64,000 nucleotides of DNA, from positions 1-64,000 of the forward strand of contig JBFMDX010000005.1 in the NCBI GenBank assembly GCA_040753795.1. The letters run 5' to 3'. A program made the translations under genes and the position numbers. Below the pieces are notes generated by a model. That model was not told where the DNA came from and searched no databases. It worked only from the letters and a program-made list of their open reading frames with translations. Within the stretch, counting starts at the first letter, position 1. Every line of letters starts with the position of its first letter. The stretch is from Thermodesulfobacteriota bacterium (GTDB lineage Bacteria; Desulfobacterota; Desulfobacteria; Desulfobacterales; Desulfosudaceae). This document shows, in pieces, positions 1 to 64,000 of the stretch.

Positions 1-301
1 GCTCCCAGCGGCAAAAAAGCCTGGCGTCGGAGATGTTTTAAACAAATTTTCAAAGAGCAGGCGATCAACTAACGAAATCGGATCGCAAAAAGTCAAAAAT
101 ATATAGGAAGGCTGCGAGACAGCCTGTGAAGCCTTCCGCTACATTATTTCCGGGCAACTGCCCCGGCCTGTGTAGGGGAAGGTTTCAGCCTTCCAGGTGG
201 AGGTCTGAAGACCTCCGCTGCAATACTTTAGCAGCAAATAACGGTTGAATGACAATAGAATCTCTTCAGCCGGCAACCATACCCGTTGTCGGCCGGATTG
301 T
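1..301. other. Intergenic region downstream of luxC
   Basis: No gene was found in these 301 bases. The left part is AT-rich and featureless. From about 106 onward the region is filled by short hairpin-forming units: GGAAGGCT (106-113) pairs with AGCCTTCC (130-137), and GGAGGTCT (199-206) pairs with AGACCTCC (209-216). The same kind of unit recurs at 3451-3576. The minus-strand luxC gene ends at 302, so its transcript would run into these hairpins. They could slow or end transcription, but no U-run follows them. Confidence 0.6.
106..235. repeat. Dispersed hairpin repeat, copy A
   Basis: This is a composite of short inverted repeats. Positions 106-137 form a stem GGAAGGCT/AGCCTTCC, 171-194 contain a degenerate GGAAGG...CCTTCC unit after TGTAG, and 199-216 is the near-perfect palindrome GGAGGTCTGAAGACCTCC followed by GCTGCA. 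A second copy between luxE and the OYE gene carries the same building blocks (TGTAGCGGAAG..., GGAGGTCTAAAGACCTCC, CGCTACA). Two copies in one window point to a genome-wide REP/MITE-like or DNA-uptake-like family, but no encoded protein is attached. Confidence 0.65.
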
Positions 302-1984
302 CTACCCGTTCTTCCAGTCCACCAGTTCCGTCAGCACCATCATGCCGTCATGGCTCTGGCCGGGGTAAATGGTTCCGCTCTGACCGATATCGACGATGTT
401 GCTGACGCCGGCCGCGGCGATCACGTCCCGGAGTTCTTCCCGCCGGGCCGGCGGGAAAATACTGACCGTGGAGACACCGGGATGCAGGTACGACAGAACA
501 TCGGAAAGCGCGCCGACCTTGCGGACGATGATCATCCGTTGCATGGTCAGGCAGGAAAGCGGGAACTCCCGGTTGACGACCACCACCCCGGATGAAAACC
601 GCCCGTTTGTCCGGTTGATGTACCAGTCGGCGTCGATGAGCATACCCCGCATCAGGCGCTTGATTTCCCCCTCGAAGAAGGGTTCGATATAGTTGGGTGC
701 GTATTGGTCGAACCGTTCCAGCCCCTGACGCAGGGCCTCGGCATAAGCCTTCAGTTGATCGTCGTCCCCTTCCACGTAATGAATCTGGGAGGCGATACAG
801 GCTTTCTGGTTGGCGACCAGGGAGTCCGCCAGGGTCCGGTCAGCCACGTGTCGGATGTCTCCGGCAAACGCTTCCCGGCCGATCATGGAAATACCGTAGC
901 GCGGGTTGAAGGTCAGCACCTTGGTGAAAACGGCTCGCTTTTTGACCGATTCCACCGCCTCGGGCGCGCCCCAGACCACGATGCGGTCAAAGCTGCCGGG
1001 CGCGAAAAAAGCCGATTCCACGGATTCGTCACCGCCCGGCCAGTAGACGATGGAGAGATGGCGGGTGACCGGATGATCGGGCCGGCCGGTCGCCATGGCC
1101 AGGGCCAACAGCGCGCCGGGAATGGTGGCGCCATAGGGCGACTTGACCACCGCCGGAGACTTGGTCAGGATGGCGCGGAGAGCCGAGAACAGCGGAATCT
1201 GCGGGGCGTTGCCGGCGGTGATGTGCAACTGCCGGGTGGGCATGGCGCGCAGCGTTGGAACGCGCGGCCGCCAGGCCTTGTCCGGTTCCCTGAATATTTC
1301 GGCGGCCATTAAGTGGACCGGTTCGGGGAAAACCGGGGCCTCCGTCAGGGGGACCCAGCCGTCGAGAAAGCGCGTTCCCGGCAGGTTCCAGGCGCACAGG
1401 TCATTATCCACCATCCGGCGGGCGTTGCCTTCATCCAGCAGCAGCTCGATGGTGTCGAATCCGGCCCGATGCCAGCGGTCCGGCAGAAGCGCCGTCGGCA
1501 GGGTGGCCTCCCGGACATGGTCCAGGAAGGAACGGCTGGCGGCAAAGGTCTCGCCCAGGGCCCGCAGGAACGAAAGGATTTCTTCAAACGGCAGGCTGTA
1601 CAACTCCCGGCAGAGACGGCCGAAATCCTTTTCGATGACTTCCGTTGCCTGGAATACGGGCATGACAGAGTAAAGATATTGCCCCGTATGGGTCATCGCC
1701 TGACGGTCGATAACCGGTTCGCGCGCCACCTGCGTTTCGCCGATGGTGACGTGGGTGACCGGCGCCGACGACAGCGGCCGGCCGCATTCTTTGTCCGCGA
1801 AAGCCTGACGGATGGTGTCCATGGCGATCGGGCCGGGCAGGCGGAGTTGTCCCTTGATCAGAAACGGGATCCGCTGGACGCCGTCGGCATCCGGCTGAAG
1901 CAGGTTGTGCTCCCGGCAGAATTCGCCGATGGGACCGGAGAAAATGTTTCCGGCGGTTGTCCCGCCCTGATTGCTTGATTCCAT
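302..1984 (-). CDS. luxC: LuxC-like acyl-CoA reductase (fatty acid reductase, aldehyde-forming)
   Basis: The gene encodes a 560-residue member of the LuxC branch of the aldehyde dehydrogenase superfamily, which reduces an acyl-CoA or enzyme-bound acyl group to a fatty aldehyde with NADPH. The likely catalytic cysteine is Cys396 in the NQKACIASQ motif. A TAxNAPQ-type segment (ITAGNAPQIP) and WGAPEAVESV are in family-typical places. The ATG at 1984 is preferred over an upstream in-frame codon because GGGAGGA lies just before it. It starts 17 bases after luxE, so the two are almost certainly co-transcribed. In luminous bacteria LuxC acts with LuxE and LuxD, but no luciferase or LuxD is present here. 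The aldehyde is therefore probably used for lipid, wax or signal metabolism (inference). Confidence 0.85.
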   Translation of the reverse strand: MESSNQGGTTAGNIFSGPIGEFCREHNLLQPDADGVQRIPFLIKGQLRLPGPIAMDTIRQAFADKECGRPLSSAPVTHVTIGETQVAREPVIDRQAMTHTGQYLYSVMPVFQATEVIEKDFGRLCRELYSLPFEEILSFLRALGETFAASRSFLDHVREATLPTALLPDRWHRAGFDTIELLLDEGNARRMVDNDLCAWNLPGTRFLDGWVPLTEAPVFPEPVHLMAAEIFREPDKAWRPRVPTLRAMPTRQLHITAGNAPQIPLFSALRAILTKSPAVVKSPYGATIPGALLALAMATGRPDHPVTRHLSIVYWPGGDESVESAFFAPGSFDRIVVWGAPEAVESVKKRAVFTKVLTFNPRYGISMIGREAFAGDIRHVADRTLADSLVANQKACIASQIHYVEGDDDQLKAYAEALRQGLERFDQYAPNYIEPFFEGEIKRLMRGMLIDADWYINRTNGRFSSGVVVVNREFPLSCLTMQRMIIVRKVGALSDVLSYLHPGVSTVSIFPPARREELRDVIAAAGVSNIVDIGQSGTIYPGQSHDGMMVLTELVDWKNG

Positions 1985-2001
1985 ATTTTCCTCCCGCCGG
2001 G

Positions 2002-3432
2002 CTACGCGTTGATTTTGGCCATGATGCCGCCGCACCCTTTGACCTCGCGGCCGGCGCTCCGCTCGATGGACAGAATCATCGGCCCGGAGCGGCCGCAGGG
2101 ACAGGGCGCGTTGATCCGGCGGACCGTATCGCCGGTCACCAGAAAACCCGGGTAGCTCTCGGCAAAGGGGTCGATGATGCCGAGGGCGCCGGTGACGTCA
2201 TCCCCGGCGAGCGGTTTCAGGGACTCGTCCAGGATAACGGTCTCAAAGTGGGGCGGAACATGGTAGCGCTTATGGCTGCAGCGCAACATGAGGCCGTGGA
2301 TTTCCGTCATGGAATACCCTTCGGCGATATGCCGGGGCTCCAGGCCGAAGGTTTCGCTCAGCAGGCGGACCAGTTCCTCCTCGGGAATGCGCCGGCCGTC
2401 AAAGGATTTCCAGCCGCCGCCGAAAATCACCCCGCTCCCCTTCCGGACCTTAAGCGAAATCTGCCGGGCCTTGATTTTCTGGCATATTTCCAGGAGCAGA
2501 TACGGAGTTCCGAAAACAATGACCTTTCGCCGCCGGCGGACCGATTCCTGAAGCGCGCCGATCATGCGGTCGTAGTTGGCTTCCTTGTTGAAGACCGTGG
2601 CCCTGAGGAATTCGTCGGCCAGGGTCTGCTCTTCCGGAGAATGAGCGCCGCGAATAATACCGCGCACCGCGGCCGGGGACAGGGTCATGTCGTAGAGGAA
2701 AAAAGCCGAGCCGCAATATTTGGCGATCTCCTGGCCGACCAACTGGATGCCCTGGTTGCCGCCGGAAAAATTGCAGAAGTAGCCGTCATAATCTTTCAGG
2801 ACGAAGCGGCCGAATTTATCGGCCATCTTCAAAAAGGCATCCGGCTGTATCATTTTGATCAGCCGCTTCAGCAGCCAATATTTCCAGGGTGAAATCATGC
2901 CCTGCTCGGCGATCAGCAGCGGCAGATAGAGCAGCGGCGTCTTTAGAAAATGGGTCCAGGTAGCCTCGTCCCTGGGAACGAACGACATGTTGCCGGAGGT
3001 CCCCGAGGAAAAGACCAGGTTCATGCCCTTTGCGGCCAGGGCCTCGATCCACTGGTCCAGGTTGCGGACATCACCCGGGAGCTGCCCTGTCAGGTCCACG
3101 GTGCTGATCCGGGAGAGCCAGGCGGTCATGCCCTCGAAGTTCTTTCCGTCGACCAGGGACTGGGGATAGGACTTGAAAATATCGTCGGTCACCATCAGGT
3201 GCGCAATGATATTGTCCAAGCCCGGGTTGTCCGTGTCCAGGTCCGCCATTCGACATACCTTGCGGTAGTAAGGAATGTTTTCCCGGTACCGGCGGTGATT
3301 GATCTCCACGGCCCTTTGCCGCAGTCGCCTGGCCCGGTCCCCGTCCACGGTCTTGTCCGCGGCCCAGTCCATGATCAGGCGTTTGAGCTCACCGTGAACC
3401 GCTTGTAGTTCCCGGTCGTGGCTTGTGTTCAT
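2002..3432 (-). CDS. luxE: LuxE-like acyl-protein synthetase (ANL superfamily)
   Basis: The gene encodes 476 residues of the adenylate-forming superfamily, LuxE type, which activates a free fatty acid as acyl-AMP and passes it to a cysteine and then to LuxC. The phosphate-binding motif FSSGTSGNMS is at 141-150, EGYSMTEIHG is the A5-like motif, and FLVTGD is the A7-like motif. A CPCGRSG segment follows, as in phenylacetate-CoA ligase relatives. Cys467, ten residues from the C-terminus in VKGCGG, matches the near-terminal acyl-accepting Cys of LuxE. GGGAGG precedes the ATG. It is somewhat longer than Vibrio LuxE because of an N-terminal extension. The tight pairing with luxC supports a fatty-acid-to-aldehyde function. 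Confidence 0.85.
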   Translation of the reverse strand: MNTSHDRELQAVHGELKRLIMDWAADKTVDGDRARRLRQRAVEINHRRYRENIPYYRKVCRMADLDTDNPGLDNIIAHLMVTDDIFKSYPQSLVDGKNFEGMTAWLSRISTVDLTGQLPGDVRNLDQWIEALAAKGMNLVFSSGTSGNMSFVPRDEATWTHFLKTPLLYLPLLIAEQGMISPWKYWLLKRLIKMIQPDAFLKMADKFGRFVLKDYDGYFCNFSGGNQGIQLVGQEIAKYCGSAFFLYDMTLSPAAVRGIIRGAHSPEEQTLADEFLRATVFNKEANYDRMIGALQESVRRRRKVIVFGTPYLLLEICQKIKARQISLKVRKGSGVIFGGGWKSFDGRRIPEEELVRLLSETFGLEPRHIAEGYSMTEIHGLMLRCSHKRYHVPPHFETVILDESLKPLAGDDVTGALGIIDPFAESYPGFLVTGDTVRRINAPCPCGRSGPMILSIERSAGREVKGCGGIMAKINA

Positions 3433-3442
3433 GAGTCCGCCC

Positions 3443-3577
3443 TCCCCCTCTAAAGACCTCCGCTACAACTTTTTGGCTACTGCCGCGACTTGTGTAGCGG
3501 AAGCCTTCAGGCTTCCAGAAAGGCAATGAAAGACTTCGCCTTTCCATCTATGGAGGTCTAAAGACCTCCGCTACATT
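3443..3577. repeat. Dispersed hairpin repeat, copy B
   Basis: The 138 bases between the OYE gene and luxE are occupied by three related units: AAAGACCTCCGCTACA at 3452-3467, the perfect palindrome GGAAGCCTTCAGGCTTCC at 3499-3516 preceded by TGTAGC, and GGAGGTCTAAAGACCTCC at 3552-3569 followed by GCTACA. It shares the same modules with copy A near the left end. It may insulate the OYE transcript from luxEC. Confidence 0.7.
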
Positions 3578-4836
3578 GAGCCCGCAGCTTCCGCTGCCAT
3601 CATGCGGTCTTTCTCGGCCTTCACTTCCGGGTCATAGCATTCCACCGGCAGCCGGCCGGCCCTGGCAATGCAGCCGTTGCAGAAGGAGCACCTGGGACCG
3701 GCAACATTCTTTCTGAAATGGGCATACAGATACGGGTCGGCGATCATGGCCCGGCCCACGGATACGGCGTCGCATAAACCACGGTTGATGGCGTCGGCGG
3801 CCGCCTGGCGGGTCAGAAACCCGCCCACACAGATGACCGGCATGGTCAGCGTTTTCTTGAACTCCCGGGAATAGCCGGTATTGAACCCTTCGTAATGGGG
3901 CCAGATGCGGTTGAAGGCAAAAGCAATGGGATGGCGGAACAGGGTCACGCCCGTTTTCCGGATAAAGGGCAGCTGCCAGCCGATGCCTTCTTTCATCAGG
4001 CCCTTGAAGAAATCATTAAAAGTTCCCCGGATCATGGGAAACCCTGACTCGTAGTGACCCACCGTCACTTCCACGCCGTCCAGCCCCTCTTCCTGGAGGA
4101 TGCGGGCGGTTTCGACCAGTTCGCCGGTGCTCAGGCTGGCCCGGCCGGTCAGGGCGTCGGCGCCGCCGATCTTGGCGATCAGGGGGTAATCCGGTCCGAC
4201 CCGTTCCCGCACCGCCCGGTATACCTCCAGCAGGAAGCGGAGCCGCCGGCCCTGATCGCCGCCGTACTCGTCCCGGCGGCGGTTGGTGTAGGGCGAAAGG
4301 AACTGGTTGATGAGATAACCGTGGCCGGCATGGATCTGGACGCCGTCAAACCCCGCTTCCTGGCAGTACTGGGCCGAGTCCGCGAACTGCCGCACGGCCT
4401 GCCGGATCTCGTCGATGGTCATGGGCCGCGGTTTCGTGCCCATGACCTTTTCCGTCACGTCTGAAGCCGAGATGGCGCTCTTTAACCCCATGGCCCGGGC
4501 GAACACCTGACGGCCGCAGTGGTTGATCTGGCCGAACAACTTGCCGCCGTATCGGTGGGCCAGGTCGGCCCAGCGTTTCAGCCCCGGCACCTTGTCCGGC
4601 GCGTCCGCGCCGCCCATGCGGTAGGTGGATTTGCCTTCCGGACTGACATACAGGTTGCCGGTGATGATCAGCGGCGTCCCGGCCCGGGCGATGGGTTCGT
4701 AAAAAGCCAGCAGCTCGTCGGAAACAAACCCGTCCTCGGTGGCCCGGGTTTCGGAAGTGGCGGTTTTACAGACCCGGCCGCTCACGGTCAGTTTGCCCAG
4801 GGAAAACGGCTGGAACAGGATGTCTTCAGCGCTCAT
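3571..4836 (-). CDS. NADH:flavin oxidoreductase, Old Yellow Enzyme family
   Basis: The gene encodes 421 residues of an FMN TIM barrel, the single-domain form of the OYE / enoate-reductase / 2,4-dienoyl-CoA-reductase group. It begins with the typical LFQPFSLGKL...GRVCKTAT. The catalytic-site segment HAGHGYLINQFLSP contains the paired histidines that bind the substrate carbonyl. Near the C-terminus Cys383, Cys386, Cys389 and Cys400 resemble the 4Fe-4S ligand cluster of the enoate-reductase subgroup, which fits an anaerobe. The C-terminal FAD/NAD domain of full-length dienoyl-CoA reductase is absent. AAGGAAA precedes the ATG. It lies downstream of a TetR gene and a membrane protein, which suggests inducible reduction of an activated alkene. 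The substrate cannot be told from sequence. Confidence 0.85.
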   Translation of the reverse strand: MSAEDILFQPFSLGKLTVSGRVCKTATSETRATEDGFVSDELLAFYEPIARAGTPLIITGNLYVSPEGKSTYRMGGADAPDKVPGLKRWADLAHRYGGKLFGQINHCGRQVFARAMGLKSAISASDVTEKVMGTKPRPMTIDEIRQAVRQFADSAQYCQEAGFDGVQIHAGHGYLINQFLSPYTNRRRDEYGGDQGRRLRFLLEVYRAVRERVGPDYPLIAKIGGADALTGRASLSTGELVETARILQEEGLDGVEVTVGHYESGFPMIRGTFNDFFKGLMKEGIGWQLPFIRKTGVTLFRHPIAFAFNRIWPHYEGFNTGYSREFKKTLTMPVICVGGFLTRQAAADAINRGLCDAVSVGRAMIADPYLYAHFRKNVAGPRCSFCNGCIARAGRLPVECYDPEVKAEKDRMMAAEAAGSM

Positions 4837-4867
4837 GACGGTTTCCTTTTTAGTGATATAAAGGGTT

Positions 4868-4907
4868 CAAGGATTCAAGGGGTTGTTGCGGTTCACTTGA
4901 ATCCTTG
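4868..4907. terminator. 12-bp stem hairpin between 7-TM gene and OYE gene
   Basis: CAAGGATTCAAG (4868-4879) and CTTGAATCCTTG (4896-4907) are perfect reverse complements separated by 16 bases. They sit between the stop of the 7-TM protein gene and the OYE start, in the direction of transcription. No long U-tract follows on the minus strand, so it may act as an attenuator or mRNA-stability element rather than a strong terminator. Confidence 0.45.
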
Positions 4908-4923
4908 GCCCCTTAACCTGGCA

Positions 4924-5766
4924 TCAGGCTTCTCCCGGCTCCCTGATGTAAAGAAGTTTAGCGATTCTCTGCATGGGCATGCCGCGACGGAAAAGCAGGA
5001 CCTGGGCCAGCACGATGAAGAGCGGTACGCCGATCAGATATCCCAGCAGAGTGCTGCCGGTCACACTCTTCAGGCCCATGACCATGAGAGCCGCCGCGAT
5101 GGCCAGCCCCAGGCAGGCCACCCATTGAATCCCGAAATAAGCCGCAAGTATTATAATCGGATTGGGCACCTCCTCCGGCCGGATGGACGGATCCATCTTC
5201 GCCCCTTCCCGGGTGAACGTGATAAAACCATGGATGAGCATGGGACCGAAAAACACGGCCATGATCACCAGGGTCCACCACACGTTGCTCATGAAAAAAC
5301 CGAGGCCCATATGTTTTCCCGGGGACCAGAGTTCGCCGTTGTTCATGCTCATGTCATAGAGGAATCGCTGATACCCCGTGCAGTCCCAGCCGCAGACCAG
5401 GATAAACCAGAACAGGATCCAGGCCCACATCCAGTTGGCATGGGCGCCGTAGTAGTTTTTCTTTTTTACCAGTTTCAACGTGGTCCAGTACCCCAGTATC
5501 CCCTGGGTCACGTTCGTGACCGCAAACAGGGTGACCAGCCACGCCGGTATGTCCTTCATGGTTTTAGCCACCTGCATCGTCTCCCATTGGGTGTGTTCCC
5601 AGAGAAGATACAATCCCGACGGGGCAAAGAAAACCGAGAGGAAAATCAGGATAAAGACATACCACTTGTTGTCAAAAGACTTTTCCTCTTTTTCGAGCTG
5701 ACGGCCGGCAGCCGCCGCGAACGTCGCGCCGAAGGCGTACGCCCAGACCACATCTACCTGAACCAT
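4924..5766 (-). CDS. Multi-pass inner membrane protein, unknown function
   Basis: The gene encodes 280 residues from the ATG at 5766, which follows GGGAGGA by seven bases; an upstream in-frame start lacks such a site. About seven hydrophobic segments are visible, rich in Trp and aromatic residues (WMWAWILFWFILVCGW, NVWWTLVIMAVFFGPMLIHG). The soluble parts are short, with an acidic/basic loop before the second segment and a basic C-terminal tail. I do not recognise the family with confidence. Its place between a TetR regulator and an OYE reductase suggests a transporter or membrane partner for the reductase's substrate (inference). Confidence 0.7.
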   Translation of the reverse strand: MVQVDVVWAYAFGATFAAAAGRQLEKEEKSFDNKWYVFILIFLSVFFAPSGLYLLWEHTQWETMQVAKTMKDIPAWLVTLFAVTNVTQGILGYWTTLKLVKKKNYYGAHANWMWAWILFWFILVCGWDCTGYQRFLYDMSMNNGELWSPGKHMGLGFFMSNVWWTLVIMAVFFGPMLIHGFITFTREGAKMDPSIRPEEVPNPIIILAAYFGIQWVACLGLAIAAALMVMGLKSVTGSTLLGYLIGVPLFIVLAQVLLFRRGMPMQRIAKLLYIREPGEA

Positions 5767-5814
5767 AATTGCATCCTCCCTGTTATTGTTGATATTACTA
5801 CCCAAAAATACTCA

Positions 5815-6468
5815 TCATTCCGGTTTGAGAACCCGGAAAATCACATCCGCCATGAATGCCAGCCATTCGTCCTGACTGGAAAGCGATTTAAAAGCCGGCG
5901 ACTTCTTCGAGATCACCAGGTCCATGTGGGGCAGCAGTCCGGCCAGACCAACCACGATCAGCACCATCAGGACAATGCTCTTGTCCGGGTCGATGGATCG
6001 GATGGCGCCGCTCTGCTGCAGTAATTTGAGCATGGCCGCCACGGTGTCGAATTCGGCGTAGAGATCAGGCCGTTTCTTCTTCAACGCTCGCAGGCTGGCG
6101 CCGCCGGCGGCCAGGTCGTACAGGATAATGGTGGCGTAGTCCTTCTTTTCCAGCAGCGTCTTGAAATACCCCTGCAGGACGGGATAAAGGGATTGCAGGG
6201 TCAGGTTTCCGCTCTTAAGATGCGCCTCCACCTGCCGGGTCTTGGCCTCGAACAGGTGTTCCAGCACTGCCAGGTGCAACTCATCTTTGTTTTTGTATAT
6301 GTAATAGATCATGGCCTTGTTGACGCCGGCCTCCCGGGCAATGCGGTCCACCCGGGCGCCGGAGAAACCGTAGACGGCAAATTCACCGGCGGCCGCGTCC
6401 AGGATGAGCTGACGCGTTTTTTCCAGATCCCGTGTTTTGTTTTCCCTGCCCTTTTTCATGATAAACAT
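5815..6468 (-). CDS. TetR/AcrR family transcriptional regulator
   Basis: The gene encodes about 217 residues. The N-terminal helix-turn-helix is classical: TRQLILDAAAGEFAVYGFSGARVDRIAREAGVNKAMIYYIYKNKDEL read as separate helices around residues 15-60. The remainder is an all-helical ligand-binding/dimerisation domain of the usual length. AAAAGGAAA directly precedes the ATG at 6468; another ATG at 6459 is possible. The gene is preceded by its own promoter and a palindromic operator, so autoregulation is likely. The downstream 7-TM and OYE genes would be in the same transcript. It also lies just behind the RND efflux operon, whose genes are common TetR targets. Confidence 0.88.
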   Translation of the reverse strand: MFIMKKGRENKTRDLEKTRQLILDAAAGEFAVYGFSGARVDRIAREAGVNKAMIYYIYKNKDELHLAVLEHLFEAKTRQVEAHLKSGNLTLQSLYPVLQGYFKTLLEKKDYATIILYDLAAGGASLRALKKKRPDLYAEFDTVAAMLKLLQQSGAIRSIDPDKSIVLMVLIVVGLAGLLPHMDLVISKKSPAFKSLSSQDEWLAFMADVIFRVLKPE

Positions 6469-6498
6469 TTTCCTTTTTTCCACCCGGCGGCCGTTAAA

Positions 6499-6514
6499 AA
6501 CTAACCAGTTAGTT
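6499..6514. promoter_or_regulatory. Putative TetR operator
   Basis: AACTAACCAGTTAGTT is a perfect palindrome with 7-base arms and a 2-base centre, of the ACTAAC/GTTAGT type known for TetR regulators. It begins two bases after the predicted -10 box of the tetR promoter and would cover the transcription start, a layout typical of autorepression. Confidence 0.7.
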
Positions 6515-6515
6515 A

Positions 6516-6544
6516 GTTATAGGACGTAAAAAACACGATTGCAA
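6516..6544 (-). promoter_or_regulatory. Predicted sigma-70 promoter of the tetR gene
   Basis: On the minus strand TTGCAA (6544-6539) and TATAAC (6521-6516) are separated by 17 bases. The palindromic operator at 6499-6514 follows at once. The transcript would start about 35-40 bases upstream of the tetR start codon. Confidence 0.65.
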
Positions 6545-6565
6545 GGGAAAAATTTGAAAATCTGA

Positions 6566-9500
6566 TTATGGCTGCTTAGGTTGTTCTGAAGGTTTCTGCC
6601 CGATCTTTCCCATGGTCCATTCCAGGGTCAGGCGGGCGACCAGATAATCTCTTTTGCCCCGGGCCAGGCTGCTCTGGGCATGGAGAAGATTGAGGGCGGC
6701 ATCGTCAACGTCCAGGCGCGTCATGACGCCGTACTTATAGCCCTGCTCGGCCATGGCCAGCATCCGCTCCGCCTGGGTCACGGTCTCACCCAGCGCCATC
6801 ACGATCTCGCCGGCATCTCTGACGGCGTTGACCGCCTGCCTCACCTGCAGCACCAGCGTGTCATAAATATTGCGGATATCCAGCTCCAGGCTCTTGGCTT
6901 CGCTGACCGCCTGGGCCGTCAGGCCTTTGGTCCGGCCGCCGTCAAACAGCGGCCAGGTCAGATACATGCCGAGTGACCAGGCGTCGCCTTCCCCGTTGAA
7001 GCTGTCGTCATACTGCTCCATGGTCAGATCGCGGTAACCGTAACTGGATTTGAAATCGAGCCGCGGCTTGTTCAGGCTGTTGGCGATGATCACCTTCTCC
7101 TTGGTCATCAGCAGGTTGTGCTGCAGATACGCGACTTCCGGGCGGTTGGCCAGCGCCGTTTCCATGACCTTGTCAACGGAAGGGCATTCGGCGATGGCAA
7201 CATCCAGCGTGCCGGAGGCGTCGGGTTTCTCGTCCTGGAGCGCCAGCAGGAACCGGAACCGTTCTCTGACCAGGGCCAGCGCGTTATCGGTCCGGATCGC
7301 CTCGGGCCGGGCGTTTTCCAGCGCCACCCGGGAAGACAGCACATCGTAATCCGTGGCGGTACCGGCGGCGTATTTATGCCGGGCCTCATCCAGATGCCGC
7401 TGTTTCTGGCTGATGTTCTGCAGGGCCAGGTCATGCATGTCGCCGGCCAGGAGGATGTCGTAAAAAGCGACGCTGACGTCCTTGATCGCCCCCTGCTCGG
7501 CCATGATCGTCTGCGCATCCGCCGCCCCCATCATCTCTTTGGCGCCGCGGATGGCGGCCGCGACCTGGCCCCAGGTGAAGATGACCTGGGAGAGCCGGAG
7601 CTCGGCCACGTTGAAATCGCTGTATTCCGGAACGTCAAACAGCCCCATGCCCTGGGCCGCCCGGCTTTCATCCTTTTCCCTGGAAACCGCCGAAACGGCG
7701 GTGATCTGGGGGAAGGCCGCGGCCCGCTGCTCCAGGTAATAACCATGGACGCGGTTTTCCGATTCCCTGGCCTTGAGAATGTCCTTGTTGTTCTCGAAGG
7801 TCAGTTTCAGTGCCTCGTCCAGGGTGAGCCGCCGGGTGGGGACAAACTCCTCGCTCATGCCCGGCCGGGGCCAGAGCAGTAGGGCCAGCAGCAGGGGGAC
7901 GACGGCGGACTTCGCCCGGAGGCGTTTGAGCCGGTTGATGACATCCTCCAGCAGGGTGTAGAAGACCGGCACCACCAGCAGGGTCAGCAGGGTGGAGGTG
8001 ATCAGGCCGCCGATGACGGCCCGGCCCATGGGCGCCCGCATTTCGGACCCGGCCCCCAGGGCCAGGGAAAGCGGCAGCATGCCGAAGATCATGGCCAGGG
8101 TCGTCATCAGGATGGGCCGCAGACGGGTGCGCCCGGCCTGGATCAGGGCCTCTTCCCGGGGCAGTCCCTGGGCCCGGAGAACGTTGGCGTAATCCACCAG
8201 CAGGATGGCGTTCTTGGTCACCAGGCCCATCAACAGGATGAGGCCGATCAGGGACATGATGTTGAGGGTGTCCCCGGCCAGGCGCAGCATGCCCACCATG
8301 CCGACGATGGAAAGGGGCAGGGAGAGCATGATGGAAAAGGGATGGACAAACGACTCGAACTGGGCGGCCAGGATCAGATAAACAAAGACGATGGCCAGTA
8401 TCAGGGATTCGGCCATGTAGCCGAAGGACTCGGCCATGTCCTCGCTTTCTCCGTAGTAGAACACGCGATAGCCGGCCGGCATGTCCCTGGTCGCTTCGGC
8501 TACGATCGGCTTGACCTGCTTGATGGCCGAGCCCAGCGGCAGCCGGTCGAGGTTGGTCGATACCAGGGCTTCGCGCATCAGGCCGTAACGGCTGACTTCC
8601 GACGGGGTGACGCCCATGGTGTAGGAAACGACGTTGCTTAACGGGATGAGGTTGGTCCGGCCGGCGGGATCATGCACGGCCATGAGCAGATTGTTCAGCT
8701 GGGCCGGGTTCTCCCGCATCTCCAGCGGCAGCCGCACGCGGACATCGACCGCGTCGCCGTCCTCGTCCTCGAAGGTGGTGATGACCGAGCCGTTGACCAG
8801 GGTGTTCAGGGTGCGGGCGATGGCGGCCGTGCTGAGGCCCGCGTCCGTCGCCCTGGGACGGTCCACCATCAGGCGGTATTCGGGAATGTCCTGCTCCTGG
8901 GCCAGTTCCACGTCCACAATGCCCGGGATGGTCGCCACTCCCGCCTTGATGCGGGCGGCATACTTTTTCAACACCTCCAGGTCATCGCCCCGAACGCTGA
9001 TGAGCAGCGGTTTGCGCGTGTCCATGCGGCCGCAGTCCTCGAGGGAGGGGATGACCCCGGCCACCTGCTGCAGCTCACGGCGGATTTCGGCCATGAGGGT
9101 GAACTGGTCCTGGCGGCGTTTTTTCTTATCCACCAGCCGGACATACATGGCGGCGTCGCGCGCCGTTCCCCAGTCGCCGGCCCCGATGGTGGTATAGGTG
9201 CTCTCCACCTCGGGATGACGCTCCAGCACCGACATGACCGCCTGGACGCGGTTTCTGGTTTCATCGAGGGAGGCGTTGGGGGCCGATTTGAATTTGAGCA
9301 GAAATTCATTCTGATCGTAGATGGGGATGAAGTTCTGTTCCAGGGTGGTCATCAGGAACAATCCGCCGACGAACGCCAGAAAGGCGAGCATCACCACCGC
9401 GGCGCGGTGCTTGAGCGCCCACCTGACGAGCCGGCGGTAGAAATCCGCCAGTCGATCAAAGGCGCGGTTGAAACGGTCCAGCCAGCGGGTGAGGAACCCC

Positions 9501-10999
9501 CGGCGGGCGGTTTTGTCGAGAACGTCAGGATCCAGCCAGCGCGAAGAGAGCATGGGGTCCAGCGTGAAAGAGACCAGCAGGGACACCAGCACGGCAAAGG
9601 CCACGGTAATGCCGAAATGAAAAAAGAAACGGCCGATGATGCCCTTCATGTAAGCCACCGGCACGAACACGGCGATGATCGAAAAGGTGGTGGCCATGAC
9701 CGCCAGCCCGATTTCGTTGGTGCCTTCCCGGGCGGCCCGCATGTGATCGTGGTCCTTCTCCAGGTGGCGGACGATATTTTCCCGCACCACGATGGCGTCG
9801 TCGATGAGCAGGCCGATGGACAGGGAAAGGGCCATCAGGGTCATGAAGTTGAGGGTCATGCCCAGCATGTTCATGATGATGAACGAGGAAATGACCGAAA
9901 CCGGCAGGGTCAGGCCGGTGATGACCGTGGACCGCCAGGAATTCAAGAAAAGAAACACGATCAGGACCGTCAGGAGCGCCCCGATGACGATGGTTTCCTG
10001 CACGTCGTCCACGGACTGGCGGATGATGCGCGAGCTGTCCCGCACCACGTCCAGGTCCACTCCGGCCGGCAGGGCCCGGCGCAGATCGGTTATCGTCTTG
10101 CGGACCCGGTCGGCCACCTCCACGGCGTTGGCGCCGGACTGCTTGAACAGGTCGATGGTCACGGCCGGTTCCCGGTTGACATAGGCGGCCGTGTCGGGTT
10201 CCTCGACGCCGTCAATAATCTCGGCCAGCTCACCCAGCAGAACGGGCCGGTCACCCCGCCGGGCGATCTGCATGGTTTTGAAATCCTCCACCGCCTCGTT
10301 CTTGCCGGTGACGCGCAGGGGATACTCCGAATTGTTCTGCCGCAGGCGCCCCAGGGGGATGTTCAGATGCTCCCGCTGAATGCCGCCCAGGAGCTCATCC
10401 ACGCCCATGCCGATCTCCGTCAGCCGGTCGGGATGCACATAAATATTGATCTCGCGCTTGGCGGTGCCCACCAGGTTCACCTTGCCGATGCCGGGGATGT
10501 TCTCCAGGCGATGAATGACCTTCTTTTCCGCCAGGGTGGTCAGCGACCGGGGATCGAGGGTATCGGACCGCAGGGCCAGGGACACCAGGGAGGTGTTGGT
10601 CACGTCGATCTTCTGGATGATCGGTTCCTTGATCTCTTCGGGCAAATGGCCCCGGATGGCGTTGATCTTGGTCCGTGCCTCCTGGGCCACGTCATTGAGC
10701 TGGACCTCCAGATGAAATTCGACCACCACCAGGGAGATGCTCTCCCGGGAAATGGACCGGACATGCTTGACCCCCGGGATGGCATTGACGGCCTCTTCGA
10801 TTGGCCGGCTGACCTCGCGTTCGATGGTTTCAGGGGCGGCCCCTTCCAGGACGGTGCTGATGGTGATCACCGGGATATCCACGTTGGGCCACATGTCGAT
10901 GGGCAGCCGGCGGTAGGAAAAAAGGCCCAGCGTCACCAGGGCCAGTATGAGCACGGTGGCGAAAACCGGACGCTTGATGGAAATATCGGAAATAAACAT
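6566..10999 (-). CDS. RND efflux pump fused to a TolC-like outer membrane factor
   Basis: A single 1477-residue frame joins two proteins that are normally separate. Residues 1 to about 1030 are an AcrB-type (HAE1) proton-driven pump with 12 expected membrane helices; the proton relay residues Asp400, Asp401 (LLIDDAIVV) and Lys929 (LVTKNAILL) are all present. After VINRLKRLRAKS comes a hydrophobic stretch (AVVPLLLALLLW) that looks like a signal peptide or a thirteenth helix, and from residue 1048 a TolC/OMF domain (LTLDEALKLTFENN...) runs to the end. The ATG at 10999 (MFISDISIKRPVF) is the standard RND start, only four bases after the adaptor gene. No convincing ribosome site or in-frame ATG lies at the junction ahead of the hydrophobic stretch, so a real fusion is favoured. 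Such fusions are known for CzcA/CusA pumps in Bacteroidetes. Confidence 0.9.
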   Translation of the reverse strand: MFISDISIKRPVFATVLILALVTLGLFSYRRLPIDMWPNVDIPVITISTVLEGAAPETIEREVSRPIEEAVNAIPGVKHVRSISRESISLVVVEFHLEVQLNDVAQEARTKINAIRGHLPEEIKEPIIQKIDVTNTSLVSLALRSDTLDPRSLTTLAEKKVIHRLENIPGIGKVNLVGTAKREINIYVHPDRLTEIGMGVDELLGGIQREHLNIPLGRLRQNNSEYPLRVTGKNEAVEDFKTMQIARRGDRPVLLGELAEIIDGVEEPDTAAYVNREPAVTIDLFKQSGANAVEVADRVRKTITDLRRALPAGVDLDVVRDSSRIIRQSVDDVQETIVIGALLTVLIVFLFLNSWRSTVITGLTLPVSVISSFIIMNMLGMTLNFMTLMALSLSIGLLIDDAIVVRENIVRHLEKDHDHMRAAREGTNEIGLAVMATTFSIIAVFVPVAYMKGIIGRFFFHFGITVAFAVLVSLLVSFTLDPMLSSRWLDPDVLDKTARRGFLTRWLDRFNRAFDRLADFYRRLVRWALKHRAAVVMLAFLAFVGGLFLMTTLEQNFIPIYDQNEFLLKFKSAPNASLDETRNRVQAVMSVLERHPEVESTYTTIGAGDWGTARDAAMYVRLVDKKKRRQDQFTLMAEIRRELQQVAGVIPSLEDCGRMDTRKPLLISVRGDDLEVLKKYAARIKAGVATIPGIVDVELAQEQDIPEYRLMVDRPRATDAGLSTAAIARTLNTLVNGSVITTFEDEDGDAVDVRVRLPLEMRENPAQLNNLLMAVHDPAGRTNLIPLSNVVSYTMGVTPSEVSRYGLMREALVSTNLDRLPLGSAIKQVKPIVAEATRDMPAGYRVFYYGESEDMAESFGYMAESLILAIVFVYLILAAQFESFVHPFSIMLSLPLSIVGMVGMLRLAGDTLNIMSLIGLILLMGLVTKNAILLVDYANVLRAQGLPREEALIQAGRTRLRPILMTTLAMIFGMLPLSLALGAGSEMRAPMGRAVIGGLITSTLLTLLVVPVFYTLLEDVINRLKRLRAKSAVVPLLLALLLWPRPGMSEEFVPTRRLTLDEALKLTFENNKDILKARESENRVHGYYLEQRAAAFPQITAVSAVSREKDESRAAQGMGLFDVPEYSDFNVAELRLSQVIFTWGQVAAAIRGAKEMMGAADAQTIMAEQGAIKDVSVAFYDILLAGDMHDLALQNISQKQRHLDEARHKYAAGTATDYDVLSSRVALENARPEAIRTDNALALVRERFRFLLALQDEKPDASGTLDVAIAECPSVDKVMETALANRPEVAYLQHNLLMTKEKVIIANSLNKPRLDFKSSYGYRDLTMEQYDDSFNGEGDAWSLGMYLTWPLFDGGRTKGLTAQAVSEAKSLELDIRNIYDTLVLQVRQAVNAVRDAGEIVMALGETVTQAERMLAMAEQGYKYGVMTRLDVDDAALNLLHAQSSLARGKRDYLVARLTLEWTMGKIGQKPSEQPKQP

Positions 11000-11003
11000 G
11001 GGC

Positions 11004-12092
11004 TTAATTCCCGGGCGTGTCCGTCGCGGACGAGACAATCACGATCGGATCGCCGTCCTTGAGCTGGAAATTACCGCGCAGGATTACCTGCGCCGAGGGA
11101 TCAAGGCCGGAGGTCACCTCGATGCGGTCCTGTTCGGCATAACCGGTGGCAATGCTGCACAAGCGGGCCTTGCCGTCCCGGGCCACGAACAGGTCGGCTT
11201 TCCGGCCGGCCATGTCCCATTTGAGCAGGGCCGTTTTGGGCACCTGCATTACCCCCGTCCGGAAGGCGGTCTTGATAAAACAGTTGACGAACAACCCGCC
11301 CTTGAGCAGGCCGTTTTCGTTGTTCACCAGGGCCACCACTTTTATCGACCGGTCTGCTTCATTGATCACGGGGTTGATGAAATCGACCACGCCCGGGAAG
11401 GTCTGGCCCGGGAAGGCGTCGCTCCGGAAATCGATGGCCTGACCTGGCCGGATATCCTTCAAATAAATGGACGGCACGGTGCAGGTCAGGTCCAGAATGC
11501 GGTTATCCACTATCCGGAACATGATTTTGGGAGAGCCTACTTCCCCAACAAGATCGCCGACATTGATCATCCGCAGCGCCACCACGCCGTCCAGGGGCGA
11601 AACGATTTCGGCCTTGCCCAGCCGGGTCCGGGCGTGACGGACCATCTCTTCCATGGCGTCCCTGGCGGTCCGGGCGTCATCCAGGTTCTGCTGGGTCACC
11701 AGCCCGGCTTCATTGAGCTTGAGCATGCGCTCATATTCCCGTTCGGCCTTCTGGCCTTCCACCTCGGCCTTGCGGACCAGAATGTCGGCCTCGCGGGTGT
11801 CGAGCCGGGCCAGCGGGTCCCCCTTCCTGACCTGCTGCCATTCGGTCACGTAAACCTGCGCGACGATGCCGGGATATTCGGATTTGACATCCGCCTGGAA
11901 TTTGGGGGACAGCGTGCCGACCGTGTTGATGCCTTCGGTAATATCCCTGACCATGACCGGGCTGACCTCAACGGCAACGGGCGCCGGGAGTTGGGATTCC
12001 CTGCCCTCTTTTTCAGACGGTTGACCGGAGCAGGCGACCAGGAACACGATCAGAGCAATTCCGAACGCGGCGGGAATGAATTTGATGACCAT
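11004..12092 (-). CDS. RND efflux periplasmic adaptor lipoprotein (membrane fusion protein)
   Basis: The gene encodes 362 residues. A lipoprotein signal ends in LVAC with the lipidated Cys at residue 21, so the protein is anchored on the periplasmic side of the inner membrane. The body has the standard MFP order: a barrel/lipoyl half-motif (YPGIVAQVYVTEWQQVRKGDPLARLDT), a coiled-coil hairpin with GLVTQQNLDDARTARDA, the second lipoyl half (IVSPLDGVVALRMINVGDLVG), then beta-barrel and membrane-proximal domains. GAGGAA precedes the ATG. It would bridge the downstream RND-OMF fusion, giving a complete tripartite pump from two genes. The export substrate is unknown. Confidence 0.9.
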   Translation of the reverse strand: MVIKFIPAAFGIALIVFLVACSGQPSEKEGRESQLPAPVAVEVSPVMVRDITEGINTVGTLSPKFQADVKSEYPGIVAQVYVTEWQQVRKGDPLARLDTREADILVRKAEVEGQKAEREYERMLKLNEAGLVTQQNLDDARTARDAMEEMVRHARTRLGKAEIVSPLDGVVALRMINVGDLVGEVGSPKIMFRIVDNRILDLTCTVPSIYLKDIRPGQAIDFRSDAFPGQTFPGVVDFINPVINEADRSIKVVALVNNENGLLKGGLFVNCFIKTAFRTGVMQVPKTALLKWDMAGRKADLFVARDGKARLCSIATGYAEQDRIEVTSGLDPSAQVILRGNFQLKDGDPIVIVSSATDTPGN

Positions 12093-12107
12093 GCGGCATT
12101 CCTCAGA

Positions 12108-12124
12108 ATTAACACCTCGTTAAT
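12108..12124. promoter_or_regulatory. Inverted repeat in the leader of the efflux operon
   Basis: ATTAAC and GTTAAT flank a 5-base spacer between the predicted -10 box and the adaptor start codon. Its position just downstream of the transcription start suits a repressor site, possibly for the nearby TetR protein, although it differs from the operator at 6499-6514 beyond the TAAC core. Confidence 0.35.
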
Positions 12125-12145
12125 CTTCCGTACGCAAAGGTAGGA

Positions 12146-12174
12146 ATCATAATCCCGGGTTGGTTCATTTACAA
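12146..12174 (-). promoter_or_regulatory. Predicted promoter of the RND efflux operon
   Basis: On the minus strand TTGTAA (12174-12169) and TATGAT (12151-12146) are spaced by 17 bases, about 55 bases upstream of the adaptor start. It lies in the short gap after the pseudo-nucleotidase gene, so the pump genes have their own promoter. Confidence 0.6.
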
Positions 12175-12190
12175 CAAGGAAGAACAAAAA

Positions 12191-14320
12191 TCAGAAAATC
12201 TTAAAATCGGTTATCAGATCCAGCGACAGCAACACCTGGGAATCCCGGTAGCTGTCACTGTCTTCCCGGGTGTAAAAGTAGAACCATTTGTGCTTTGCCG
12301 AAACCGCCAGGAAGGAATTTACCCGGCACGAAAAGGCATTGGTGATTTCGGTGCGGATCTGTTGCTTGTTAAAATCCGCCCGCTCCAGGGAATAAAACAG
12401 ATCCAGATCGAAAGTGTATTTTAGATATTCCCGCCATTCATACCTGGCCCCGACGATGGTTTCAATACCGGAGAACAGCGGTTTTTCCGGATCCCGGGTC
12501 TGCTTTTCAATACCCAGCCCCACCTTGCCGGTAATAGGCCCCCTCTCCCAGAGAGCGCCGACAGTTTCGCGGAACAACAGAGGCCGGAGGTTGTCCACCA
12601 CCTTGACGACCGTGTCCACCTGGGATTTGTGATAGGGCTTGAGATAAGGATTTTCATTATAAGTATAAAAAAACGTTCCCCGGAGAAGATTTTGAAAATA
12701 GCTTTCATCCTCCCGGACATAAAAAAGATAAGGCGTGAACACAAATTTATGTTTCAGGTTATAGACGGTGATGTCGATCTTATCTTCCAGTCCCCATTTT
12801 TCATAGGTTTCCGGCGGCTTACCTGGAGGAATATCCATGTCGTCATCACGGGCCACCGCGGCATGATCATAGAAATTGGCCAGGGAGACGTCTACCAGGG
12901 TACGGAAACGCCGGTCCAGATAATCGTAATCAGAAAATCCGAGTACCCGCTCTCCCCGGAGATCTTCTTTAATTTCATCGGCCATGGTTCTCCAGAAATT
13001 CTTGTGAGAAAGGGGCTTGTTCAACCGCTTGGCCACCCGCTCGAATACGGACTGGGCGGAGCAGATCTTGTATCGGCGGCGATCATCAATGGGATATCCC
13101 TGGACCGAAACCCCGTCGGTTCCGGCTATGACAAAATCCGGTTCCTGCCCTGCCACCTGCCTGAGATCGGCCCCGGAAACCGAATAGGTAAAGATGGGGA
13201 ATTCGTTTTTCACCATGCCAAGGATATTCGAATACATGATCGGACCGGCAATCCGACCTGGGGATATGGCATTTTTTTCCACAATAGCAATTTCGGCGTC
13301 ATACCGGTGCCGGAGAAGCTGGGCCACCCGCAGAGCATCCATCGAAACAGCGCGGCCGTTATCCGGAATAATTTCAACGTCACCTTCCAGGACGAAGCGT
13401 TCCTGCCAGATGGACAGCCGGTCCACAAATTCAAGATAACCGTCGTCGCGGATTTCATGGGGCGACGACGGTATGAATTTCAGCTCGCGGACCTCCAGCT
13501 GGTCTCCGGCGGAAAGATTCAGCACGTAGAACCCGTCGGGGTTGGTCAGTGTCACCAGGGACCGGCCGTCACCCATATCCACACGGCGGGCCTTGACCGC
13601 ATAAAGCTCCCCGGTGGCGTCACCGCCGCTGATACACAGATCGATTCGTCCGAATTTTTCCATGATGGCGAAGTTGTCCGGGTAGGAACGGCCGGAAAGC
13701 AGAACAATGTAGTCCGCTTCCCGGTTCTTGACCTCGGTGATCACCTGGTCCAGAACTTTTTCATAATCCTTCAGGGAAACGTCCATCAGTTTTTTTTCGG
13801 CGGCGTCGATAAACCCCGTTTCCGAGGACAGGCCGATAAAGGCATACCGCCGGCCGTTGATCGGACGGATGAAAAAAGGCAGAAATAACGGCTTGCCGTC
13901 CTTTTCAATATTCGCGGAGAGAAGCCGTGCCTGCTTCTCTTTTGCCAGGAACTCCAGATTGCTCACGCCGATATTCAAATCCATGGAAGAGACAAGGGTA
14001 GCCGCGCAGTCCAGAGAATCCAGAAAATCCATCACCACCGATCCATAGGAAAACCGGGACAGCAGGCCCGGATAAAAGGCGTTGCCCAGGTCCAGGTACA
14101 GGTCGGCGTGATCCGTCATTTGTTCGTGAAGCAGGGACTGGGCCATGATCAGCAAAGGATCCGGCCGGTCATGTTCTTTAGCGGATACGTTGAAGCGGCC
14201 GTTGAGGTTTGATGTCAACAGAAACCTGGCGGTCTTTTCCCCGGCGGAGGCCGGAATAGCTGCCGTCAACATCAAGACCAGAAAGGCCCCGGATATCCGA
14301 CACATTGTCTTGTTCATCAC
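12191..14320 (-). CDS. Degenerate 5'-nucleotidase-like protein with C-terminal putative outer-membrane barrel
   Basis: The gene encodes 709 residues with a cleavable signal peptide (cut after ASA at residue 26). The first half follows the UshA/5'-nucleotidase layout, but the metal-binding motifs are altered: TNDxHG reads TSNLNG, GD reads GN in LDLGNAFYPG, GNHEFD is replaced by SMDLNIG, and the GHxH region reads GGDATG. Residues about 310-460 resemble the nucleotidase C-terminal domain (ISPGRIAGPIMYSNI..., SGADLRQVAG). From about 510 the chain becomes rich in alternating aromatic strands and ends in Phe, as outer-membrane barrels do. It is probably a non-catalytic, surface-linked protein. It overlaps the upstream lipoprotein gene by four bases. 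Confidence 0.7.
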   Translation of the reverse strand: MMNKTMCRISGAFLVLMLTAAIPASAGEKTARFLLTSNLNGRFNVSAKEHDRPDPLLIMAQSLLHEQMTDHADLYLDLGNAFYPGLLSRFSYGSVVMDFLDSLDCAATLVSSMDLNIGVSNLEFLAKEKQARLLSANIEKDGKPLFLPFFIRPINGRRYAFIGLSSETGFIDAAEKKLMDVSLKDYEKVLDQVITEVKNREADYIVLLSGRSYPDNFAIMEKFGRIDLCISGGDATGELYAVKARRVDMGDGRSLVTLTNPDGFYVLNLSAGDQLEVRELKFIPSSPHEIRDDGYLEFVDRLSIWQERFVLEGDVEIIPDNGRAVSMDALRVAQLLRHRYDAEIAIVEKNAISPGRIAGPIMYSNILGMVKNEFPIFTYSVSGADLRQVAGQEPDFVIAGTDGVSVQGYPIDDRRRYKICSAQSVFERVAKRLNKPLSHKNFWRTMADEIKEDLRGERVLGFSDYDYLDRRFRTLVDVSLANFYDHAAVARDDDMDIPPGKPPETYEKWGLEDKIDITVYNLKHKFVFTPYLFYVREDESYFQNLLRGTFFYTYNENPYLKPYHKSQVDTVVKVVDNLRPLLFRETVGALWERGPITGKVGLGIEKQTRDPEKPLFSGIETIVGARYEWREYLKYTFDLDLFYSLERADFNKQQIRTEITNAFSCRVNSFLAVSAKHKWFYFYTREDSDSYRDSQVLLSLDLITDFKIF

Positions 14321-14985
14321 CGGTCGTCCCGACTCCCGTTGATGCCATCGGTATTCGTCTCGCCGTCCGCCTGCCCCGCCGACCCCTGAAGGGCATTGAG
14401 CGCTTTATACAGATGATCAATGGTTGACTGACGATCCGTTATTTCTTTTTGCGCCTGCTGCAGTTGCCGCATCTTTTCCATGAGGTCGGCGTCCTGATTC
14501 CGGATCAGTCGTTCCTGTTCTGCGGCGGCGGTTTCCATGAGCGTGATCCTGTTGCGGCTTTCATCTCTGGCTTTCTCAAGCGCCGCAATGGTACGGTCTT
14601 TTTCCCCGGATTCTTGCCGGGAAACCGTCAAGCTATCATTTAAATCGCTGCACTCCTGTTGACATGACAACAGCTGCCGCTCGAGCAGATCGTACGCTTC
14701 TTCCGCCCGGCTTATGTCATCCGCATATTTCGTGGCCATGGCATCGAGATCGTTCCTAAGCCGTTCCATTTTTCTCTTCTGATTGTTTATTTCAGACCGG
14801 TAGCGCTCGTTTTCCGTCTTCAGCACGGCATTTTCCCGCAAGGCCAGTTCCGAGTTTCTCTTCAGCAGACGGTTTTCCGCCTGAAGTTGCTCCAACGGGC
14901 CATCAACATTGGAGCGTCGTGCCGGAATCGAAACGCAGGATACCAGTGCGGTCACAAGACACAAATGCAGGAATATGTTTTTCAT
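14317..14985 (-). CDS. Coiled-coil lipoprotein
   Basis: The gene encodes 222 residues. A lipoprotein signal ends in ALVSC (Cys17). From about residue 30 to 195 the chain is a nearly continuous heptad-type coiled coil, very rich in Glu, Arg, Gln and Leu, with a Cys pair in the middle (LLSCQQECSDL). The C-terminal 25 residues are polar and disordered-looking. It overlaps the pseudo-nucleotidase gene by ATGA, so the two are translationally coupled. A periplasmic scaffold or spacer reaching toward peptidoglycan is a reasonable guess, but no family was recognised. Confidence 0.75.
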   Translation of the reverse strand: MKNIFLHLCLVTALVSCVSIPARRSNVDGPLEQLQAENRLLKRNSELALRENAVLKTENERYRSEINNQKRKMERLRNDLDAMATKYADDISRAEEAYDLLERQLLSCQQECSDLNDSLTVSRQESGEKDRTIAALEKARDESRNRITLMETAAAEQERLIRNQDADLMEKMRQLQQAQKEITDRQSTIDHLYKALNALQGSAGQADGETNTDGINGSRDDR

Positions 14986-15086
14986 GCCCTTTTCCAGTTA
15001 TAAAAATGTTGACTATTGGTATACCCGGGCAAAAAAAGATTCAATGAAAATATCGGTTTTCCGGCTATCCATTAAGAAAATGGCTT

Positions 15087-15106
15087 CGCCGCCGGGGAGG
15101 GCGGCG
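15087..15106. terminator. GC-rich hairpin after the clostripain lipoprotein operon
   Basis: CGCCGCC (15087-15093) pairs with GGCGGCG (15100-15106) across a 6-base loop, in the gap after the minus-strand OB-fold lipoprotein gene. No clear U-run follows on the minus strand, so termination is only possible, not certain. Confidence 0.35.
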
Positions 15107-15181
15107 GAACGGGCTGTTCCATTGTGCCGGGAATTGCCGGGAACCGGAAAAAGACGAGAGAGGTGAAACGCAACAATTGTT

Positions 15182-15748
15182 TTAAGGCCCTGTGTCCAGG
15201 TACGGAATGTTATTTTTCATCCGCACGGTTCCGGTCACGGAAATTAATTCGTTGGATGGCCTGGCCGGGTTAAGACCGGGAGGTATGGGGCCGGACACAT
15301 AGAGGCAGCCCGAGGTATCCCCAATCATCCAGTCGCTGCGCGAAACCGGCGGACCGCCGCGGCATGGCCCCCGCCACCCCAGGAAAACACCTCTGACCGT
15401 GACGGCTCCGGATCCATAGCGGGAGGGATCCTGGAGAATCATCCCCGGGCCGACGCCCTGATCTTCAGTCTTGACGTCCGCAGGCCGCGGAGGATGCGCG
15501 GATTCGTTTGACTGGAGAGGACCTTCCGCGACCGGTTTGTTCCCGTCCTCGATTTTGTGCGAAAAAGCGGTTTCAGTAAGGTCGTTTTCTCCCAGAACGG
15601 CTTTAGGGCCGCCGGCAACCTGTCCGCTGTCGGACGCCCCGCCGGTCGTACCGGATGGTGCCACGGCTTTCACGCCGCAGGCGCCCGTAACGACAACCAG
15701 TATTCCCGCAGCAGCCAGCCACATGAACGTTCGTTTCCAAAACATCAC
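15182..15748 (-). CDS. Lipoprotein with C-terminal OB-fold-like domain
   Basis: The gene encodes 188 residues. An N-terminal hydrophobic signal ends in VTGAC, giving a lipidated Cys24. Residues about 25-95 are low-complexity, rich in Gly, Pro, Ser and Glu, and probably an extended linker. Residues about 105-188 have the pattern of the small OB-fold domains found in lipoproteins (ILQDPSRY..VTVRGVFLGW..., WMIGDTSGCLYVSG, ISVTGTV, PYLDT). Its role is unknown; such domains bind ligands or ions rather than catalyse. It overlaps the clostripain-like gene by four bases, so the two are co-translated. Confidence 0.7.
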   Translation of the reverse strand: MMFWKRTFMWLAAAGILVVVTGACGVKAVAPSGTTGGASDSGQVAGGPKAVLGENDLTETAFSHKIEDGNKPVAEGPLQSNESAHPPRPADVKTEDQGVGPGMILQDPSRYGSGAVTVRGVFLGWRGPCRGGPPVSRSDWMIGDTSGCLYVSGPIPPGLNPARPSNELISVTGTVRMKNNIPYLDTGP

Positions 15749-17568
15749 TTCAACTCCTCACTCAACTGGGGGGCGCGTTTTTTCGGCGGAATATGGAATG
15801 TCACCTGCCGCCCGCCCGCGTTGATCGTCACCCCGCCCTCTTCCGGCATGGCCCGGTCAAATGTCCACGTATACCAGAAGTTGCTGTAGTCGTTTAGATC
15901 CAGAAGAGAATCCAGGTCGCTGAAATCACCCGTATAGGGATTGCTCAGATCCATCCAGATGGGGCCCGTCATCTGCCATTCGCCCACATCCGGATCCAGA
16001 TACCAGAATTCCACATTGGCTCCCCGGCTGTTGGCTCCGTCCTTGAAATATTCGATAAACACGTCATATTGTCCGGGCAGGACATAATCATTGGCCACGT
16101 AATACTCTTCCGATACACCGACGTCATAGGAATCCGCGGAGAAAAACCCGTTGGGGGTGGTCTGTCCCATCCAGGGAGCGTAAATCTCCAGGTTGGGTTC
16201 CCATACATAGAGATCCAGATCGGCGTCCGTATCCCATGATACATAAAAGGCGAAACCGCCGGGGTGCAGGGTCTCCTCAGCGCCGGACACTATTGTCTCG
16301 ACCGCGTCCGACCAGACGGTGGACCTGATCTGGTTGCAGGCCAGCAGATTATATTCCCTGAGGTCATCGTACAGCGTGTCGCTGGAAACCTGTCCCCGGG
16401 CGGGGACAAACACCGCCAACCCAGTGGCGTCATTGACGGCATTCCCGACGGTGCGATTACTGACCACGGCCCTTGTCACGGCGTTGCTCACTTCCAGGGC
16501 GGTATTCCGGACAGCACCGGTAAGAAGACGGTTGGCGATGCGGGAGGCAAAATCATACAGATCCAGATTGGCCGCGTATTCAAACCCCTGGGCATTAGCC
16601 TGAACCTGGGCGATCACGCCGGAAACATTGTCGTAGTCGGCGACGATCGCGTTGGCAAAGTTCATCATGGCCGTATGCAGTTCCGGGATCAGCGACATGT
16701 CTACCGCGGATTTGGTGATTCTTTCCCCACGGGTGCCCGGTCCGCTGTAATAAGCGTAATATTTTTCCACGATCATATCGGACAGCTGCCGGCCGGTCAT
16801 ATCGGGCCTGACTTTGAGTTCGGCCAGGATCGTGTCATAAGGATCGCCGTCTCCGGGCTCCGTCTCCTCGGAAAAAACCATATAATCGGTGAGCTCGAGA
16901 AACTCATAGGCCACCTCGTACATGGCCATGAGGCAGGCGTCAAAATTGATGACATCAAAATGCAACCCGGCGTTGCGGACCGCCCCGGCCAGTTCCGGAA
17001 GGGTCATGAAGGAGTCGCTGGTTTCATCCTGAACCGCGCCTTTGAAAAGGACGGATTTTTTCCAGCCCGCTCCATGATCCCAGATCACCAGGGCGTAATG
17101 TTTGGCGGGATACGTCGCCCTGGCCCATTGAATAAAACTGGTCAGGGTGGCGGCCGTGCCCATATCGACGTTTCCAAGGGATTGGCCGGCGCCAAGATTG
17201 ACGTTGTCGGGATTGCCGTCGTTCTGGACCAGAAAACGCAGCGTTTCGCCTTCATAAAATTCCCGGTCGATAACCGAAAAATCCGTGTAGAACTCGCTGA
17301 ACTCCGCCTGCAGCACGATATTGACTTTTTCATCGGACCCGGCGGTTTCCATTTCGTTCAGATCCACCAGGCCGGCCGTGGACAGGTTGTTGTCCGCGCC
17401 CATATAGACCATATAGGTCCAGTCGGCATCAGGAGAACCGGAGTTGTTTGAATTACCACCGCCGCCGCCACCGCCGCCACACCCTGCCAGAAGCAGGCAC
17501 GTCAGCAGAACCGCAATACGTTTGTACAAGCAGATGCCCACTTTGTTTTTTCCCTGTCGGCTGGTCAT
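15745..17568 (-). CDS. Clostripain-family (C11) cysteine peptidase lipoprotein
   Basis: The gene encodes 607 residues. The signal sequence ends in LLLAGC (Cys30), followed at once by eight glycines and an Asn/Ser spacer, so the enzyme is tethered through a flexible linker. The C11 peptidase core follows: WTYMVYMGADNNLS, the catalytic His165 in IWDHGAGW and the catalytic Cys212 in INFDACLMAMYEVAYE. Clostripain-type enzymes cut after basic residues. Residues about 430-560 form a second, beta-rich domain (FAFYVSWDTDADLDLYVWEP...) resembling Ca-binding or pre-peptidase C-terminal modules. It has a strong extended -10 promoter upstream. Confidence 0.85.
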   Translation of the reverse strand: MTSRQGKNKVGICLYKRIAVLLTCLLLAGCGGGGGGGGNSNNSGSPDADWTYMVYMGADNNLSTAGLVDLNEMETAGSDEKVNIVLQAEFSEFYTDFSVIDREFYEGETLRFLVQNDGNPDNVNLGAGQSLGNVDMGTAATLTSFIQWARATYPAKHYALVIWDHGAGWKKSVLFKGAVQDETSDSFMTLPELAGAVRNAGLHFDVINFDACLMAMYEVAYEFLELTDYMVFSEETEPGDGDPYDTILAELKVRPDMTGRQLSDMIVEKYYAYYSGPGTRGERITKSAVDMSLIPELHTAMMNFANAIVADYDNVSGVIAQVQANAQGFEYAANLDLYDFASRIANRLLTGAVRNTALEVSNAVTRAVVSNRTVGNAVNDATGLAVFVPARGQVSSDTLYDDLREYNLLACNQIRSTVWSDAVETIVSGAEETLHPGGFAFYVSWDTDADLDLYVWEPNLEIYAPWMGQTTPNGFFSADSYDVGVSEEYYVANDYVLPGQYDVFIEYFKDGANSRGANVEFWYLDPDVGEWQMTGPIWMDLSNPYTGDFSDLDSLLDLNDYSNFWYTWTFDRAMPEEGGVTINAGGRQVTFHIPPKKRAPQLSEELK

Positions 17569-17623
17569 TGCGCTGGATTTCCTTGCTGGTTTTATTTAGA
17601 TCGGCTGCCTTTTTTACAAATTA

Positions 17624-17653
17624 ATTATAACATGACCGCAGTGTTATTTTCAA
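17624..17653 (-). promoter_or_regulatory. Predicted extended -10 promoter of the clostripain lipoprotein gene
   Basis: On the minus strand TTGAAA (17653-17648) and a perfect TATAAT (17629-17624) are separated by 18 bases, and TG precedes the -10 by one base (TGTTATAAT), an extended -10. It faces away from the MltD promoter in the same gap. Confidence 0.7.
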
Positions 17654-17682
17654 TTATGAAAAATACGGCCATTACCGGGACT

Positions 17683-17702
17683 GGCTTATTATTCGGTAAG
17701 CC
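17683..17702. promoter_or_regulatory. Inverted repeat between divergent promoters
   Basis: GGCTTA and TAAGCC flank an 8-base spacer, located between the two divergent promoters of the clostripain and MltD genes. It could be a shared operator or a cruciform. Nothing else identifies the binding protein. Confidence 0.3.
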
Positions 17703-17711
17703 GGAAAACAG

Positions 17712-17741
17712 TTGACATCTAAACAATATCAAACATAAAAT
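17712..17741 (+). promoter_or_regulatory. Predicted promoter of the lytic transglycosylase gene
   Basis: TTGACA (17712-17717) and TAAAAT (17736-17741) are spaced by 18 bases in an AT-rich stretch, about 60 bases upstream of the start codon at 17801. Confidence 0.6.
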
Positions 17742-17800
17742 ATTATAAAAAAGATTGATTATCGATGTCTCGATGCCAACACTGTTGCCCGGGAGTACGC

Positions 17801-19129
17801 ATGAAAAAGGTTGTTCCCGTGTTACTGGTGATCCTGTTGCTGTGGATCAATGCCTATGCCGACCATCCTTCCGCGGATCCGTTTCCGACCTATCCCTGTA
17901 TCCGCTCCAATGTCGATTTCTGGCTGAAAATCTATACCCGCTACGACGTCACCGAAGGCGTTCTGCATGATAACACGGACCTGTCCATTATCTACGGTAT
18001 TATCCCCCTGGAGGACCCGAAAAATCCCGGAGCTTCAAAAATCAATGAGGACCGGATCGGACGCATCAAGGAAAAATACCAGGCGCTTCTGATCCGATTG
18101 GCCAAATCGCCCGTGCCGGTCTTCCCCGAGGACGAACGGATCATCAGCCTTATCGGCAAGGACGCCCCCCCCTCAAGATATCTGCAGGCCAGTGAACAGC
18201 TTCGCTGTCAGACCGGGCAGAAAAGCCGTTTCCTCTCCGGGCTGATCCGTTCCGGCCGTTATACGGATGAGTTCCGGAAAATTTTCATCAACCAGGGGCT
18301 TCCCGGAGACCTGGTTTATCTGGCCCATGTGGAATCTTCCTTTGATCTTCATGCCACCAGCAAGTGCGGCGCCGCTGGTATCTGGCAGTTCATGCCGGCC
18401 ACGGCCCGGAAATTCATGAAGGTCAACGACGCCCTTGACGAGCGGCGTGACCCGACGGTATCCACCCGGGCGGCGGCGGCGTTTTTAAAAGAAAATCATA
18501 AGCTGCTGGATTCATGGCCCCTGGCGCTGACCGCCTATAATCATGGAACCGGCAGCATGCTCAAAGCCAGAAAGCAAAGCGGCACCTATGACCGGATCTT
18601 CAAGGAATACCGCGGCCCGTCTTTTGGATTCGCGTCCCGCAATTTCTATCCCTGTTTTCTGGCCGCCCGGGAAGCCGCGAAGAACCATGAACGATATTTC
18701 GGCCGGGTGGAACTGGACCGCCCCATACCGACCAACACCCTGGTCATGCCGGGCTATGCCTACCTCAATCATGTGATCCGGAACCTGGGAGTGGATGAGG
18801 ACGTTATCCGGGAACTGAACCCGGCTTTGCGGCCCTCAATATACAGCGGGAAGAAATATGTCCCCAGCGGATATGCCCTGAAGATTCCGGCCGGGGGCAA
18901 GGAGATCTCTGCCGATATGATCGCCCGGATACCGGCCGGCACAACCCAGAAGCGTCAGGAACAGGACCGCATCCACGTGGTTAAAAAAGGGGATACCGTT
19001 TTCCGCATCGCCCGGATGCACAAGATCGACCCCACGGATTTGCTGGCCGCCAATAATCTTTCCCGCCAGGCCGTCATCCGCCCGGGGCAGAACCTGAAAA
19101 TCCCCGACTCCGCGATTTACGCCGATTAA
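17801..19129 (+). CDS. MltD-like membrane-bound lytic transglycosylase with LysM domain
   Basis: The gene encodes 442 residues from the ATG at 17801 (GGGAG five bases upstream); an earlier in-frame ATG lacks a ribosome site. It has an N-terminal signal peptide (MKKVVPVLLVILLLWINAYA), then an extended helical region, then an SLT family-1 catalytic domain with Glu178 in AHVESSFD and the conserved AAGIWQFMPATARKF and ALTAYNHG motifs. A C-terminal LysM domain (HVVKKGDTVFRIARMHKI...) binds peptidoglycan. It cleaves the MurNAc-GlcNAc bond with formation of an anhydro product during wall turnover. The lipobox of E. coli MltD is not seen. The stop overlaps the convergent DUF296 gene by four bases. 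Confidence 0.9.
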   Translation: MKKVVPVLLVILLLWINAYADHPSADPFPTYPCIRSNVDFWLKIYTRYDVTEGVLHDNTDLSIIYGIIPLEDPKNPGASKINEDRIGRIKEKYQALLIRLAKSPVPVFPEDERIISLIGKDAPPSRYLQASEQLRCQTGQKSRFLSGLIRSGRYTDEFRKIFINQGLPGDLVYLAHVESSFDLHATSKCGAAGIWQFMPATARKFMKVNDALDERRDPTVSTRAAAAFLKENHKLLDSWPLALTAYNHGTGSMLKARKQSGTYDRIFKEYRGPSFGFASRNFYPCFLAAREAAKNHERYFGRVELDRPIPTNTLVMPGYAYLNHVIRNLGVDEDVIRELNPALRPSIYSGKKYVPSGYALKIPAGGKEISADMIARIPAGTTQKRQEQDRIHVVKKGDTVFRIARMHKIDPTDLLAANNLSRQAVIRPGQNLKIPDSAIYAD

Positions 19130-19572
19130 TCCGGATTCAAAAGTTTAAACCCCAGGTCCGGTTCCAGCAGCCGCCGGGCGGGCGTGTCCAGCAGTTCCAG
19201 GACAATGATCTCCATGATCTGCCAGGTGGCGACACCGCTGCGGACGCAGCCTGTTATCGTATTCGTCTTCCGGCCGCAGGCCATGTGCATGTGCAGCAGG
19301 GGATTGCCGGCTTCGTCCGGAAAGATCGTGCCGACCCCGGCGATTTCATGCACATTGTCGAGGACCTGTTTCATGGGATTAACCGGGCGGGCGCATCCGT
19401 CTTCCGGTCCCACCACCAGGGTGCTGCCCCGGTCCGCTCCGCCGACGGCAATCAGGGCCGCCGCTTTTATCGTCTTTTCCCGGGCAAACTTTTCAATGAT
19501 CTCGTGTACGATTTCACCGTCTTCCAGGCGAATCACAAATATGCGGCCCTGCCGGGCTTCAGAAAACTTCAT
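19126..19572 (-). CDS. PPC/DUF296 domain protein
   Basis: The gene encodes 148 residues forming one PPC domain (Plant and Prokaryote Conserved, also DUF296). The conserved metal-site segment LLHMHMACGR and the flanking GVGTIFPDEAGNP are clear. In plants this domain follows an AT-hook; in bacteria it stands alone as a trimer with a bound metal and no proven function. No AT-hook or other DNA-binding motif is present here. It is convergent with, and overlaps by four bases, the MltD-like gene. Confidence 0.85.
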   Translation of the reverse strand: MKFSEARQGRIFVIRLEDGEIVHEIIEKFAREKTIKAAALIAVGGADRGSTLVVGPEDGCARPVNPMKQVLDNVHEIAGVGTIFPDEAGNPLLHMHMACGRKTNTITGCVRSGVATWQIMEIIVLELLDTPARRLLEPDLGFKLLNPD

Positions 19573-19847
19573 CGTTTTCTCCTTTAGACTGGTTATTATC
19601 TGAAGTCATGTTATCCGGTCATCCATAACACAAACCGTCCCCTGATCCGAACAGAAAAAACGATCCCCGTTGACCGGACCGATGATACCTGTTACATTAA
19701 TAACCAAAATCACGCACACGAACCCGGGGCCATCGCTTCTCGCGGAAAAGGGGGAATCCCGGACAATTGTCATTTTCAAGCCTCACTGAACCTGTTTCCC
19801 GATATGTTGCGGAAGATCTCAACATTTTTTTGCGAGGCTAAAAAACA
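19573..19847. promoter_or_regulatory. Divergent intergenic region between DUF296 and PAS kinase genes
   Basis: The region holds 275 bases without a recognisable gene. On the plus strand TTGACC followed 17 bases later by TACATT, about 160 bases before the kinase start, is a weak candidate promoter, which would leave a long leader. GCGAGG shortly before 19848 serves as ribosome site. Nothing else stands out. Confidence 0.4.
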
Positions 19848-20966
19848 ATGAAAACCTATTTTGCCGCGCCCGAGAAGACCAGCGGAAAAAACCTTGCCGC
19901 CGAAATCGAAATCGTCAGTCACGATCCGGTTGTTTCCGGGTTGCTGCACACCGTCAGCGGCCTGCTGGCCGTGCTGGACGATCACCGCCAGATTATCGCC
20001 CTTAACGATTCCTTTCTCAGACTGCTCGGCATTAACGACCCCGGGGAAGCCCTGGGTTTGCGACCCGGCGAAGCGGTCCGCTGCGTTCACGCGCACGATG
20101 AACCTTCCGGATGCGGGACCACCCCGTTCTGTTCAACATGCGGCGCAGCCATTGCCATCGTTTCCAGCCTGGAGCGGGGCCTGCCGGTAGAAAAAATCTG
20201 TGCCCTGTCGACCATCCGTGACGGCAAGGAGATGGACCTGGCCCTGCTGGTCCGATCCCATCCGATTCGAATAAACCGGAAAAACTTTCTGCTGCTGTTT
20301 ATTCAGGACATCACCCGGCAGCAGCAGCGGGCGGCCCTGGAACGGACCTTTTTCCACGATATCAATAATATGCTAACCATGATCGTGGGCGCGAGCGAAT
20401 TGCTGATCCGCAAGCATCCTTCGGATCTTGCCGAAACCGTTCATCGGGCCGCCCTGCGGTTGATGGATGAGATGGCCGTACAGCGCTTCCTGTCTCAAAG
20501 CGAAAATTGGGATTATCCGCTCAAAGCCCGTGATATCACCATTTCTCAGATCTTTTCGGAACTTCATTCGTTTTTTTCAGGACATCCGGTTGCCCGGAAT
20601 AAACGGATCGATTTCCCGCGGGACGCTGATGAAAATGTTTTGCGCACGGACATTTCTCTTCTTTTACGCGTCTTGTGCAACATGATCATCAACGCCCTGG
20701 AAGCCACCGGAGAAAACGGCCTTGTCAAGGTATGGATGACGCCAGAGGAGCGTGAGATCTCTTTTCATGTTTGGAACGACCGGCACATTCCGAAGGAAGT
20801 GGCCCTGCGGATATTTCAGCGGAACTTCAGTACAAAAGAGCAGACCGGCCGGGGGATCGGCACCTATTCCATGAAACTGTTCGGCGAAAAGCTTCTCGGC
20901 GGCCGGGTGAATTTCACCACCTCGGAATCCGACGGCACGACCTTCACCTTTGCCTGCCCCAGGTAA
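19848..20966 (+). CDS. Soluble PAS-domain sensor histidine kinase with Cys cluster
   Basis: The gene encodes 372 residues with no membrane segment. A PAS domain occupies about 27-155 and carries an insertion with Cys79, His81, Cys89, Cys95 and Cys98 (RCVHAH...GCGTTPFCSTCGA), a pattern seen in PAS kinases of anaerobic deltaproteobacteria that suggests a metal or thiol sensor. The phosphoacceptor is His170 in FFHDINNML. The HATPase part has NMIINALEAT, a weakened second box and GRGIGTYSMKLFGEKLLGG. No response regulator lies beside it, so its partner is elsewhere. Confidence 0.85.
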   Translation: MKTYFAAPEKTSGKNLAAEIEIVSHDPVVSGLLHTVSGLLAVLDDHRQIIALNDSFLRLLGINDPGEALGLRPGEAVRCVHAHDEPSGCGTTPFCSTCGAAIAIVSSLERGLPVEKICALSTIRDGKEMDLALLVRSHPIRINRKNFLLLFIQDITRQQQRAALERTFFHDINNMLTMIVGASELLIRKHPSDLAETVHRAALRLMDEMAVQRFLSQSENWDYPLKARDITISQIFSELHSFFSGHPVARNKRIDFPRDADENVLRTDISLLLRVLCNMIINALEATGENGLVKVWMTPEEREISFHVWNDRHIPKEVALRIFQRNFSTKEQTGRGIGTYSMKLFGEKLLGGRVNFTTSESDGTTFTFACPR

Positions 20967-20971
20967 AGCCG

Positions 20972-22819
20972 TCAATCCATATGCCGCTCGATTTCGTAAA
21001 GAAAACGGCTGCGGCGGTTGAACTGTCCCTTGCGGTATTCGGTTGAGGTAAAATAGAGAAACCGCTCGGCTCGTGTCATGGCCACATACATCAGCCGCCG
21101 CTCCTCCTGAAGGTCATCAGCGCTTTCCAGGGACTTCCAGTGAGGAAAAAGGTTCTCCTCGCATCCGGCCACGAATACGGCCTTGAACTCCAGGCCCTTG
21201 GCGGCGTGAATGGTGGAAAGGTTGACGCCGGCCTTCCCTTCTTCGTCCTCCTTGTCTTCCCTGATGAGAGATGCCTCTTCCAGATACTCCAGCAATGATT
21301 CCTTGCGGGAGGCGGCGTAAACCAGCTGTTCGATATTTTCAATACGGGTGGTGTAGTCCATGGAGTTGGCGTCGGCATACTGTTTGATATAATCCATGTA
21401 TCGGATCCGGTCGATGACCGCTTCAATGGCCCGGTCCGGTTTCATGGACCGGATGTCATCCAGCAGGCCCAGAACGTCCTTGAGCCCGTTGTAGAGTTTG
21501 CCGGAAAGAAGCTTTTGGGAAACGGCCTGGCGGGCCGCGTCCTGAAGGCCCATATCGCCGGTCCTCAATTTCATGACAGAGGCCAGGGCCTTGGGACCGA
21601 TGCCGCGGCGGGGGGTGTTGACGATCCGCTCAAAGGCGGTGTTGTCTTTGGGAAAGACCGCGGCCAGTAGATAGCTGTTGATATCCATGATTTCCTTACG
21701 GTCGAAAAAGCCCCGGTCGCCCAGCAGATGATAGGGGATGCGGGCCTCCCTCAAGCCGTGTTCAAAAAAAAGGGAAGTGAACTTGGTCCGGTAAAGCACC
21801 GCCATATCGGTGAACTCCACTCCGGCCCGGTGGAGGGCATGGATCTTGTCGGCCACCCATTCGGCCTCCTCTTCTTCGTTGATGAATTCATGGCATTCCA
21901 CCACGCCGCCGGTCCGGTCGGAAAAGCAGGTTTTGTCCATCCGGCCGGCGTTGTGTTCGATCAGGTGATTGGCCAGCTTGACGATCTCATCCGCGGAACG
22001 GAAATTCTGCTCCAGCCGGAAAATTCTGGCCCCGGCATAGCGTCGTTCAAAAGAAAGGAAATGGGTGATGTTGCTCCCCCGGAAGGAATAGATGGCCTGC
22101 CAGTCATCGCCCACGCAGAACAGGTTGTCTCCCCGGCAGAGCAGACCGGTCAGTTCTTCCTGAATATTGTTGGTGTCCTGGTACTCATCCACCAGAATAT
22201 AGTCAAACCGATCCTGATACTGGCGCCGCACATCAGGAAACTGTTTCAGCAGGTCCCGGGTCAGCAGCAGGATATTGTCAAAATCAACCGCGTTGCGGGA
22301 TTTCAGCGCGGCCTCGTACAATGTAAACACATCCGCCAGCGGGGCATAAGACAGATAAGGTTTGGCGTCAAAACAACTCAAGGGGTCACCGGAATTTTTT
22401 GCCCGGGAAATCTCGGCCATGACGGCCGGCGCCATCTTGATGTCCAGATTCAGTTCGCGGAGGACTTCCTTGAAGGTCTCCCGCTGATGATAGGCGTCAT
22501 AGATCTGCAGGGGCGGGGTGTATCCCAGCAGCGCGCAATGGGTACTCAGAATACGGAAACAGGCGCTGTGGTAAGTCCGGACCCAGGGATAACGGCTTTC
22601 CGGAATCCCGGTCATTGAAAGCAGCCGGCTTTTCATCTCGTCGGCGGCCTTGTTGGTAAAGGTAATAGCCAGAATGCGTTCGGGCGGGCAGCCGCCGGAC
22701 ACCAGGTGGGCGATCTTGGCGGTCAGGGTCCGGGTCTTGCCGGACCCCGCCCCGGCGGTTACCAGGGCGGGTGAGCCGCTGTGAAAAACGGCCTCCTGCT
22801 GCTGTCGGGTCAGTTTCAT
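20972..22819 (-). CDS. UvrD/Rep-family superfamily-1 DNA helicase
   Basis: The gene encodes 615 residues. It starts with the Q-motif and Walker A of UvrD/Rep/PcrA (LTRQQQEAVFHSGSP, TAGAGSGKTRT), then motif Ia (ILAITFTNKAADEM), motif II (ILVDEYQDTN), motif III (VGDDWQAIYSFRGS), motif IV (FRLEQNFRS), motif V (VNLSTIHAAKGLEFKAVFV) and motif VI (EERRLMYVAMTRA). It would unwind DNA 3' to 5' in repair or replication restart. It is about 100 residues shorter than typical UvrD because the C-terminal tail is missing, nearer to Rep-like variants. It follows the debranching enzyme gene by only four bases, an unexpected pairing. Confidence 0.88.
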   Translation of the reverse strand: MKLTRQQQEAVFHSGSPALVTAGAGSGKTRTLTAKIAHLVSGGCPPERILAITFTNKAADEMKSRLLSMTGIPESRYPWVRTYHSACFRILSTHCALLGYTPPLQIYDAYHQRETFKEVLRELNLDIKMAPAVMAEISRAKNSGDPLSCFDAKPYLSYAPLADVFTLYEAALKSRNAVDFDNILLLTRDLLKQFPDVRRQYQDRFDYILVDEYQDTNNIQEELTGLLCRGDNLFCVGDDWQAIYSFRGSNITHFLSFERRYAGARIFRLEQNFRSADEIVKLANHLIEHNAGRMDKTCFSDRTGGVVECHEFINEEEEAEWVADKIHALHRAGVEFTDMAVLYRTKFTSLFFEHGLREARIPYHLLGDRGFFDRKEIMDINSYLLAAVFPKDNTAFERIVNTPRRGIGPKALASVMKLRTGDMGLQDAARQAVSQKLLSGKLYNGLKDVLGLLDDIRSMKPDRAIEAVIDRIRYMDYIKQYADANSMDYTTRIENIEQLVYAASRKESLLEYLEEASLIREDKEDEEGKAGVNLSTIHAAKGLEFKAVFVAGCEENLFPHWKSLESADDLQEERRLMYVAMTRAERFLYFTSTEYRKGQFNRRSRFLYEIERHMD

Positions 22820-22823
22820 TATT

Positions 22824-25800
22824 TTACGCTTTCAACAATTCCCAGACCCGGACCAGCTCACTCAAGCCCCAGGCCTGCGCGTCACATCCCCGGGGCGTGT
22901 GCGGATAATCTCCATCAACGATTTCGGGTAAATGGCCGGCACAACCACAAACCGCCAGTTCCAGACTCGCCGCCAGCAGGGCCCGGGCGGTCCCGTTTCC
23001 GCCGGGGCCATAAAGAATGGACCAGGCTTCACAGAAAAGGGGATACATCCAGGTCCAGGCAGTACCGTTATGATAAGCCGGTTTACGACTGGTATCTTCG
23101 TCACCCCGGTATTTCCCCTGATACGGATGAATGGGATCGTTCAACACACGGCCCTGATGTTCGATCCGGATGGGATAAGCGACCGGCAGGTCGGCCAGGC
23201 TGCGAATGGCACCGGGAACCAGCAGGGTCCGGCAGGCCTCCAGTATTTTCCTGGCCAGAGGCTCATCGGTAACCGCGCCCAGGGTCAGGGCCAGGAGCTG
23301 GTTGGGCCGCAGCGCGTCATCGGCCCTGGCCTGGCGGGCGGACTGACCGGGATCGGCGTGCAGGCAATCGGACAGGTAGCCGTTTTCAAGGACAAACAGA
23401 TCCATGATGGATTGCCTGACCTGTCCGGCCATGGCACGCCAGCGCTCTTTTCCCGTATTATCGATATCGGACAGGAGCGTCAGGGCGGCATGCCATAAGG
23501 CCTGAATTTCGATGCAGTACCCCTGCCGCGGGGTGCAGGCCGGGAAATTCGTATCCATCCAGGTAAAATGCTTGGGACTGAAAACAAGTCCCGTCTCCTT
23601 GTCGACGTGAATTTTGTTGTAGGTTCCCCGGAGGTAACCCTCGGCAATGGACCGGAGAATGTCACGGATGGTTCTGTCGCCGCAGGATTCATCCAGAAAA
23701 GCCGTGGAAGATTCCGCCCGGACCATGTCGGCGCAGGCGGTGAAAAACCACAGGGGCGCGTCGGAGGTGTCCCGGTTGTGGGCATCGTTGCCGAGGATCA
23801 TGTTGGGCAGGGTGCCGTCACTCTCAAACCGGCCGAACTGCCTGATCACCGCCCGGGCATCGGTCGTCATTCCCGCCGCGATCAGCCCCCTTACGGCGAT
23901 GAGCGAATCCCTGCCCCAGTCCAGAAACCAGGGATAACCGGCGATAATGGATTTCAACTCCCCCCGGTTGACCACATAATGGTTCAGGTTGGCGGACAGC
24001 AGTGACAGCGGCGTTTGCGGATTACCGTCTCCGGAGCGGTCGGTCCGGGCGTGAGGCGGCGTTTTTTTCCGCGGCGATCCTCCGGACGGCCCGTTGACGA
24101 CGGCAGCCAGTTCCACCGTGTCGCCACCCTGCAATAAAATTGAAAAATAACCGGGGCTGAAAAGATCGGAATGTCCGTCCATGCCCCGCTCGGCGTCCAT
24201 GGGGTGTTGAACCATATACTGCCATTCCGGTTCCCGGATAAACCGGCCGCTTGAGGCGCTGAAGCGCAGCTGCCGCGAAACATCCGGGGCAAAAACAAAT
24301 CCGTTCGCCTCCGGACGCACGGCATTGGGCCAGGAATATTCCGGACCGGTATAGGCCTTGGTGATATAATGAAAATTCCGGTCCTCAATATCCGGTCGCA
24401 GTATCAATTGAATACCGATATGATCATCCAGGCCGCCGGGCGTGCCGTTCATTTTTTCCCGGGTAAAACGAAGACAGACGGCATTGTCTTCCGGGTCCAT
24501 CCGGACGTCGACGGTCACGTCGATCCGTTCGCCCTGGCCGGTGGGAATCCTGAAGCGCCAGACCCCGTGATCGCCCTCTACCTGAAAGGTATCCAGGCAG
24601 TCAAAACAGATTTCCTGGGAATAGCCCTGATACACCGTCCAGCCCCGGCAGCGGGTGAACATGATCCAGCGGTCTTCCGGGAAATCGGGGTTGAGATTGG
24701 CCGCCAGCAGGGCGTCGTATTTTGAATCAAGCTGCCCCCACAGGGCATGGGCCCGGAGCATCCCGCCCCGGCGATTGGTGCCGAGCAGCAGCGGGGTCAG
24801 GGTTTTGACGTCATGGCGGCTGTAACACGTTTTCAGGCAGGCCGTGTCCGGATCCGGAAGAAATAAAAGCGGAGCCTGGATATGGCGATACCCGTCAGCG
24901 GCATACACGGTCAGTTCCAGGTACCGGTGACAGGCTGAAAACGGCGTCTCCTGAGGCCGAAACAGCACAAACCAGGTTCCGTCCGACGCGGGAAGGCTCT
25001 CATCAAAGGACCACACCTGTCCTTCGCCATTGGGCTTATCGATAATCATGGCACGGAACGGCGCCTCGGCCAGGACCATCAGAAAATGCCCGGGAGGGAT
25101 CATGACCTCCCGGTTCAGGTCATGAGACCAGCGCCACGGGACGACGCGGCTCTCGCCGGAAGCCGGGTTCAGGCAGCGGCAGTACTCTTCCGGGTTTGCC
25201 TTCAGCCGGTCGGCGGCGGCGTCAAAATCAACGCCGGTCACATCACCGGTCCCGTGATAATGGCAATAAATCTCCATGGCCCGGGCCCGGAACCGCTGCC
25301 GTAACAGCCGTTCGGGTATCGCCGGGAAATCCCGGGAATCATCGGCCAGATCCAAATCCTCCGGTTCGGTCGACAGGCAGCAGACCTCACCGGGACTCAG
25401 ATCGCAGCCGGGCAGACCGTCAATCCGGGTAACGGCCACCTCTTTCCCGGTCAGAAGATCGACGGTTCCGGATTCCGGCATATCCGCCACCGGCTCCCAG
25501 GACGATCGTACGGGTCTTTCGTCATCCAGGTTGACGGTGATCAGCAGCTTTTTACCGGTAGGGAGATGATGCCGCAGGAGAACGATATGGTTGCCTCCTC
25601 CCGCCTGGACCAGTCGCAGGGAAACGGCGTCGGAAAAGGCCGGATGGTTCTTGAGCAGAACCGTCAGGCGGCGGATAAAGTCGATCTGGTTATCAGCAGC
25701 GCCCCAGTTCAGTGAAACCGCTTCGTGGACATCAATCTTTTCGGTGGCGAACCATTCCACGCCGTTGGCGAATCCGAAGCCTCCCTGAACGGAAGTAAGG

Positions 25801-27110
25801 GCGCAAAGCGCGGTCCGCATCCGGGCGTAAATTCTGGAACGGGCGGCCAGACGGCTGTTGTCGTGGGTCTCGGCAAAATGGATGGTCAGTCCGTCGCTGC
25901 CGGATATATCGATGGCGCCGGGCAGATACTGCCCGATCTGATCCCGGTCGTAACTCTGAAACAGTTCGGAATAGGCCCAGTTGAAATTGGCCAGGTTCAG
26001 GATATCCCGGGTAACGGAAATCTTTCCGCCCAGTCCTTCCAGAAAGAAAATCGTTCGCGGAAACTGCTGCCGGACGATGGCGACGATATAGGTCCAGGCC
26101 GGTACGGGGATCATGTATCCGGCATCGCACCGGAACCCGTCGACTCCCCGGCGGCACCAGGCCAGAAACACCCGGGCGATGTACTGCCACAAGTCCCTCC
26201 GGGAATAGTTCAGGCTGGTCAGATCCATCCATTTGACGCCCCAGGCGCCCGGCACATGGATTTCACCATCCTCGCTCCGCACCAGCCAGTGCGGATGGGT
26301 CTCATGCAGGTTAGCGGCCCAGCCCATGTGATTCACGGCGATATCGAGAATAATTTTAGCGTGGCGGGCATGGACGGCGTCCACCAACTCGGTAAACTGT
26401 TCCAAAGGCGTCTTGGTGGGATCAAATTCCGCCAGGGCCGGATCCACCCCGGTAAAATTCAAAGCCGCGTAAGGGCTGCCGAACCGGCCCATGCGGCCGT
26501 AAGTCGTGGGCGTAGGATGAATCGGCAGGAGGTGAAGAAAACGGCAGCCCAGGCGACCGATTATAAAATCCAGTTCCCTGATCAGATCGCGGAAAGTTCC
26601 CGAACGGGGAATTACCGAATACTCCTTGCCATCGAGCTTGCGGATGCACTCGGCCTCGTCGGGCGAAGGGCCGTGTTGACCGGCACGGTTGGGACCGAAC
26701 TGGCGGACAAAGGCGTTATAAATGATGTTGGCGCAGCAGGTATCGGCCGGTTCCACGTTGACCACGACGTTGGGACCTTCCGGCCAGGTGGGACGAATGG
26801 CGCCCGTTTCCATGAAAAAGCATTTAGCCTCAAAATGGCCGACCTGGGCCAGCGGCAGGGTCACCTGAAAGCGGTACTCATCAACGCGGCGCATGGGGAT
26901 GTCAAACCATTCCGCGCCCAGGGGAGGGATATCATCTTCGATATGACGCACCACGCTTTCCCGGGTGCCGAAGGCCTGACCGATATTGGTCCGCAGCCAG
27001 GCATACCCGTCTATCCTTCCGGAAACCGAAATGGAAAAAACAACGGTATCCCCGCGGAATTTAATCATCCGGGTGCCTGGTGCCGGGGTTTGAATGACGG
27101 TGTAGTACAT
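22824..27110 (-). CDS. Bifunctional glycogen debranching enzyme (GH13 glucanotransferase + GH133 amylo-1,6-glucosidase)
   Basis: The gene encodes 1428 residues, the length and order of the eukaryotic AGL-type enzyme rather than the shorter bacterial GlgX or archaeal GDE. The N-terminal half is a GH13 barrel: DIAVNHMG (region I), GFRCDAGYM with the nucleophile Asp (II), FFLEGLGG with the acid/base Glu (III) and FAETHDNSR (IV). This half transfers maltooligosyl units. The C-terminal half has the six-hairpin glucosidase signatures YPWFLDWGRDSLIAVRGL and YHNGTAWTWMYPLF, which hydrolyse the remaining alpha-1,6 glucose. A beta-rich middle region links them. AAGGGG lies upstream of the ATG at 27110. 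Glycogen is a common storage polymer in sulfate reducers. Confidence 0.9.
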   Translation of the reverse strand: MYYTVIQTPAPGTRMIKFRGDTVVFSISVSGRIDGYAWLRTNIGQAFGTRESVVRHIEDDIPPLGAEWFDIPMRRVDEYRFQVTLPLAQVGHFEAKCFFMETGAIRPTWPEGPNVVVNVEPADTCCANIIYNAFVRQFGPNRAGQHGPSPDEAECIRKLDGKEYSVIPRSGTFRDLIRELDFIIGRLGCRFLHLLPIHPTPTTYGRMGRFGSPYAALNFTGVDPALAEFDPTKTPLEQFTELVDAVHARHAKIILDIAVNHMGWAANLHETHPHWLVRSEDGEIHVPGAWGVKWMDLTSLNYSRRDLWQYIARVFLAWCRRGVDGFRCDAGYMIPVPAWTYIVAIVRQQFPRTIFFLEGLGGKISVTRDILNLANFNWAYSELFQSYDRDQIGQYLPGAIDISGSDGLTIHFAETHDNSRLAARSRIYARMRTALCALTSVQGGFGFANGVEWFATEKIDVHEAVSLNWGAADNQIDFIRRLTVLLKNHPAFSDAVSLRLVQAGGGNHIVLLRHHLPTGKKLLITVNLDDERPVRSSWEPVADMPESGTVDLLTGKEVAVTRIDGLPGCDLSPGEVCCLSTEPEDLDLADDSRDFPAIPERLLRQRFRARAMEIYCHYHGTGDVTGVDFDAAADRLKANPEEYCRCLNPASGESRVVPWRWSHDLNREVMIPPGHFLMVLAEAPFRAMIIDKPNGEGQVWSFDESLPASDGTWFVLFRPQETPFSACHRYLELTVYAADGYRHIQAPLLFLPDPDTACLKTCYSRHDVKTLTPLLLGTNRRGGMLRAHALWGQLDSKYDALLAANLNPDFPEDRWIMFTRCRGWTVYQGYSQEICFDCLDTFQVEGDHGVWRFRIPTGQGERIDVTVDVRMDPEDNAVCLRFTREKMNGTPGGLDDHIGIQLILRPDIEDRNFHYITKAYTGPEYSWPNAVRPEANGFVFAPDVSRQLRFSASSGRFIREPEWQYMVQHPMDAERGMDGHSDLFSPGYFSILLQGGDTVELAAVVNGPSGGSPRKKTPPHARTDRSGDGNPQTPLSLLSANLNHYVVNRGELKSIIAGYPWFLDWGRDSLIAVRGLIAAGMTTDARAVIRQFGRFESDGTLPNMILGNDAHNRDTSDAPLWFFTACADMVRAESSTAFLDESCGDRTIRDILRSIAEGYLRGTYNKIHVDKETGLVFSPKHFTWMDTNFPACTPRQGYCIEIQALWHAALTLLSDIDNTGKERWRAMAGQVRQSIMDLFVLENGYLSDCLHADPGQSARQARADDALRPNQLLALTLGAVTDEPLARKILEACRTLLVPGAIRSLADLPVAYPIRIEHQGRVLNDPIHPYQGKYRGDEDTSRKPAYHNGTAWTWMYPLFCEAWSILYGPGGNGTARALLAASLELAVCGCAGHLPEIVDGDYPHTPRGCDAQAWGLSELVRVWELLKA

Positions 27111-27176
27111 CTTTTTAATTATCCCCTTTACCTCTTTCCCTTGAACCCTGCGCCATGAACCCTTGCCCCCTCGCCC

Positions 27177-28100
27177 CTATCTTTTTATCGGTCCCGGCAG
27201 AATGAACTCATACCGCCGCCGGAAAATCCGGGTGACCATAAACCGGTCTATCCGGCGAAGGACCAGAAACAGGTCCCAGATCCGTCGATCCTGATGGTAG
27301 TATGCGGCCACGTCTTTTTCCGTCAACGGACGGATGGCTTCCGGCAGCGATTCGTTCATAAGGGATATGGCCGCGGGAATCAGATCGGGCCGCTGTTCCT
27401 TAAACAGGTTGGCCACCAGGTCAATCAGGTTCTGGCGGTGATCAAAATAGCGATCCAGTACGCCGTCAGCCAGAAACAACTTTGTCAGCCGGCGGACAAG
27501 AAAAGGAACGGAACGGAGCAGAAGCGCCGTATCCAGCTGCTGCCGCCCCTGCCGGCGAATAAATGGCGTGGAGGTATCGATAAAACAGATCCGGCCGGTA
27601 TCGATGTCACCGTCGATGGCCCAATTGGACAACTGGCCGTCCACGGCGATTTCCAGATGAGGACGGACGGTTTGGTTAAACTTCCGGATCAGTTCCTGCT
27701 GGGCGATAATCCGCCGCAGCAGATCGCCGATACGGTCGGCCGGCAGTGTGTTGATCAGACGATGGCAGAAACAGTCTGACGGCAGGGTCCGCTGAGCGAT
27801 GTACAGAACGACCGGCCGCCGCGGCACCGCCACCACGGCCGTGTCGCTGTCCGGAATATCAAGACCGGCCTGACGTAACAGCCGGCAATACTCATCATGC
27901 AGTTCCGCGTATGCCTGCGCCGCCTGCCGGGAAGAAAAAAGAGGCATGCGCTTGTAAGCGGTGCCGGTATCGCCGTTGATGTGAAAAATAGCCGAGATCT
28001 CACCGTATCCGATCATCACGGCCGGGACGGTTGATCGCTCTATCCGTTGCGGATCCAGACCGGCCTCGAAGCGCGTAAGCAGGTCCTGATCAAGCCTCAT
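27177..28100 (-). CDS. Unknown protein with protein-kinase-like (APH-like) pattern, possibly DUF6206
   Basis: The gene encodes 307 residues without signal or membrane segments. I do not recognise the family firmly; DUF6206 is a tentative name. The layout recalls the aminoglycoside-phosphotransferase/kinase fold: a Lys in AYKRM near 50, a hinge-like VVLYIAQRTLP, an Asp-x4-Asn stretch in VDGQLSNWAID and an Asp in ICFIDTSTPF that would match the metal-binding Asp. The C-terminal third is helical and basic. It overlaps the class-III aminotransferase gene by 11 bases, so the two act together, perhaps on one small-molecule substrate (inference). Confidence 0.6.
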   Translation of the reverse strand: MRLDQDLLTRFEAGLDPQRIERSTVPAVMIGYGEISAIFHINGDTGTAYKRMPLFSSRQAAQAYAELHDEYCRLLRQAGLDIPDSDTAVVAVPRRPVVLYIAQRTLPSDCFCHRLINTLPADRIGDLLRRIIAQQELIRKFNQTVRPHLEIAVDGQLSNWAIDGDIDTGRICFIDTSTPFIRRQGRQQLDTALLLRSVPFLVRRLTKLFLADGVLDRYFDHRQNLIDLVANLFKEQRPDLIPAAISLMNESLPEAIRPLTEKDVAAYYHQDRRIWDLFLVLRRIDRFMVTRIFRRRYEFILPGPIKR

Positions 28101-29385
28101 GGGATCCCCCGGCCGGACCGAAGAAATCCCGCAACTCCCCGGTCAGCTTCAGGGCCCGGTCCAGTCCTTCCATGATCTCATCGGCCTGGTCGACGGTGAT
28201 AATCAGCGGCGGGAGAAACTGGACAACCGACTTGCGATTATTAGCGTAAACCATGAACAATCCGTTGTCAAAGGCGGCTTTGCACATCAGCTGGCCGCAA
28301 AATTCGTCCGCCATCTCCAGGCCCATGAAAAGGCCCAGTTGACGCAGGCCCCGGAGAACTTCATAACGGCCGGCCAGTTTTTCAATGCCGGTCCGGAAAT
28401 ATTCCGACAGCCGGTTGACGTGATCCAGAAAATCCGGGGCCGATGATAATTCCAGCACTTTGAGCGCTACCCGGCAGCCCAGTTCGGAGCCGCCGCCGGT
28501 GGAAACATGGATATGGGGATCGGCGTGAAATACCGATTCCAGGGGTTTCCGCAACACCGTGGCGGTAATGGGATAAATGCCGCCGGACATGCCTTTGGCC
28601 AGGACCACCATGTCCGGCAGAACGTCGAAGTGTTCAAATCCCCACAATTTGCCGGTCCGTCCGAAACCGGTCTGCACCTCGTCCATGATCAGCAGGGCGC
28701 CGCGTTCATGGCAGATGCGCCCAACGGCGGAAAAATAATCCGTAGAAGGGACGGGTATTCCCAGGGTGGCCGGAACGGTTTCCAGAATCACCGCCGCCGT
28801 TTCCACGTCAACGGCCGCTTCCATGGCGTTGATGTCGTTAAAGGGGACTTGCCGGAAACCGGGACAGGACGGGCCGAAAGGCTCCCGGTACTTGCGGTCT
28901 CCGGCCGCCAGGGCCAGGCCCGTATGGCCGTGGTAACCGCCCAGGGCGGAGATGATACCGGCCCGGCCCGTAAAAGCCCGGGCGACCTTGATGGACAGGT
29001 CCACGGCTTCCCCGCCGCTGACGCCGAAGACGACGTAATCCAGGTCTCCGGGCATCAACTCGGCCAGACGTCTTCCCAGATCCGCCCTGGCTTTGCTGAT
29101 CAGATGGCCGTTGCCCATATCCAGGTCCCGCAAGGCCAGCTCCAGCTCCCGGATGATTTGAGGATGGCGGTGCCCCAGGTTGTAAACACCGCCGTTGCAA
29201 TGCAGGTTCCAGTACCGCTTCTTTCCGTCCAGATCCCAGAAAAAAGGGCCTTCCCGCCGGCCCATGACGACATCCATTTCCAGCTGCTGCCAGAAACATG
29301 CCTTGGCGGAGGAAACATGACGGCTGAAATCAACGATGGCCTGTTGTTTCAACGCTTCAAGAGAGCGTGAGTCCGGAGACGGCAT
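28090..29385 (-). CDS. Class-III PLP-dependent aminotransferase
   Basis: The gene encodes 431 residues of the omega-aminotransferase group (acetylornithine, GABA, diaminobutyrate, glutamate-semialdehyde relatives). Seen are the GxxE-type VFGVSGGEAVDLSIKVARA, the substrate-site SALGGYHGHTGLAL, the cofactor Asp in LLIMDEVQTGFGRTGKLW and the Schiff-base Lys in VLAKGMSGGIYP. The start at 29385 follows AGGAAA. The amino donor cannot be inferred. Pairing with a kinase-like protein rather than with amino-acid biosynthesis genes suggests a specialised pathway. Confidence 0.88.
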   Translation of the reverse strand: MPSPDSRSLEALKQQAIVDFSRHVSSAKACFWQQLEMDVVMGRREGPFFWDLDGKKRYWNLHCNGGVYNLGHRHPQIIRELELALRDLDMGNGHLISKARADLGRRLAELMPGDLDYVVFGVSGGEAVDLSIKVARAFTGRAGIISALGGYHGHTGLALAAGDRKYREPFGPSCPGFRQVPFNDINAMEAAVDVETAAVILETVPATLGIPVPSTDYFSAVGRICHERGALLIMDEVQTGFGRTGKLWGFEHFDVLPDMVVLAKGMSGGIYPITATVLRKPLESVFHADPHIHVSTGGGSELGCRVALKVLELSSAPDFLDHVNRLSEYFRTGIEKLAGRYEVLRGLRQLGLFMGLEMADEFCGQLMCKAAFDNGLFMVYANNRKSVVQFLPPLIITVDQADEIMEGLDRALKLTGELRDFFGPAGGSHEA

Positions 29386-29406
29386 GGCGGGTACTTTCCT
29401 GTTCGA

Positions 29407-29841
29407 TCATTCAATGTTTTCCATGCTCTCCTGGTCCGACTGGAAAATCTTCCACTGTCCCTGGTCTTTTTTCAGGGTATGGACCATCGTCGATCGGTTA
29501 CTCCGGTAATTTTCAGGCCCTGCAATCCGCCTGGCTTCCTGTGTGGTGCGAACCCTGGCCGTGTCGCCGGAAACATCGAGCACCTTGATATCGATGAGTT
29601 TGTGCTGCAGGTCATAAATCTGAAAAATCTGGGGGCAAATCGCTTTCATTCTGGCATAGCCCTGGCTATCCGGGTGCAGGGTAGACATGTATTTTTCAAC
29701 ATTCTCCTCCTGAAGCGCCGTCACGTTGTTTTCGATAACGGCCTTTAGAGTCGCCTCTTCGTTTTTACCGTTACCGGTACAGCCCGTTATGGCGATGACC
29801 GCCATCAGCGCGACTGCGGCCAACATACTGAATCGGACCAT
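29407..29841 (-). CDS. Small lipoprotein, NTF2-like pattern
   Basis: The gene encodes 144 residues from the ATG at 29841, which follows AAGGAGG by seven bases; the frame stays open upstream without a better start. The signal ends in AITGC. The mature part (AVIENNVTALQEENVEKYMSTLHP...WKIFQSDQ) has the helix-then-sheet rhythm of NTF2/SnoaL-like folds, used to bind ligands. Function is unknown. It lies between the GGDEF gene and the aminotransferase with gaps of about 20-30 bases. Confidence 0.75.
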   Translation of the reverse strand: MVRFSMLAAVALMAVIAITGCTGNGKNEEATLKAVIENNVTALQEENVEKYMSTLHPDSQGYARMKAICPQIFQIYDLQHKLIDIKVLDVSGDTARVRTTQEARRIAGPENYRSNRSTMVHTLKKDQGQWKIFQSDQESMENIE

Positions 29842-29870
29842 GATAACGCCTCCTTCTTGCTGCCACATAT

Positions 29871-30998
29871 TTATTCGATCATTTCCGCCAGAACCGTGGT
29901 GCAGACCTGGTTCCTCCCCCGGGCCTTTCCCAGGTAAAGCGCCTTGTCGGCGATATCCAGGGCATCGAGGGTGGCACTGGCGTCATCCGGTATGCCGGCC
30001 ACACCGACCGTAACGGTCAGGGTGCAGGGACCGAGATGGGGCGCGTCTTCGTTAAAATCAATTGCTTCCACTGCCTTACGAAGCTTCTCACCGACGATGG
30101 CGGCCTTCTCTTTGGGGGTTTCCGGAAGCAGCACCAGGAACTCCTCCCCGCCGTAACGGGCCACCACATCCACCTGCCGCAGGGAACACTCAAGAATCTG
30201 GGACACGTGCTTGAGTACCCGGTCTCCTCTCAAGTGACCGTAATTATCATTATACTCCTTGAAATGGTCGATATCGATCATCAGCAGGGAAATAAACCGG
30301 CCATACCGGCGGGAGCGGTAAATCTCCCGTTCAAAGCGCTCGAAGAAATACCGGCGGTTAAACAGTCCGGTCAGTTCGTCCCGCCGGATCAGCTCCTGGG
30401 TCTGCTGGAACGTCATGGCGTTATTGATCGCTATGGCGACATGTTCGGCCACGGCCGCAAAGAGCCGCAAGTCAGTCTGTGAAAAACCATTCACTATCGG
30501 CTTGTGCACATTCAGAACACCCATGATGGCGCCGTTGACGTTCTTCAGGGGGAGCCCCAGATAACTGCCCTGATGAATACCGGAATTAGGAAAATAGAAA
30601 AAGTCCTTCTCGGCGCTGATATCGTCGATCACCAGCGGCTGCCCGCTGGACACCACTCGTCCGGAAACGCCTTCCGTTACCTTGACCTCCCCGCGGTTCA
30701 GGATGTCTTCCGGCATACCGTGACTGGCCCGAATCTGAAGTTTCTGAAGTTCCTTATCCAGAAGCATCAGACAGTACTGATCCACGTTCAGGGATTCTCC
30801 GATCAAACCGACGACCAGCTCAAACAGATCGGAAACCTGCAGGGAAGCGCTCAACGTCCGGCTGACATTATAAAGGGTATATAGCTCCAGAACCCGTTCG
30901 TTGAGGCAGTTATTGGCTTTCAGCAGCGCCAGATACTGCGCCTTCAATTCATCAATATTGTCCGGAAGGAACAAGCCTCCGGATTCCATATCGCTCAT
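29871..30998 (-). CDS. GAF-domain diguanylate cyclase (GGDEF)
   Basis: The gene encodes 375 residues from the ATG at 30998, chosen because GGAGGAGGGG precedes it. A short coiled coil (residues about 10-40) leads into a GAF domain (about 45-190), then a GGDEF domain. The active site reads RYGGEEFLVLLP, so it should make cyclic di-GMP from two GTP. RQVD stands five residues before GGEEF, the intact product-inhibition I-site. The metal and substrate motif DIDHFKEYND is present. There is no membrane segment or EAL domain. The GAF ligand is unknown. Confidence 0.9.
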   Translation of the reverse strand: MSDMESGGLFLPDNIDELKAQYLALLKANNCLNERVLELYTLYNVSRTLSASLQVSDLFELVVGLIGESLNVDQYCLMLLDKELQKLQIRASHGMPEDILNRGEVKVTEGVSGRVVSSGQPLVIDDISAEKDFFYFPNSGIHQGSYLGLPLKNVNGAIMGVLNVHKPIVNGFSQTDLRLFAAVAEHVAIAINNAMTFQQTQELIRRDELTGLFNRRYFFERFEREIYRSRRYGRFISLLMIDIDHFKEYNDNYGHLRGDRVLKHVSQILECSLRQVDVVARYGGEEFLVLLPETPKEKAAIVGEKLRKAVEAIDFNEDAPHLGPCTLTVTVGVAGIPDDASATLDALDIADKALYLGKARGRNQVCTTVLAEMIE

Positions 30999-31074
30999 TG
31001 GTTCCCCTCCTCCATAATCCACGGGATCACGGTTCTGTTGCCTGACGCTTTTTCCCTTTAGATGATTTTTGCAA

Positions 31075-31103
31075 CTTCTATTATTAAAACAACGGTATGT
31101 CAA
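31075..31103 (-). promoter_or_regulatory. Candidate promoter of the GGDEF gene
   Basis: On the minus strand a perfect TTGACA (31103-31098) is followed after 17 bases by TAGAAG, a weak -10. An 18-base palindrome at 31105-31122 abuts the -35 box upstream, where an activator could bind. Confidence 0.4.
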
Positions 31104-31104
31104 G

Positions 31105-31122
31105 AAAATCCTTAAGGATTTT
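31105..31122. promoter_or_regulatory. Perfect 18-base palindrome between radical SAM and GGDEF genes
   Basis: AAAATCCTTAAGGATTTT is fully self-complementary. It is placed after the end of the B12-type radical SAM gene and directly upstream of the -35 box of the GGDEF gene. It could be a protein-binding site or a weak bidirectional terminator, since its ends are A/T runs. Confidence 0.45.
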
Positions 31123-31165
31123 TCTGTTTCCAGACATTTTATGGCAGGTGTAAGCCGCTATCCGG

Positions 31166-32758
31166 TTACCCGCCGGCGGAGGAATGATCACGGATCATGC
31201 ATTCGATCCGCTTTACGGCCTTGCCCCGGAACTGCTTGACATACCTGCTCAATCCGACTCGCAGATAGGCCGGGAGCAGACGGGCGGCCCGGGCGGCATC
31301 TCCGCCGCAACTCTTTCGAATCAGCCGGAAGGAAGCGACCGGCTCCAGTAAAAGCGCCGATGCCATTCCGGCCGACCCCAGCAGAAAACGGAACCGCGGG
31401 CTGAACCTGTTTTTCTTATAAAGATCTGTCAGGTGTCTGATCAGCCCGGGGGGGAGGTAACCGGACATCCGGATCAGTCGGTTTAAATCGGTTTTGGCGT
31501 AGTCGTGATAATTTTTGACCAGGTAGTCTTCACGCCCGGCGCTGTTTTCCTCAGCCATCTTCCGGTACAGACCGGTCCCGGGATAAAGGGCCAGAGAAAA
31601 AAGTTGAACAAAATAAGGCCTGGAGATGGCGGTCAGCGCCCGGATCGTTTCCAGCCGGTCATCATCCGTTTCCAGGGGGTTGTCCAGGATCACATCATAA
31701 TAGGCGGCCACGTCCGCTTTATGGATGAGCGTCGCCGCCCGCAAAAAATCTTCGACCAGCGATCGGCGCTGGTAAATATCCGTCAGGACCCGGTCGCTGC
31801 CGCTCTGAAGCCCCATGGAAATCCATGACAGCCCGGCATGTTTGAGTCGTCGCAAGCGGCTTTCGGTAACAAAAGAGGGAATGCAGCGGACAATGAACGG
31901 TCGGCGGACGCGATTCCGGTAGGTGCCGCAGAACTGCTCCAGATACTCATCCGAACAGGCCAGAAAGCAGTCGTCCTGAAAATTAATATAGGCGATGTCC
32001 GGACGAACGGCCAGAGCGCTTTCCAGCTCGGCGATAATGTTATTGACGCTTCTGCGCCGAATCGCTTTCGTGCCGTAAAGCCGGGAGACGAAGTCATTGC
32101 AGCAGTAAGAACAGGCAAATGGACAACCCCTGCTGCCCATGATACTGTAGACAATGCCCTGCCAGCGGGCATATTTCCGGAAAAGGAGTTGATCAAGCGG
32201 CAGGAGCCGGCCGTTATGAGCGATCAGGTCGTCGCCGGGCAGAAAATTCGCGAACGGGAGCCGGTCAATATCCTCGGTCAGAGGAGCCGGCCCTGTCCGG
32301 ATAACGTTTCCACCCTCTTTCCGCCACAGACCGGGAATGGCATCCGTGTTTTCCCCGGCGAAAACCGCGGCCGCGAACGCGACCATGGCCTTCTCCCCCT
32401 CGCCGACACAGACAAAGTCCGCTGACTCCAGGCACATTTCCGGCGCGATGGTGGGATGGACGCCTCCCCACACCACCGGAATTCCGGGGGCCGCCTTCCG
32501 GATGCGAGCGCTCAGGGCCGCGGCACTGTAATACTCATGGGACATGAGGCTGATCCCGACAAACCCGGGAGCGGTTTGCCGGATCAGATCGGCGGTCTTT
32601 TCCATCAGGGCGTCATCGTCGGGCCGGAGCCCCGGCAGATAGAGGATGACCGTCTTGAAACCCGCCTGACGCAGTAAAGCTTGAAGGCTTTTCAGTCCGA
32701 TGGTATCCAGATCGACCTGCGGAGAAATCAGCAGTATATCCGGGGATTTTTCTCCCAT
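31166..32758 (-). CDS. B12-binding-domain radical SAM protein
   Basis: The gene encodes 530 residues. Residues 1-145 resemble a cobalamin-binding domain (ILLISPQVDLDTIGLKSLQALL, VWGGVHPTIAPE), although the DxHxxG motif is not evident. The radical SAM core begins with the 4Fe-4S motif CPFACSYC and continues with INFQDDCFLA and SMGLQSGSDRVL. This class (BchE/P-methylase type) performs methylations and rearrangements; the substrate is not predictable. The C-terminal 120 residues are helical and basic. It follows the phosphoesterase gene by nine bases at the end of a thymidylate synthase operon. Confidence 0.85.
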   Translation of the reverse strand: MGEKSPDILLISPQVDLDTIGLKSLQALLRQAGFKTVILYLPGLRPDDDALMEKTADLIRQTAPGFVGISLMSHEYYSAAALSARIRKAAPGIPVVWGGVHPTIAPEMCLESADFVCVGEGEKAMVAFAAAVFAGENTDAIPGLWRKEGGNVIRTGPAPLTEDIDRLPFANFLPGDDLIAHNGRLLPLDQLLFRKYARWQGIVYSIMGSRGCPFACSYCCNDFVSRLYGTKAIRRRSVNNIIAELESALAVRPDIAYINFQDDCFLACSDEYLEQFCGTYRNRVRRPFIVRCIPSFVTESRLRRLKHAGLSWISMGLQSGSDRVLTDIYQRRSLVEDFLRAATLIHKADVAAYYDVILDNPLETDDDRLETIRALTAISRPYFVQLFSLALYPGTGLYRKMAEENSAGREDYLVKNYHDYAKTDLNRLIRMSGYLPPGLIRHLTDLYKKNRFSPRFRFLLGSAGMASALLLEPVASFRLIRKSCGGDAARAARLLPAYLRVGLSRYVKQFRGKAVKRIECMIRDHSSAGG

Positions 32759-32767
32759 CTTTTTTCT

Positions 32768-33412
32768 TCAGACTCCCAGCATGGTCGCCTCTGGCGGGTC
32801 GCCGTTCCGGAACTCAATCAGCGCGCCCGCTCCCTGCCTGGCCAGGCTGCAGTTGACCACCAGTGTCCGACCCAGAAAGACGGTTCCGGCATGTTCATGG
32901 ATATGTCCGCAAATGACCACGCACGGCTGACAGGTCAGCGTCAGCGCCCGCAACGCGCTGGATCCGGAATGAAAACGGCCCATCACCCTGTCCACCGTAC
33001 CGCGGGGAGGAGGATGGGTCACCAGAACGGAAACGTCGTTGAAAAAATCGTTCAGCCGGGACAGCAGCCGGTTTTCACGCAAACACAGCCGGGAGGAGAA
33101 AGGCAGCAGAAACGTTCCGCTGATACCGGCAAAGCATAGTCCCTGGATGCGAACTTTATTTAAATGAAGATGAGTGATCAGCGGATCCGCCAGGAGCATC
33201 CGGTCCGTCCGTCTCCGGTCGCTGTTGCCGCGGACATAAAAAACCGGCGCCGGCATGGATTTCAAGAGGTCGTGAACATGCGGATGGGAATTGAGGCCGG
33301 CAATGTCCCCGGCCATGACGATCAGGTCCGCTCCCGTTTCAACGGCCTTTTTCCGGATCAGCGCAAACCGATCCTTGCGGCCGTGAATATCGGCCACAGC
33401 ATATATTCTCAC
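32768..33412 (-). CDS. Calcineurin-like metallophosphoesterase
   Basis: The gene encodes 214 residues starting at a GTG (33412). All phosphoesterase metal-ligand motifs are present: DIHGRKD, GDIAGL, RGNSD, VTHPPP and CGHIHEHAGT. This is the compact YfcE/Icc-like form that hydrolyses phosphodiesters or phosphomonoesters with two metal ions. It sits between a small unknown gene and the radical SAM gene with short gaps, so co-transcription is likely. Confidence 0.85.
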   Translation of the reverse strand: MRIYAVADIHGRKDRFALIRKKAVETGADLIVMAGDIAGLNSHPHVHDLLKSMPAPVFYVRGNSDRRRTDRMLLADPLITHLHLNKVRIQGLCFAGISGTFLLPFSSRLCLRENRLLSRLNDFFNDVSVLVTHPPPRGTVDRVMGRFHSGSSALRALTLTCQPCVVICGHIHEHAGTVFLGRTLVVNCSLARQGAGALIEFRNGDPPEATMLGV

Positions 33413-33448
33413 CCGTCATCCGTCCTGGAAAAGACCGGGGCGCAGGTA

Positions 33449-33820
33449 TCACGCCCCCTCATTGTCAAGTATAACTAAAGCCTCTTCAATGGTATTGACG
33501 TTCCGGGCGTGATAACCGACATTCATGGACGTTTTGTCAAACTGCAGATGTCCCCACGTCCCGAATTTTCTGACCACACGTACAACCCGGGCCAGTCCGG
33601 CCTTGATGAGAAACTCCTGGGCCTGACGGATGAGCGCCTCCTTTCCGACATCCACCAGTTCATAATCTCTCAAGTCATTTAAGCAACTGAAGCCCGGTTT
33701 TAAATCCCGGCAGGCGTTTTTAATTTTCTCCACCACCTCCAGGATCTCGTCGGTGTTCTCCAGTTTCCCCAGCGTCAGAAGAAGCCTGTTTTTCTCTTTA
33801 TCGACAGTAACCCGGTGCAT
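33449..33820 (-). CDS. Small conserved-looking protein, STAS/SpoIIAA-like pattern
   Basis: The gene encodes 123 residues from the ATG at 33820 preceded by GGGAGGGG; longer in-frame forms lack a start signal and run through the thymidylate synthase gene. The alternating beta and helix pattern (RLLLTLGKLENTDEILEVVEKIKNACRDL) resembles STAS/SpoIIAA folds, but no family was recognised with confidence. It follows thyA by 38 bases. Confidence 0.65.
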   Translation of the reverse strand: MHRVTVDKEKNRLLLTLGKLENTDEILEVVEKIKNACRDLKPGFSCLNDLRDYELVDVGKEALIRQAQEFLIKAGLARVVRVVRKFGTWGHLQFDKTSMNVGYHARNVNTIEEALVILDNEGA

Positions 33821-33858
33821 ATCCCCTCCCGGCCGGCGCTCTGATTTTATGGCCCGGT

Positions 33859-34650
33859 TTACACCTTCAAACACCTCAGCCGTGCCAGATCTTCCGCATA
33901 CCCGTAAAGATGAAGCCCCTTGCTCTCCACGATCATTTCCCCGTCCTCCACGCCGATCTGCCCCGCCATATACTCTTTCAGGTTCTGAATACCGGCCAGA
34001 TTGGCGGGCATCCCGCTCCACAGGTCCCAGGAGCGGAAATAAACGAAGAAAATCAGCCGGCCGTCCTGAATCCGCGTATCGATGGAACGCAGACAGGGCG
34101 GGTCGAGGAGCATCAGGTCGGTGGGTTCGGCGACCTGCAGTACCATTTGATTATTCCGGTGGCCGAACTTCCGATAGGTGTCGATTACCCATTCGATCTG
34201 GTTGATATACAGGCGGCCGCCATCCTCAAAAACAACCCTGCCGTCCGGCTCCCGGCTGTCGACGATATCCGGATCTTTTTGCCGCCACCATTCCAGCTTA
34301 TCGCCGAAAAGGGGGGCCCGGGTCAATCGTTCGCCATAAGTATAGGACTCGCCCGGTTCCTTTCGCGGGGTCATCAGATACTCGATGTAGGCCCGGTCGT
34401 ACCCCTGCCCGCCATATACATACCCTTCCTCTACCGGGTTGGGTATGCCGCAGGAGGGGGGAATATCCGGCAGTAGCGGCCGGGTGCCGGGAAAACTGAC
34501 CAGACCGGTGAAATAATCATATTCCAGGCGTGTCTGACCGGCGAAGGAGCCCCGGTCGATGGTGAATCGGTGACCGTTGTCAAGAATATCATACACAGCC
34601 TGAAACCAGAGATCCGGTAAATCTCTGGCCTTTATCCCATGAATACGCAT
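33859..34650 (-). CDS. Thymidylate synthase, methanogen-type
   Basis: The gene encodes 263 residues from the ATG at 34650 (GGGAGG upstream). The signature part of thymidylate synthase is clear: the nucleophile Cys in LLDPPCLRSID, RSWD for the RSxD phosphate-binding motif, GMPANLAGI for the GxPxN motif, and HLYGY near the C-terminus. The Pro-Cys-Leu form and short length match the archaeal/methanogen branch rather than E. coli ThyA, which has Pro-Cys-His. It would methylate dUMP using methylene-folate. Seeing it in a bacterium suggests old lateral transfer or a lineage-specific variant; ThyX may or may not occur elsewhere in the genome. Confidence 0.75.
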   Translation of the reverse strand: MRIHGIKARDLPDLWFQAVYDILDNGHRFTIDRGSFAGQTRLEYDYFTGLVSFPGTRPLLPDIPPSCGIPNPVEEGYVYGGQGYDRAYIEYLMTPRKEPGESYTYGERLTRAPLFGDKLEWWRQKDPDIVDSREPDGRVVFEDGGRLYINQIEWVIDTYRKFGHRNNQMVLQVAEPTDLMLLDPPCLRSIDTRIQDGRLIFFVYFRSWDLWSGMPANLAGIQNLKEYMAGQIGVEDGEMIVESKGLHLYGYAEDLARLRCLKV

Positions 34651-34697
34651 TCCGCCTCCCGCCTGCAATCGGTTCATGAATTTAAAAATTTGTTCGA

Positions 34698-34726
34698 TAT
34701 ATAACCGAAACACCGTTTACAGTCAA
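34698..34726 (-). promoter_or_regulatory. Predicted promoter of the thymidylate synthase operon
   Basis: On the minus strand TTGACT (34726-34721) and TATATA (34703-34698) are 17 bases apart, about 45 bases upstream of the start codon. It is divergent from the PilB-like gene promoter. Confidence 0.65.
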
Positions 34727-34769
34727 GTCAATCAAAACGGCCAAAAAATATCAAAAAAGCTTTTTTTTA

Positions 34770-34799
34770 TTGCCTGTTACATTACAAAAAGATTATATT
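34770..34799 (+). promoter_or_regulatory. Predicted promoter of the PilB/GspE-like ATPase gene
   Basis: TTGCCT (34770-34775) and TATATT (34794-34799) are separated by 18 bases in an AT-rich gap, ending 36 bases before the start codon. Confidence 0.5.
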
Positions 34800-34835
34800 A
34801 ACTTTTCCTAATAATCAATCAAACGGGGATCTCTT

Positions 34836-37190
34836 ATGGACAAAAAAAATACTGTCAAGGAAAGCCTGACCGCTTCCATCCGTATTGGTGACTGCCTGAT
34901 CAAGGAAGGCTTCGCGACCGCCGACGACATCGCCCGGGCGATCGAGCTGCAAAAAAAAGAAGAAAAACTGATTAAATTCTCAGACCGGCCCATCTTCCCC
35001 CCCCTTGACAGGCTGTCCCGGGATCAGATCAAGTTCATCCTGGGGCACCCTCCCCTTGATTCCAATATCGGCCTTATCTGTGTACAGAAGGGCCTTATCG
35101 GAAAACCGGAACTGTATGATCTGCTCAAGGATAACACGGAATCGAGTTCTCTGGGAGAGGCGCTTATCAAAAAAGGAGTCCTTACGGGCGATAAGCTTGA
35201 GGAAATCCTGTTTGAAAATCTCGGGGCCGCCGTGTTCGGCGACATCGCCCTGAAACTGATGCTGATTACCCCGGATGAACTCAACCGGGCCCTGAACGCC
35301 AAAAGATCGCCGAAAACCCTCGGCCGGATTCTGTGCGACATGGGCGTCATCAACCCGGCTGACCTGGATTATGTTCTCAAGAAATACGGCAAGCAGATCA
35401 AATTCGGTGAAATTCTCGTCAAGGAAGGCATCCTGGATCAATCCCGGCTGATGACCGCTCTTCAGGAGCAGTTTCACCGGGAAATGCCCCTGGGTAAAAT
35501 CCTGATGGAAAAAAATCTGATCACCATGGATCAGCTGTATCACGCCTTGTCCATACAGCATAATATCCCCTTCAGAAAGATCACCAAACTGGATCTGTTC
35601 GGAGCGCAGAAAACCGCCCTGACCAACATCATCGGGCAGAAATACGCCCTGAAAAACCGCATTCTGCCGATCTCGCTGGAGGGCAGAAAAATGACGGTCG
35701 CGACCTATGACCCCGAGCATCTATCCGCGGCCACGGACATCAAAAACGTGTATACCTACCTGGAGATGTCCTGTCTCTTTATCACCGAAGATAATTTCAT
35801 CCGGCTGTTTGACGAATTATATCAAGCCAGCCCGGCCAAAACCGCCGCGTCGGCCAAAACCGCCGTGCCGAAAGGAACGGCGCTGAATGTCGAGTCACTG
35901 CATATTTCGCTGGACACCCAGACCGATGACTTCAAACCGGGCGCCAAAACCGACTATGGCCTGGAAAAAATCGAAGCCATGGAACTGGTCAACTACATCA
36001 TCAAATACGGTATCGCCAACAACGCCAGCGACATCCATATCGAGCAGGACCGGAAAAACCCGCAACTCCGATACCGCATCGACGGCATGCTTCAGACCCT
36101 GCAGCAAGGCTGGCTGGACAACAAGCTGCGGGAACTGGTCAACAGCGTCATTTCCCGCGTAAAGGTCATGTCCAATCTGGACATTGCCGAGCGGCGGCTT
36201 CCCCAGGACGGCGTCTTCCGGGTCAACTATTTCGATCCGATTAGAAAAGAACCGGTTGATCTGGATTTCCGGGTGGCCACCTGTCCGGGTATCGTAGGAG
36301 AAAACGTCACTATCCGGATTCTTGATCCCCGCAAAGCCAAGGTGGACATCGACTCCCTGGACCATTCCCTGCACGTGGCCGATCCGTTCAAAAAACTGCT
36401 CAAAAGCGCCGCCGGCATGATTCTGGTTTCCGGTCCCACCGGCAGCGGCAAAACCTCCACCCTGTACAGCGCCCTGCGATACGTTTATAACCCGTCGGTA
36501 AAAATCATCACCGCCGAAGACCCCATCGAATACAGTTTCCCGGGCATCATGCAGACCCAGATCAATGCCAAGATCAACCTGAACTTCGCCCGTCTGCTGC
36601 GTTCGTTTCTTCGGCTTGACCCGGACATCATTCTCATCGGCGAAATCCGTGACCAGGAAACGGCCCACATCAGTTTCGATGCCGCCCAGACCGGTCACCT
36701 GATGCTCAGCACCGTCCACACCAATGACGCCGCCGGCGCCATTACCCGGCTGATCGATCTGGGTATCGATTATAACCAGCTGGCCTCGAGTCTGATGTGC
36801 GTAGTGGCCCAGCGCCTGCTGAGAAGAATCTGCCCGGTTTGCCGGGTGCGCTACCGGCCTTCGGAATATGAATGGGAACCGCTGTTCTTCACCTATCCCG
36901 AACATATCGAATTTTTCAGGGGTGAAGGCTGCCCGGACTGCAATTACTCCGGGTTCAACGGTCGGACCCTGATTTCTGAAATTCTGATTGTCGATCAGGA
37001 CATTGCCCGGGCGCTGAACAGGGAATCGCCGGTATCTGAAATTAAAGCTTTGGCCCAGACCAACGGCATGATGACCATGGTGGATGACGGTTTGGCCAAA
37101 ATGTCCTCCACCACGCTGTCTGAACTGATCCGGGTGGTGCCCAACGAAATGCTTAAAAATTTTAAAGCCCGCCAGAAAGCAGCCGCGTAA
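34836..37190 (+). CDS. PilB/GspE-family secretion or pilus ATPase with multiple N-terminal modules
   Basis: The gene encodes 784 residues, against about 500-570 for ordinary GspE/PilB. The C-terminal 400 residues hold the hexameric ATPase: Walker A (SGPTGSGKTS) near 533-541, the Asp box (IITAEDPIEYSF), Walker B (DPDIILIGEIRD), His box (TGHLMLSTVHTND) and the CPVC...CPDC zinc site. The N-terminal half contains about seven copies of a 25-30 residue helical unit of the form LGxxLxxxGxItxxxLxxAL, ahead of a GspE_N/MshEN-like domain. Such domains bind c-di-GMP in MshE. No other pilus genes flank it, only a J-domain gene. It may assemble type IV pili or a type II system encoded elsewhere. Confidence 0.88.
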   Translation: MDKKNTVKESLTASIRIGDCLIKEGFATADDIARAIELQKKEEKLIKFSDRPIFPPLDRLSRDQIKFILGHPPLDSNIGLICVQKGLIGKPELYDLLKDNTESSSLGEALIKKGVLTGDKLEEILFENLGAAVFGDIALKLMLITPDELNRALNAKRSPKTLGRILCDMGVINPADLDYVLKKYGKQIKFGEILVKEGILDQSRLMTALQEQFHREMPLGKILMEKNLITMDQLYHALSIQHNIPFRKITKLDLFGAQKTALTNIIGQKYALKNRILPISLEGRKMTVATYDPEHLSAATDIKNVYTYLEMSCLFITEDNFIRLFDELYQASPAKTAASAKTAVPKGTALNVESLHISLDTQTDDFKPGAKTDYGLEKIEAMELVNYIIKYGIANNASDIHIEQDRKNPQLRYRIDGMLQTLQQGWLDNKLRELVNSVISRVKVMSNLDIAERRLPQDGVFRVNYFDPIRKEPVDLDFRVATCPGIVGENVTIRILDPRKAKVDIDSLDHSLHVADPFKKLLKSAAGMILVSGPTGSGKTSTLYSALRYVYNPSVKIITAEDPIEYSFPGIMQTQINAKINLNFARLLRSFLRLDPDIILIGEIRDQETAHISFDAAQTGHLMLSTVHTNDAAGAITRLIDLGIDYNQLASSLMCVVAQRLLRRICPVCRVRYRPSEYEWEPLFFTYPEHIEFFRGEGCPDCNYSGFNGRTLISEILIVDQDIARALNRESPVSEIKALAQTNGMMTMVDDGLAKMSSTTLSELIRVVPNEMLKNFKARQKAAA

Positions 37191-37258
37191 TGTAGCGTTT
37201 CGTTTCATTCCGGCTGACATTTTTCCGGGGACGCCACGGAATACCGGTAAATAAGGAT

Positions 37259-37675
37259 ATGTCAAAAGACGCCATGAGCTGGATCGGGAAAGTGGTGGGC
37301 GGCGCCGTCGGGTTTATGCTGGGAGGGCCCGCCGGTGCCTTGGCTGGAGCGTTGTTCGGGCATGCTTTTGACGTTAACGGGACCGGGCGTCCGGATGAAC
37401 AGGCTGAATCGTTTCATTCGGGTGACTCTTCCCGCCATCGTCCGCCGGAAGAACATATCCGCAATCTGGATATGGATTACGCGATGCTCGATTGCGCCGG
37501 CAGTGATTCCGACGACCGGATCCGCAAACAGTACCGTAAACTGGTGTCGGAATTTCACCCGGACAAGGTTCTATCCCGGGGATTACCCGAGGAGTTCACC
37601 ATTTCAGCCACGGAGAGGTTCCGGGAAATTCAGCGGTCTTATGAAAATATCAAACAAGCCCGTGGAATGATCTGA
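37259..37675 (+). CDS. DjlA-like J-domain protein lacking TerB domain
   Basis: The gene encodes 138 residues. The N-terminus has a Gly/Ala-rich glycine-zipper-like hydrophobic segment (WIGKVVGGAVGFMLGGPAGALAGALFG), as in DjlA. A J domain fills about 72-135 with the HPD motif intact in EFHPDKVL, so it should stimulate DnaK. The TerB domain that DjlA carries between these parts is missing and replaced by a polar linker. It follows the PilB-like gene by 68 bases and is probably in the same transcript. Confidence 0.82.
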   Translation: MSKDAMSWIGKVVGGAVGFMLGGPAGALAGALFGHAFDVNGTGRPDEQAESFHSGDSSRHRPPEEHIRNLDMDYAMLDCAGSDSDDRIRKQYRKLVSEFHPDKVLSRGLPEEFTISATERFREIQRSYENIKQARGMI

Positions 37676-37681
37676 CCCAAA

Positions 37682-38086
37682 CTATTTTTTTTCGAGTTCG
37701 GCCAGGCGCCGCTTAAGGGTTTTCCCGAGTCCGAGCATCTCCTGTTCCAGAAGCTGCAATTCATTTATTCGTTCCCGGATATCATCGATCTTTTTCTTTC
37801 CGAATTCGATGGCCTTGCGGATCTGGTCCTTTTCTTCCGTGTCAACATTATTAAAACCAATAATTTCTGATATTTCATCCAGCGTATAACCAAACCGCTT
37901 GCCCCGGAGAATCAGGCGAAGACGGCTTCTGTCCCGTCTGGAATATAACCGGTAATTCCCTTTGGTTCTGCCGGGGGAGATCAGATTCTTTTCTTCGTAA
38001 AAGCGGATGGCCCGTTTACTGACGTCAAACTCCCGGGCCAGATCGGCTATGGTATAAAATATCTCTTTGTGATCGTTCTGATTCAT
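37682..38086 (-). CDS. MerR-family regulator, LiuR-like
   Basis: The gene encodes 134 residues from the ATG at 38086 with AAAGGGGA upstream. The winged-helix DNA-binding domain (YTIADLAREFDVSKRAIRFYEEKNLISP) and RLRLILRGKRFGYTLDEISEII closely follow the LiuR group, which controls branched-chain amino-acid and acyl-CoA catabolism. A C-terminal coiled coil mediates dimerisation. No effector Cys cluster is present, unlike metal sensors. Its promoter holds a palindrome with LiuR-like AACGTAAA. No acyl-CoA genes are adjacent, so its main targets lie outside the window. Confidence 0.85.
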   Translation of the reverse strand: MNQNDHKEIFYTIADLAREFDVSKRAIRFYEEKNLISPGRTKGNYRLYSRRDRSRLRLILRGKRFGYTLDEISEIIGFNNVDTEEKDQIRKAIEFGKKKIDDIRERINELQLLEQEMLGLGKTLKRRLAELEKK

Positions 38087-38096
38087 GGTGTCCCCT

Positions 38097-38118
38097 TTAA
38101 CCTTAACGTAAAGGTTAA
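38097..38118. promoter_or_regulatory. LiuR-like operator palindrome
   Basis: TTAACCTT (38097-38104) and AAGGTTAA (38111-38118) are perfect reverse complements around AACGTA. It covers the spacer end and -10 box of the merR-like promoter, the usual site for MerR-family autoregulation. Confidence 0.7.
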
Positions 38119-38134
38119 CAAAGTCAATTGTCAA
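38106..38134 (-). promoter_or_regulatory. Predicted promoter of the MerR/LiuR-like gene
   Basis: On the minus strand a perfect TTGACA (38134-38129) is followed after 17 bases by TTACGT (38111-38106), a weak -10 lying inside the operator palindrome. Confidence 0.55.
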
Positions 38135-38179
38135 GATTTCTTTTTCGGACTGATTCCGCCTTTCGTTAAATGGGGAGGT

Positions 38180-39598
38180 TCAATCAGTAAAATCCCGGGC
38201 GATCAGAAACTCTACCGGCGACCGGTCATCGCTGAAAAGCAGACGGTCCATTTCTGACTCGAGGGGTTGACGGCCATAATGCAGCGGCGAGCGGCTGGCC
38301 AGTATCCAGATGTTTTCCGTACAGCCGGAAGAGTTGGGTACAATTGAGATGTGGTCAAATTCACGGCTTAACGTATAAAGAAGCGAGCGGGTAAAACGGC
38401 TTCTGGAGGGCAGCCCGATGACGTTGACGGCATAGAGCCCCTTAGCGGTCAGTTTACTCGCCACAAGGCTGTGAAACTCTTGGGTTACCAGATGGAACGG
38501 GATCTCCTTCATCCCCTTGAAGGCATCATTGACGATCAGGTCGTAAGTTTCAGACTGATCCCGGAGAAGACATCGGCCGTCGCCGATGAGAATATTGAAT
38601 TCGGGTTTCAACCCCAGAAAGGTGACGGCTGTCGAGAGAACATCGGGGTCGATCTCGGCGGCATTAATGGACATGCCCGGAAAGATGGTTTTCAGATAAA
38701 CCGGCATGGTAAAAGCGCCGCCACCTATAAAAAAAGCGCTCTCCGGACCGGGAACCTGTTTTGCGATATCGGCAATCATCTGCTGGTAGCTCAATACCGG
38801 GAAAGCGCTGTCTTTACTGACCGAACCCTCCAGGGAGTTATCCAGAAACAAAGACCGGATGTTTTTCCGGGGATCGCTTTCCACCACGAAAATGCGATGG
38901 TAACCGTTGCTTTTATCAAACACGGCATGGGCATATCCTGAAGCGGGCATGAAGTAGACCGCCGCGGTCAGAAGCACGCCCGCCGCCGGGATCATGGTTT
39001 TTCCCTGCAGGGCCAGGGCCGCGAACACCATTGCCGCCGCCGTCATCATGGTTCCTTTAATGCCCAGTTGAGGAAGCAGAAAATATCCGGTGGACAATAC
39101 GCCGGCCACGCTTCCGATGGTTGACCAGGCGTAACATTCTCCGGCGGCCAGACCGGCCTGAGTCCGCCGCCTTTCGACCACCATGGGTAAAACCGCGGCG
39201 CTGAGAATCGCGGGGACAGCCGCCAATAGAATCGCCGTCAGCATGGGACCGGTTTTAATCCCCAGGCCGTAAAAAGCGGGAGTCAGGCGTTGCCCCCAGA
39301 CGCCCAGAAGCAGCACCCATATGGCCGAACCAGCGGAAAAGAAAATGACTATCCCGGGCGCGTTTTTACGGGAAGCCAGCCGTCCGCCCCAGTAATAGCC
39401 GATAGCAAGCGCCGATAGAACAACGGTTATAATGGCCGTCCAGCAGAACAGCGTGTTGCCGAATGTGGGCGCCAGTATTCTGGGCATGGCGATTTCCATG
39501 ATCATCGTCTGGGCGCCGAGGCACATCAGAAGGGCCAGTGTTTTCCAGCTGAATTCAGAGGCTGATTTTTCAACCTGCCTTCTTTTTTTCCCGCCCAT
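38180..39598 (-). CDS. Membrane-fused spermidine-synthase-like protein
   Basis: The gene encodes 472 residues from the ATG at 39598 (AAAGGAAA upstream). The N-terminal 220 residues contain about seven membrane helices; the C-terminal half is a SpeE-like Rossmann domain (FFIGGGAFTMPVYLKTIFP, NAAEIDPDVL, ILIGDGRCLL, YDLIVNDAF). Such fusions are widespread and their products are unproven; many are not polyamine enzymes. It is the last gene of the tRNA-modification operon, 61 bases after mtaB, and may have its own promoter. Confidence 0.8.
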   Translation of the reverse strand: MGGKKRRQVEKSASEFSWKTLALLMCLGAQTMIMEIAMPRILAPTFGNTLFCWTAIITVVLSALAIGYYWGGRLASRKNAPGIVIFFSAGSAIWVLLLGVWGQRLTPAFYGLGIKTGPMLTAILLAAVPAILSAAVLPMVVERRRTQAGLAAGECYAWSTIGSVAGVLSTGYFLLPQLGIKGTMMTAAAMVFAALALQGKTMIPAAGVLLTAAVYFMPASGYAHAVFDKSNGYHRIFVVESDPRKNIRSLFLDNSLEGSVSKDSAFPVLSYQQMIADIAKQVPGPESAFFIGGGAFTMPVYLKTIFPGMSINAAEIDPDVLSTAVTFLGLKPEFNILIGDGRCLLRDQSETYDLIVNDAFKGMKEIPFHLVTQEFHSLVASKLTAKGLYAVNVIGLPSRSRFTRSLLYTLSREFDHISIVPNSSGCTENIWILASRSPLHYGRQPLESEMDRLLFSDDRSPVEFLIARDFTD

Positions 39599-39659
39599 GG
39601 ATTTTCCTTTCTCCACAAAAAATAAACGTATTGCCGCCTCTGATTACCGTGCTCCCGGT

Positions 39660-40976
39660 TCAGTCGATTCCCCCCCGGACCCGCAATCCGCCCAGGCAAT
39701 CCCCGATTGTGACGGGGATATCCCTGTTGGTAATGGCGGCGTCCCCTTCCACCAGCACCGTCAGATAATTGGCGGTAACGCCTTTCAGAAGTCCGGTCAC
39801 CCGGTCCCGCTGGTCCTCGATACGGATAATTTCCGTGCGGCCTTTCTGCTGCCGGCTGAACCTTTCCCTGAAATCCGCGCTCATCCGGCGGAGGACCCGG
39901 CATCGCTCGCTGATTACCGCCGGGGGCACCGGATCGGGAAAACCGGCCGCCGGCGTGCCCGGCCGGGAGGAAAAGGGAAAGACATGCAGATAACTGACCG
40001 GCAGGTCATTGAGAAGCGCCACCGTTTCGGCGAACTCGCTGTCGCCCTCTCCCGGGAAACCGCACAGCACGTCAACGCCAATGGCCGCCTCCGGTATGAT
40101 CGTCTTGACGGCTGCCACCCGCTCTTTAAAAAATGCGGCCGTGTAAGGCCGGTTCATCCGCTTCAAAACGGCATCCGATCCGCTCTGCAGCGGCAGGTGA
40201 AAATGAGCGCAGATCCTGCCCGACCGGGCCGCCAGGTCGAGGATGTCATTGGTCAGTTCCCGGGGCTCCAGGGAACTGAGGCGGACCCGGCCGATGGCCC
40301 CGGTTTCTGTTATCGTCGCCAGCAGCCGATAAAGGGAGTGCGGCGGCATCAGGTCGAGGCCGTAGGCGCCGAGATGAATTCCCGTCAGCACCACCTCCGG
40401 ATATCCGGCCGAAGAAAACCGCCGGACGGCGGCCAGAACATCATCCGGGGGCATGCTGACGCTTCTTCCCCTGGCATGAGGCACGATGCAATAAGAACAG
40501 AAGGCGTTGCATCCGTCTTGAATTTTCAACACCGGCCGGGCGCGGGAACCGGTGAAAGGCGCTGCGGCGAAGCAGGAGAACATATCGGCGCTGCTTCCTC
40601 CGGTAACGGATTCCGTCGGTATCGGTTCCGGTAATGACCGGAGGCGGGCCGCGATTTCCGGGATTTTATGTTTGGCGTCATGACTGACGACGCAATCGAC
40701 GCATTCCAGATCGCGGACCTCTCCACCGGCCACGGTGGCATAACATCCGGTGGCAATAATGAACGCTCCCGGGTTCTCCCGTCGAAAGTGGCGCAACAAC
40801 TGGCGGGACTGGCCGGCGCTCCGACCGGTGACAGTGCAGGTATTGACGATACACAGATCGGCCGGAGCGTTTCCGGTGACCTGACGCCAGCCGGCGGCGG
40901 TTAATAAACCCGTCAGCGCGTCTGATTCAAACTGATTGACCTTACAGCCCAGGGTGACGATAGAAAAGGTATTCAT
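39660..40976 (-). CDS. mtaB: tRNA t6A37 methylthiotransferase MtaB
   Basis: The gene encodes 438 residues from the ATG at 40976; an upstream TTG in frame is less likely. An N-terminal UPF0004 domain holds the auxiliary 4Fe-4S ligands (TLGCKVNQFE, VNTCTVT, ATGCYA), followed by the radical SAM motif CNAFCSYC and a C-terminal TRAM-like domain. The TLGCKVNxxE start and a VNTCTVT motif distinguish MtaB from MiaB and RimO. It converts t6A37 to ms2t6A37 in tRNAs reading ANN codons. It follows mnmA by five bases and shares its operon with miaB. Confidence 0.9.
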   Translation of the reverse strand: MNTFSIVTLGCKVNQFESDALTGLLTAAGWRQVTGNAPADLCIVNTCTVTGRSAGQSRQLLRHFRRENPGAFIIATGCYATVAGGEVRDLECVDCVVSHDAKHKIPEIAARLRSLPEPIPTESVTGGSSADMFSCFAAAPFTGSRARPVLKIQDGCNAFCSYCIVPHARGRSVSMPPDDVLAAVRRFSSAGYPEVVLTGIHLGAYGLDLMPPHSLYRLLATITETGAIGRVRLSSLEPRELTNDILDLAARSGRICAHFHLPLQSGSDAVLKRMNRPYTAAFFKERVAAVKTIIPEAAIGVDVLCGFPGEGDSEFAETVALLNDLPVSYLHVFPFSSRPGTPAAGFPDPVPPAVISERCRVLRRMSADFRERFSRQQKGRTEIIRIEDQRDRVTGLLKGVTANYLTVLVEGDAAITNRDIPVTIGDCLGGLRVRGGID

Positions 40977-40981
40977 GAAAT

Positions 40982-42007
40982 TCAACCGACGGTGATAATG
41001 CCGCCCCCCAGGACGATATCATTTTCATAGAAAACGGCGCCCTGCCCAGGCGCCACGCCGAACTGGGGTTCCTCGAAGGTTAGTCGGGCATGAAAATCCG
41101 GCAGCAGCGTCACCCGTGCCGGAGCCGGCCGGTGCTGATAACGGACTTTGACCGTACAGGTGAAATCCGCGTCAGGGCCGCGTCCGATCCAATTAATTGC
41201 CCTTACCCGGCATTCGGGTATCATCAGGTCTTCCCGGAAGCCGACCCGGATACGGTTGCTCCGCCGGTCAATGGACGCCACGTAATAAGGTTTTGCGGCC
41301 GGGCAGTTGATGCCCCGGCGCTGGCCCACGGTAAACAGGTGCACACCGCCATGCTCGCCGATCACGTTGCCGCGGATATCCTCGATCAGACCCGGCTGCC
41401 GGGTCAGTCCGACCTGACGGCCGATTAGATCCGCGTAAGTTTCCTCCCGCCCGATAAAACAGACGTCCTGACTTTCCCTGGCCACAACCGGCGCCAGTTC
41501 CATCTCCCGGGCCAGAGACTGAACCGCCGCCTTGGTCATCCCCCCCACCGGAAAACAGAGGCGGGAAAGCTGGGCTTCCGTCACCAACGCCAGGAAATAG
41601 CTCTGATCCTTTTGTTGATCAAGCCCCCGGGCCAGACGCGGGTGACCTCCCTCACGCCTGATCATACAGTAGTGACCGGTGGCAATGGAATCAGCGCCCC
41701 GGTTCAGGGCGTAATCCAGTCCCAGGCCGAACTTGATCGTCGGGTTGCAGCGCAGGCAGGGGTTGGGGGTTTCGCCTTCAAGATAGGCGGCAATGAAATA
41801 ATCAACGACCAGGGATTGAAACGCATCCCGGCAGTCGATGGTTTCAACCGGCATACCGGCCCGTTCGGAAATCAGGCGGACCTCCTCATCGGACAGGTCA
41901 TTATACCCCGTTCGCAGGTGCAGGCCGATAACCCGCTCGCCCTCGTGTTTCAGAACCCGGGCGGCCATCAGGGAATCGATACCGCCGCTGACCAGAACCG
42001 CGATCAT
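40982..42007 (-). CDS. mnmA: tRNA 2-thiouridylase MnmA
   Basis: The gene encodes 341 residues. The true start is the ATG at 42007 (MIAVLVSGGIDSLMAARVL), because sequence further upstream belongs to panE in another frame. The PP-loop is VSGGIDSL, the first catalytic Cys lies in NPCLRCNP and the second in SQDVCFIGREE, and the C-terminal barrel ends normally. It thiolates U34 of Lys, Glu and Gln tRNAs with sulfur from a persulfide relay and ATP. Gaps of seven and five bases to neighbours place it inside a tight operon. Confidence 0.92.
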   Translation of the reverse strand: MIAVLVSGGIDSLMAARVLKHEGERVIGLHLRTGYNDLSDEEVRLISERAGMPVETIDCRDAFQSLVVDYFIAAYLEGETPNPCLRCNPTIKFGLGLDYALNRGADSIATGHYCMIRREGGHPRLARGLDQQKDQSYFLALVTEAQLSRLCFPVGGMTKAAVQSLAREMELAPVVARESQDVCFIGREETYADLIGRQVGLTRQPGLIEDIRGNVIGEHGGVHLFTVGQRRGINCPAAKPYYVASIDRRSNRIRVGFREDLMIPECRVRAINWIGRGPDADFTCTVKVRYQHRPAPARVTLLPDFHARLTFEEPQFGVAPGQGAVFYENDIVLGGGIITVG

Positions 42008-42014
42008 CAGATTG

Positions 42015-42944
42015 TCACCGTCTGTTCCGCCGGTCCAGAAAATCCAGCTGCCGGGCGACGGTTTCCGCTCTTGGCATGGCCACGCCGGCCGCGCGGGCCG
42101 CGGCAATGGGATGCCGGTAAATCTCCTCGATTTCCAGGGGACGCCGGGCCTCAAAGTCCAATTTCATGCTGGGACTGTAGGCGACCATGTTCCGGGTGAC
42201 CCCGATCATCAGTTCGATGAATTTATCCTCCAGGGGATAACCGCAGGCCCGGGCACCGGCCACGACCTCCTCCATGATGGAGCGAACCAGCGCCAGGGAG
42301 GAGGAATCCGCCATCAACTGGTCAGTGGTCGCTCCCAGCACCACCGTAACCCCGTTAAAAGCCATGTTCCAGACCAGCTTCTGCCACCTGGCCAGAGCCA
42401 GGTTATCAGTGACGTCCACCTTGACGCCGGCCGCCCGGAAGGCTCCGGCCACTCTTTCCAGGGTCGGTGTCAGTCCGGCGGCCGAGCCGTCGGGCCGGAA
42501 TTCTCCCATGCGGACGGCGCCGAAATCCAGATGATGGATGTGGCCCGGCCCTATTTTATTGCTGCACAGAAAACAAAGACCGCCAATGACGATCGCGTCA
42601 GGAACGATCCGATGAATCGTCTGTTCTACTTCAAAACCGTTCTGCAGGGCCACCACCACACCGCCTGGTTTGACCACATGGGGCAGGATCGCGGCCAACC
42701 ATTCATTGGCGGTGGTTTTTAAGGCGACGATGACCACGTCGCAGCGGGGCATGTCTTCGGCCCGGCCGTAAGCGTTGACCCTTTCCAGCAGAAAGTCACC
42801 GTCTTTGGAATCAATTTGCAGCCCGTGTTCACGGACATGATCATAATCGCTGTGCAGTAGAAAATGGACGTCAAACCCGTGACGGCACAGCAGCCCGCCG
42901 TAATAGCCGCCGACCGCGCCGGTACCGATAACCGCGAAATTCAT
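42015..42944 (-). CDS. panE: 2-dehydropantoate 2-reductase (ketopantoate reductase)
   Basis: The gene encodes 309 residues with the NADP-binding glycine motif IGTGAVGGYYGG at the N-terminus and the catalytic Lys in ALARWQKLVWNMAFNGVT, both characteristic of PanE/ApbA. It reduces ketopantoate to pantoate for pantothenate and CoA synthesis. GGAGAA precedes the ATG. The rest of the pathway is not nearby. Related ketoacid reductases share the fold, so the substrate is not certain. Confidence 0.85.
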   Translation of the reverse strand: MNFAVIGTGAVGGYYGGLLCRHGFDVHFLLHSDYDHVREHGLQIDSKDGDFLLERVNAYGRAEDMPRCDVVIVALKTTANEWLAAILPHVVKPGGVVVALQNGFEVEQTIHRIVPDAIVIGGLCFLCSNKIGPGHIHHLDFGAVRMGEFRPDGSAAGLTPTLERVAGAFRAAGVKVDVTDNLALARWQKLVWNMAFNGVTVVLGATTDQLMADSSSLALVRSIMEEVVAGARACGYPLEDKFIELMIGVTRNMVAYSPSMKLDFEARRPLEIEEIYRHPIAAARAAGVAMPRAETVARQLDFLDRRNRR

Positions 42945-42961
42945 TGCTTCTCCATTACCGC

Positions 42962-43597
42962 TTACAGAAACGCCGCCGCGTTTTTCTGCATCTGCTCAAA
43001 ATCCGTATCGGCCAGCCCGGCCCCGAGGACGATGCGTCGGGCGCTTTCCCGGTCTTTAAGATCAGAAGGAGAATGGGAATCGGTATCGATGACCATCCCC
43101 ACCCCGTGTTTCCGCGCCAGGGCGGCCACATGACCGTTGGCCAGACAGTGCCCGGCCCGGGTAGTGATTTCCAGCAGGACGTTCTTTTTACCGGCGGCGA
43201 TCACCTCCTCCTCCGTGATCAGACCCGGGTGGGCCAGCACGTCCACGCCCGCCTCGATGGCCGCCCGGTTGGTCCCCGCGGCCACGGGCTCCACCAGGGT
43301 CTCGCCATGAACGATGACGATCCGGGCGCCCAGATCGCGCGCCCGGGCGCAGACGCCCGGAATCAGCACCGGCGGAACATGGGTAATCTCAATGCCGGGG
43401 ATAATGGTAATCGACATCACCTTGTTCAACTCATCGGCGATGGCCACGATCCGGGGAATAATAAAATCGATATTGGAGGAATCGCCGTGGTCGGTCATGC
43501 CGATGGCCGCCAGGCCCGCGTGTTCGGCCCGCCGGGCCAGCTCAGAAGGGATGAGAACCCCGTCGCTGAACAATGTATGCGTGTGTAAATCGATCAT
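42962..43597 (-). CDS. PHP-domain phosphoesterase (histidinol-phosphatase-like)
   Basis: The gene encodes 211 residues of a PHP fold with the expected metal ligands: HTHTLFSDG, GMTDHGDS, IPGIEITH, VLAHPG and IDTDSHSP. It most resembles HisK-like histidinol-phosphate or nucleoside phosphate phosphatases. The ribosome site GGAG directly abuts the start ATG. It lies inside the tRNA-modification operon with 5- and 17-base gaps. Its substrate is not known. Confidence 0.8.
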   Translation of the reverse strand: MIDLHTHTLFSDGVLIPSELARRAEHAGLAAIGMTDHGDSSNIDFIIPRIVAIADELNKVMSITIIPGIEITHVPPVLIPGVCARARDLGARIVIVHGETLVEPVAAGTNRAAIEAGVDVLAHPGLITEEEVIAAGKKNVLLEITTRAGHCLANGHVAALARKHGVGMVIDTDSHSPSDLKDRESARRIVLGAGLADTDFEQMQKNAAAFL

Positions 43598-43602
43598 CTC
43601 CG

Positions 43603-44106
43603 TTATACCTTGTATTTTCCGAAATCATCCGGTGACAGCTTATCCAGATACTCCGCCCACTTCTTTCCTTCCTCGCTGTCGTCTCCCATTTCGATCGGTT
43701 TACCGCCCTGCCGCGGCGTCAACGCGTCAATGACCTTTTCGTCCACATAAATTGGCGCACCGAACCGGATGGAGAGCGCGATGGCGTCACTCGGCCGGGC
43801 ATCCATGGAAAACAGCTTGTCGTCATGGGCAAAATAAAGCGTCGCGAAAAAGGTGCTCTCTTTCAAATCGCAGACTTCGATTTTCGTCAGCGTCGCGCCC
43901 ATGCGGGTGATGAAATTTTTGAACAAGTCGTGGGTCATGGGCCGCTCGAAATCGATCTTCTGCAGGGCCGAAGCGATGGACGCCGCCTCCAGCAGGCCGA
44001 TCCAGATGGGAATCGTCTCGTTGGTGTCGATGGTTCGAAGAACCAGAATCGGCGCGTTGGATTCTTCGTCAACCGTCAGCCCGAGAATCTTGACCTTATG
44101 CAGCAT
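43603..44106 (-). CDS. Bifunctional nuclease family protein (DUF151)
   Basis: The gene encodes 167 residues of the BFN/DUF151 family (VKILGLTVDEES...PILVLRT, IPIWIGLLEAASIASALQ, RPSDAIALSIRFGAPIYVDEKVID). Family members are reported to cut both RNA and DNA. A C-terminal acidic tail is typical. It overlaps miaB by 11 bases, which fits an RNA-related job. Confidence 0.88.
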   Translation of the reverse strand: MLHKVKILGLTVDEESNAPILVLRTIDTNETIPIWIGLLEAASIASALQKIDFERPMTHDLFKNFITRMGATLTKIEVCDLKESTFFATLYFAHDDKLFSMDARPSDAIALSIRFGAPIYVDEKVIDALTPRQGGKPIEMGDDSEEGKKWAEYLDKLSPDDFGKYKV

Positions 44107-45508
44107 GAAAACTTTCCCCCGTATTCATGGAATTATTTTCTTCGGAAACAATCCGTCCGGAAAGGCTGTGGGCGAATCCGGCTTCAATATACACCCGGAC
44201 CATATCGCCGGCGTTGACTGTGGGCGTTGGCGACAGGCTCCCGGACAGCATAAAGTTGACAACCTTGTTGGTGGAGGTGCGGCCCGTCCACTGCCGTTCC
44301 AACCCGGCGCCTGAACCGGTGCTTCCACCTGACCGCCGGCTTGGCCCCTCCACCAGAACCGGCAGGATCTGCCCGGCCAGAGCGCTGTTTTTACTTTCGC
44401 TGATTCCTTTCTGAAGATCAAGCAGAAGGTTCAACCGCCGGTTCTTTTCGGCCGAAGGAATCTTGTCGGGGAATTTGGCGGCCGGCGCCAGGGATCGATC
44501 CGAATACATGAACGCGAAAATGCCGTCAAACTCGACCGCCTGGATCAGACTGACCGTTTCCTCAAAGTCCGCCGGTGTCTCGCCCGGGAAACCGACGATG
44601 ATATCGGTTGTGATGGCGATGTCGGCTGCCGTCTCCCGAAGCCGCTCGACCCGCTCCAGATACCGTTCCCGGGTGTAGCGGCGGTTCATCCGTTCCAGTA
44701 TCCGACTGGAACCGGACTGAACCGGCAGATGAAAATGGTGACACAGCTTCTCAAGTCCGGCATAGGAACGAATCAGCTCATCGGACAGGTCCTTGGGGTG
44801 GGAAGTGGTAAAGCGGATCCGTTCGATTCCCGCCACCTCATTAACCATGGCCAGCAGCCGCGGGAAAGAGCAAAGACCTTCCTTGTTACCGTAGCTGTTT
44901 ACGTTCTGCCCCAGCAGCACGACTTCCCGGACGCCGGAAGCCGCCAGTTGCCGGATTTCCTCGATGATCCGTTCCGGCCGACGGCTCGTTTCCCTCCCCC
45001 TGACATGAGGCACGACGCAATAGGTGCAGAAATTGTCACAGCCCCGCATGATGGTGACAAAATCCGAAACCGCTCCACCCGCCCGGATCAGACCGGGGAC
45101 CTCGTCAATGGCATCCGTCAGGCCGACGTCAACGACCGGGCCGTACCCGTCCTCGACCAGATTCAGGAATTCCGGCAGCCGGGTCACAGCATGGGTCCCG
45201 AAGACGATGTCGATATGCGGGAAAAGGTCGATCAGAGCCCTTCCCTCGTGCTGGGCGACGCACCCGCCGACCGCGACGATAACCCGGGGATTTTTCCTTT
45301 TTCGTGATGCCAGACGGCCCAGAAAGCTGACGGCTTTCTGCCTGGCTTTGTCCCTGATGGTGCAGGTATTGACGATAATCAGATCGGCCTCGCGAAAAGA
45401 GTCAACCTCCCGAAAATTCAGGGCGGTCAGCATGGCGGACATTCGCGATGAATCATATATATTCATCTGGCAGCCGATGGTATTAATAAAGTAAGAGCGC
45501 ATCGTCAT
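44096..45508 (-). CDS. miaB: tRNA i6A37 methylthiotransferase MiaB
   Basis: The gene encodes 470 residues. It begins with the MiaB form of the UPF0004 domain (NTIGCQMNIYDSSRM, VNTCTIRDKA, VGGCVAQHEG), then the radical SAM motif CDNFCTYC and a C-terminal TRAM domain. It adds the methylthio group to i6A37, giving ms2i6A37 in UNN-decoding tRNAs. A second ATG six bases inside (45502) has GGA five bases upstream and may be the real start. It overlaps its neighbours on both sides. Confidence 0.92.
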   Translation of the reverse strand: MTMRSYFINTIGCQMNIYDSSRMSAMLTALNFREVDSFREADLIIVNTCTIRDKARQKAVSFLGRLASRKRKNPRVIVAVGGCVAQHEGRALIDLFPHIDIVFGTHAVTRLPEFLNLVEDGYGPVVDVGLTDAIDEVPGLIRAGGAVSDFVTIMRGCDNFCTYCVVPHVRGRETSRRPERIIEEIRQLAASGVREVVLLGQNVNSYGNKEGLCSFPRLLAMVNEVAGIERIRFTTSHPKDLSDELIRSYAGLEKLCHHFHLPVQSGSSRILERMNRRYTRERYLERVERLRETAADIAITTDIIVGFPGETPADFEETVSLIQAVEFDGIFAFMYSDRSLAPAAKFPDKIPSAEKNRRLNLLLDLQKGISESKNSALAGQILPVLVEGPSRRSGGSTGSGAGLERQWTGRTSTNKVVNFMLSGSLSPTPTVNAGDMVRVYIEAGFAHSLSGRIVSEENNSMNTGESFHAA

Positions 45509-45758
45509 CCGTTAAATCACTGTCTTTTCCCGGTGCCGGCACCGGTTCAATCATGATTTCGTCTTTCAGTCCGCTGATGATCCCGGCCACGTCCCGCTCA
45601 CACCCCGGGGCCACCGTCAGCACCACCTGACCGGACTGCGCGTCCAGCGTGGTCAGGACCGCCAGGCCGTCATACCCTTCCAGGATAAAACGGAAAAAAG
45701 AGATGTCTCGTCCGGCCACGCGATAGTATTGCCGACTGGTTTCAGCGGCCGTCATCAT
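45483..45758 (-). CDS. Small DUF4911-like protein
   Basis: The gene encodes 91 residues from the ATG at 45758 (GGAGAG three bases upstream), overlapping the kinase stop as ATGATGA. The pattern YYRVAGRDISFFRFILEGYDGLAVLTTLDAQ followed by VVLTVAPGCERDVAGIISGL suggests a compact ferredoxin-like alpha/beta fold. I believe it is the DUF4911 group seen in deltaproteobacteria, at moderate certainty. It overlaps miaB, so a link to tRNA modification is plausible. Confidence 0.7.
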   Translation of the reverse strand: MMTAAETSRQYYRVAGRDISFFRFILEGYDGLAVLTTLDAQSGQVVLTVAPGCERDVAGIISGLKDEIMIEPVPAPGKDSDLTDDDALLLY

Positions 45759-47854
45759 GGGCTCTCCGGTCGGCACGGTTTTTCCAGCCACTTTCTGATC
45801 AAATTCAGCAAGGCATCCGCCTGGATGGGTTTAAAAAGGATATCATCCATGCCGACCTGGACATACCGGCTCTTATCCTGATCGACGGCTCCGGCGGTAA
45901 CCGCGATGATACAGACATGCCGCGACATCATACCGGGATTGGATTTCTCCAGATCCTGCCCCGATTCCCATTGGCGAATTTCCCTGGCGGCGGCGATGCC
46001 ATCCAGCTCCGGCATCTGAACGTCCATGAGTATCAGGCGGTACTCATCCGGAGCGGAAGTATATCGCTCCACGGCCTGACGGCCGTCTTCGGCAACCGTC
46101 ACCGGATACCCGGCTTTTTTGAGTATGGCCACCACCAGTTTCTGATTCACGGGATTATCTTCCGCCAGCAGGATGGCGGCCCGGGATTGGTCTTCGCCGA
46201 TGCCGCGGGGACCGGATATCGGTTGGCAAGGAGGTTCCGCGGGAACTGGGCTTCCGCCTTCCCCGTGAATCAGATGATGAATCAGAAAAAACAACTGATC
46301 CCGCCGTAGCGGCTTGGGAAGAAACCCGTCAAAACCGGCCTCCAGACATTTGCCGGCGCTCCCGGAAAAAGGATCGGAGGTGGCGATCAACGGGATGCGG
46401 TCCGTCGGCGGATCGGTCTTTCGAATCTTTTGAATGTAAAAAAAATCACCCGGTTCTTCACTGGCCAGTGCCGCCTCAATGACACACAGATCAAACGGTC
46501 TCCCGGTTTTTTGCGCCCTGCCAAGAATATCCGGGATATTCTCGCAGCTGTCACGAAGCTCCACTGTCATTCCGGCTGATTCCAGAAAATGACCGAGGAT
46601 CTCCAGGTTAGTCTGGTTATTATCGGCCACAAGAATTTTTCCCGGCGGCACCCGGGTCGTTCGAAATCGTTTCGGCGATCCGCCGTCGACCACTTTCATC
46701 CGCGAGGAAAAATGAAAAACGCTTCCCTTGCCGGGAGCGCTCTCCACCGTTATATCACCATGCATTAACGCCGCGATGCTCTTGCAGAGGAAAAGGCCCA
46801 GTCCGGTGCCGCCATAATGCCTGGCAGTCGAATCGTGAAATTGGCGAAAAGGTTCAAACAGGTTTTTCATATCCGCCGGAGATAACCCGATACCGGTATC
46901 TTTCACCGCAACATGAAGCGCTATCGCATCCGGGTCCCCGTCATCGGCTCGGGCGCCGAGGGACAGCAGCACTTCGCCGGAACCGGTAAACTTGGCGGCG
47001 TTACTCATCAAATTCAACAGCACCTGCCGGAAGCGATGGGGATCTCCGTAAACCTTGGCCGGAACGTTGTCGTCGATGCGGCAGATCAGTTCCACCGGCT
47101 TACGGTAAAGCCGGGGACGGATCAGATCGCAGACATCAAAACAGATGATCTCCGGGTCAAAAACAATGTTTTCCAGTTTCATCTTGCCGGCTTCGATCTT
47201 GGAGGAGTCCAGCAGGTCGTTCAACAGGGACAGCAACACCTCGCCGCTCATCTTGATATTGGCGGCGTAGCTCATCTGCTCATCGTTCAGTCCGGTGGAC
47301 AGGAGGATATCCGTAAACCCCAGGATCCCGGTCAGGGGTGTCCGGATTTCGTGGCTGATGCTGGCCAGGAGATCGCTTTTCGCCTGGGCCGTCTGACGCA
47401 CCTCGTTCATCATCCGGTTGACCTGGTTAACCGTTTCCATCAACCGTTCATTGGTGTTCTGGAACTGTTTGACCAGCTTTTTTTCCCGCTTTATCCGCTC
47501 GATGCGGGCGACCAGTTCCATCATTTCAAACGGTTTGACCAGATAGTCGGAGGCGCCGGCATTGATGATTTCCACATAGGAGTGTTCCCCGGTATGACCG
47601 GTCATGATGATAAAGTCCATGTCCGGAAACAGGGCCTTGGCTTCGTTCATCAAGGCGATGCCGTCTTTACCGGGGAGCACCACATCGGCCACCACCACGT
47701 CGATGGAAAAATCCCGTATGATTTTCAGGGCACTCTCGGCGTCACGGGCGGATTTGCTGTAATACCCCCGCTGCAGCATGAACTGCTCCAGGGAATCCAG
47801 AAACATCCGGTCGTCATCGACCAGCAGAACCGTCTTGTTGAACTGATCGGTCAT
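45755..47854 (-). CDS. Cytoplasmic hybrid histidine kinase, REC-HisKA-HATPase-REC-REC
   Basis: The gene encodes 699 residues. Residues 5-120 are a receiver (LLVDDD, phosphoacceptor in VVVADVVLPG, Lys in LVKPF). A coiled coil leads to HisKA with SISHEIRTPLTGILGF, then HATPase (NLMSNAAKFT, DTGIGL, GGTGLGL). A second receiver (about 405-525) has Glu where the phosphoacceptor Asp should be (LCVIEAAL), so it is likely inert or phospho-mimetic. The third receiver (about 560-690) is intact (LLAEDN, LILMDVQMPELDG, LFKPI). There is no transmembrane or sensor domain, so the input comes through the first receiver. Its place in a translation operon is unusual. Confidence 0.88.
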   Translation of the reverse strand: MTDQFNKTVLLVDDDRMFLDSLEQFMLQRGYYSKSARDAESALKIIRDFSIDVVVADVVLPGKDGIALMNEAKALFPDMDFIIMTGHTGEHSYVEIINAGASDYLVKPFEMMELVARIERIKREKKLVKQFQNTNERLMETVNQVNRMMNEVRQTAQAKSDLLASISHEIRTPLTGILGFTDILLSTGLNDEQMSYAANIKMSGEVLLSLLNDLLDSSKIEAGKMKLENIVFDPEIICFDVCDLIRPRLYRKPVELICRIDDNVPAKVYGDPHRFRQVLLNLMSNAAKFTGSGEVLLSLGARADDGDPDAIALHVAVKDTGIGLSPADMKNLFEPFRQFHDSTARHYGGTGLGLFLCKSIAALMHGDITVESAPGKGSVFHFSSRMKVVDGGSPKRFRTTRVPPGKILVADNNQTNLEILGHFLESAGMTVELRDSCENIPDILGRAQKTGRPFDLCVIEAALASEEPGDFFYIQKIRKTDPPTDRIPLIATSDPFSGSAGKCLEAGFDGFLPKPLRRDQLFFLIHHLIHGEGGSPVPAEPPCQPISGPRGIGEDQSRAAILLAEDNPVNQKLVVAILKKAGYPVTVAEDGRQAVERYTSAPDEYRLILMDVQMPELDGIAAAREIRQWESGQDLEKSNPGMMSRHVCIIAVTAGAVDQDKSRYVQVGMDDILFKPIQADALLNLIRKWLEKPCRPESP

Positions 47855-47857
47855 GCC

Positions 47858-48421
47858 CTATCCTTTGACGCGCTCCACGTAAGCCCGTGTCCGGGTATCC
47901 ACTTTCAGAACCTCGCCCTCCTCAATGAACGGGGGGACCTGCAGCACGCATCCGGTTTCCAGGGTAACCGGTTTGGTGCTGCCGGCGGCGGTGTCCCCTT
48001 TTGCCCAGGGGTCCGCTTTTGTCACCTTCAGTTCGATGAAATTGGGCAGGGTAATGCCGATGGGCGCGTTATCATAAAAGAGCACGTCACAAACCGTGTT
48101 CTCTTTCAGCAGGTCCTTAACGTCACTGACCTGATCGGCGGAGATGGTGACCTGTTCATAGGTATTTGAATCCATGAAACAGTAACCATTGCTGTCGGCG
48201 TAAAGATATTCCATCTTCCGCTCCTCCAGATCGGCTTTGTCCACCTTGTCCCCGCTCCTGAAGGTCTGATCGAACTGCGACCCGGTTTTCATGTTCTTGA
48301 GCCGGCACTTGTAAAGCGCCTGCCCTTTTCCGGGTTTGACAAATTGAAAATCGACAATCACGTAAGGATCCCCGTCTATAGCGATTTTCAGGCCTTTTTT
48401 GAATTCCGCGGCTTCATACAT
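47858..48421 (-). CDS. efp: Translation elongation factor P
   Basis: The gene encodes 187 residues with the three beta-barrel domains of EF-P. The tip residue is Lys32 in KPGKGQA, the position modified by beta-lysylation in E. coli; no epmA or epmB is in this window. The C-terminal GDTAAGSTKPVTLETGCVLQVPPFIEEGE is canonical. EF-P rescues ribosomes stalled at polyproline. GAGGAG is upstream of the ATG. It is the first gene of the long operon that ends at 38180. Confidence 0.93.
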   Translation of the reverse strand: MYEAAEFKKGLKIAIDGDPYVIVDFQFVKPGKGQALYKCRLKNMKTGSQFDQTFRSGDKVDKADLEERKMEYLYADSNGYCFMDSNTYEQVTISADQVSDVKDLLKENTVCDVLFYDNAPIGITLPNFIELKVTKADPWAKGDTAAGSTKPVTLETGCVLQVPPFIEEGEVLKVDTRTRAYVERVKG

Positions 48422-48508
48422 CTTCTTCTGATCTCCTCATTTTTTATTAAAATCAACATCCATTCTTCCTGAAACAAAGGGCGACGACGGGATATGTCGC
48501 GATTCTTT

Positions 48509-49294
48509 TTACCCGTCTGCTTCCGCCCTTCGCACCTCTTCAACAAAACGACGCACTTTATCGTAATCCTTTTCAAAACGCACGGTCCCCCCGCGGCCGT
48601 CGTCCCGGTTGGTCCGGGTGCAGCTGTCCACCCCGGCCGGCCGGGTCCGGACGATGGCTTCATACACATTGTCCGGGGACAGTCCGCCGGCCAGGATCAC
48701 CGGCACCCGGGTGAATTTCACCAGTTCCGCCACCATCTCCCAGTCGCAGGTTGTGCCGGTAATGCCGACAAAACCCGGCACCGGCTGTTCTTTATTGCCG
48801 GGATCCGGAGATACCGGCAGAACCGTATCGGTCAGGAAAAAATCGCTGATGGGCTCAAACCGGGCCGCCATTTCCATGAGCCGCTCTTTCTGTTCCATTC
48901 CCGGCGGTCCCACCGGCAGGCTTCTCATAACGCTGATCCCGGGGAAACGCTCCCTGATCCTGGCCTGAGCCGTTCCAAGACTGTCGATCCGCCGACGAAA
49001 GTCCGGAGCTGAAGGGATGGTCTCACACAGATGAACAATATCCGGCTGATAATAATCCAGCGCCCGGCAAACCGCGTCCGCTGAAGAAAACAGGGGGAGC
49101 AGGCTGCTTCTGGCGCCGCTTTCCGATACCAGTCGCACTGTTTCCTTCAGTTCGGGTATCTTCCAGTTCCGTTCGTCCAAGACCACGCTGCCGATGTGAT
49201 CAACGCCCATGGCCAGGAGTTTATCCGCCACCCGGGGGGACTGGATTTCATATATCTGCGTCAATACGGATTTATCGGCCATACCCGTCATCAT
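48509..49294 (-). CDS. TrpF-like (phosphoribosylanthranilate isomerase family) protein lacking the catalytic Cys
   Basis: The gene encodes about 261 residues. Start choice is uncertain among ATGs at 49294, 49291 and 49282, because GGAG abuts the first. The body follows the PRAI barrel (GVDHIGSVVLDE, VMRSLPVG, DFFLTDT, VILAGGLSPDNVYEAI, GVDSC). At the N-terminus, however, the usual KICG with the general-base Cys is replaced by TQIYEIQ, so the classic isomerase reaction is doubtful. No trp genes are near. It may act on another ribose-phosphate-like or unrelated ligand. Confidence 0.65.
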   Translation of the reverse strand: MMTGMADKSVLTQIYEIQSPRVADKLLAMGVDHIGSVVLDERNWKIPELKETVRLVSESGARSSLLPLFSSADAVCRALDYYQPDIVHLCETIPSAPDFRRRIDSLGTAQARIRERFPGISVMRSLPVGPPGMEQKERLMEMAARFEPISDFFLTDTVLPVSPDPGNKEQPVPGFVGITGTTCDWEMVAELVKFTRVPVILAGGLSPDNVYEAIVRTRPAGVDSCTRTNRDDGRGGTVRFEKDYDKVRRFVEEVRRAEADG

Positions 49295-49307
49295 CTCCGG
49301 TTCTGGT

Positions 49308-51356
49308 TCAACGGAAAACCGAGGAGTAAAACACGTCCTGCCCCGGCCGCGGCAACACCGCAAACCGGCAGGCCGCGCCTTCCGGAATCCGGGGATTATA
49401 CCACCGGGCTTCATACACTCCCATCCGCCGGCCGTCCGCCCATTTGAGAAAATTCACGGACACATCATACCCTTCATCATTCACCGGTCTCTCATCCGTC
49501 ACCAGCTCCCGCCAGTCGCCACCGTCACGGCTCGTTTCAATCCGGATCAGGGGCTGATGATAATCAATGGATCCAGGGGAGACGTCTTTCCAGCGGTATG
49601 TCCAGCAGGGCTCGGCATTGTCTCCGGCCTTAATGAAGGCGGGCATTGCCACCTCTTCCCTTTTTCCCGGACAGGCTTGCCGTTCCGGAAAATAGGCGGC
49701 CGTGGTGAGGTCGAATCGCCACGCCTCCGGAACATCCCTTACCCCTCCCTTTTCCATGGCGACCGCCAGGGCGGCGGCATGCTGCTCCAGAAAAGCGGCC
49801 GTATTGGGACCGTACAGGGTATGACCGCCCTCATAGTGCTGGCGGGAATATTCCTCCGGCGTGGTGACGTATCCGAAATATCCGTTGGCGCAGCTGACCA
49901 CGACCGCACGGCCGGAATCACCGCCCGCCGCCCGTTCCACCGCCCGGGAAATCCGTCGTCCGGCCTGGCAGGTCACCTCAAAGGGAAGCGGCACCAGGAT
50001 AACGTCTCCCACCCGGATCGTCTGGAAAAACAAATGGTGGGGGAAATCCTTCTTTTTAAGCACCAGGGGCTGGAAAATGCCTCCGATATGTCGCTTGTAT
50101 CCCTGGCATGAACCGGTAAAGACCCACCGTGACGTTGCCCATCCCTCATGGAAAAAGGGGAGCCATCGCAGGACCGGCGTCTTGCCGTCCTCTGCCCCGG
50201 CCGTCAGGGCGTTGCCCACCACGGGTCGGTCGCAGAGAGAGACCCCATTGATTGTATTATCCCGGTACAAATCGACCTCCCGGCAGGCCGATGAAACAAT
50301 TATTGCATCACCGGGAACAGTCTGCAGTGAGTCGAACAGCGCCACTGCCTGCCGCCCGATCTCCAGTCCGACCCGCCTTGCTTCCATGAAGCCCTGCCGG
50401 CCGGGAGCGTAGCCGGGAGAGTTATCTCCGTGGGTGCCGTTCACCGCGGCGTGAATCTTGCGCCAGGAGGTCGGTTCCCGCTGTTCCAGCGAGAATTCGA
50501 GTTCCCGGGCGATATAACCGAACACGTCCGCCGTGTAAAACTCATTCCAGTATGGCACCGACGTGGGGTGAACGGAAAAGCTGGAAAAGGCGCCCGCCGG
50601 ACGATAAGTACCGTCATCGTCCCGCAGATCCACCCGGATCATCGTCATGATGGGATTAACCGCTGTTTCCCGGTCTGATGGTCTGTCCGCCTCGCCTGTC
50701 CGGTGTTCCGCCCCTTCCTCAAAATTTGCCAGAAAAGCTTCCATGCTGCGGTTACGCGTCACGCCCTGAATCTCGGCGGTTCCCACGGCGATCCGGGCCG
50801 GCCGCCGGTTGCGATAAGCCTCGATAACGGCATCAGCGATCCGGGAAGAGAGGAACTGATATAATTCCCCGTCCAGTCCTTTTTTGGACGAAGCGAATTT
50901 ATTGTAAAAATTACAATCGAAAAAATTACCCGGTGCTGAATGAGAATGCGTCCCGGCAAACATCAATCCGCTGATGGGGACATCCACAAAAGGCGCGATC
51001 AGTTCGGCGACCCGGTGATGCACCAGACGGGAGCCGGACAGGAGATCCGTCTGGACCAGCGCTACAGCCTCACCTTCGGCCGAACGGATATAGATAACGC
51101 GGGCATAAAGCCGGTTTCTGAAGCCCGTGCAGGTTTCGGCCATGGCCGAATAACCGGCCACGGCAAAACCCGGCGGAGGCGTGATGTCGACCCGGGACAA
51201 TCCGGCCTCAACGTTACCGGAAACAGCCGTCGCGGGCAAGGGCTCTTGCCGCTGGATCTTGATCAGAGTTGTCCCGTAGGAGCCACAACCGATGATTCCG
51301 GCCAGCATTACCAGGACCAGCAGAAGAAGCCGTGTTTCCCTACCGTAACGCATCAT
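49308..51356 (-). CDS. Neutral/alkaline non-lysosomal ceramidase-type lipoprotein
   Basis: The gene encodes 682 residues. The signal ends in GIIGC, so it is lipid-anchored. The neutral ceramidase fold is indicated by AGLSRVDITPPPG, the zinc-site GTHSHSAPG, SFSVHPTS and the catalytic Ser313 in THGDNSPGY. These enzymes hydrolyse ceramide to sphingosine and a fatty acid. GGGAGGA precedes the tandem ATG. It overlaps the FkbM gene by four bases. Substrates other than ceramide, such as N-acyl lipids, are possible, because sphingolipid synthesis is not shown in this window. Confidence 0.85.
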   Translation of the reverse strand: MMRYGRETRLLLLVLVMLAGIIGCGSYGTTLIKIQRQEPLPATAVSGNVEAGLSRVDITPPPGFAVAGYSAMAETCTGFRNRLYARVIYIRSAEGEAVALVQTDLLSGSRLVHHRVAELIAPFVDVPISGLMFAGTHSHSAPGNFFDCNFYNKFASSKKGLDGELYQFLSSRIADAVIEAYRNRRPARIAVGTAEIQGVTRNRSMEAFLANFEEGAEHRTGEADRPSDRETAVNPIMTMIRVDLRDDDGTYRPAGAFSSFSVHPTSVPYWNEFYTADVFGYIARELEFSLEQREPTSWRKIHAAVNGTHGDNSPGYAPGRQGFMEARRVGLEIGRQAVALFDSLQTVPGDAIIVSSACREVDLYRDNTINGVSLCDRPVVGNALTAGAEDGKTPVLRWLPFFHEGWATSRWVFTGSCQGYKRHIGGIFQPLVLKKKDFPHHLFFQTIRVGDVILVPLPFEVTCQAGRRISRAVERAAGGDSGRAVVVSCANGYFGYVTTPEEYSRQHYEGGHTLYGPNTAAFLEQHAAALAVAMEKGGVRDVPEAWRFDLTTAAYFPERQACPGKREEVAMPAFIKAGDNAEPCWTYRWKDVSPGSIDYHQPLIRIETSRDGGDWRELVTDERPVNDEGYDVSVNFLKWADGRRMGVYEARWYNPRIPEGAACRFAVLPRPGQDVFYSSVFR

Positions 51357-52180
51357 TCCTCCCGACAGTTTGAAAGTAACAGGTTGATAAATCCCTCATT
51401 GCCAATATCCGTGTCCGTCTCATCGGACCAGAGCCGCAGAAAGTCGGGGCTCACGGGCCAGAGCTTCCGGCCGAAATGGTCGATATGCAGCCAGGTCATG
51501 TCAAACGATTCCAGCAGATCGAGCAGTTCGTTACCCGATGCCCCCGACTGCCGCAGCCCCCATGGCCAGAATTCCACCATCAGGGTCAAATGGTCCCGAT
51601 TTTCCAGGATAATGTCTTTTAATCCGTTCAAAATCCGGTATTCCGATCCCTGGGTATCAATTTTAATAAAATTGACCCGATCCGTTATCGACCGTAAATG
51701 CCGGCCGGCGTGGATGACCGGAATTTCCCTGCTCCCGCGGCCGTCACCGCTGTCATACAGGCGATGATCTCCTTTATTGTCCGGCGATAGAAAAAGGTGT
51801 CCGCTACCGTCGCGGTCGGAGACGGCGGCCTGAACCGGAATAACGTTCAAGGCCCGGTTCAGACACAGATTTTCACAAAGCAGCCGGTAGTTCTCATCGT
51901 CCGGTTCATAGGCGATCACCTTCCCGCTGTTTCCCGCAATAGCCGCGGCAAGGACCGTATAGTAGCCGATATTGGCTCCGATATCCAGAAAGACATCCCC
52001 GGGTTTGAGAAAACGCACCACTAATCCGGTTTCATAAGGTTCCCAGATGCGGTGCTCCCGGATTTGCCTGGACACGCAGGTATCGTACCGGTCATGGGTG
52101 CCCAGTATCAACCGGCTGTTCAGGCCGGGTATGTCCAGTCGGATGGGATGCAAGGCATATCCTTGGGAAATCCGCGCCAC
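51353..52180 (-). CDS. FkbM-family SAM methyltransferase
   Basis: The gene encodes 275 residues. It has the SAM-binding glycine motif VFLDIGANIGYYTVLAA, the acidic loop VIAYEPDDENYRLLCENL and the FkbM marker NFIKIDTQGSEYRILNG. Such enzymes O-methylate sugars, lipids or polyketides. It is the first gene of a three-gene operon with the ceramidase and the TrpF-like gene, which suggests a lipid or glycolipid role (inference). Confidence 0.87.
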   Translation of the reverse strand: MARISQGYALHPIRLDIPGLNSRLILGTHDRYDTCVSRQIREHRIWEPYETGLVVRFLKPGDVFLDIGANIGYYTVLAAAIAGNSGKVIAYEPDDENYRLLCENLCLNRALNVIPVQAAVSDRDGSGHLFLSPDNKGDHRLYDSGDGRGSREIPVIHAGRHLRSITDRVNFIKIDTQGSEYRILNGLKDIILENRDHLTLMVEFWPWGLRQSGASGNELLDLLESFDMTWLHIDHFGRKLWPVSPDFLRLWSDETDTDIGNEGFINLLLSNCREE

Positions 52181-52220
52181 ATTACCGCAAGCAAATCCCG
52201 CTTGCGTCTATAACCTATTT

Positions 52221-52249
52221 AATCTATACTTATTCTATTGTAATGGCAA
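52221..52249 (-). promoter_or_regulatory. Predicted promoter of the FkbM-ceramidase operon
   Basis: On the minus strand TTGCCA (52249-52244) and TAGATT (52226-52221) are 17 bases apart in an AT-rich gap, about 40 bases upstream of the FkbM start and divergent from the ParA-like gene. Confidence 0.55.
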
Positions 52250-52359
52250 GGGATTACTTTTAGCCTTCAAGCGGCGGGATCCCCCCATTCAAGAGAAACG
52301 GGCGACCGGCTGTGACAGCGCGTTTCAATATCACGGACAACAGGTAAGGAATCATCATC

Positions 52360-53937
52360 GTGCCCATTATATTTCCTGTTGCCGGCGGCAAGGGCGGCAT
52401 CGGCAAAAGCTTTATTTCCGCCAATCTCGGGTGGCTGCTGGCGAAAGAAAACAAAACCGTGCTTCTGGCGGACCTGGATCTCGGCAGCGCCAACCTTCAT
52501 ACCATGATGGGAATCCAGGATCCGGGCACGGGTCTGAATCACTTCCTCAACAAAACATCGTCTGACCTGATGGAAACCATTATTCCCTGTCAGATTCCGG
52601 GGCTTTCCCTGTTGAGTTCCAAAAAGTGTTCCATGGAGGCCGCCAACCTCCCCTTTCCCCAGATACAAAAGATCATCAACGCCATTACCCGCCTGCCGTT
52701 CGATATCATCTTTCTCGATCTGGGGGCCGGCACCCATTTCAACACCCTGGACTTTTTTCTGACCTCAACGGATGTCATCCTTATCTTCACCCAGGAACCG
52801 ACATCCATCGAAAGCGGCATCCGGTTCATTGAAACGGTCTACTACCGGAAAATCAAGCACCTCTTCAAACAGAACCACATCAACGCCATTATCAAAAACA
52901 CGGATAACCCGTCCGCGCCGTCCCTTTCCAACATCATCAACCTGCTGGCCGGCGGCGCTCAGAACGACAGCCTGGACCTGCGTCAGTGCCTGGAAAAAAT
53001 TTCCTTTAAAATCATCATCAACCAGGCCCGGCATCATAACGGTTATCAGGTCGGTGAAGCCCTGGTCAAGCTCTGCCAGCGTCACTTTTACTCTCGTTTT
53101 GAACTGATCGGCGTCATTGATTACGACGAAAAGGTCCTGGACGCCATTGTCGCCAAGCAACTGTTTGTAAAAAAATTCCCCCGTTCCCGCACGACCTATG
53201 ATCTGGTTAAAACCGCCCATAACCTGGTTTCCGTCCGGAACAAAACCGCGGTTCCGCCGATAAAGTCTTTTTGTGACCGCAACTTTTACGAAATTCTGGA
53301 AATCCATCCCGAAACGCTGTCGGTTGACGTGCGGCAGGCCTATCAGAGCATGAAATCCCTTTACCGGGACATCCCCATGGTCACGGACGCGTTTTTTACC
53401 TCCGAAGAACGCGATAGGATTCTGGAGACCATTGACGCCGCCGGAGAAGTGTTGAGCGATCCCAACAAAAGAACCGAATATGATCGTCTGCTCTCCAAGG
53501 GCCATCCGATCACGGTCAATGGCGGCGACAGGGGGGTGGGAAGCCGTTTGCCGGAACACGATCCCGTTACGGCACCGCCTGAAAAGCCGCCGGAGTCAGC
53601 CCCGCCCCAGCCGCCTAATGTCAATGAATCCGAAGCCATGCAACTGATTGAAAAAATATCCGCCCAGCAGATCATTTCAGGCCTTGACCTGAAAACACTG
53701 CGAAACGCCTGGGGAATCAGCATGGAAAGTATTTTTGAAAAGACCCGGATCGGTGTCGCCACCCTGAAAATCATCGAAGAAGACCAGTTTGACGCCTTAC
53801 CGCCGCTGATCTATCTGAAGGGTTTTTTAAGGGCCTATGCCCAGGCCCTTCGTCTTCCGGCCGGGACGGTAGTGGATGGTTATCTGAAAAGTATTGGACA
53901 AAAAGACCGTAAACGGCCGGATGCCAGCAGAAGATAA
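52360..53937 (+). CDS. ParA/MinD-type ATPase fused to degenerate J domain and RodZ-like HTH
   Basis: The gene encodes 525 residues in three parts. Residues 1-290 are a MinD/FlhG-like P-loop ATPase with deviant Walker A (GGKGGIGKSF), LADLDLGSANLH and FLDLGAGTHFN. Residues about 308-380 have a J-domain outline (FYEILEIHPETLSVDVRQAY, VLSDPNKRTEYDRLL), but the HPD loop is replaced by RDIPMV, so DnaK stimulation is unlikely. After a Pro-rich linker, residues about 437-520 match the RodZ N-terminal helix-turn-helix (LRNAWGISMESIFEKTRIG, YLKGFLRAYAQALRL). It may position a surface or cytoskeletal structure at the membrane. No flagellar genes are adjacent. Confidence 0.85.
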   Translation: MPIIFPVAGGKGGIGKSFISANLGWLLAKENKTVLLADLDLGSANLHTMMGIQDPGTGLNHFLNKTSSDLMETIIPCQIPGLSLLSSKKCSMEAANLPFPQIQKIINAITRLPFDIIFLDLGAGTHFNTLDFFLTSTDVILIFTQEPTSIESGIRFIETVYYRKIKHLFKQNHINAIIKNTDNPSAPSLSNIINLLAGGAQNDSLDLRQCLEKISFKIIINQARHHNGYQVGEALVKLCQRHFYSRFELIGVIDYDEKVLDAIVAKQLFVKKFPRSRTTYDLVKTAHNLVSVRNKTAVPPIKSFCDRNFYEILEIHPETLSVDVRQAYQSMKSLYRDIPMVTDAFFTSEERDRILETIDAAGEVLSDPNKRTEYDRLLSKGHPITVNGGDRGVGSRLPEHDPVTAPPEKPPESAPPQPPNVNESEAMQLIEKISAQQIISGLDLKTLRNAWGISMESIFEKTRIGVATLKIIEEDQFDALPPLIYLKGFLRAYAQALRLPAGTVVDGYLKSIGQKDRKRPDASRR

Positions 53938-53976
53938 CGATCGAAACGGGCCGGGGTGCTGGACCGGACGGAAAGG

Positions 53977-54681
53977 TCAGAAGCGTCCGGGTTCCTGCCG
54001 GTCCTGCTCCGGCATGACGCTATCCAGGTATTTGGGCTTTTTCACCATTTTCCTCAGATTTTCAAGCGTCTTGTAGGGTGTGTCCTCAAAAAACGTTTTA
54101 ATCAGCCACAGGGGGATGCTGCCGCCGGCATCGGCGCAGATCGTATAAACCACCTGCGTTTTTTCTCCGTCGATCGCGGCCAGCGTCCATTGGCCTCTCA
54201 TGAATGGGAGGCGGATCATGTCACGGGTATCGGCCCGGTCGTCAATGGATCGGGCACCGGAAACATCATCGATCCCAAAAGCAACAACGATCTGCTTTCG
54301 TGAATTATCCGCCATTTTCCTGGAGCTGAAGACGGCATAGCGGTCTTGAAACGGCCAGGGGAAGTCGGCGATGTTCATTATAATTTTTCTGCCATCGGGC
54401 AGGTCATCGATCACGCCGGCCGACAGGCAGAAGGGAAACCATTCGACCGCGGCCGGGATGTCATCCAGCACGGCCGATACGCAGGAAATCCCGGCATCAA
54501 GGAGAATCTCCGCCCTGTATTCCCTCAAGGTGGAGTCAGGCACCGGCCTGGCATATACCCTGATATCGTGCTTCTCCAGAAGCAGATCCCACGGCCCGTC
54601 ATCGGCTGATGTTGCCATCGCCAGGCAGCAAAGCCCCAGAAAAAAAATAAAGCAAATGAGCCTTGGTTTCATTAAGCCCAC
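53977..54681 (-). CDS. START-domain lipid-binding protein, periplasmic
   Basis: The gene encodes 234 residues starting at a GTG at 54681 that follows AAGGGG by six bases; an ATG at 54672 is an alternative. A signal peptide covers about the first 26 residues, so the protein is exported. The mature part has START-like features (WDLLLEKHDIRVYARPV, YRAEILLDAGISCVSAVL, DFPWPFQDRYAVFSSR, WTLAAIDGEKTQVVYTI, PLWLIKTFFEDTPYKTLENLRK). It should bind a lipid in a hydrophobic cavity. It is convergent with the ParA-like gene. Confidence 0.82.
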   Translation of the reverse strand: MGLMKPRLICFIFFLGLCCLAMATSADDGPWDLLLEKHDIRVYARPVPDSTLREYRAEILLDAGISCVSAVLDDIPAAVEWFPFCLSAGVIDDLPDGRKIIMNIADFPWPFQDRYAVFSSRKMADNSRKQIVVAFGIDDVSGARSIDDRADTRDMIRLPFMRGQWTLAAIDGEKTQVVYTICADAGGSIPLWLIKTFFEDTPYKTLENLRKMVKKPKYLDSVMPEQDRQEPGRF

Positions 54682-54960
54682 ATCATGCCCCTTGCCGGAT
54701 AATCAAACATAACCCGGGCTTGTAGCACTATTCGAATTCACCTGTCAAAACATTTCCTGGATCGGCGTCTTGCGCCCGAATCGCCGGCCAGCCGGTCATG
54801 CGCCGAATTGCCCTTTGGGAGATCCGGGTGAATCGTGCTATGCGCCGTTATCCTATTGACGAGACGGAATCATGTGAATATAATAGAAAAATAAAAATTC
54901 TGGTGAGTTCCGACACGGAAACAGCAAAAAAACAAACTATCTACCGGCAGGAGTCCGATA
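54682..54960. other. Intergenic region with the small membrane protein promoter
   Basis: These 279 bases separate the divergent START-domain gene and the small membrane protein gene. No coding sequence was found. The right part carries a near-consensus promoter at 54856-54884 and the ribosome site CAGGAG before 54961. The left part shows nothing recognisable. Confidence 0.5.
54856..54884 (+). promoter_or_regulatory. Near-consensus sigma-70 promoter of the small membrane protein gene
   Basis: TTGACG (54856-54861) and a perfect TATAAT (54879-54884) are 17 bases apart, making it one of the best promoters in the window. The leader to the start codon at 54961 is about 70 bases. Confidence 0.75.
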
Positions 54961-55266
54961 ATGCGCTACGTTATAAAAAAGCTGATTGTTCTTGTCTGTT
55001 TGCTGACCTTCATGATGACTATTTTTTATACCGGTGCGGTCGCTGAAGCGGTTCAGCAGCAGATGATGAATCCCACACCGGCCGATACCTTTATCGACGC
55101 GCTTTTCTACCGCCCCATCGGCCTGGCGCTTATTCCCCTTGGTGCCGCCCTGTTTGTCATTTCATTGCCGTTTTCCGCCATCGGGGGAAACGTTCCGTCG
55201 GCGTTTCATAACCTGGTTGTGGCTCCGGCGGAATACACCTTCTGCCGGCCGCTTGGCGAAATTTAG
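54961..55266 (+). CDS. Small two-TM membrane protein, unknown
   Basis: The gene encodes 101 residues with CAGGAG seven bases before the ATG. A first hydrophobic segment (residues 5-28) could be a signal peptide or anchor; a second (LALIPLGAALFVISLPFSAIGG) is a clear membrane helix. The conserved-looking motif DALFYRPIGLALIPLG and the C-terminal FCRPLGEI are typical of small bacterial membrane proteins of unknown role. The strong promoter implies high expression. It is convergent with the ABC exporter gene. Confidence 0.75.
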   Translation: MRYVIKKLIVLVCLLTFMMTIFYTGAVAEAVQQQMMNPTPADTFIDALFYRPIGLALIPLGAALFVISLPFSAIGGNVPSAFHNLVVAPAEYTFCRPLGEI

Positions 55267-55294
55267 ACCGCTTTTACAAATCAAACAAAAAAGG

Positions 55295-57073
55295 TCAGTT
55301 AGCATCCTGGGCATCGGGATTTCCGGACTCTTGCGGCGCCTGAAGACGATACCACTCCCGGTAATTCCCGGCGATCCGCATCAGCGTCTGGTGATCCCCC
55401 TGCTCCAGCACCCGGCCCTGCTCCATAACAATAATTCTATCGGCGTGGCGAATCGAAGCCAGACGATGGGATACCAGAATGGTGGTTTTCCTCTGCTGTT
55501 TACGTTCAGCGGCGATTTGCCGCAAGATGCGCTTTTCCGTCGGCGCATCCACCCAGGAAAGGGCTTCATCCATCATTAATATGTCCGCCTTTCTGATCAG
55601 TGCCCGGGCCAGGGCAACGCGCTGCTTTTCCCCGCCGGACATTTTTCCACCCCGTTCCCCGATAAGCGTGCGGTAGGCTTCCGGGAGCCGGGAAATGAAA
55701 TCATGGGCGCCCGCCAGAACCCCGGCTTCAACTATCCTGCCCTCCCCGGCCGCAGGATAACCATAGGCAATGGCCTCGGCCGGGGTGGCCTGGAATATTC
55801 CCGGATCCTGAGGGACGCATCCGAACAAAGTCTTAAGCGCCGTCAGATCCAGATGTCTCAAATCGTGTCCATCCATCAAAACAGCGCCCCGGGTCGGGTC
55901 ATGAAGCCGGATGAGAAGTTTCAGCAGGGTTGATTTGCCGCATCCGCTGGGGCCGGCAATGGCAACGGTCTCTCCTTTGGCGATGGTCAGGCAGATATCG
56001 TTCAATACCGGGGTTTCCGTATCGGGATATCGGAAACAGACTTGCCGAAGTTCAATTTGGCGTTCCAGTGAAGAGAGGATCAGGCCATCCGGCGGGGACG
56101 CGACCGCCGCCTTGCTGTTCAAAAAACCGAATATTTCATTGGCGCTGACAAGCCCCGTCAGCATCGAAAGATACCACGAGCCGAGATTTGATATGCTGCC
56201 ATAAAGGTAATAAGCGGAAGCGATAAAAATGGTCAGACCGCCGACGCTTAACTTGCCCGATGCCACCTGATGCGTCCCCAGGATGACCAGCACGACAACG
56301 CCCGCGACCTTGATCAACTGGGTTACCGGCGACAGCAGAGACATGAACTTATAGGTGTCAAGGGATACGGCCCTCAATTTTTCGTTCATCTTTTTGAATC
56401 GTTCTTTTTCCCTTTCCCCGGCGGCGAACATGGAGATAATTTCCAGATGAGACAGGGTCTGTTCCGCCATGGTATACAATTCCGACCGGACCCGGTTGGA
56501 TTGCCCGGCATTACGGGCGACCATTTTTCTGAAATATCGAAAGAATATCAGGCAGGGGACCAGCAGCAGCAGAACCAGACCGGCCAGAGGTGCGTGCACG
56601 GAAAAGAGGACGATAATCAACGCCGGTATCCTGACCGCTTCTGTCACCAGACTCCCGGAGGTAGACGTAATCATCTGCAGCATGACCTGGGAATGATAAA
56701 ACAGGATCGTCATCAAATCACCGACGGTAAACCGGTTCTGGATGGCGTCGGAAAGCTCGTGGATCTTGGCGTAAATCAGATTCTGAACGCGGTTGCTCAT
56801 TCCGACTTCGATATAATGAAACAACCAGCCGCTGGCATAAACAACAGCGGATCGCACCATGAGCAGCCCCGCGGCCGCAAAAGCATACCATTGCAGTTCC
56901 GGCAGGTGATCGGCGGCAAAACCGCTGTTGATGATTTTCTTAAACAAAAACAGAAAGCCCAGATCAGCCGGCACGCTGACCAGATTAAGCATGCAGGTCA
57001 GCGCCAGCAGGCCGGCATAAGGACGGCCGAATCTCATGGTGGCGATGAAAGTTTTCACCATACTGGCGTTCAT
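55295..57073 (-). CDS. ABC exporter (TMD-NBD fusion), putative peptide exporter
   Basis: The gene encodes 592 residues. Six membrane helices occupy about 20-310, followed by one nucleotide-binding domain with Walker A (GPSGCGKSTL), Q-loop (VPQDPGIF), signature (MSGGEKQR), Walker B (ILMMDEALS) and the H-loop (LVSHRLAS). It would work as a homodimer in the inner membrane. There is no N-terminal C39 peptidase domain, so it cannot itself remove a leader. GGGAGG precedes the ATG. Its start overlaps the nucleotidyltransferase stop by ATGA, tying it to the radical SAM peptide cluster, whose product it likely exports. Confidence 0.88.
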   Translation of the reverse strand: MNASMVKTFIATMRFGRPYAGLLALTCMLNLVSVPADLGFLFLFKKIINSGFAADHLPELQWYAFAAAGLLMVRSAVVYASGWLFHYIEVGMSNRVQNLIYAKIHELSDAIQNRFTVGDLMTILFYHSQVMLQMITSTSGSLVTEAVRIPALIIVLFSVHAPLAGLVLLLLVPCLIFFRYFRKMVARNAGQSNRVRSELYTMAEQTLSHLEIISMFAAGEREKERFKKMNEKLRAVSLDTYKFMSLLSPVTQLIKVAGVVVLVILGTHQVASGKLSVGGLTIFIASAYYLYGSISNLGSWYLSMLTGLVSANEIFGFLNSKAAVASPPDGLILSSLERQIELRQVCFRYPDTETPVLNDICLTIAKGETVAIAGPSGCGKSTLLKLLIRLHDPTRGAVLMDGHDLRHLDLTALKTLFGCVPQDPGIFQATPAEAIAYGYPAAGEGRIVEAGVLAGAHDFISRLPEAYRTLIGERGGKMSGGEKQRVALARALIRKADILMMDEALSWVDAPTEKRILRQIAAERKQQRKTTILVSHRLASIRHADRIIVMEQGRVLEQGDHQTLMRIAGNYREWYRLQAPQESGNPDAQDAN

Positions 57074-58254
57074 CTCTGCCGGCCTCCCGGAACCATGGAT
57101 GCCAGCCCCTGAAAAAGTTTTATCGCCAACCGCATGTGGCGGTTAGGATAATACAGCCAGTAGCACCCCATCGGTTTGCCGGGATACAGTTGTTTCATCA
57201 CCTGCCGGGAAGGGAAGAAGGTGTCCCGCAGGTAAGCCATCAGGTCGCGGGGAGACTTCATCATCAACAGATAATACAATTCACCTTCATTCGGCAGGCG
57301 CAGTCCGGCTCTTGAGACAAACCGGGAAAAAGCCGCGGCCCGGCGGGAAATTTCCAGCTCGCCAATCGGGTCCGGATTCAACCGCCGGGGCCATGATTCA
57401 GCGCATTTAAAAAGCAAAAAAAGCGGCAGGGACGCGCCGGCTTCTCCGGCATCGGCCGCCAGTCGGCGGGGAGAAGACGACAACTCCGGAAACCGGTCGA
57501 AAAGTAGAAACATATCAACGATCCAGATATCTTTTGAAAAACCGTGTTTCATGGCGTTGGCGGCCAGGCACAGCAGGGCGTCGAAGGGAGAAGGCATGAC
57601 CAGGTGACTATAACCCGGAAAGGCGGCGGCCCGGGACAGCAACGTCCCGGTGTTCAACGCCAGCGCTTTCCGGCGGGCGGGGATCCGGTCCGAATGCGTT
57701 ATATCGCCATGCAGGTCGATAACCATCGGTCCCCGATGCCATGTCAGGGGATAATCCGGCCGCCGGGAAAAACCTATTTGATTTAAAACGGGAATCAATG
57801 CCTGCCAGTGTATTTCCGGCACCAGCAAATCAATGTCATCCATGGGACGGAGCCCCATGCCTCCGTAAACCATTGCCGATATGGCCGCGCCCTTCCAGAC
57901 CAGGCAGGGAATACCGGTTTGCTGGAGAGCATCGTCCAGTTCCCGCAGTGTTTTTTGGATCTGCAAATTCCGAAGCAAGGTGCTGAGATAGCTTTCCCGT
58001 AATAAAGACGACAGCGGTTTCCGCGATACGGGGGGGAGGCCGTCATCGGTTACGGCTTCCGTCATGAGGCGCAGGTCCGGGTGCCGCGGGTCCAGTTTCA
58101 GCAGTCGCCGCCATAGCAGCGGCGCCAGTCCATGACGGCAGGCGTAATGGACAAGTTCGTCCGTCAGGGGCATTGTTCCCGGCGGCTCGTCGGTATTATC
58201 CGAATCGAGCAATGCCGTCAGGCACAGCCATCGCAGGTATCGAATTTTGTCCAT
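57070..58254 (-). CDS. Nucleotidyltransferase-family protein (NTP_transf_5-like)
   Basis: The gene encodes 394 residues from the ATG at 58254; the frame is open upstream but overlaps the radical SAM gene, and GGAAGAG lies five bases before this ATG. The polymerase-beta-type active site is visible: VWKGAAISAMVYGGMGLRPMDDIDLLV as two linked motifs with Asp-x-Asp, and a third Asp in VIDLHGDI. The rest is helical. Proteins of this kind recur in peptide-modification loci with PqqD and HprK-like genes, but no reaction is established. It starts two bases after the radical SAM stop. Confidence 0.78.
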   Translation of the reverse strand: MDKIRYLRWLCLTALLDSDNTDEPPGTMPLTDELVHYACRHGLAPLLWRRLLKLDPRHPDLRLMTEAVTDDGLPPVSRKPLSSLLRESYLSTLLRNLQIQKTLRELDDALQQTGIPCLVWKGAAISAMVYGGMGLRPMDDIDLLVPEIHWQALIPVLNQIGFSRRPDYPLTWHRGPMVIDLHGDITHSDRIPARRKALALNTGTLLSRAAAFPGYSHLVMPSPFDALLCLAANAMKHGFSKDIWIVDMFLLFDRFPELSSSPRRLAADAGEAGASLPLFLLFKCAESWPRRLNPDPIGELEISRRAAAFSRFVSRAGLRLPNEGELYYLLMMKSPRDLMAYLRDTFFPSRQVMKQLYPGKPMGCYWLYYPNRHMRLAIKLFQGLASMVPGGRQR

Positions 58255-58256
58255 TC

Positions 58257-59360
58257 TTACTCTTCCAGAGGCAGAGCCCCGCCCATTGCCAGGTACCGTC
58301 TCAGGCAGGCGTCCGGGGCGGGATGGTTCACCTGACCAGTCATGCTGTAGGCAAGGCCGGCACAGTTGCCGGTACAATAAGGGATGTAAAGGCAGTCCGA
58401 ACAGAACGGGAAAGAAGACAGTGGCATGTTATTCCGGCTCCTCAGTTCATTGAGCAGCGGGCTGTGGCGCCAGACATCCGGCAGCGCATCGTGATTGATG
58501 CGTCCCAGTTCCATATGGGCCAGCATGGTGCAGGGAACGATCATCCCGTCGGACCGCACCGCTATCTTATTATGATAGCAACCGCATCCGGTTAATCTTC
58601 CCCGGCCGGGCATGGGCGGCCGGTTATCCGCCCGGGCCTTTTCCATTTCGTTCCAGTATGTGGCTTCGGCCAGCGGACCCGCTGAAGAGGTTATCCGGTC
58701 ACTATACTGATTCTTCAGTCGCCACAATGTCCGCATGGCCTTGCCGCGTTCGTCAACGGTCAGCAGGATATCATCGGCGTTGAGCCGGCATGTCCCCAGA
58801 TAGGCCGCTGAGTTAACGCTGAAACCGGTCAGGTTCAGATCATTGAGGAGAAACGAGGCCATGTCCTCCAGCACATCAACGTTCAATTTCTGGACCGTTA
58901 CCCGGGTAGTGACAGTAACGCCATGCCGCTGCAATATGCGGATTCCCCTGACGGCCTCGACAAAGCTGCCCTGCCCCCGGCAGCTGTCGTGTATGGCTGG
59001 CCCGTTGCCATCCAGAGACACCTGAATGCCGTCACAGCGCCCGGTACCGGCAATCAAGGCGGCCAGCGTGTCGTCGATCAGCGTGCCGTTGGTGAGAATG
59101 GAAAACCGCATCCGGCAGCGGACAACCCTTTGGATCAGGTCGGCAAAATCGTCCCTGAGAAACGGTTCACCCCCCTGGAAGGTGACATGCAGGACCGACA
59201 GGCGGCCGAGTTCCTCGAAAAAATTCAGCCATTCCGTTGTTTCAAGATCCGAATATACCACCGCGTCATTGCCGAAATAATAACAATAACGGCAGGACAG
59301 ATTGCAGCGGGAGGTGATTTCAGCATCAACACTCACCGGTGCGCGCAGGCGGGGTGTCAT
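58257..59360 (-). CDS. SPASM-domain radical SAM peptide-modifying enzyme 1
   Basis: The gene encodes 367 residues from the ATG at 59360, with GAGGA seven bases upstream, 10 bases after the peptidase stop. The 4Fe-4S cluster that binds SAM uses Cys19, Cys23 and Cys26 (SRCNLSCRYC). HVTFQGGEPFLRDD and IQVSLDGNG are core strands. The SPASM region carries many Cys residues (GCGCYHNKIAV, VPCTML, FCSDCLYIPYCTGNCAGL, DACLRR) for auxiliary clusters. Enzymes of this type make thioether or carbon cross-links, or epimerise residues, in ribosomal peptides. The probable substrate is the Cys-repeat peptide encoded at 60108-60380. Confidence 0.88.
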   Translation of the reverse strand: MTPRLRAPVSVDAEITSRCNLSCRYCYYFGNDAVVYSDLETTEWLNFFEELGRLSVLHVTFQGGEPFLRDDFADLIQRVVRCRMRFSILTNGTLIDDTLAALIAGTGRCDGIQVSLDGNGPAIHDSCRGQGSFVEAVRGIRILQRHGVTVTTRVTVQKLNVDVLEDMASFLLNDLNLTGFSVNSAAYLGTCRLNADDILLTVDERGKAMRTLWRLKNQYSDRITSSAGPLAEATYWNEMEKARADNRPPMPGRGRLTGCGCYHNKIAVRSDGMIVPCTMLAHMELGRINHDALPDVWRHSPLLNELRSRNNMPLSSFPFCSDCLYIPYCTGNCAGLAYSMTGQVNHPAPDACLRRYLAMGGALPLEE

Positions 59361-59370
59361 GGGGCCATCC

Positions 59371-60108
59371 TCACGCGGCGTGGATCCGGCAGAGGCGACT
59401 ATCGATCGGACAGGCTGTCGACTCATCTTCCCGGTTGGCGCCGGCTGTCAGCCCGGGATAACGACGGCGGAAGTGATCAATCAGGATTTCCGGAGATAAA
59501 ATCAGACTGAAAACGGATATGCCGCCAGCATGGACGATTTTGCCGTTTACCAGACGAATTTCCGCGATCGGTTTCTCGGACAAAACCAGCCAGGCCTTGC
59601 GGGAATCTGGTTTGGCGTTAAAAACATAGCAACGGGATCGCGCCAGCAGTAACCGCCCGATTCTGTCAACCGGGAAAACGGCTCTGGTTAAAGCCATCAG
59701 AACTGCTTTGATAAAACGCCGCAGGTCCATGATATTCAGGTTCAGGCGGGATAAAACCGCCTGCAGGCCAGAGCGACCAACGATGCGCATCTCCTCCTTA
59801 CGGCCGGCCCGTTGACTGGCGCAGACCCTGCCCCGATAGTTGGCGGGTGTCAAATAAAACGCGTCCGGCCGGACGGCATTGTCCCCTTTTAAGAGGCCGT
59901 AACAAACGCCTCCCTGATAACGCCAGCCGATAAGACGATGAACGACGGTACACGGCGGATTGTCCGACTCCAGAAGAACCACATCGCCGATACCCAGAGA
60001 CTCGAACGGTGCTGGTCTTACCCGGATAAAATCCCCGGCTTTCAAAAAGGGGGACATGCTGGTCCCGGCAACAATCCAGGTCATATCTTTGGGGTCCGGA
60101 TAGGTCAT
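59371..60108 (-). CDS. S24/S26-like Ser-Lys peptidase, candidate leader peptidase
   Basis: The gene encodes 245 residues. The ATG at 60108 shares one base with the precursor stop (TGATG), so translation is coupled. The Ser-Lys dyad is Ser17 in AGTSMSPFLKAGD and Lys74 in LLKGDNAVRPD, with VVHRLIG between, as in LexA/signal-peptidase folds. Residues about 105-245 are an extra domain with a helical, basic part (RFIKAVLMALTRAVFP) and a C-terminal alpha/beta stretch with no known match. No N-terminal anchor is seen. It may remove the leader of the adjacent peptide (inference). Confidence 0.8.
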   Translation of the reverse strand: MTYPDPKDMTWIVAGTSMSPFLKAGDFIRVRPAPFESLGIGDVVLLESDNPPCTVVHRLIGWRYQGGVCYGLLKGDNAVRPDAFYLTPANYRGRVCASQRAGRKEEMRIVGRSGLQAVLSRLNLNIMDLRRFIKAVLMALTRAVFPVDRIGRLLLARSRCYVFNAKPDSRKAWLVLSEKPIAEIRLVNGKIVHAGGISVFSLILSPEILIDHFRRRYPGLTAGANREDESTACPIDSRLCRIHAA

Positions 60109-60380
60109 CAAGCGCGCGCCCCGCTGCCAGGACCGCAGGGCGAATTCCCGTTTCCCGGGCCGACTGTGGCACTATTGCCGGCCGAACAGGCATTGGGATC
60201 AGTCGGGGTACCTGAAGCCGAACTCCCGGTACTGCATGATCCGGAGCCTCCGCCGGCATTGTTGCCCAGCGGACTGCAATAGCTGACGCCCAGGGCCTGC
60301 TGATAAGCCGTCTGGATATGAATCAATTGCGGGGATTCATATTCCCGCGGCCAGTCCATCTGTCCTTTTTTGATTGTCAT
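60108..60380 (-). CDS. Candidate RiPP precursor peptide with four Cys-Gly-Ala repeats
   Basis: The gene encodes 90 residues. Its strong site GGAGG, six bases before the ATG, lies inside the end of the HprK-like gene (44-base overlap). Residues 1-34 form a polar leader (DWPREYESPQL is the likely recognition part). The rest is Gly/Ser/Asn/Pro-rich and built from four units that each start with Cys: C35SPLGNNA, C49STGSSA, C65SAGNSA, C82GPGSGA, spaced 14, 16 and 17 residues. This matches Cys-rich small proteins encoded beside radical SAM genes in deltaproteobacteria. The Cys residues are the expected modification sites. It has no signal peptide. The mature product is unknown. Confidence 0.8.
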   Translation of the reverse strand: MTIKKGQMDWPREYESPQLIHIQTAYQQALGVSYCSPLGNNAGGGSGSCSTGSSASGTPTDPNACSAGNSATVGPGNGNSPCGPGSGARA

Positions 60381-61431
60381 GCTTCACCTCCATTTGAGGC
60401 TGTTTTCCCATCATTTGAAAAAAATCATCGCCTTTGCGCCACTGCAGCCTGGCGACCGGGCATTGGCTGATCAATGCCCGCCAGAAATCGAACACGGAGA
60501 CCGCGCTTTCCGGGTCCATAAAGGTAAAAAAATGGGTGGACGCTTTCAGCAGCCGGTCGATAGCTTCCGTCCGGGAGACAGTCCCCAGTCGCGTTTCCCC
60601 GCTTTTTTCCAGAAGGTACAACTCGGTCAGGGGGACCGGTTGCTGATGCCAGGCCCATTGATGCTTACCCCCGCCCGGCCGCTGGCGGAAAGGCGTTGGA
60701 TATATCGTATAGCCATCCTGCCGACGACGGATCACCAGGCCGTCATCGGCCAGTACCGTACCCGGTGGCGACTGCATTGAAAGCGAGGTCTTGCCGTTGC
60801 CGGAAGAAGCCGCAAACGCATAACCACCTTCCCGGTATTTCAATCCGACCGCATGCACGACCACTCCTTCGAGGGTACTCAGTGAAAGGGAAAGAAGGCA
60901 CATGACCGCATTCATGATGGTGATGGTTACCCGGATCAGCCATAATTTCTCTTCATCCGGTTCTTCCGCTATCGGCGGCCTCTCCATTAATAATATCCAA
61001 TTATTGCGGCTTAAGTCAAACAGCAGGAATCCGGTCTCCAGAGGGACGCATCCGGGGCGATCCGGTTGTTGTAAAAACAATTCAAGCCACGGCGTAATGG
61101 CCGGTTGCGTCAATACCGTCTTCAAATCGGTCAGCCTTTGGCCCTCCCAAAGACGCCGTTGAAGCGCTGTCGCTCTTCGCAGGATCAGATCGATCCAGGC
61201 ATCGGCAGGAGCCGCACCGGCAGAGGATTCGGTAAAGCGGTCGGGAGCAGAACCGGAGAGAATAATGTTCAAGGTCAGATCAGCCTTACCCTCTCCTGTT
61301 AGACCGAAATCGGTCATTCGCCGACGGAATATCGTCAGCAGCGCATCCAGTCCGGGTTCGCCCCTGATTTCCAGGGTTACGTCGCCGATGCTGCAGCAGA
61401 ACAACTGTTTATCAACTTTATTAAGAGCCAT
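60337..61431 (-). CDS. HprK-like P-loop protein
   Basis: The gene encodes 364 residues. The P-loop is SSGNGKTS at 209-216, followed by LADDGLVIRR, which resembles the HPr kinase/phosphorylase C-terminal domain (DD and strand order). The first 200 residues are specific to this type and unlike HprK's N-terminal domain. HprK-like proteins accompany PqqD and nucleotidyltransferase genes in lasso-peptide and exosortase-type loci, where they may phosphorylate a peptide or regulator. The start at 61431 has only a weak ribosome site. It overlaps the precursor gene by 44 bases. Confidence 0.78.
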   Translation of the reverse strand: MALNKVDKQLFCCSIGDVTLEIRGEPGLDALLTIFRRRMTDFGLTGEGKADLTLNIILSGSAPDRFTESSAGAAPADAWIDLILRRATALQRRLWEGQRLTDLKTVLTQPAITPWLELFLQQPDRPGCVPLETGFLLFDLSRNNWILLMERPPIAEEPDEEKLWLIRVTITIMNAVMCLLSLSLSTLEGVVVHAVGLKYREGGYAFAASSGNGKTSLSMQSPPGTVLADDGLVIRRRQDGYTIYPTPFRQRPGGGKHQWAWHQQPVPLTELYLLEKSGETRLGTVSRTEAIDRLLKASTHFFTFMDPESAVSVFDFWRALISQCPVARLQWRKGDDFFQMMGKQPQMEVKHDNQKRTDGLAAGI

Positions 61432-61457
61432 ATGATCGATCGATATCTTCAGGATAC

Positions 61458-62546
61458 CTATTCATTGACCAACCGGCTTTTCGGAAAAAGCCCGGCATTA
61501 TAAGCTTCCTGGCAGATCCAGTAAGGGCCCATGAGATCTCGGGACTGTTCATAAGCCAGAGCTCGGCACTCACCCAGGCAGATCGCCTTGAGGATACATT
61601 GCGCGCATACCCCTTTTAAATGACGGGGGAGGCCCTGTCGCAAGGCCGCTATTAAAGGCGCCCGGTGCCAAAGCTCCGCCAGGGGTTCGTTAAAAATATT
61701 GCCGATGACCAATGAAGCGTCTATATTGCCCACGCCGCAGAAGGACAAATCCCCGTTCGGGAGCAGCCCCAGGATATGATGAATTCTGCATACGGAAAAC
61801 TGACGCTGTCGAATCACCGCCAGGGGACGAAAAGCCAGCGGGAGCGAAAAGGCCACACCGCCGGGAAAATCAGTCATGGCCCGGCTATTCCAGCGATCGG
61901 TCATGGCCAGCAGTTCCGGGACCGTCAGACAGGCGTCTCCGTCCAGATTACTGCCCCGGCCCATCGGCTGGACCGGATTGATTTTCAGGGATTTGGCCCC
62001 GCAATCCCGGGCAAGTTTAATAATTGCCTCCAGGTCGGAAAGATTGCCGCGATGAAGGCAGGTAATGATCTGGACCTGGAGGCCACGTTCGGCCAGCAGC
62101 TTCAGGCCTGATATTGTCCGTTGAAAAGCGCCCCGCACGCCCCGGAAATCGTCATGGATATCCGGCCTTGACCCGTCCAGGCTGACGGAAATCGAAATAT
62201 CCTTCGGGTATTTTAAAAGGTCGGCCATGGCCTCGTCGATCAGGGTAGCGTTGGTTTCCATCGTAATCGAAAGCCTATGATCCGCCGCAGCCTTTAAATA
62301 TTCCGGGAAACCGGGATGAAGCAGCGGTTCACCGCCGGTAAATTTCACCCACCTCATCCCCAGCGATCCGGCCTCATCCAGCAGGCGGGAAAACACGTCC
62401 GGCGTAATCCCCTGCCCCGGTCCGGAGTTATTATCCGCATGCGAGCCTGAATCCGCCCGCTGCCAGCAATGCCGGCATTTTAAATTGCAGGCCCGGGTCA
62501 CATGAAAAATAAGCGTCTCAAGCGCCGGTATGTCAGAGTTGATCAA
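61458..62546 (-). CDS. SPASM-domain radical SAM peptide-modifying enzyme 2
   Basis: The gene encodes 362 residues starting at TTG 62546 with AAGG about eight bases upstream; no internal Met precedes the cluster motif. The SAM cluster is Cys20, Cys24, Cys27 (RACNLKCRHCW). VKFTGGEPLLHPGF and ISVSLDGSRPDIHD are core motifs. The SPASM part reads GDLSFCGVGN, VCAQCILKAICLGECRALAY and YWICQEAY. It differs clearly from enzyme 1, so the two probably do different steps. It lies directly downstream of the PqqD-like gene, the usual partner for leader recognition. Confidence 0.88.
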   Translation of the reverse strand: MINSDIPALETLIFHVTRACNLKCRHCWQRADSGSHADNNSGPGQGITPDVFSRLLDEAGSLGMRWVKFTGGEPLLHPGFPEYLKAAADHRLSITMETNATLIDEAMADLLKYPKDISISVSLDGSRPDIHDDFRGVRGAFQRTISGLKLLAERGLQVQIITCLHRGNLSDLEAIIKLARDCGAKSLKINPVQPMGRGSNLDGDACLTVPELLAMTDRWNSRAMTDFPGGVAFSLPLAFRPLAVIRQRQFSVCRIHHILGLLPNGDLSFCGVGNIDASLVIGNIFNEPLAELWHRAPLIAALRQGLPRHLKGVCAQCILKAICLGECRALAYEQSRDLMGPYWICQEAYNAGLFPKSRLVNE

Positions 62547-62611
62547 CGTTCGGCCTTACGGTATGCCCGTTATCAATCACCGGAATAATATATGTCAGAA
62601 ACAAGCGGGTT

Positions 62612-62911
62612 TTATTGGCTCGACTCGTCAGCCCGGGACCCGGCGTATCCCATATTGATCAGTTCCTGAAGAAACGATTGGACCTGCTGCTGAATATTCG
62701 AAGATGGAATATCAGGGTAGCGATCACTGATCATCGATATAATCGCCCCGGGTGAATGAGAACCGTCCAGAAGTTTCCAGATCACAGCGCCCATAAGGTT
62801 GAGGCATTTTAATTCACCGCTATCCGGATCGAAAAGAAACGAGCCCTCGTCTTCCTCCCGGAACACAATATCAGGATTAGCCAGCAACGGCCTGTCGTCA
62901 TTGATCGCCAT
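62612..62911 (-). CDS. PqqD-like peptide chaperone
   Basis: The gene encodes 99 residues from the ATG at 62911; longer forms overlap the O-antigen-ligase-like gene. The pattern RPLLANPDIVFREEDEG.FLFDPDSGELKCLNLMGAVIWKLLDGSHSPGAIISMISDRYP with a final helix matches PqqD, which binds the leader peptide and presents it to a radical SAM enzyme. GAGAG lies upstream. It starts five bases after the preceding gene, so it is in the same transcript. Confidence 0.85.
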   Translation of the reverse strand: MAINDDRPLLANPDIVFREEDEGSFLFDPDSGELKCLNLMGAVIWKLLDGSHSPGAIISMISDRYPDIPSSNIQQQVQSFLQELINMGYAGSRADESSQ

Positions 62912-62916
62912 ATTAT

Positions 62917-64000
62917 TTACTCTCTTTCCCACCCGAAGCCAGCCGCCGTTTTCAGCGTCGGCGCCAGGAATACAATGCCGGTAAAAAACCAGAATGGTTC
63001 CATGATCCGGACAATGATAAAGGTATTGGCCCCCAGCGCGTGAACCAGCAGTCCGGCGGTGCCGGCAATATAGCCGGCACACAATCCCCGGTAAAAAGAA
63101 CTGTCCGTCAATCGAAGACTATTGAATGCCATTTTGAATATCGAATAAATCAGAAAAATAAAAAAAGACAATCCCACCACCCCGGATTCAACCAGCACGC
63201 GGGGGAACTGTGAATCGATAAACCGATGCCCGGTGATGCCGTACCCCAGTATCGGGCGCTTTGTCCAGTCGGCTATCGCCTGTTTGGCGGAAAGAATCCG
63301 GGCGGAAGTCGAAGGGTCCAGCCGTATTTTTCCCAGTGAAACCTGGGCCTCACTCTGGGGAGTCTGTCGAAAGGTATAAGCAACTCTTTGTTTAACCACG
63401 GCCGGCAGAAAAAAAGGACTCATCGCCATCATGACCAGGACAAACGCCAGCAAAAATCCTTTTTTTCTTGTAAAAAGAGAAACGACGATCAGCATGACCG
63501 GCAGGGCCAGATAAGAAACCCTGGATTGGGTGAAAAGAAACGGCGGGATGATCACCGCGGCCAGCAACACCACCATTCTTTTAAGATTGTAATTATCGCT
63601 CAGAAGAAACAGGCCGGCCGTTATGGCCAGCATAAACATCAGGTATCCGCCAAAGGTATTGGGCTCGCCGCTTTCCCCTTCAAAGGGGGCGGTGACCCGG
63701 CCGCCGCCGGGTATCTGGAAAAGACCGACAAGGGCCACAATAAAACAGGTTACCAGCAGAAAATAAACCATTCGCCTGGCCTGGTCATCGGTATGGACAT
63801 AATTGACCACCATGAAAAAAACGATGAAATATTCAAAATATTTTAAAACGAAAAACATGCCTGTTTTGGGGTCGACATTTCCTGCCATGATGCCCAGGCC
63901 CGTCGACAACACACACACGAACAAATAGATGAACAAAGGTTTGTTCAGCGGCGTTTTCAGAAAAAGGCCGATATCTTTGTAAACCGCGTTGCGGGCGAAC
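62917..64000 (-). CDS. O-antigen ligase/polymerase-like membrane protein (5' end cut by window)
   Basis: At least 361 codons are seen, and the frame stays open to the window edge, so the N-terminus is missing. About nine hydrophobic segments are visible. The large loop with PILGYGITGHRFIDSQFPRVLVESGVVGLSFF is the Wzy/WaaL signature region that includes the catalytic-type Arg/His surroundings. Such proteins join or polymerise undecaprenyl-linked glycans at the periplasmic face. It heads the peptide-type cluster, either by chance at the end of an exopolysaccharide locus or because the product is glycosylated or cell-surface bound. Confidence 0.8.
   Translation of the reverse strand, partial: FARNAVYKDIGLFLKTPLNKPLFIYLFVCVLSTGLGIMAGNVDPKTGMFFVLKYFEYFIVFFMVVNYVHTDDQARRMVYFLLVTCFIVALVGLFQIPGGGRVTAPFEGESGEPNTFGGYLMFMLAITAGLFLLSDNYNLKRMVVLLAAVIIPPFLFTQSRVSYLALPVMLIVVSLFTRKKGFLLAFVLVMMAMSPFFLPAVVKQRVAYTFRQTPQSEAQVSLGKIRLDPSTSARILSAKQAIADWTKRPILGYGITGHRFIDSQFPRVLVESGVVGLSFFIFLIYSIFKMAFNSLRLTDSSFYRGLCAGYIAGTAGLLVHALGANTFIIVRIMEPFWFFTGIVFLAPTLKTAAGFGWERE

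Follow-up and report, generated by a model that had tools for sequence, protein, structure and literature searches.

A 90-aa ORF in the window (the whole stretch of DNA analysed here, 64,000 nt) very probably encodes a precursor peptide. It is likely to be a RiPP precursor of the SynChlorMet (Scm) kind with a lasso-type leader; radical enzymes would modify each of its units, and phosphorylation, cleavage and export would probably follow. The precursor gene is arranged in one operon with the genes of its putative tailoring enzymes, the catalytic residues of these enzymes are conserved, precursor and cassette occur together across genomes, and the repeat units of the precursor are conserved.

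The probable precursor and its operon

The sequence-only reading of this region described four variants of a C-x2/3-G-x2-A unit, 14–17 residues apart, behind a leader with an EYESPQL motif. The translation bears this out: the spacings between the four Cys are 14, 16 and 17 residues, and YESPQL runs from Y14 to L19. The leader extends to about Leu30, and the remainder of the peptide is Gly/Ser/Asn-rich and holds all four units. When the residues after the leader motif were shuffled 100,000 times, three fits arose 65 times and four fits, the number observed (4/4 Cys), never arose, a result that overstates the surprise since the unit pattern was chosen after the peptide had been seen. Independent support for the repeat observation is comparative and is given below.

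The operon spans positions 62911 to 55295, entirely on the minus strand, and its genes overlap or are separated by gaps of 65 nt or less (Table 1). Their order is PqqD-like protein, ScmF-like enzyme, HPr-kinase-like protein, precursor, S26-type protease, ScmE, nucleotidyltransferase-like protein and ABC exporter. The precursor ATG sits within the 3′ end of the upstream HPr-kinase-like gene, and its TGA shares one base with the ATG of the S26-type protease gene. The earlier suggestion of a precursor for a processive radical SAM enzyme is partly supported: the peptide is very probably a precursor, and its operon also encodes a PqqD-like protein and two enzymes of the radical SAM/SPASM type, while processive action of either enzyme is hypothetical. 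The kinase, the S26-type peptidase, the nucleotidyltransferase-like protein, the exporter and the NCBI naming of the cassette and of ScmA all go beyond that reading.

Table 1. Features of the precursor gene and the surrounding operon (positions in the window).
Feature	Position	Strand	Basis
PqqD-like peptide-binding protein (ScmD-like)	62612..62911	minus	PF05402 1.2e-12; TIGR04248 69.4 bits (cut-off 100)
Radical SAM/SPASM (ScmF-like)	61458..62546	minus	TIGR04251 293.6 bits, below cut-off 400
HPr-kinase-like protein (ScmC-like)	60337..61431	minus	TIGR04249 23.3 bits, below cut-off 125
RBS GGAGGT, 5 nt upstream of precursor ATG	60386..60391	minus	sequence
Precursor (divergent ScmA-type), 90 aa	60380 (ATG)-60108 (TGA)	minus	ORF + GGAGGT
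Leader motif Y14-E-S-P-Q-L19 (YxxPxL)	60324..60341	minus	translation + relatives
Gly31, predicted first core residue (11 residues between motif and Gly31)	60288..60290	minus	Gly register
Unit 1 CSPLGNNA (C-x3-G-x2-A), Cys35	60255..60278	minus	translation
Unit 2 CSTGSSA (C-x2-G-x2-A), Cys49	60216..60236	minus	translation
Unit 3 CSAGNSA (C-x2-G-x2-A), Cys65	60168..60188	minus	translation
Unit 4 CGPGSGA (C-x2-G-x2-A), Cys82	60117..60137	minus	translation
S26-type (signal-peptidase-like) protease	59371..60108	minus	TIGR02228 50.4 bits, cut-off 51.85
Radical SAM/SPASM ScmE, exact start uncertain	58257..59426	minus	TIGR04250 527.8 bits, above cut-off 400
Nucleotidyltransferase-like protein	57070..58254	minus	PF14907 4.2e-33
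ABC exporter, membrane + ATPase domains	55295..57073	minus	PF00664, PF00005

Catalytic residues were compared in alignments from which short sequences were left out and in which each locus was represented by its best ScmE; one ScmF-like protein (L035, 16369) and one ScmE-like protein (L102) were dropped. ScmE and ScmF each show an invariant CxxxCxxC motif and seven further invariant Cys in 26/26 aligned sequences. His193, Lys214, Asp229 and Asp230 of the HPr-kinase-like protein are invariant in 27/27, and Asp181, Asp183 and Asp288 of the nucleotidyltransferase-like protein in 17/17. The S26-type protease has an invariant Ser18 and His58 (21/21, numbered from the TTG at 60111, with three kinase-S26 fusion proteins from L051–L053 added to the alignment by hand); a Ser/His dyad is the arrangement of archaeal and ER-type S26 enzymes. 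Conservation is far lower among the PqqD-like proteins (38 aligned) than in the other aligned enzymes, and the Pfam matches of the ABC exporter include no peptidase domain. Fusions of kinase and S26 protease (L052) and of S26 protease and nucleotidyltransferase (L036) suggest that these proteins serve one pathway.

The kinase was also examined by profile and structure comparison, using 19 relatives (the residue alignment held 27). The alignment profile matches HPr kinase 1jb1 (6.2e-7). The predicted model (mean pLDDT 79, 19 sequences) resembles PEP carboxykinase folds (Foldseek E 5.7e-7; Z 14.2, rmsd 4.1 over 251 residues), HPr kinase being matched by the sequence profile while its chains are absent among the best 50 structural matches. 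HPr kinase and PEPCK have the same fold. The window's HPr-kinase-like protein combines the two features expected of an HPr kinase or lasso tailoring kinase, as judged from its aligned residues and its predicted structure: the His-Lys-Asp-Asp set, which is the motif stated for lasso kinases (PMC9266682), and an HPrK/PEPCK fold.

Conservation of the repeat unit and leader among relatives

ScmE was found in 21 of 395 genomes of the phylum at E≤1e-80, and 18 of the 21 exceed the NCBI cut-off. A contig scan added one close relative (L002, Omnitrophota); two distant ones (25–27% identity) were left out. Of the phylum's 20 ScmE genomes besides the window's own, 17 have precursor-like ORFs close to ScmE, as does L002. 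The peptides used for comparison comprise 25 sequences from 19 genomes, the window included. Selection relied on the leader pattern, on two or more C-x1-4-G and on visual inspection, which also removed, before alignment, antisense and GC-rich frames and those lying within ScmF. A profile made from the 25 found 13 more, giving a set of 38 that excludes two short frames of L087 (lacking the leader motif or having fewer than two Cys), L095, L101 and L113–L117.

Among the 153 Cys of the 25 precursors, Gly follows at Cys+3 in 126 of 151 cases (shuffle mean 30.9), and Cys+6 is occupied by Ala or Pro in 88 (shuffle mean 28.4), neither count being reached in 2000 shuffles; since selection asked for the leader motif and C-x1-4-G, Gly near Cys is partly built into these figures, exact Gly+3 and Ala/Pro+6 forming no part of it. 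In the full set of 38 (228 Cys), Gly occupies Cys+3 in 87%, and Cys+6 is Ala in 43% and Pro in 19%, together 62%. Ser or Thr is present at Cys+4 or +5 in 128 of the 196 C-x2-G units. The precursors carry 2 to 14 Cys each; their cores are about 10% Cys with a regular period, and gaps between Cys are mostly 10–11 residues (83/128 in the 25). Spacing of 14–17 residues was therefore rejected as a general rule. The window's precursor is an outlier, both in its wide gaps and in having one unit with Gly at +4.

The sequence-only reading had proposed an alignment of homologous small proteins as its check, and named retention of length with loss of the Cys repeats as the outcome that would speak against it. 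That outcome was not seen in the relatives. Cys and Gly are kept, Ala/Pro less strictly, and length and unit number vary; the check is not fully blind, because the first 25 relatives were picked by a pattern requiring Cys and Gly. Between two congeneric genomes the precursors diverge with dN 0.10 and dS 0.88, which speaks for selection on the precursor frame.

Several loci (L036, L040, L045, L046 and L114) hold two or three precursors with differing numbers of units, and in L040 a precursor precedes each of the two kinase genes. Two of the L040 precursors (L040:7345-7701 and 8938-9306) and one from L049 (L049:70-468) have 12–14 Cys, CC pairs and irregular spacing, and perhaps a different ring pattern.

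In the leader, the Tyr and the Pro of YxxP are each found in 37/38 precursors, frequencies that are partly built in since the motif was used in selection, and Leu, Ile, Met or Val is the third residue after Y-x-x-P-x-[LIV] in 38/38. Counting from the end of the motif, positions 10 to 12 include a Gly in 28/38 (shuffle mean 13.6); by this register the core of the window's precursor would begin at Gly31. A-x-A occurs in the linker of only 13/38 (null 6.7), less often than the Gly, and was rejected as a general signal-peptidase site; an S26 cleavage site of this type would accordingly not be general. The combination associated with RiPP-type PqqD recognition, that is, a PqqD-like protein, a conserved leader motif and a precursor in one operon, is present in the window, and the motif points to binding of the leader.

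The 25-peptide profile matches 32 of the 395 phylum genomes at E≤0.001, including all 21 with ScmE, and gives the window's precursor an E of 7e-9. These searches scored the best 12 candidates per genome for the precursor profile and the best 5 for ScmE, so absences are not firm. Since 18 of the 21 ScmE genomes supplied training peptides, the independent cases are G031, G157 and G291, none with its match near ScmE. The match in G031 adjoins a group of kinase, S26, ABC and nucleotidyltransferase genes elsewhere in the genome, that in G157 adjoins PqqD-like and nucleotidyltransferase-like genes, and that in G291 has no cassette gene nearby. Of the other 11 genomes with a match, seven have cassette genes next to the precursor (G072, G116, G260, G051, G023, G013 and G332). 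The genome search found no ScmF in G116 or G260, though kinase and S26 genes adjoin their precursors, and a fragment of ScmF lies at the end of locus L088 (G260). In G087 the precursor match and ScmF are on different contigs. G005 and G078 (79% and 62% complete) have a precursor match with no adjoining cassette gene and no ScmF found; G042, of the same genus, has ScmE. The match in G311 crosses seven stops and was taken as spurious. The precursor profile also matches five of the 237 genomes searched in L002's phylum (E≤1e-5), one of which supplied a training peptide; the cassette lies beside the precursor in G549, G467 and G594, and G492 has an ScmF over the cut-off on another contig.

Detection also held when genomes were left out of training one at a time: the precursor was the first hit among the ORFs of its loci in 19/19 genomes, the congeners G306 and G342 being removed together and tested one by one. 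With the window held out, its own precursor ranked first of 210 ORFs (E 2e-5). A plasmid collection searched at E≤1e-40 gave no match to the ScmE of one relative locus, L034, and viral contigs gave no relative of it. One genome (G368) carries two ScmE cassettes on two contigs (L042, L044), each with its own precursor. The window's own genome encodes two more radical SAM/SPASM-like proteins on contig C20 (L055, 14.7–17.8 kb), about 1 kb apart on one strand and scoring 108 and 101 bits to ScmE; the precursor profile found no match beside them at E≤0.001.

Relation to SynChlorMet and other RiPP systems

The SynChlorMet cassette is defined by the models TIGR04248–TIGR04252, its name presumably being drawn from Syntrophobacter, Chlorobium and Methanocella. 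The window likewise has counterparts of ScmE, ScmF, ScmD and ScmC together with a precursor in one operon. ScmE alone among the window proteins passes its Scm cut-off (527.8 against 400); the ScmF, ScmD and ScmC counterparts score best with their own Scm models, yet below the cut-offs. The ScmA model (TIGR04252) matches 12 of the 25 aligned precursors at E≤1. It does not match the window's precursor at that threshold, and a search of the window's genome at E≤10 gave two other weak places and left the precursor site unmatched. At L034, ScmD, ScmE, ScmF and ScmC are all over their cut-offs and accompany the same kind of precursor, which reaches 28.6 bits to ScmA (cut-off 35). The gene order differs (D-F-C-A-S26-E in the window, D-E-F-A-C-S26 in L034), and the units are more widely spaced in the window than in SynChlorMet-type relatives. 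No Scm model matched the S26 protease, the nucleotidyltransferase-like protein or the exporter. We conclude that the window system is a divergent variant of the named SynChlorMet cassette. Among papers under open licence, none was found on SynChlorMet, on radical SAM together with ScmE, or on its TIGR numbers, nor any joining radical SAM, CXXG and RiPP.

Three described systems share parts of this arrangement. In the ranthipeptide PapA, a SPASM radical enzyme, PapB, likewise acts on tandem Cys motifs, six of the CX3D/E type, and makes a thioether in each (PMC9413430). At Cys+4 the window's units carry N, S, N and S (Gly in the first unit) and so lack C-x3-D/E, and Asp/Glu are outside the six commonest residues at Cys+4 in the 38 precursors. 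There are also two radical enzymes rather than one, and the PapB model, with a cut-off of 340, gives 99.4 bits for the window's ScmE and 95.2 bits for that of L034. A PapA-type ranthipeptide was rejected for lack of an acidic acceptor at Cys+4. Ruminococcin C likewise involves two radical SAM enzymes (RumMC1 and RumMC2) and a Cys-containing precursor (PMC8188230), but it has four bridges, whereas Scm-type precursors repeat one kind of unit up to 14 times. RumMC2 has its own RRE (PMC8188230), while the PqqD-like protein here is encoded separately, and kinase and nucleotidyltransferase-like genes are additional features of the present system.

Leader and kinase resemble those of the paeninodin and pseudomycoidin lasso peptides, which also have a YxxPxL leader, a PqqD-like B1 protein and an HPr-type kinase with His-Lys-Asp-Asp (PMC9266682, PMC10368454), as well as a nucleotidyltransferase-annotated partner, as in the window operon (PMC9266682). 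However, no asparagine-synthetase-like macrolactam synthetase (C) or B2 protease was matched among the eight operon products scanned, and radical SAM enzymes and an S26-type protease stand in their place. The window's product was therefore rejected as a lasso peptide.

Proposed pathway and alternative explanations

In the pathway we propose, the PqqD-like protein would bind the leader through YxxPxL in the manner of lasso-peptide B1 proteins, for which these residues are required for recognition (PMC10368454). ScmE and ScmF would then act on the Cys-x2-G-x2-[A/P] units. We give about even chances to one small thioether ring per unit, from the Cys sulfur to a carbon of the same unit, the candidate acceptors being Ala/Pro at Cys+6 or Gly at Cys+3. 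By analogy with PapB, and with RumMC2, which tolerates Ala as a bridge site when its substrate is altered (PMC8188230), a Cys-to-Ala/Gly thioether in each unit would be chemically reasonable. Ser/Thr, possibly the ones at Cys+4/+5, may be phosphorylated by the kinase, and the resulting phosphate may be further decorated by the nucleotidyltransferase-like protein; this step is tentative, and is modelled on PsmK/PsmN of pseudomycoidin, where a kinase and a nucleotidyltransferase-annotated protein are linked to phosphate and hexose on Ser (PMC9266682). With slightly better than even odds, removal of the leader would fall to the S26-type Ser/His protease, at a site near A-x-A or just ahead of Gly31. 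The main text of a review on leader proteases of RiPPs mentions neither S26 nor signal peptidase (PMC10885120). The ABC protein would export the product. Were all of this to hold, the family might constitute a new RiPP class. Two radical enzymes working together would close a small thioether ring of much the same kind in every Cys-x2-Gly-x2-Ala/Pro unit, giving chains of at most some twelve rings per peptide; Ser/Thr in the units would be phosphorylated (possibly phospho-glycosylated), and an S26-type cut and export would follow. Taken as a whole this is rather unlikely.

The thioether has to be weighed against a less probable though substantial alternative, in which the radical enzymes spare Cys and form a C–C bond, epimerise or dehydrogenate at Gly, Ala or Ser, leaving the Cys free or in disulfides. 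Most loci have two SPASM enzymes side by side, which leaves room for one or both to catalyse a reaction other than ring closure, and Ala/Pro at Cys+6 is a marked feature in its own right. PqqE- and heme-pathway models, whose enzymes form no thioether, are among the better non-Scm scores of both ScmE and ScmF. Against this, Cys with Gly at +3 is the strongest constraint in the units, and the SPASM enzymes PapB (PMC9413430) and RumMC1/2 (PMC8188230), which act on Cys-containing RiPP precursors, form thioethers. Ring formation at Cys remains the preferred reading.

The other explanations depart further from a modified and exported peptide. A secreted peptide whose Cys repeats bind metal or build a solenoid-like structure, merely trimmed or activated by the radical SAM enzymes, would account for the Cys content and regular period of the cores, but is improbable in view of a leader motif of the kind read by PqqD-like proteins and of the RiPP-type genes that adjoin in most loci. 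The predicted model of the L046 precursor (140 residues, 10 sequences) showed no solenoid or other fold (mean pLDDT 41), which is weak evidence. Marginally more improbable is consumption of the precursor in the synthesis of a small cofactor, the fate of PqqA in PQQ formation. PqqD-like and PqqE-like (SPASM) proteins are indeed present, but the 2–14 Cys stand in similar units and not as a single excised residue pair, two or more precursors occur in L036, L040, L045 and L046, and the operon includes an ABC exporter. A chance Gly/Ser-rich ORF with four Cys, to which the low-complexity composition and the failure of the NCBI ScmA model to match the peptide might point, has a negligible probability beside the co-occurrence, the held-out detection and the shuffles. 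A modified, exported RiPP of the SynChlorMet kind is preferred to all of these.

Upstream of the cassette are exopolysaccharide export genes (62917–63936 and beyond the window end, L054:12918-19574), which include an O-antigen ligase, a Wzc-like kinase and a Wza-like exporter with FG-GAP repeats. A neighbouring protein resembles the PEP-CTERM-associated ATPase but stays short of that model's cut-off. Of 44 other stretches examined, five (L034, L043, L046, L086 and L093) contain a relative of one or more of these. As such genes adjoin the cassette in the window and in some relatives, the product could belong to the cell surface or the matrix and not be an antibiotic.

NCBI names the cassette and supplies a precursor model, and the current precursor model misses divergent members such as that of the window. 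What is gained here is a family of 38 putative substrates that share a sharply defined repeat and are tied to a particular set of genes, a kinase and an S26-type protease among them. With its unit, core start and mass changes predicted, this uncharacterised system becomes directly testable.
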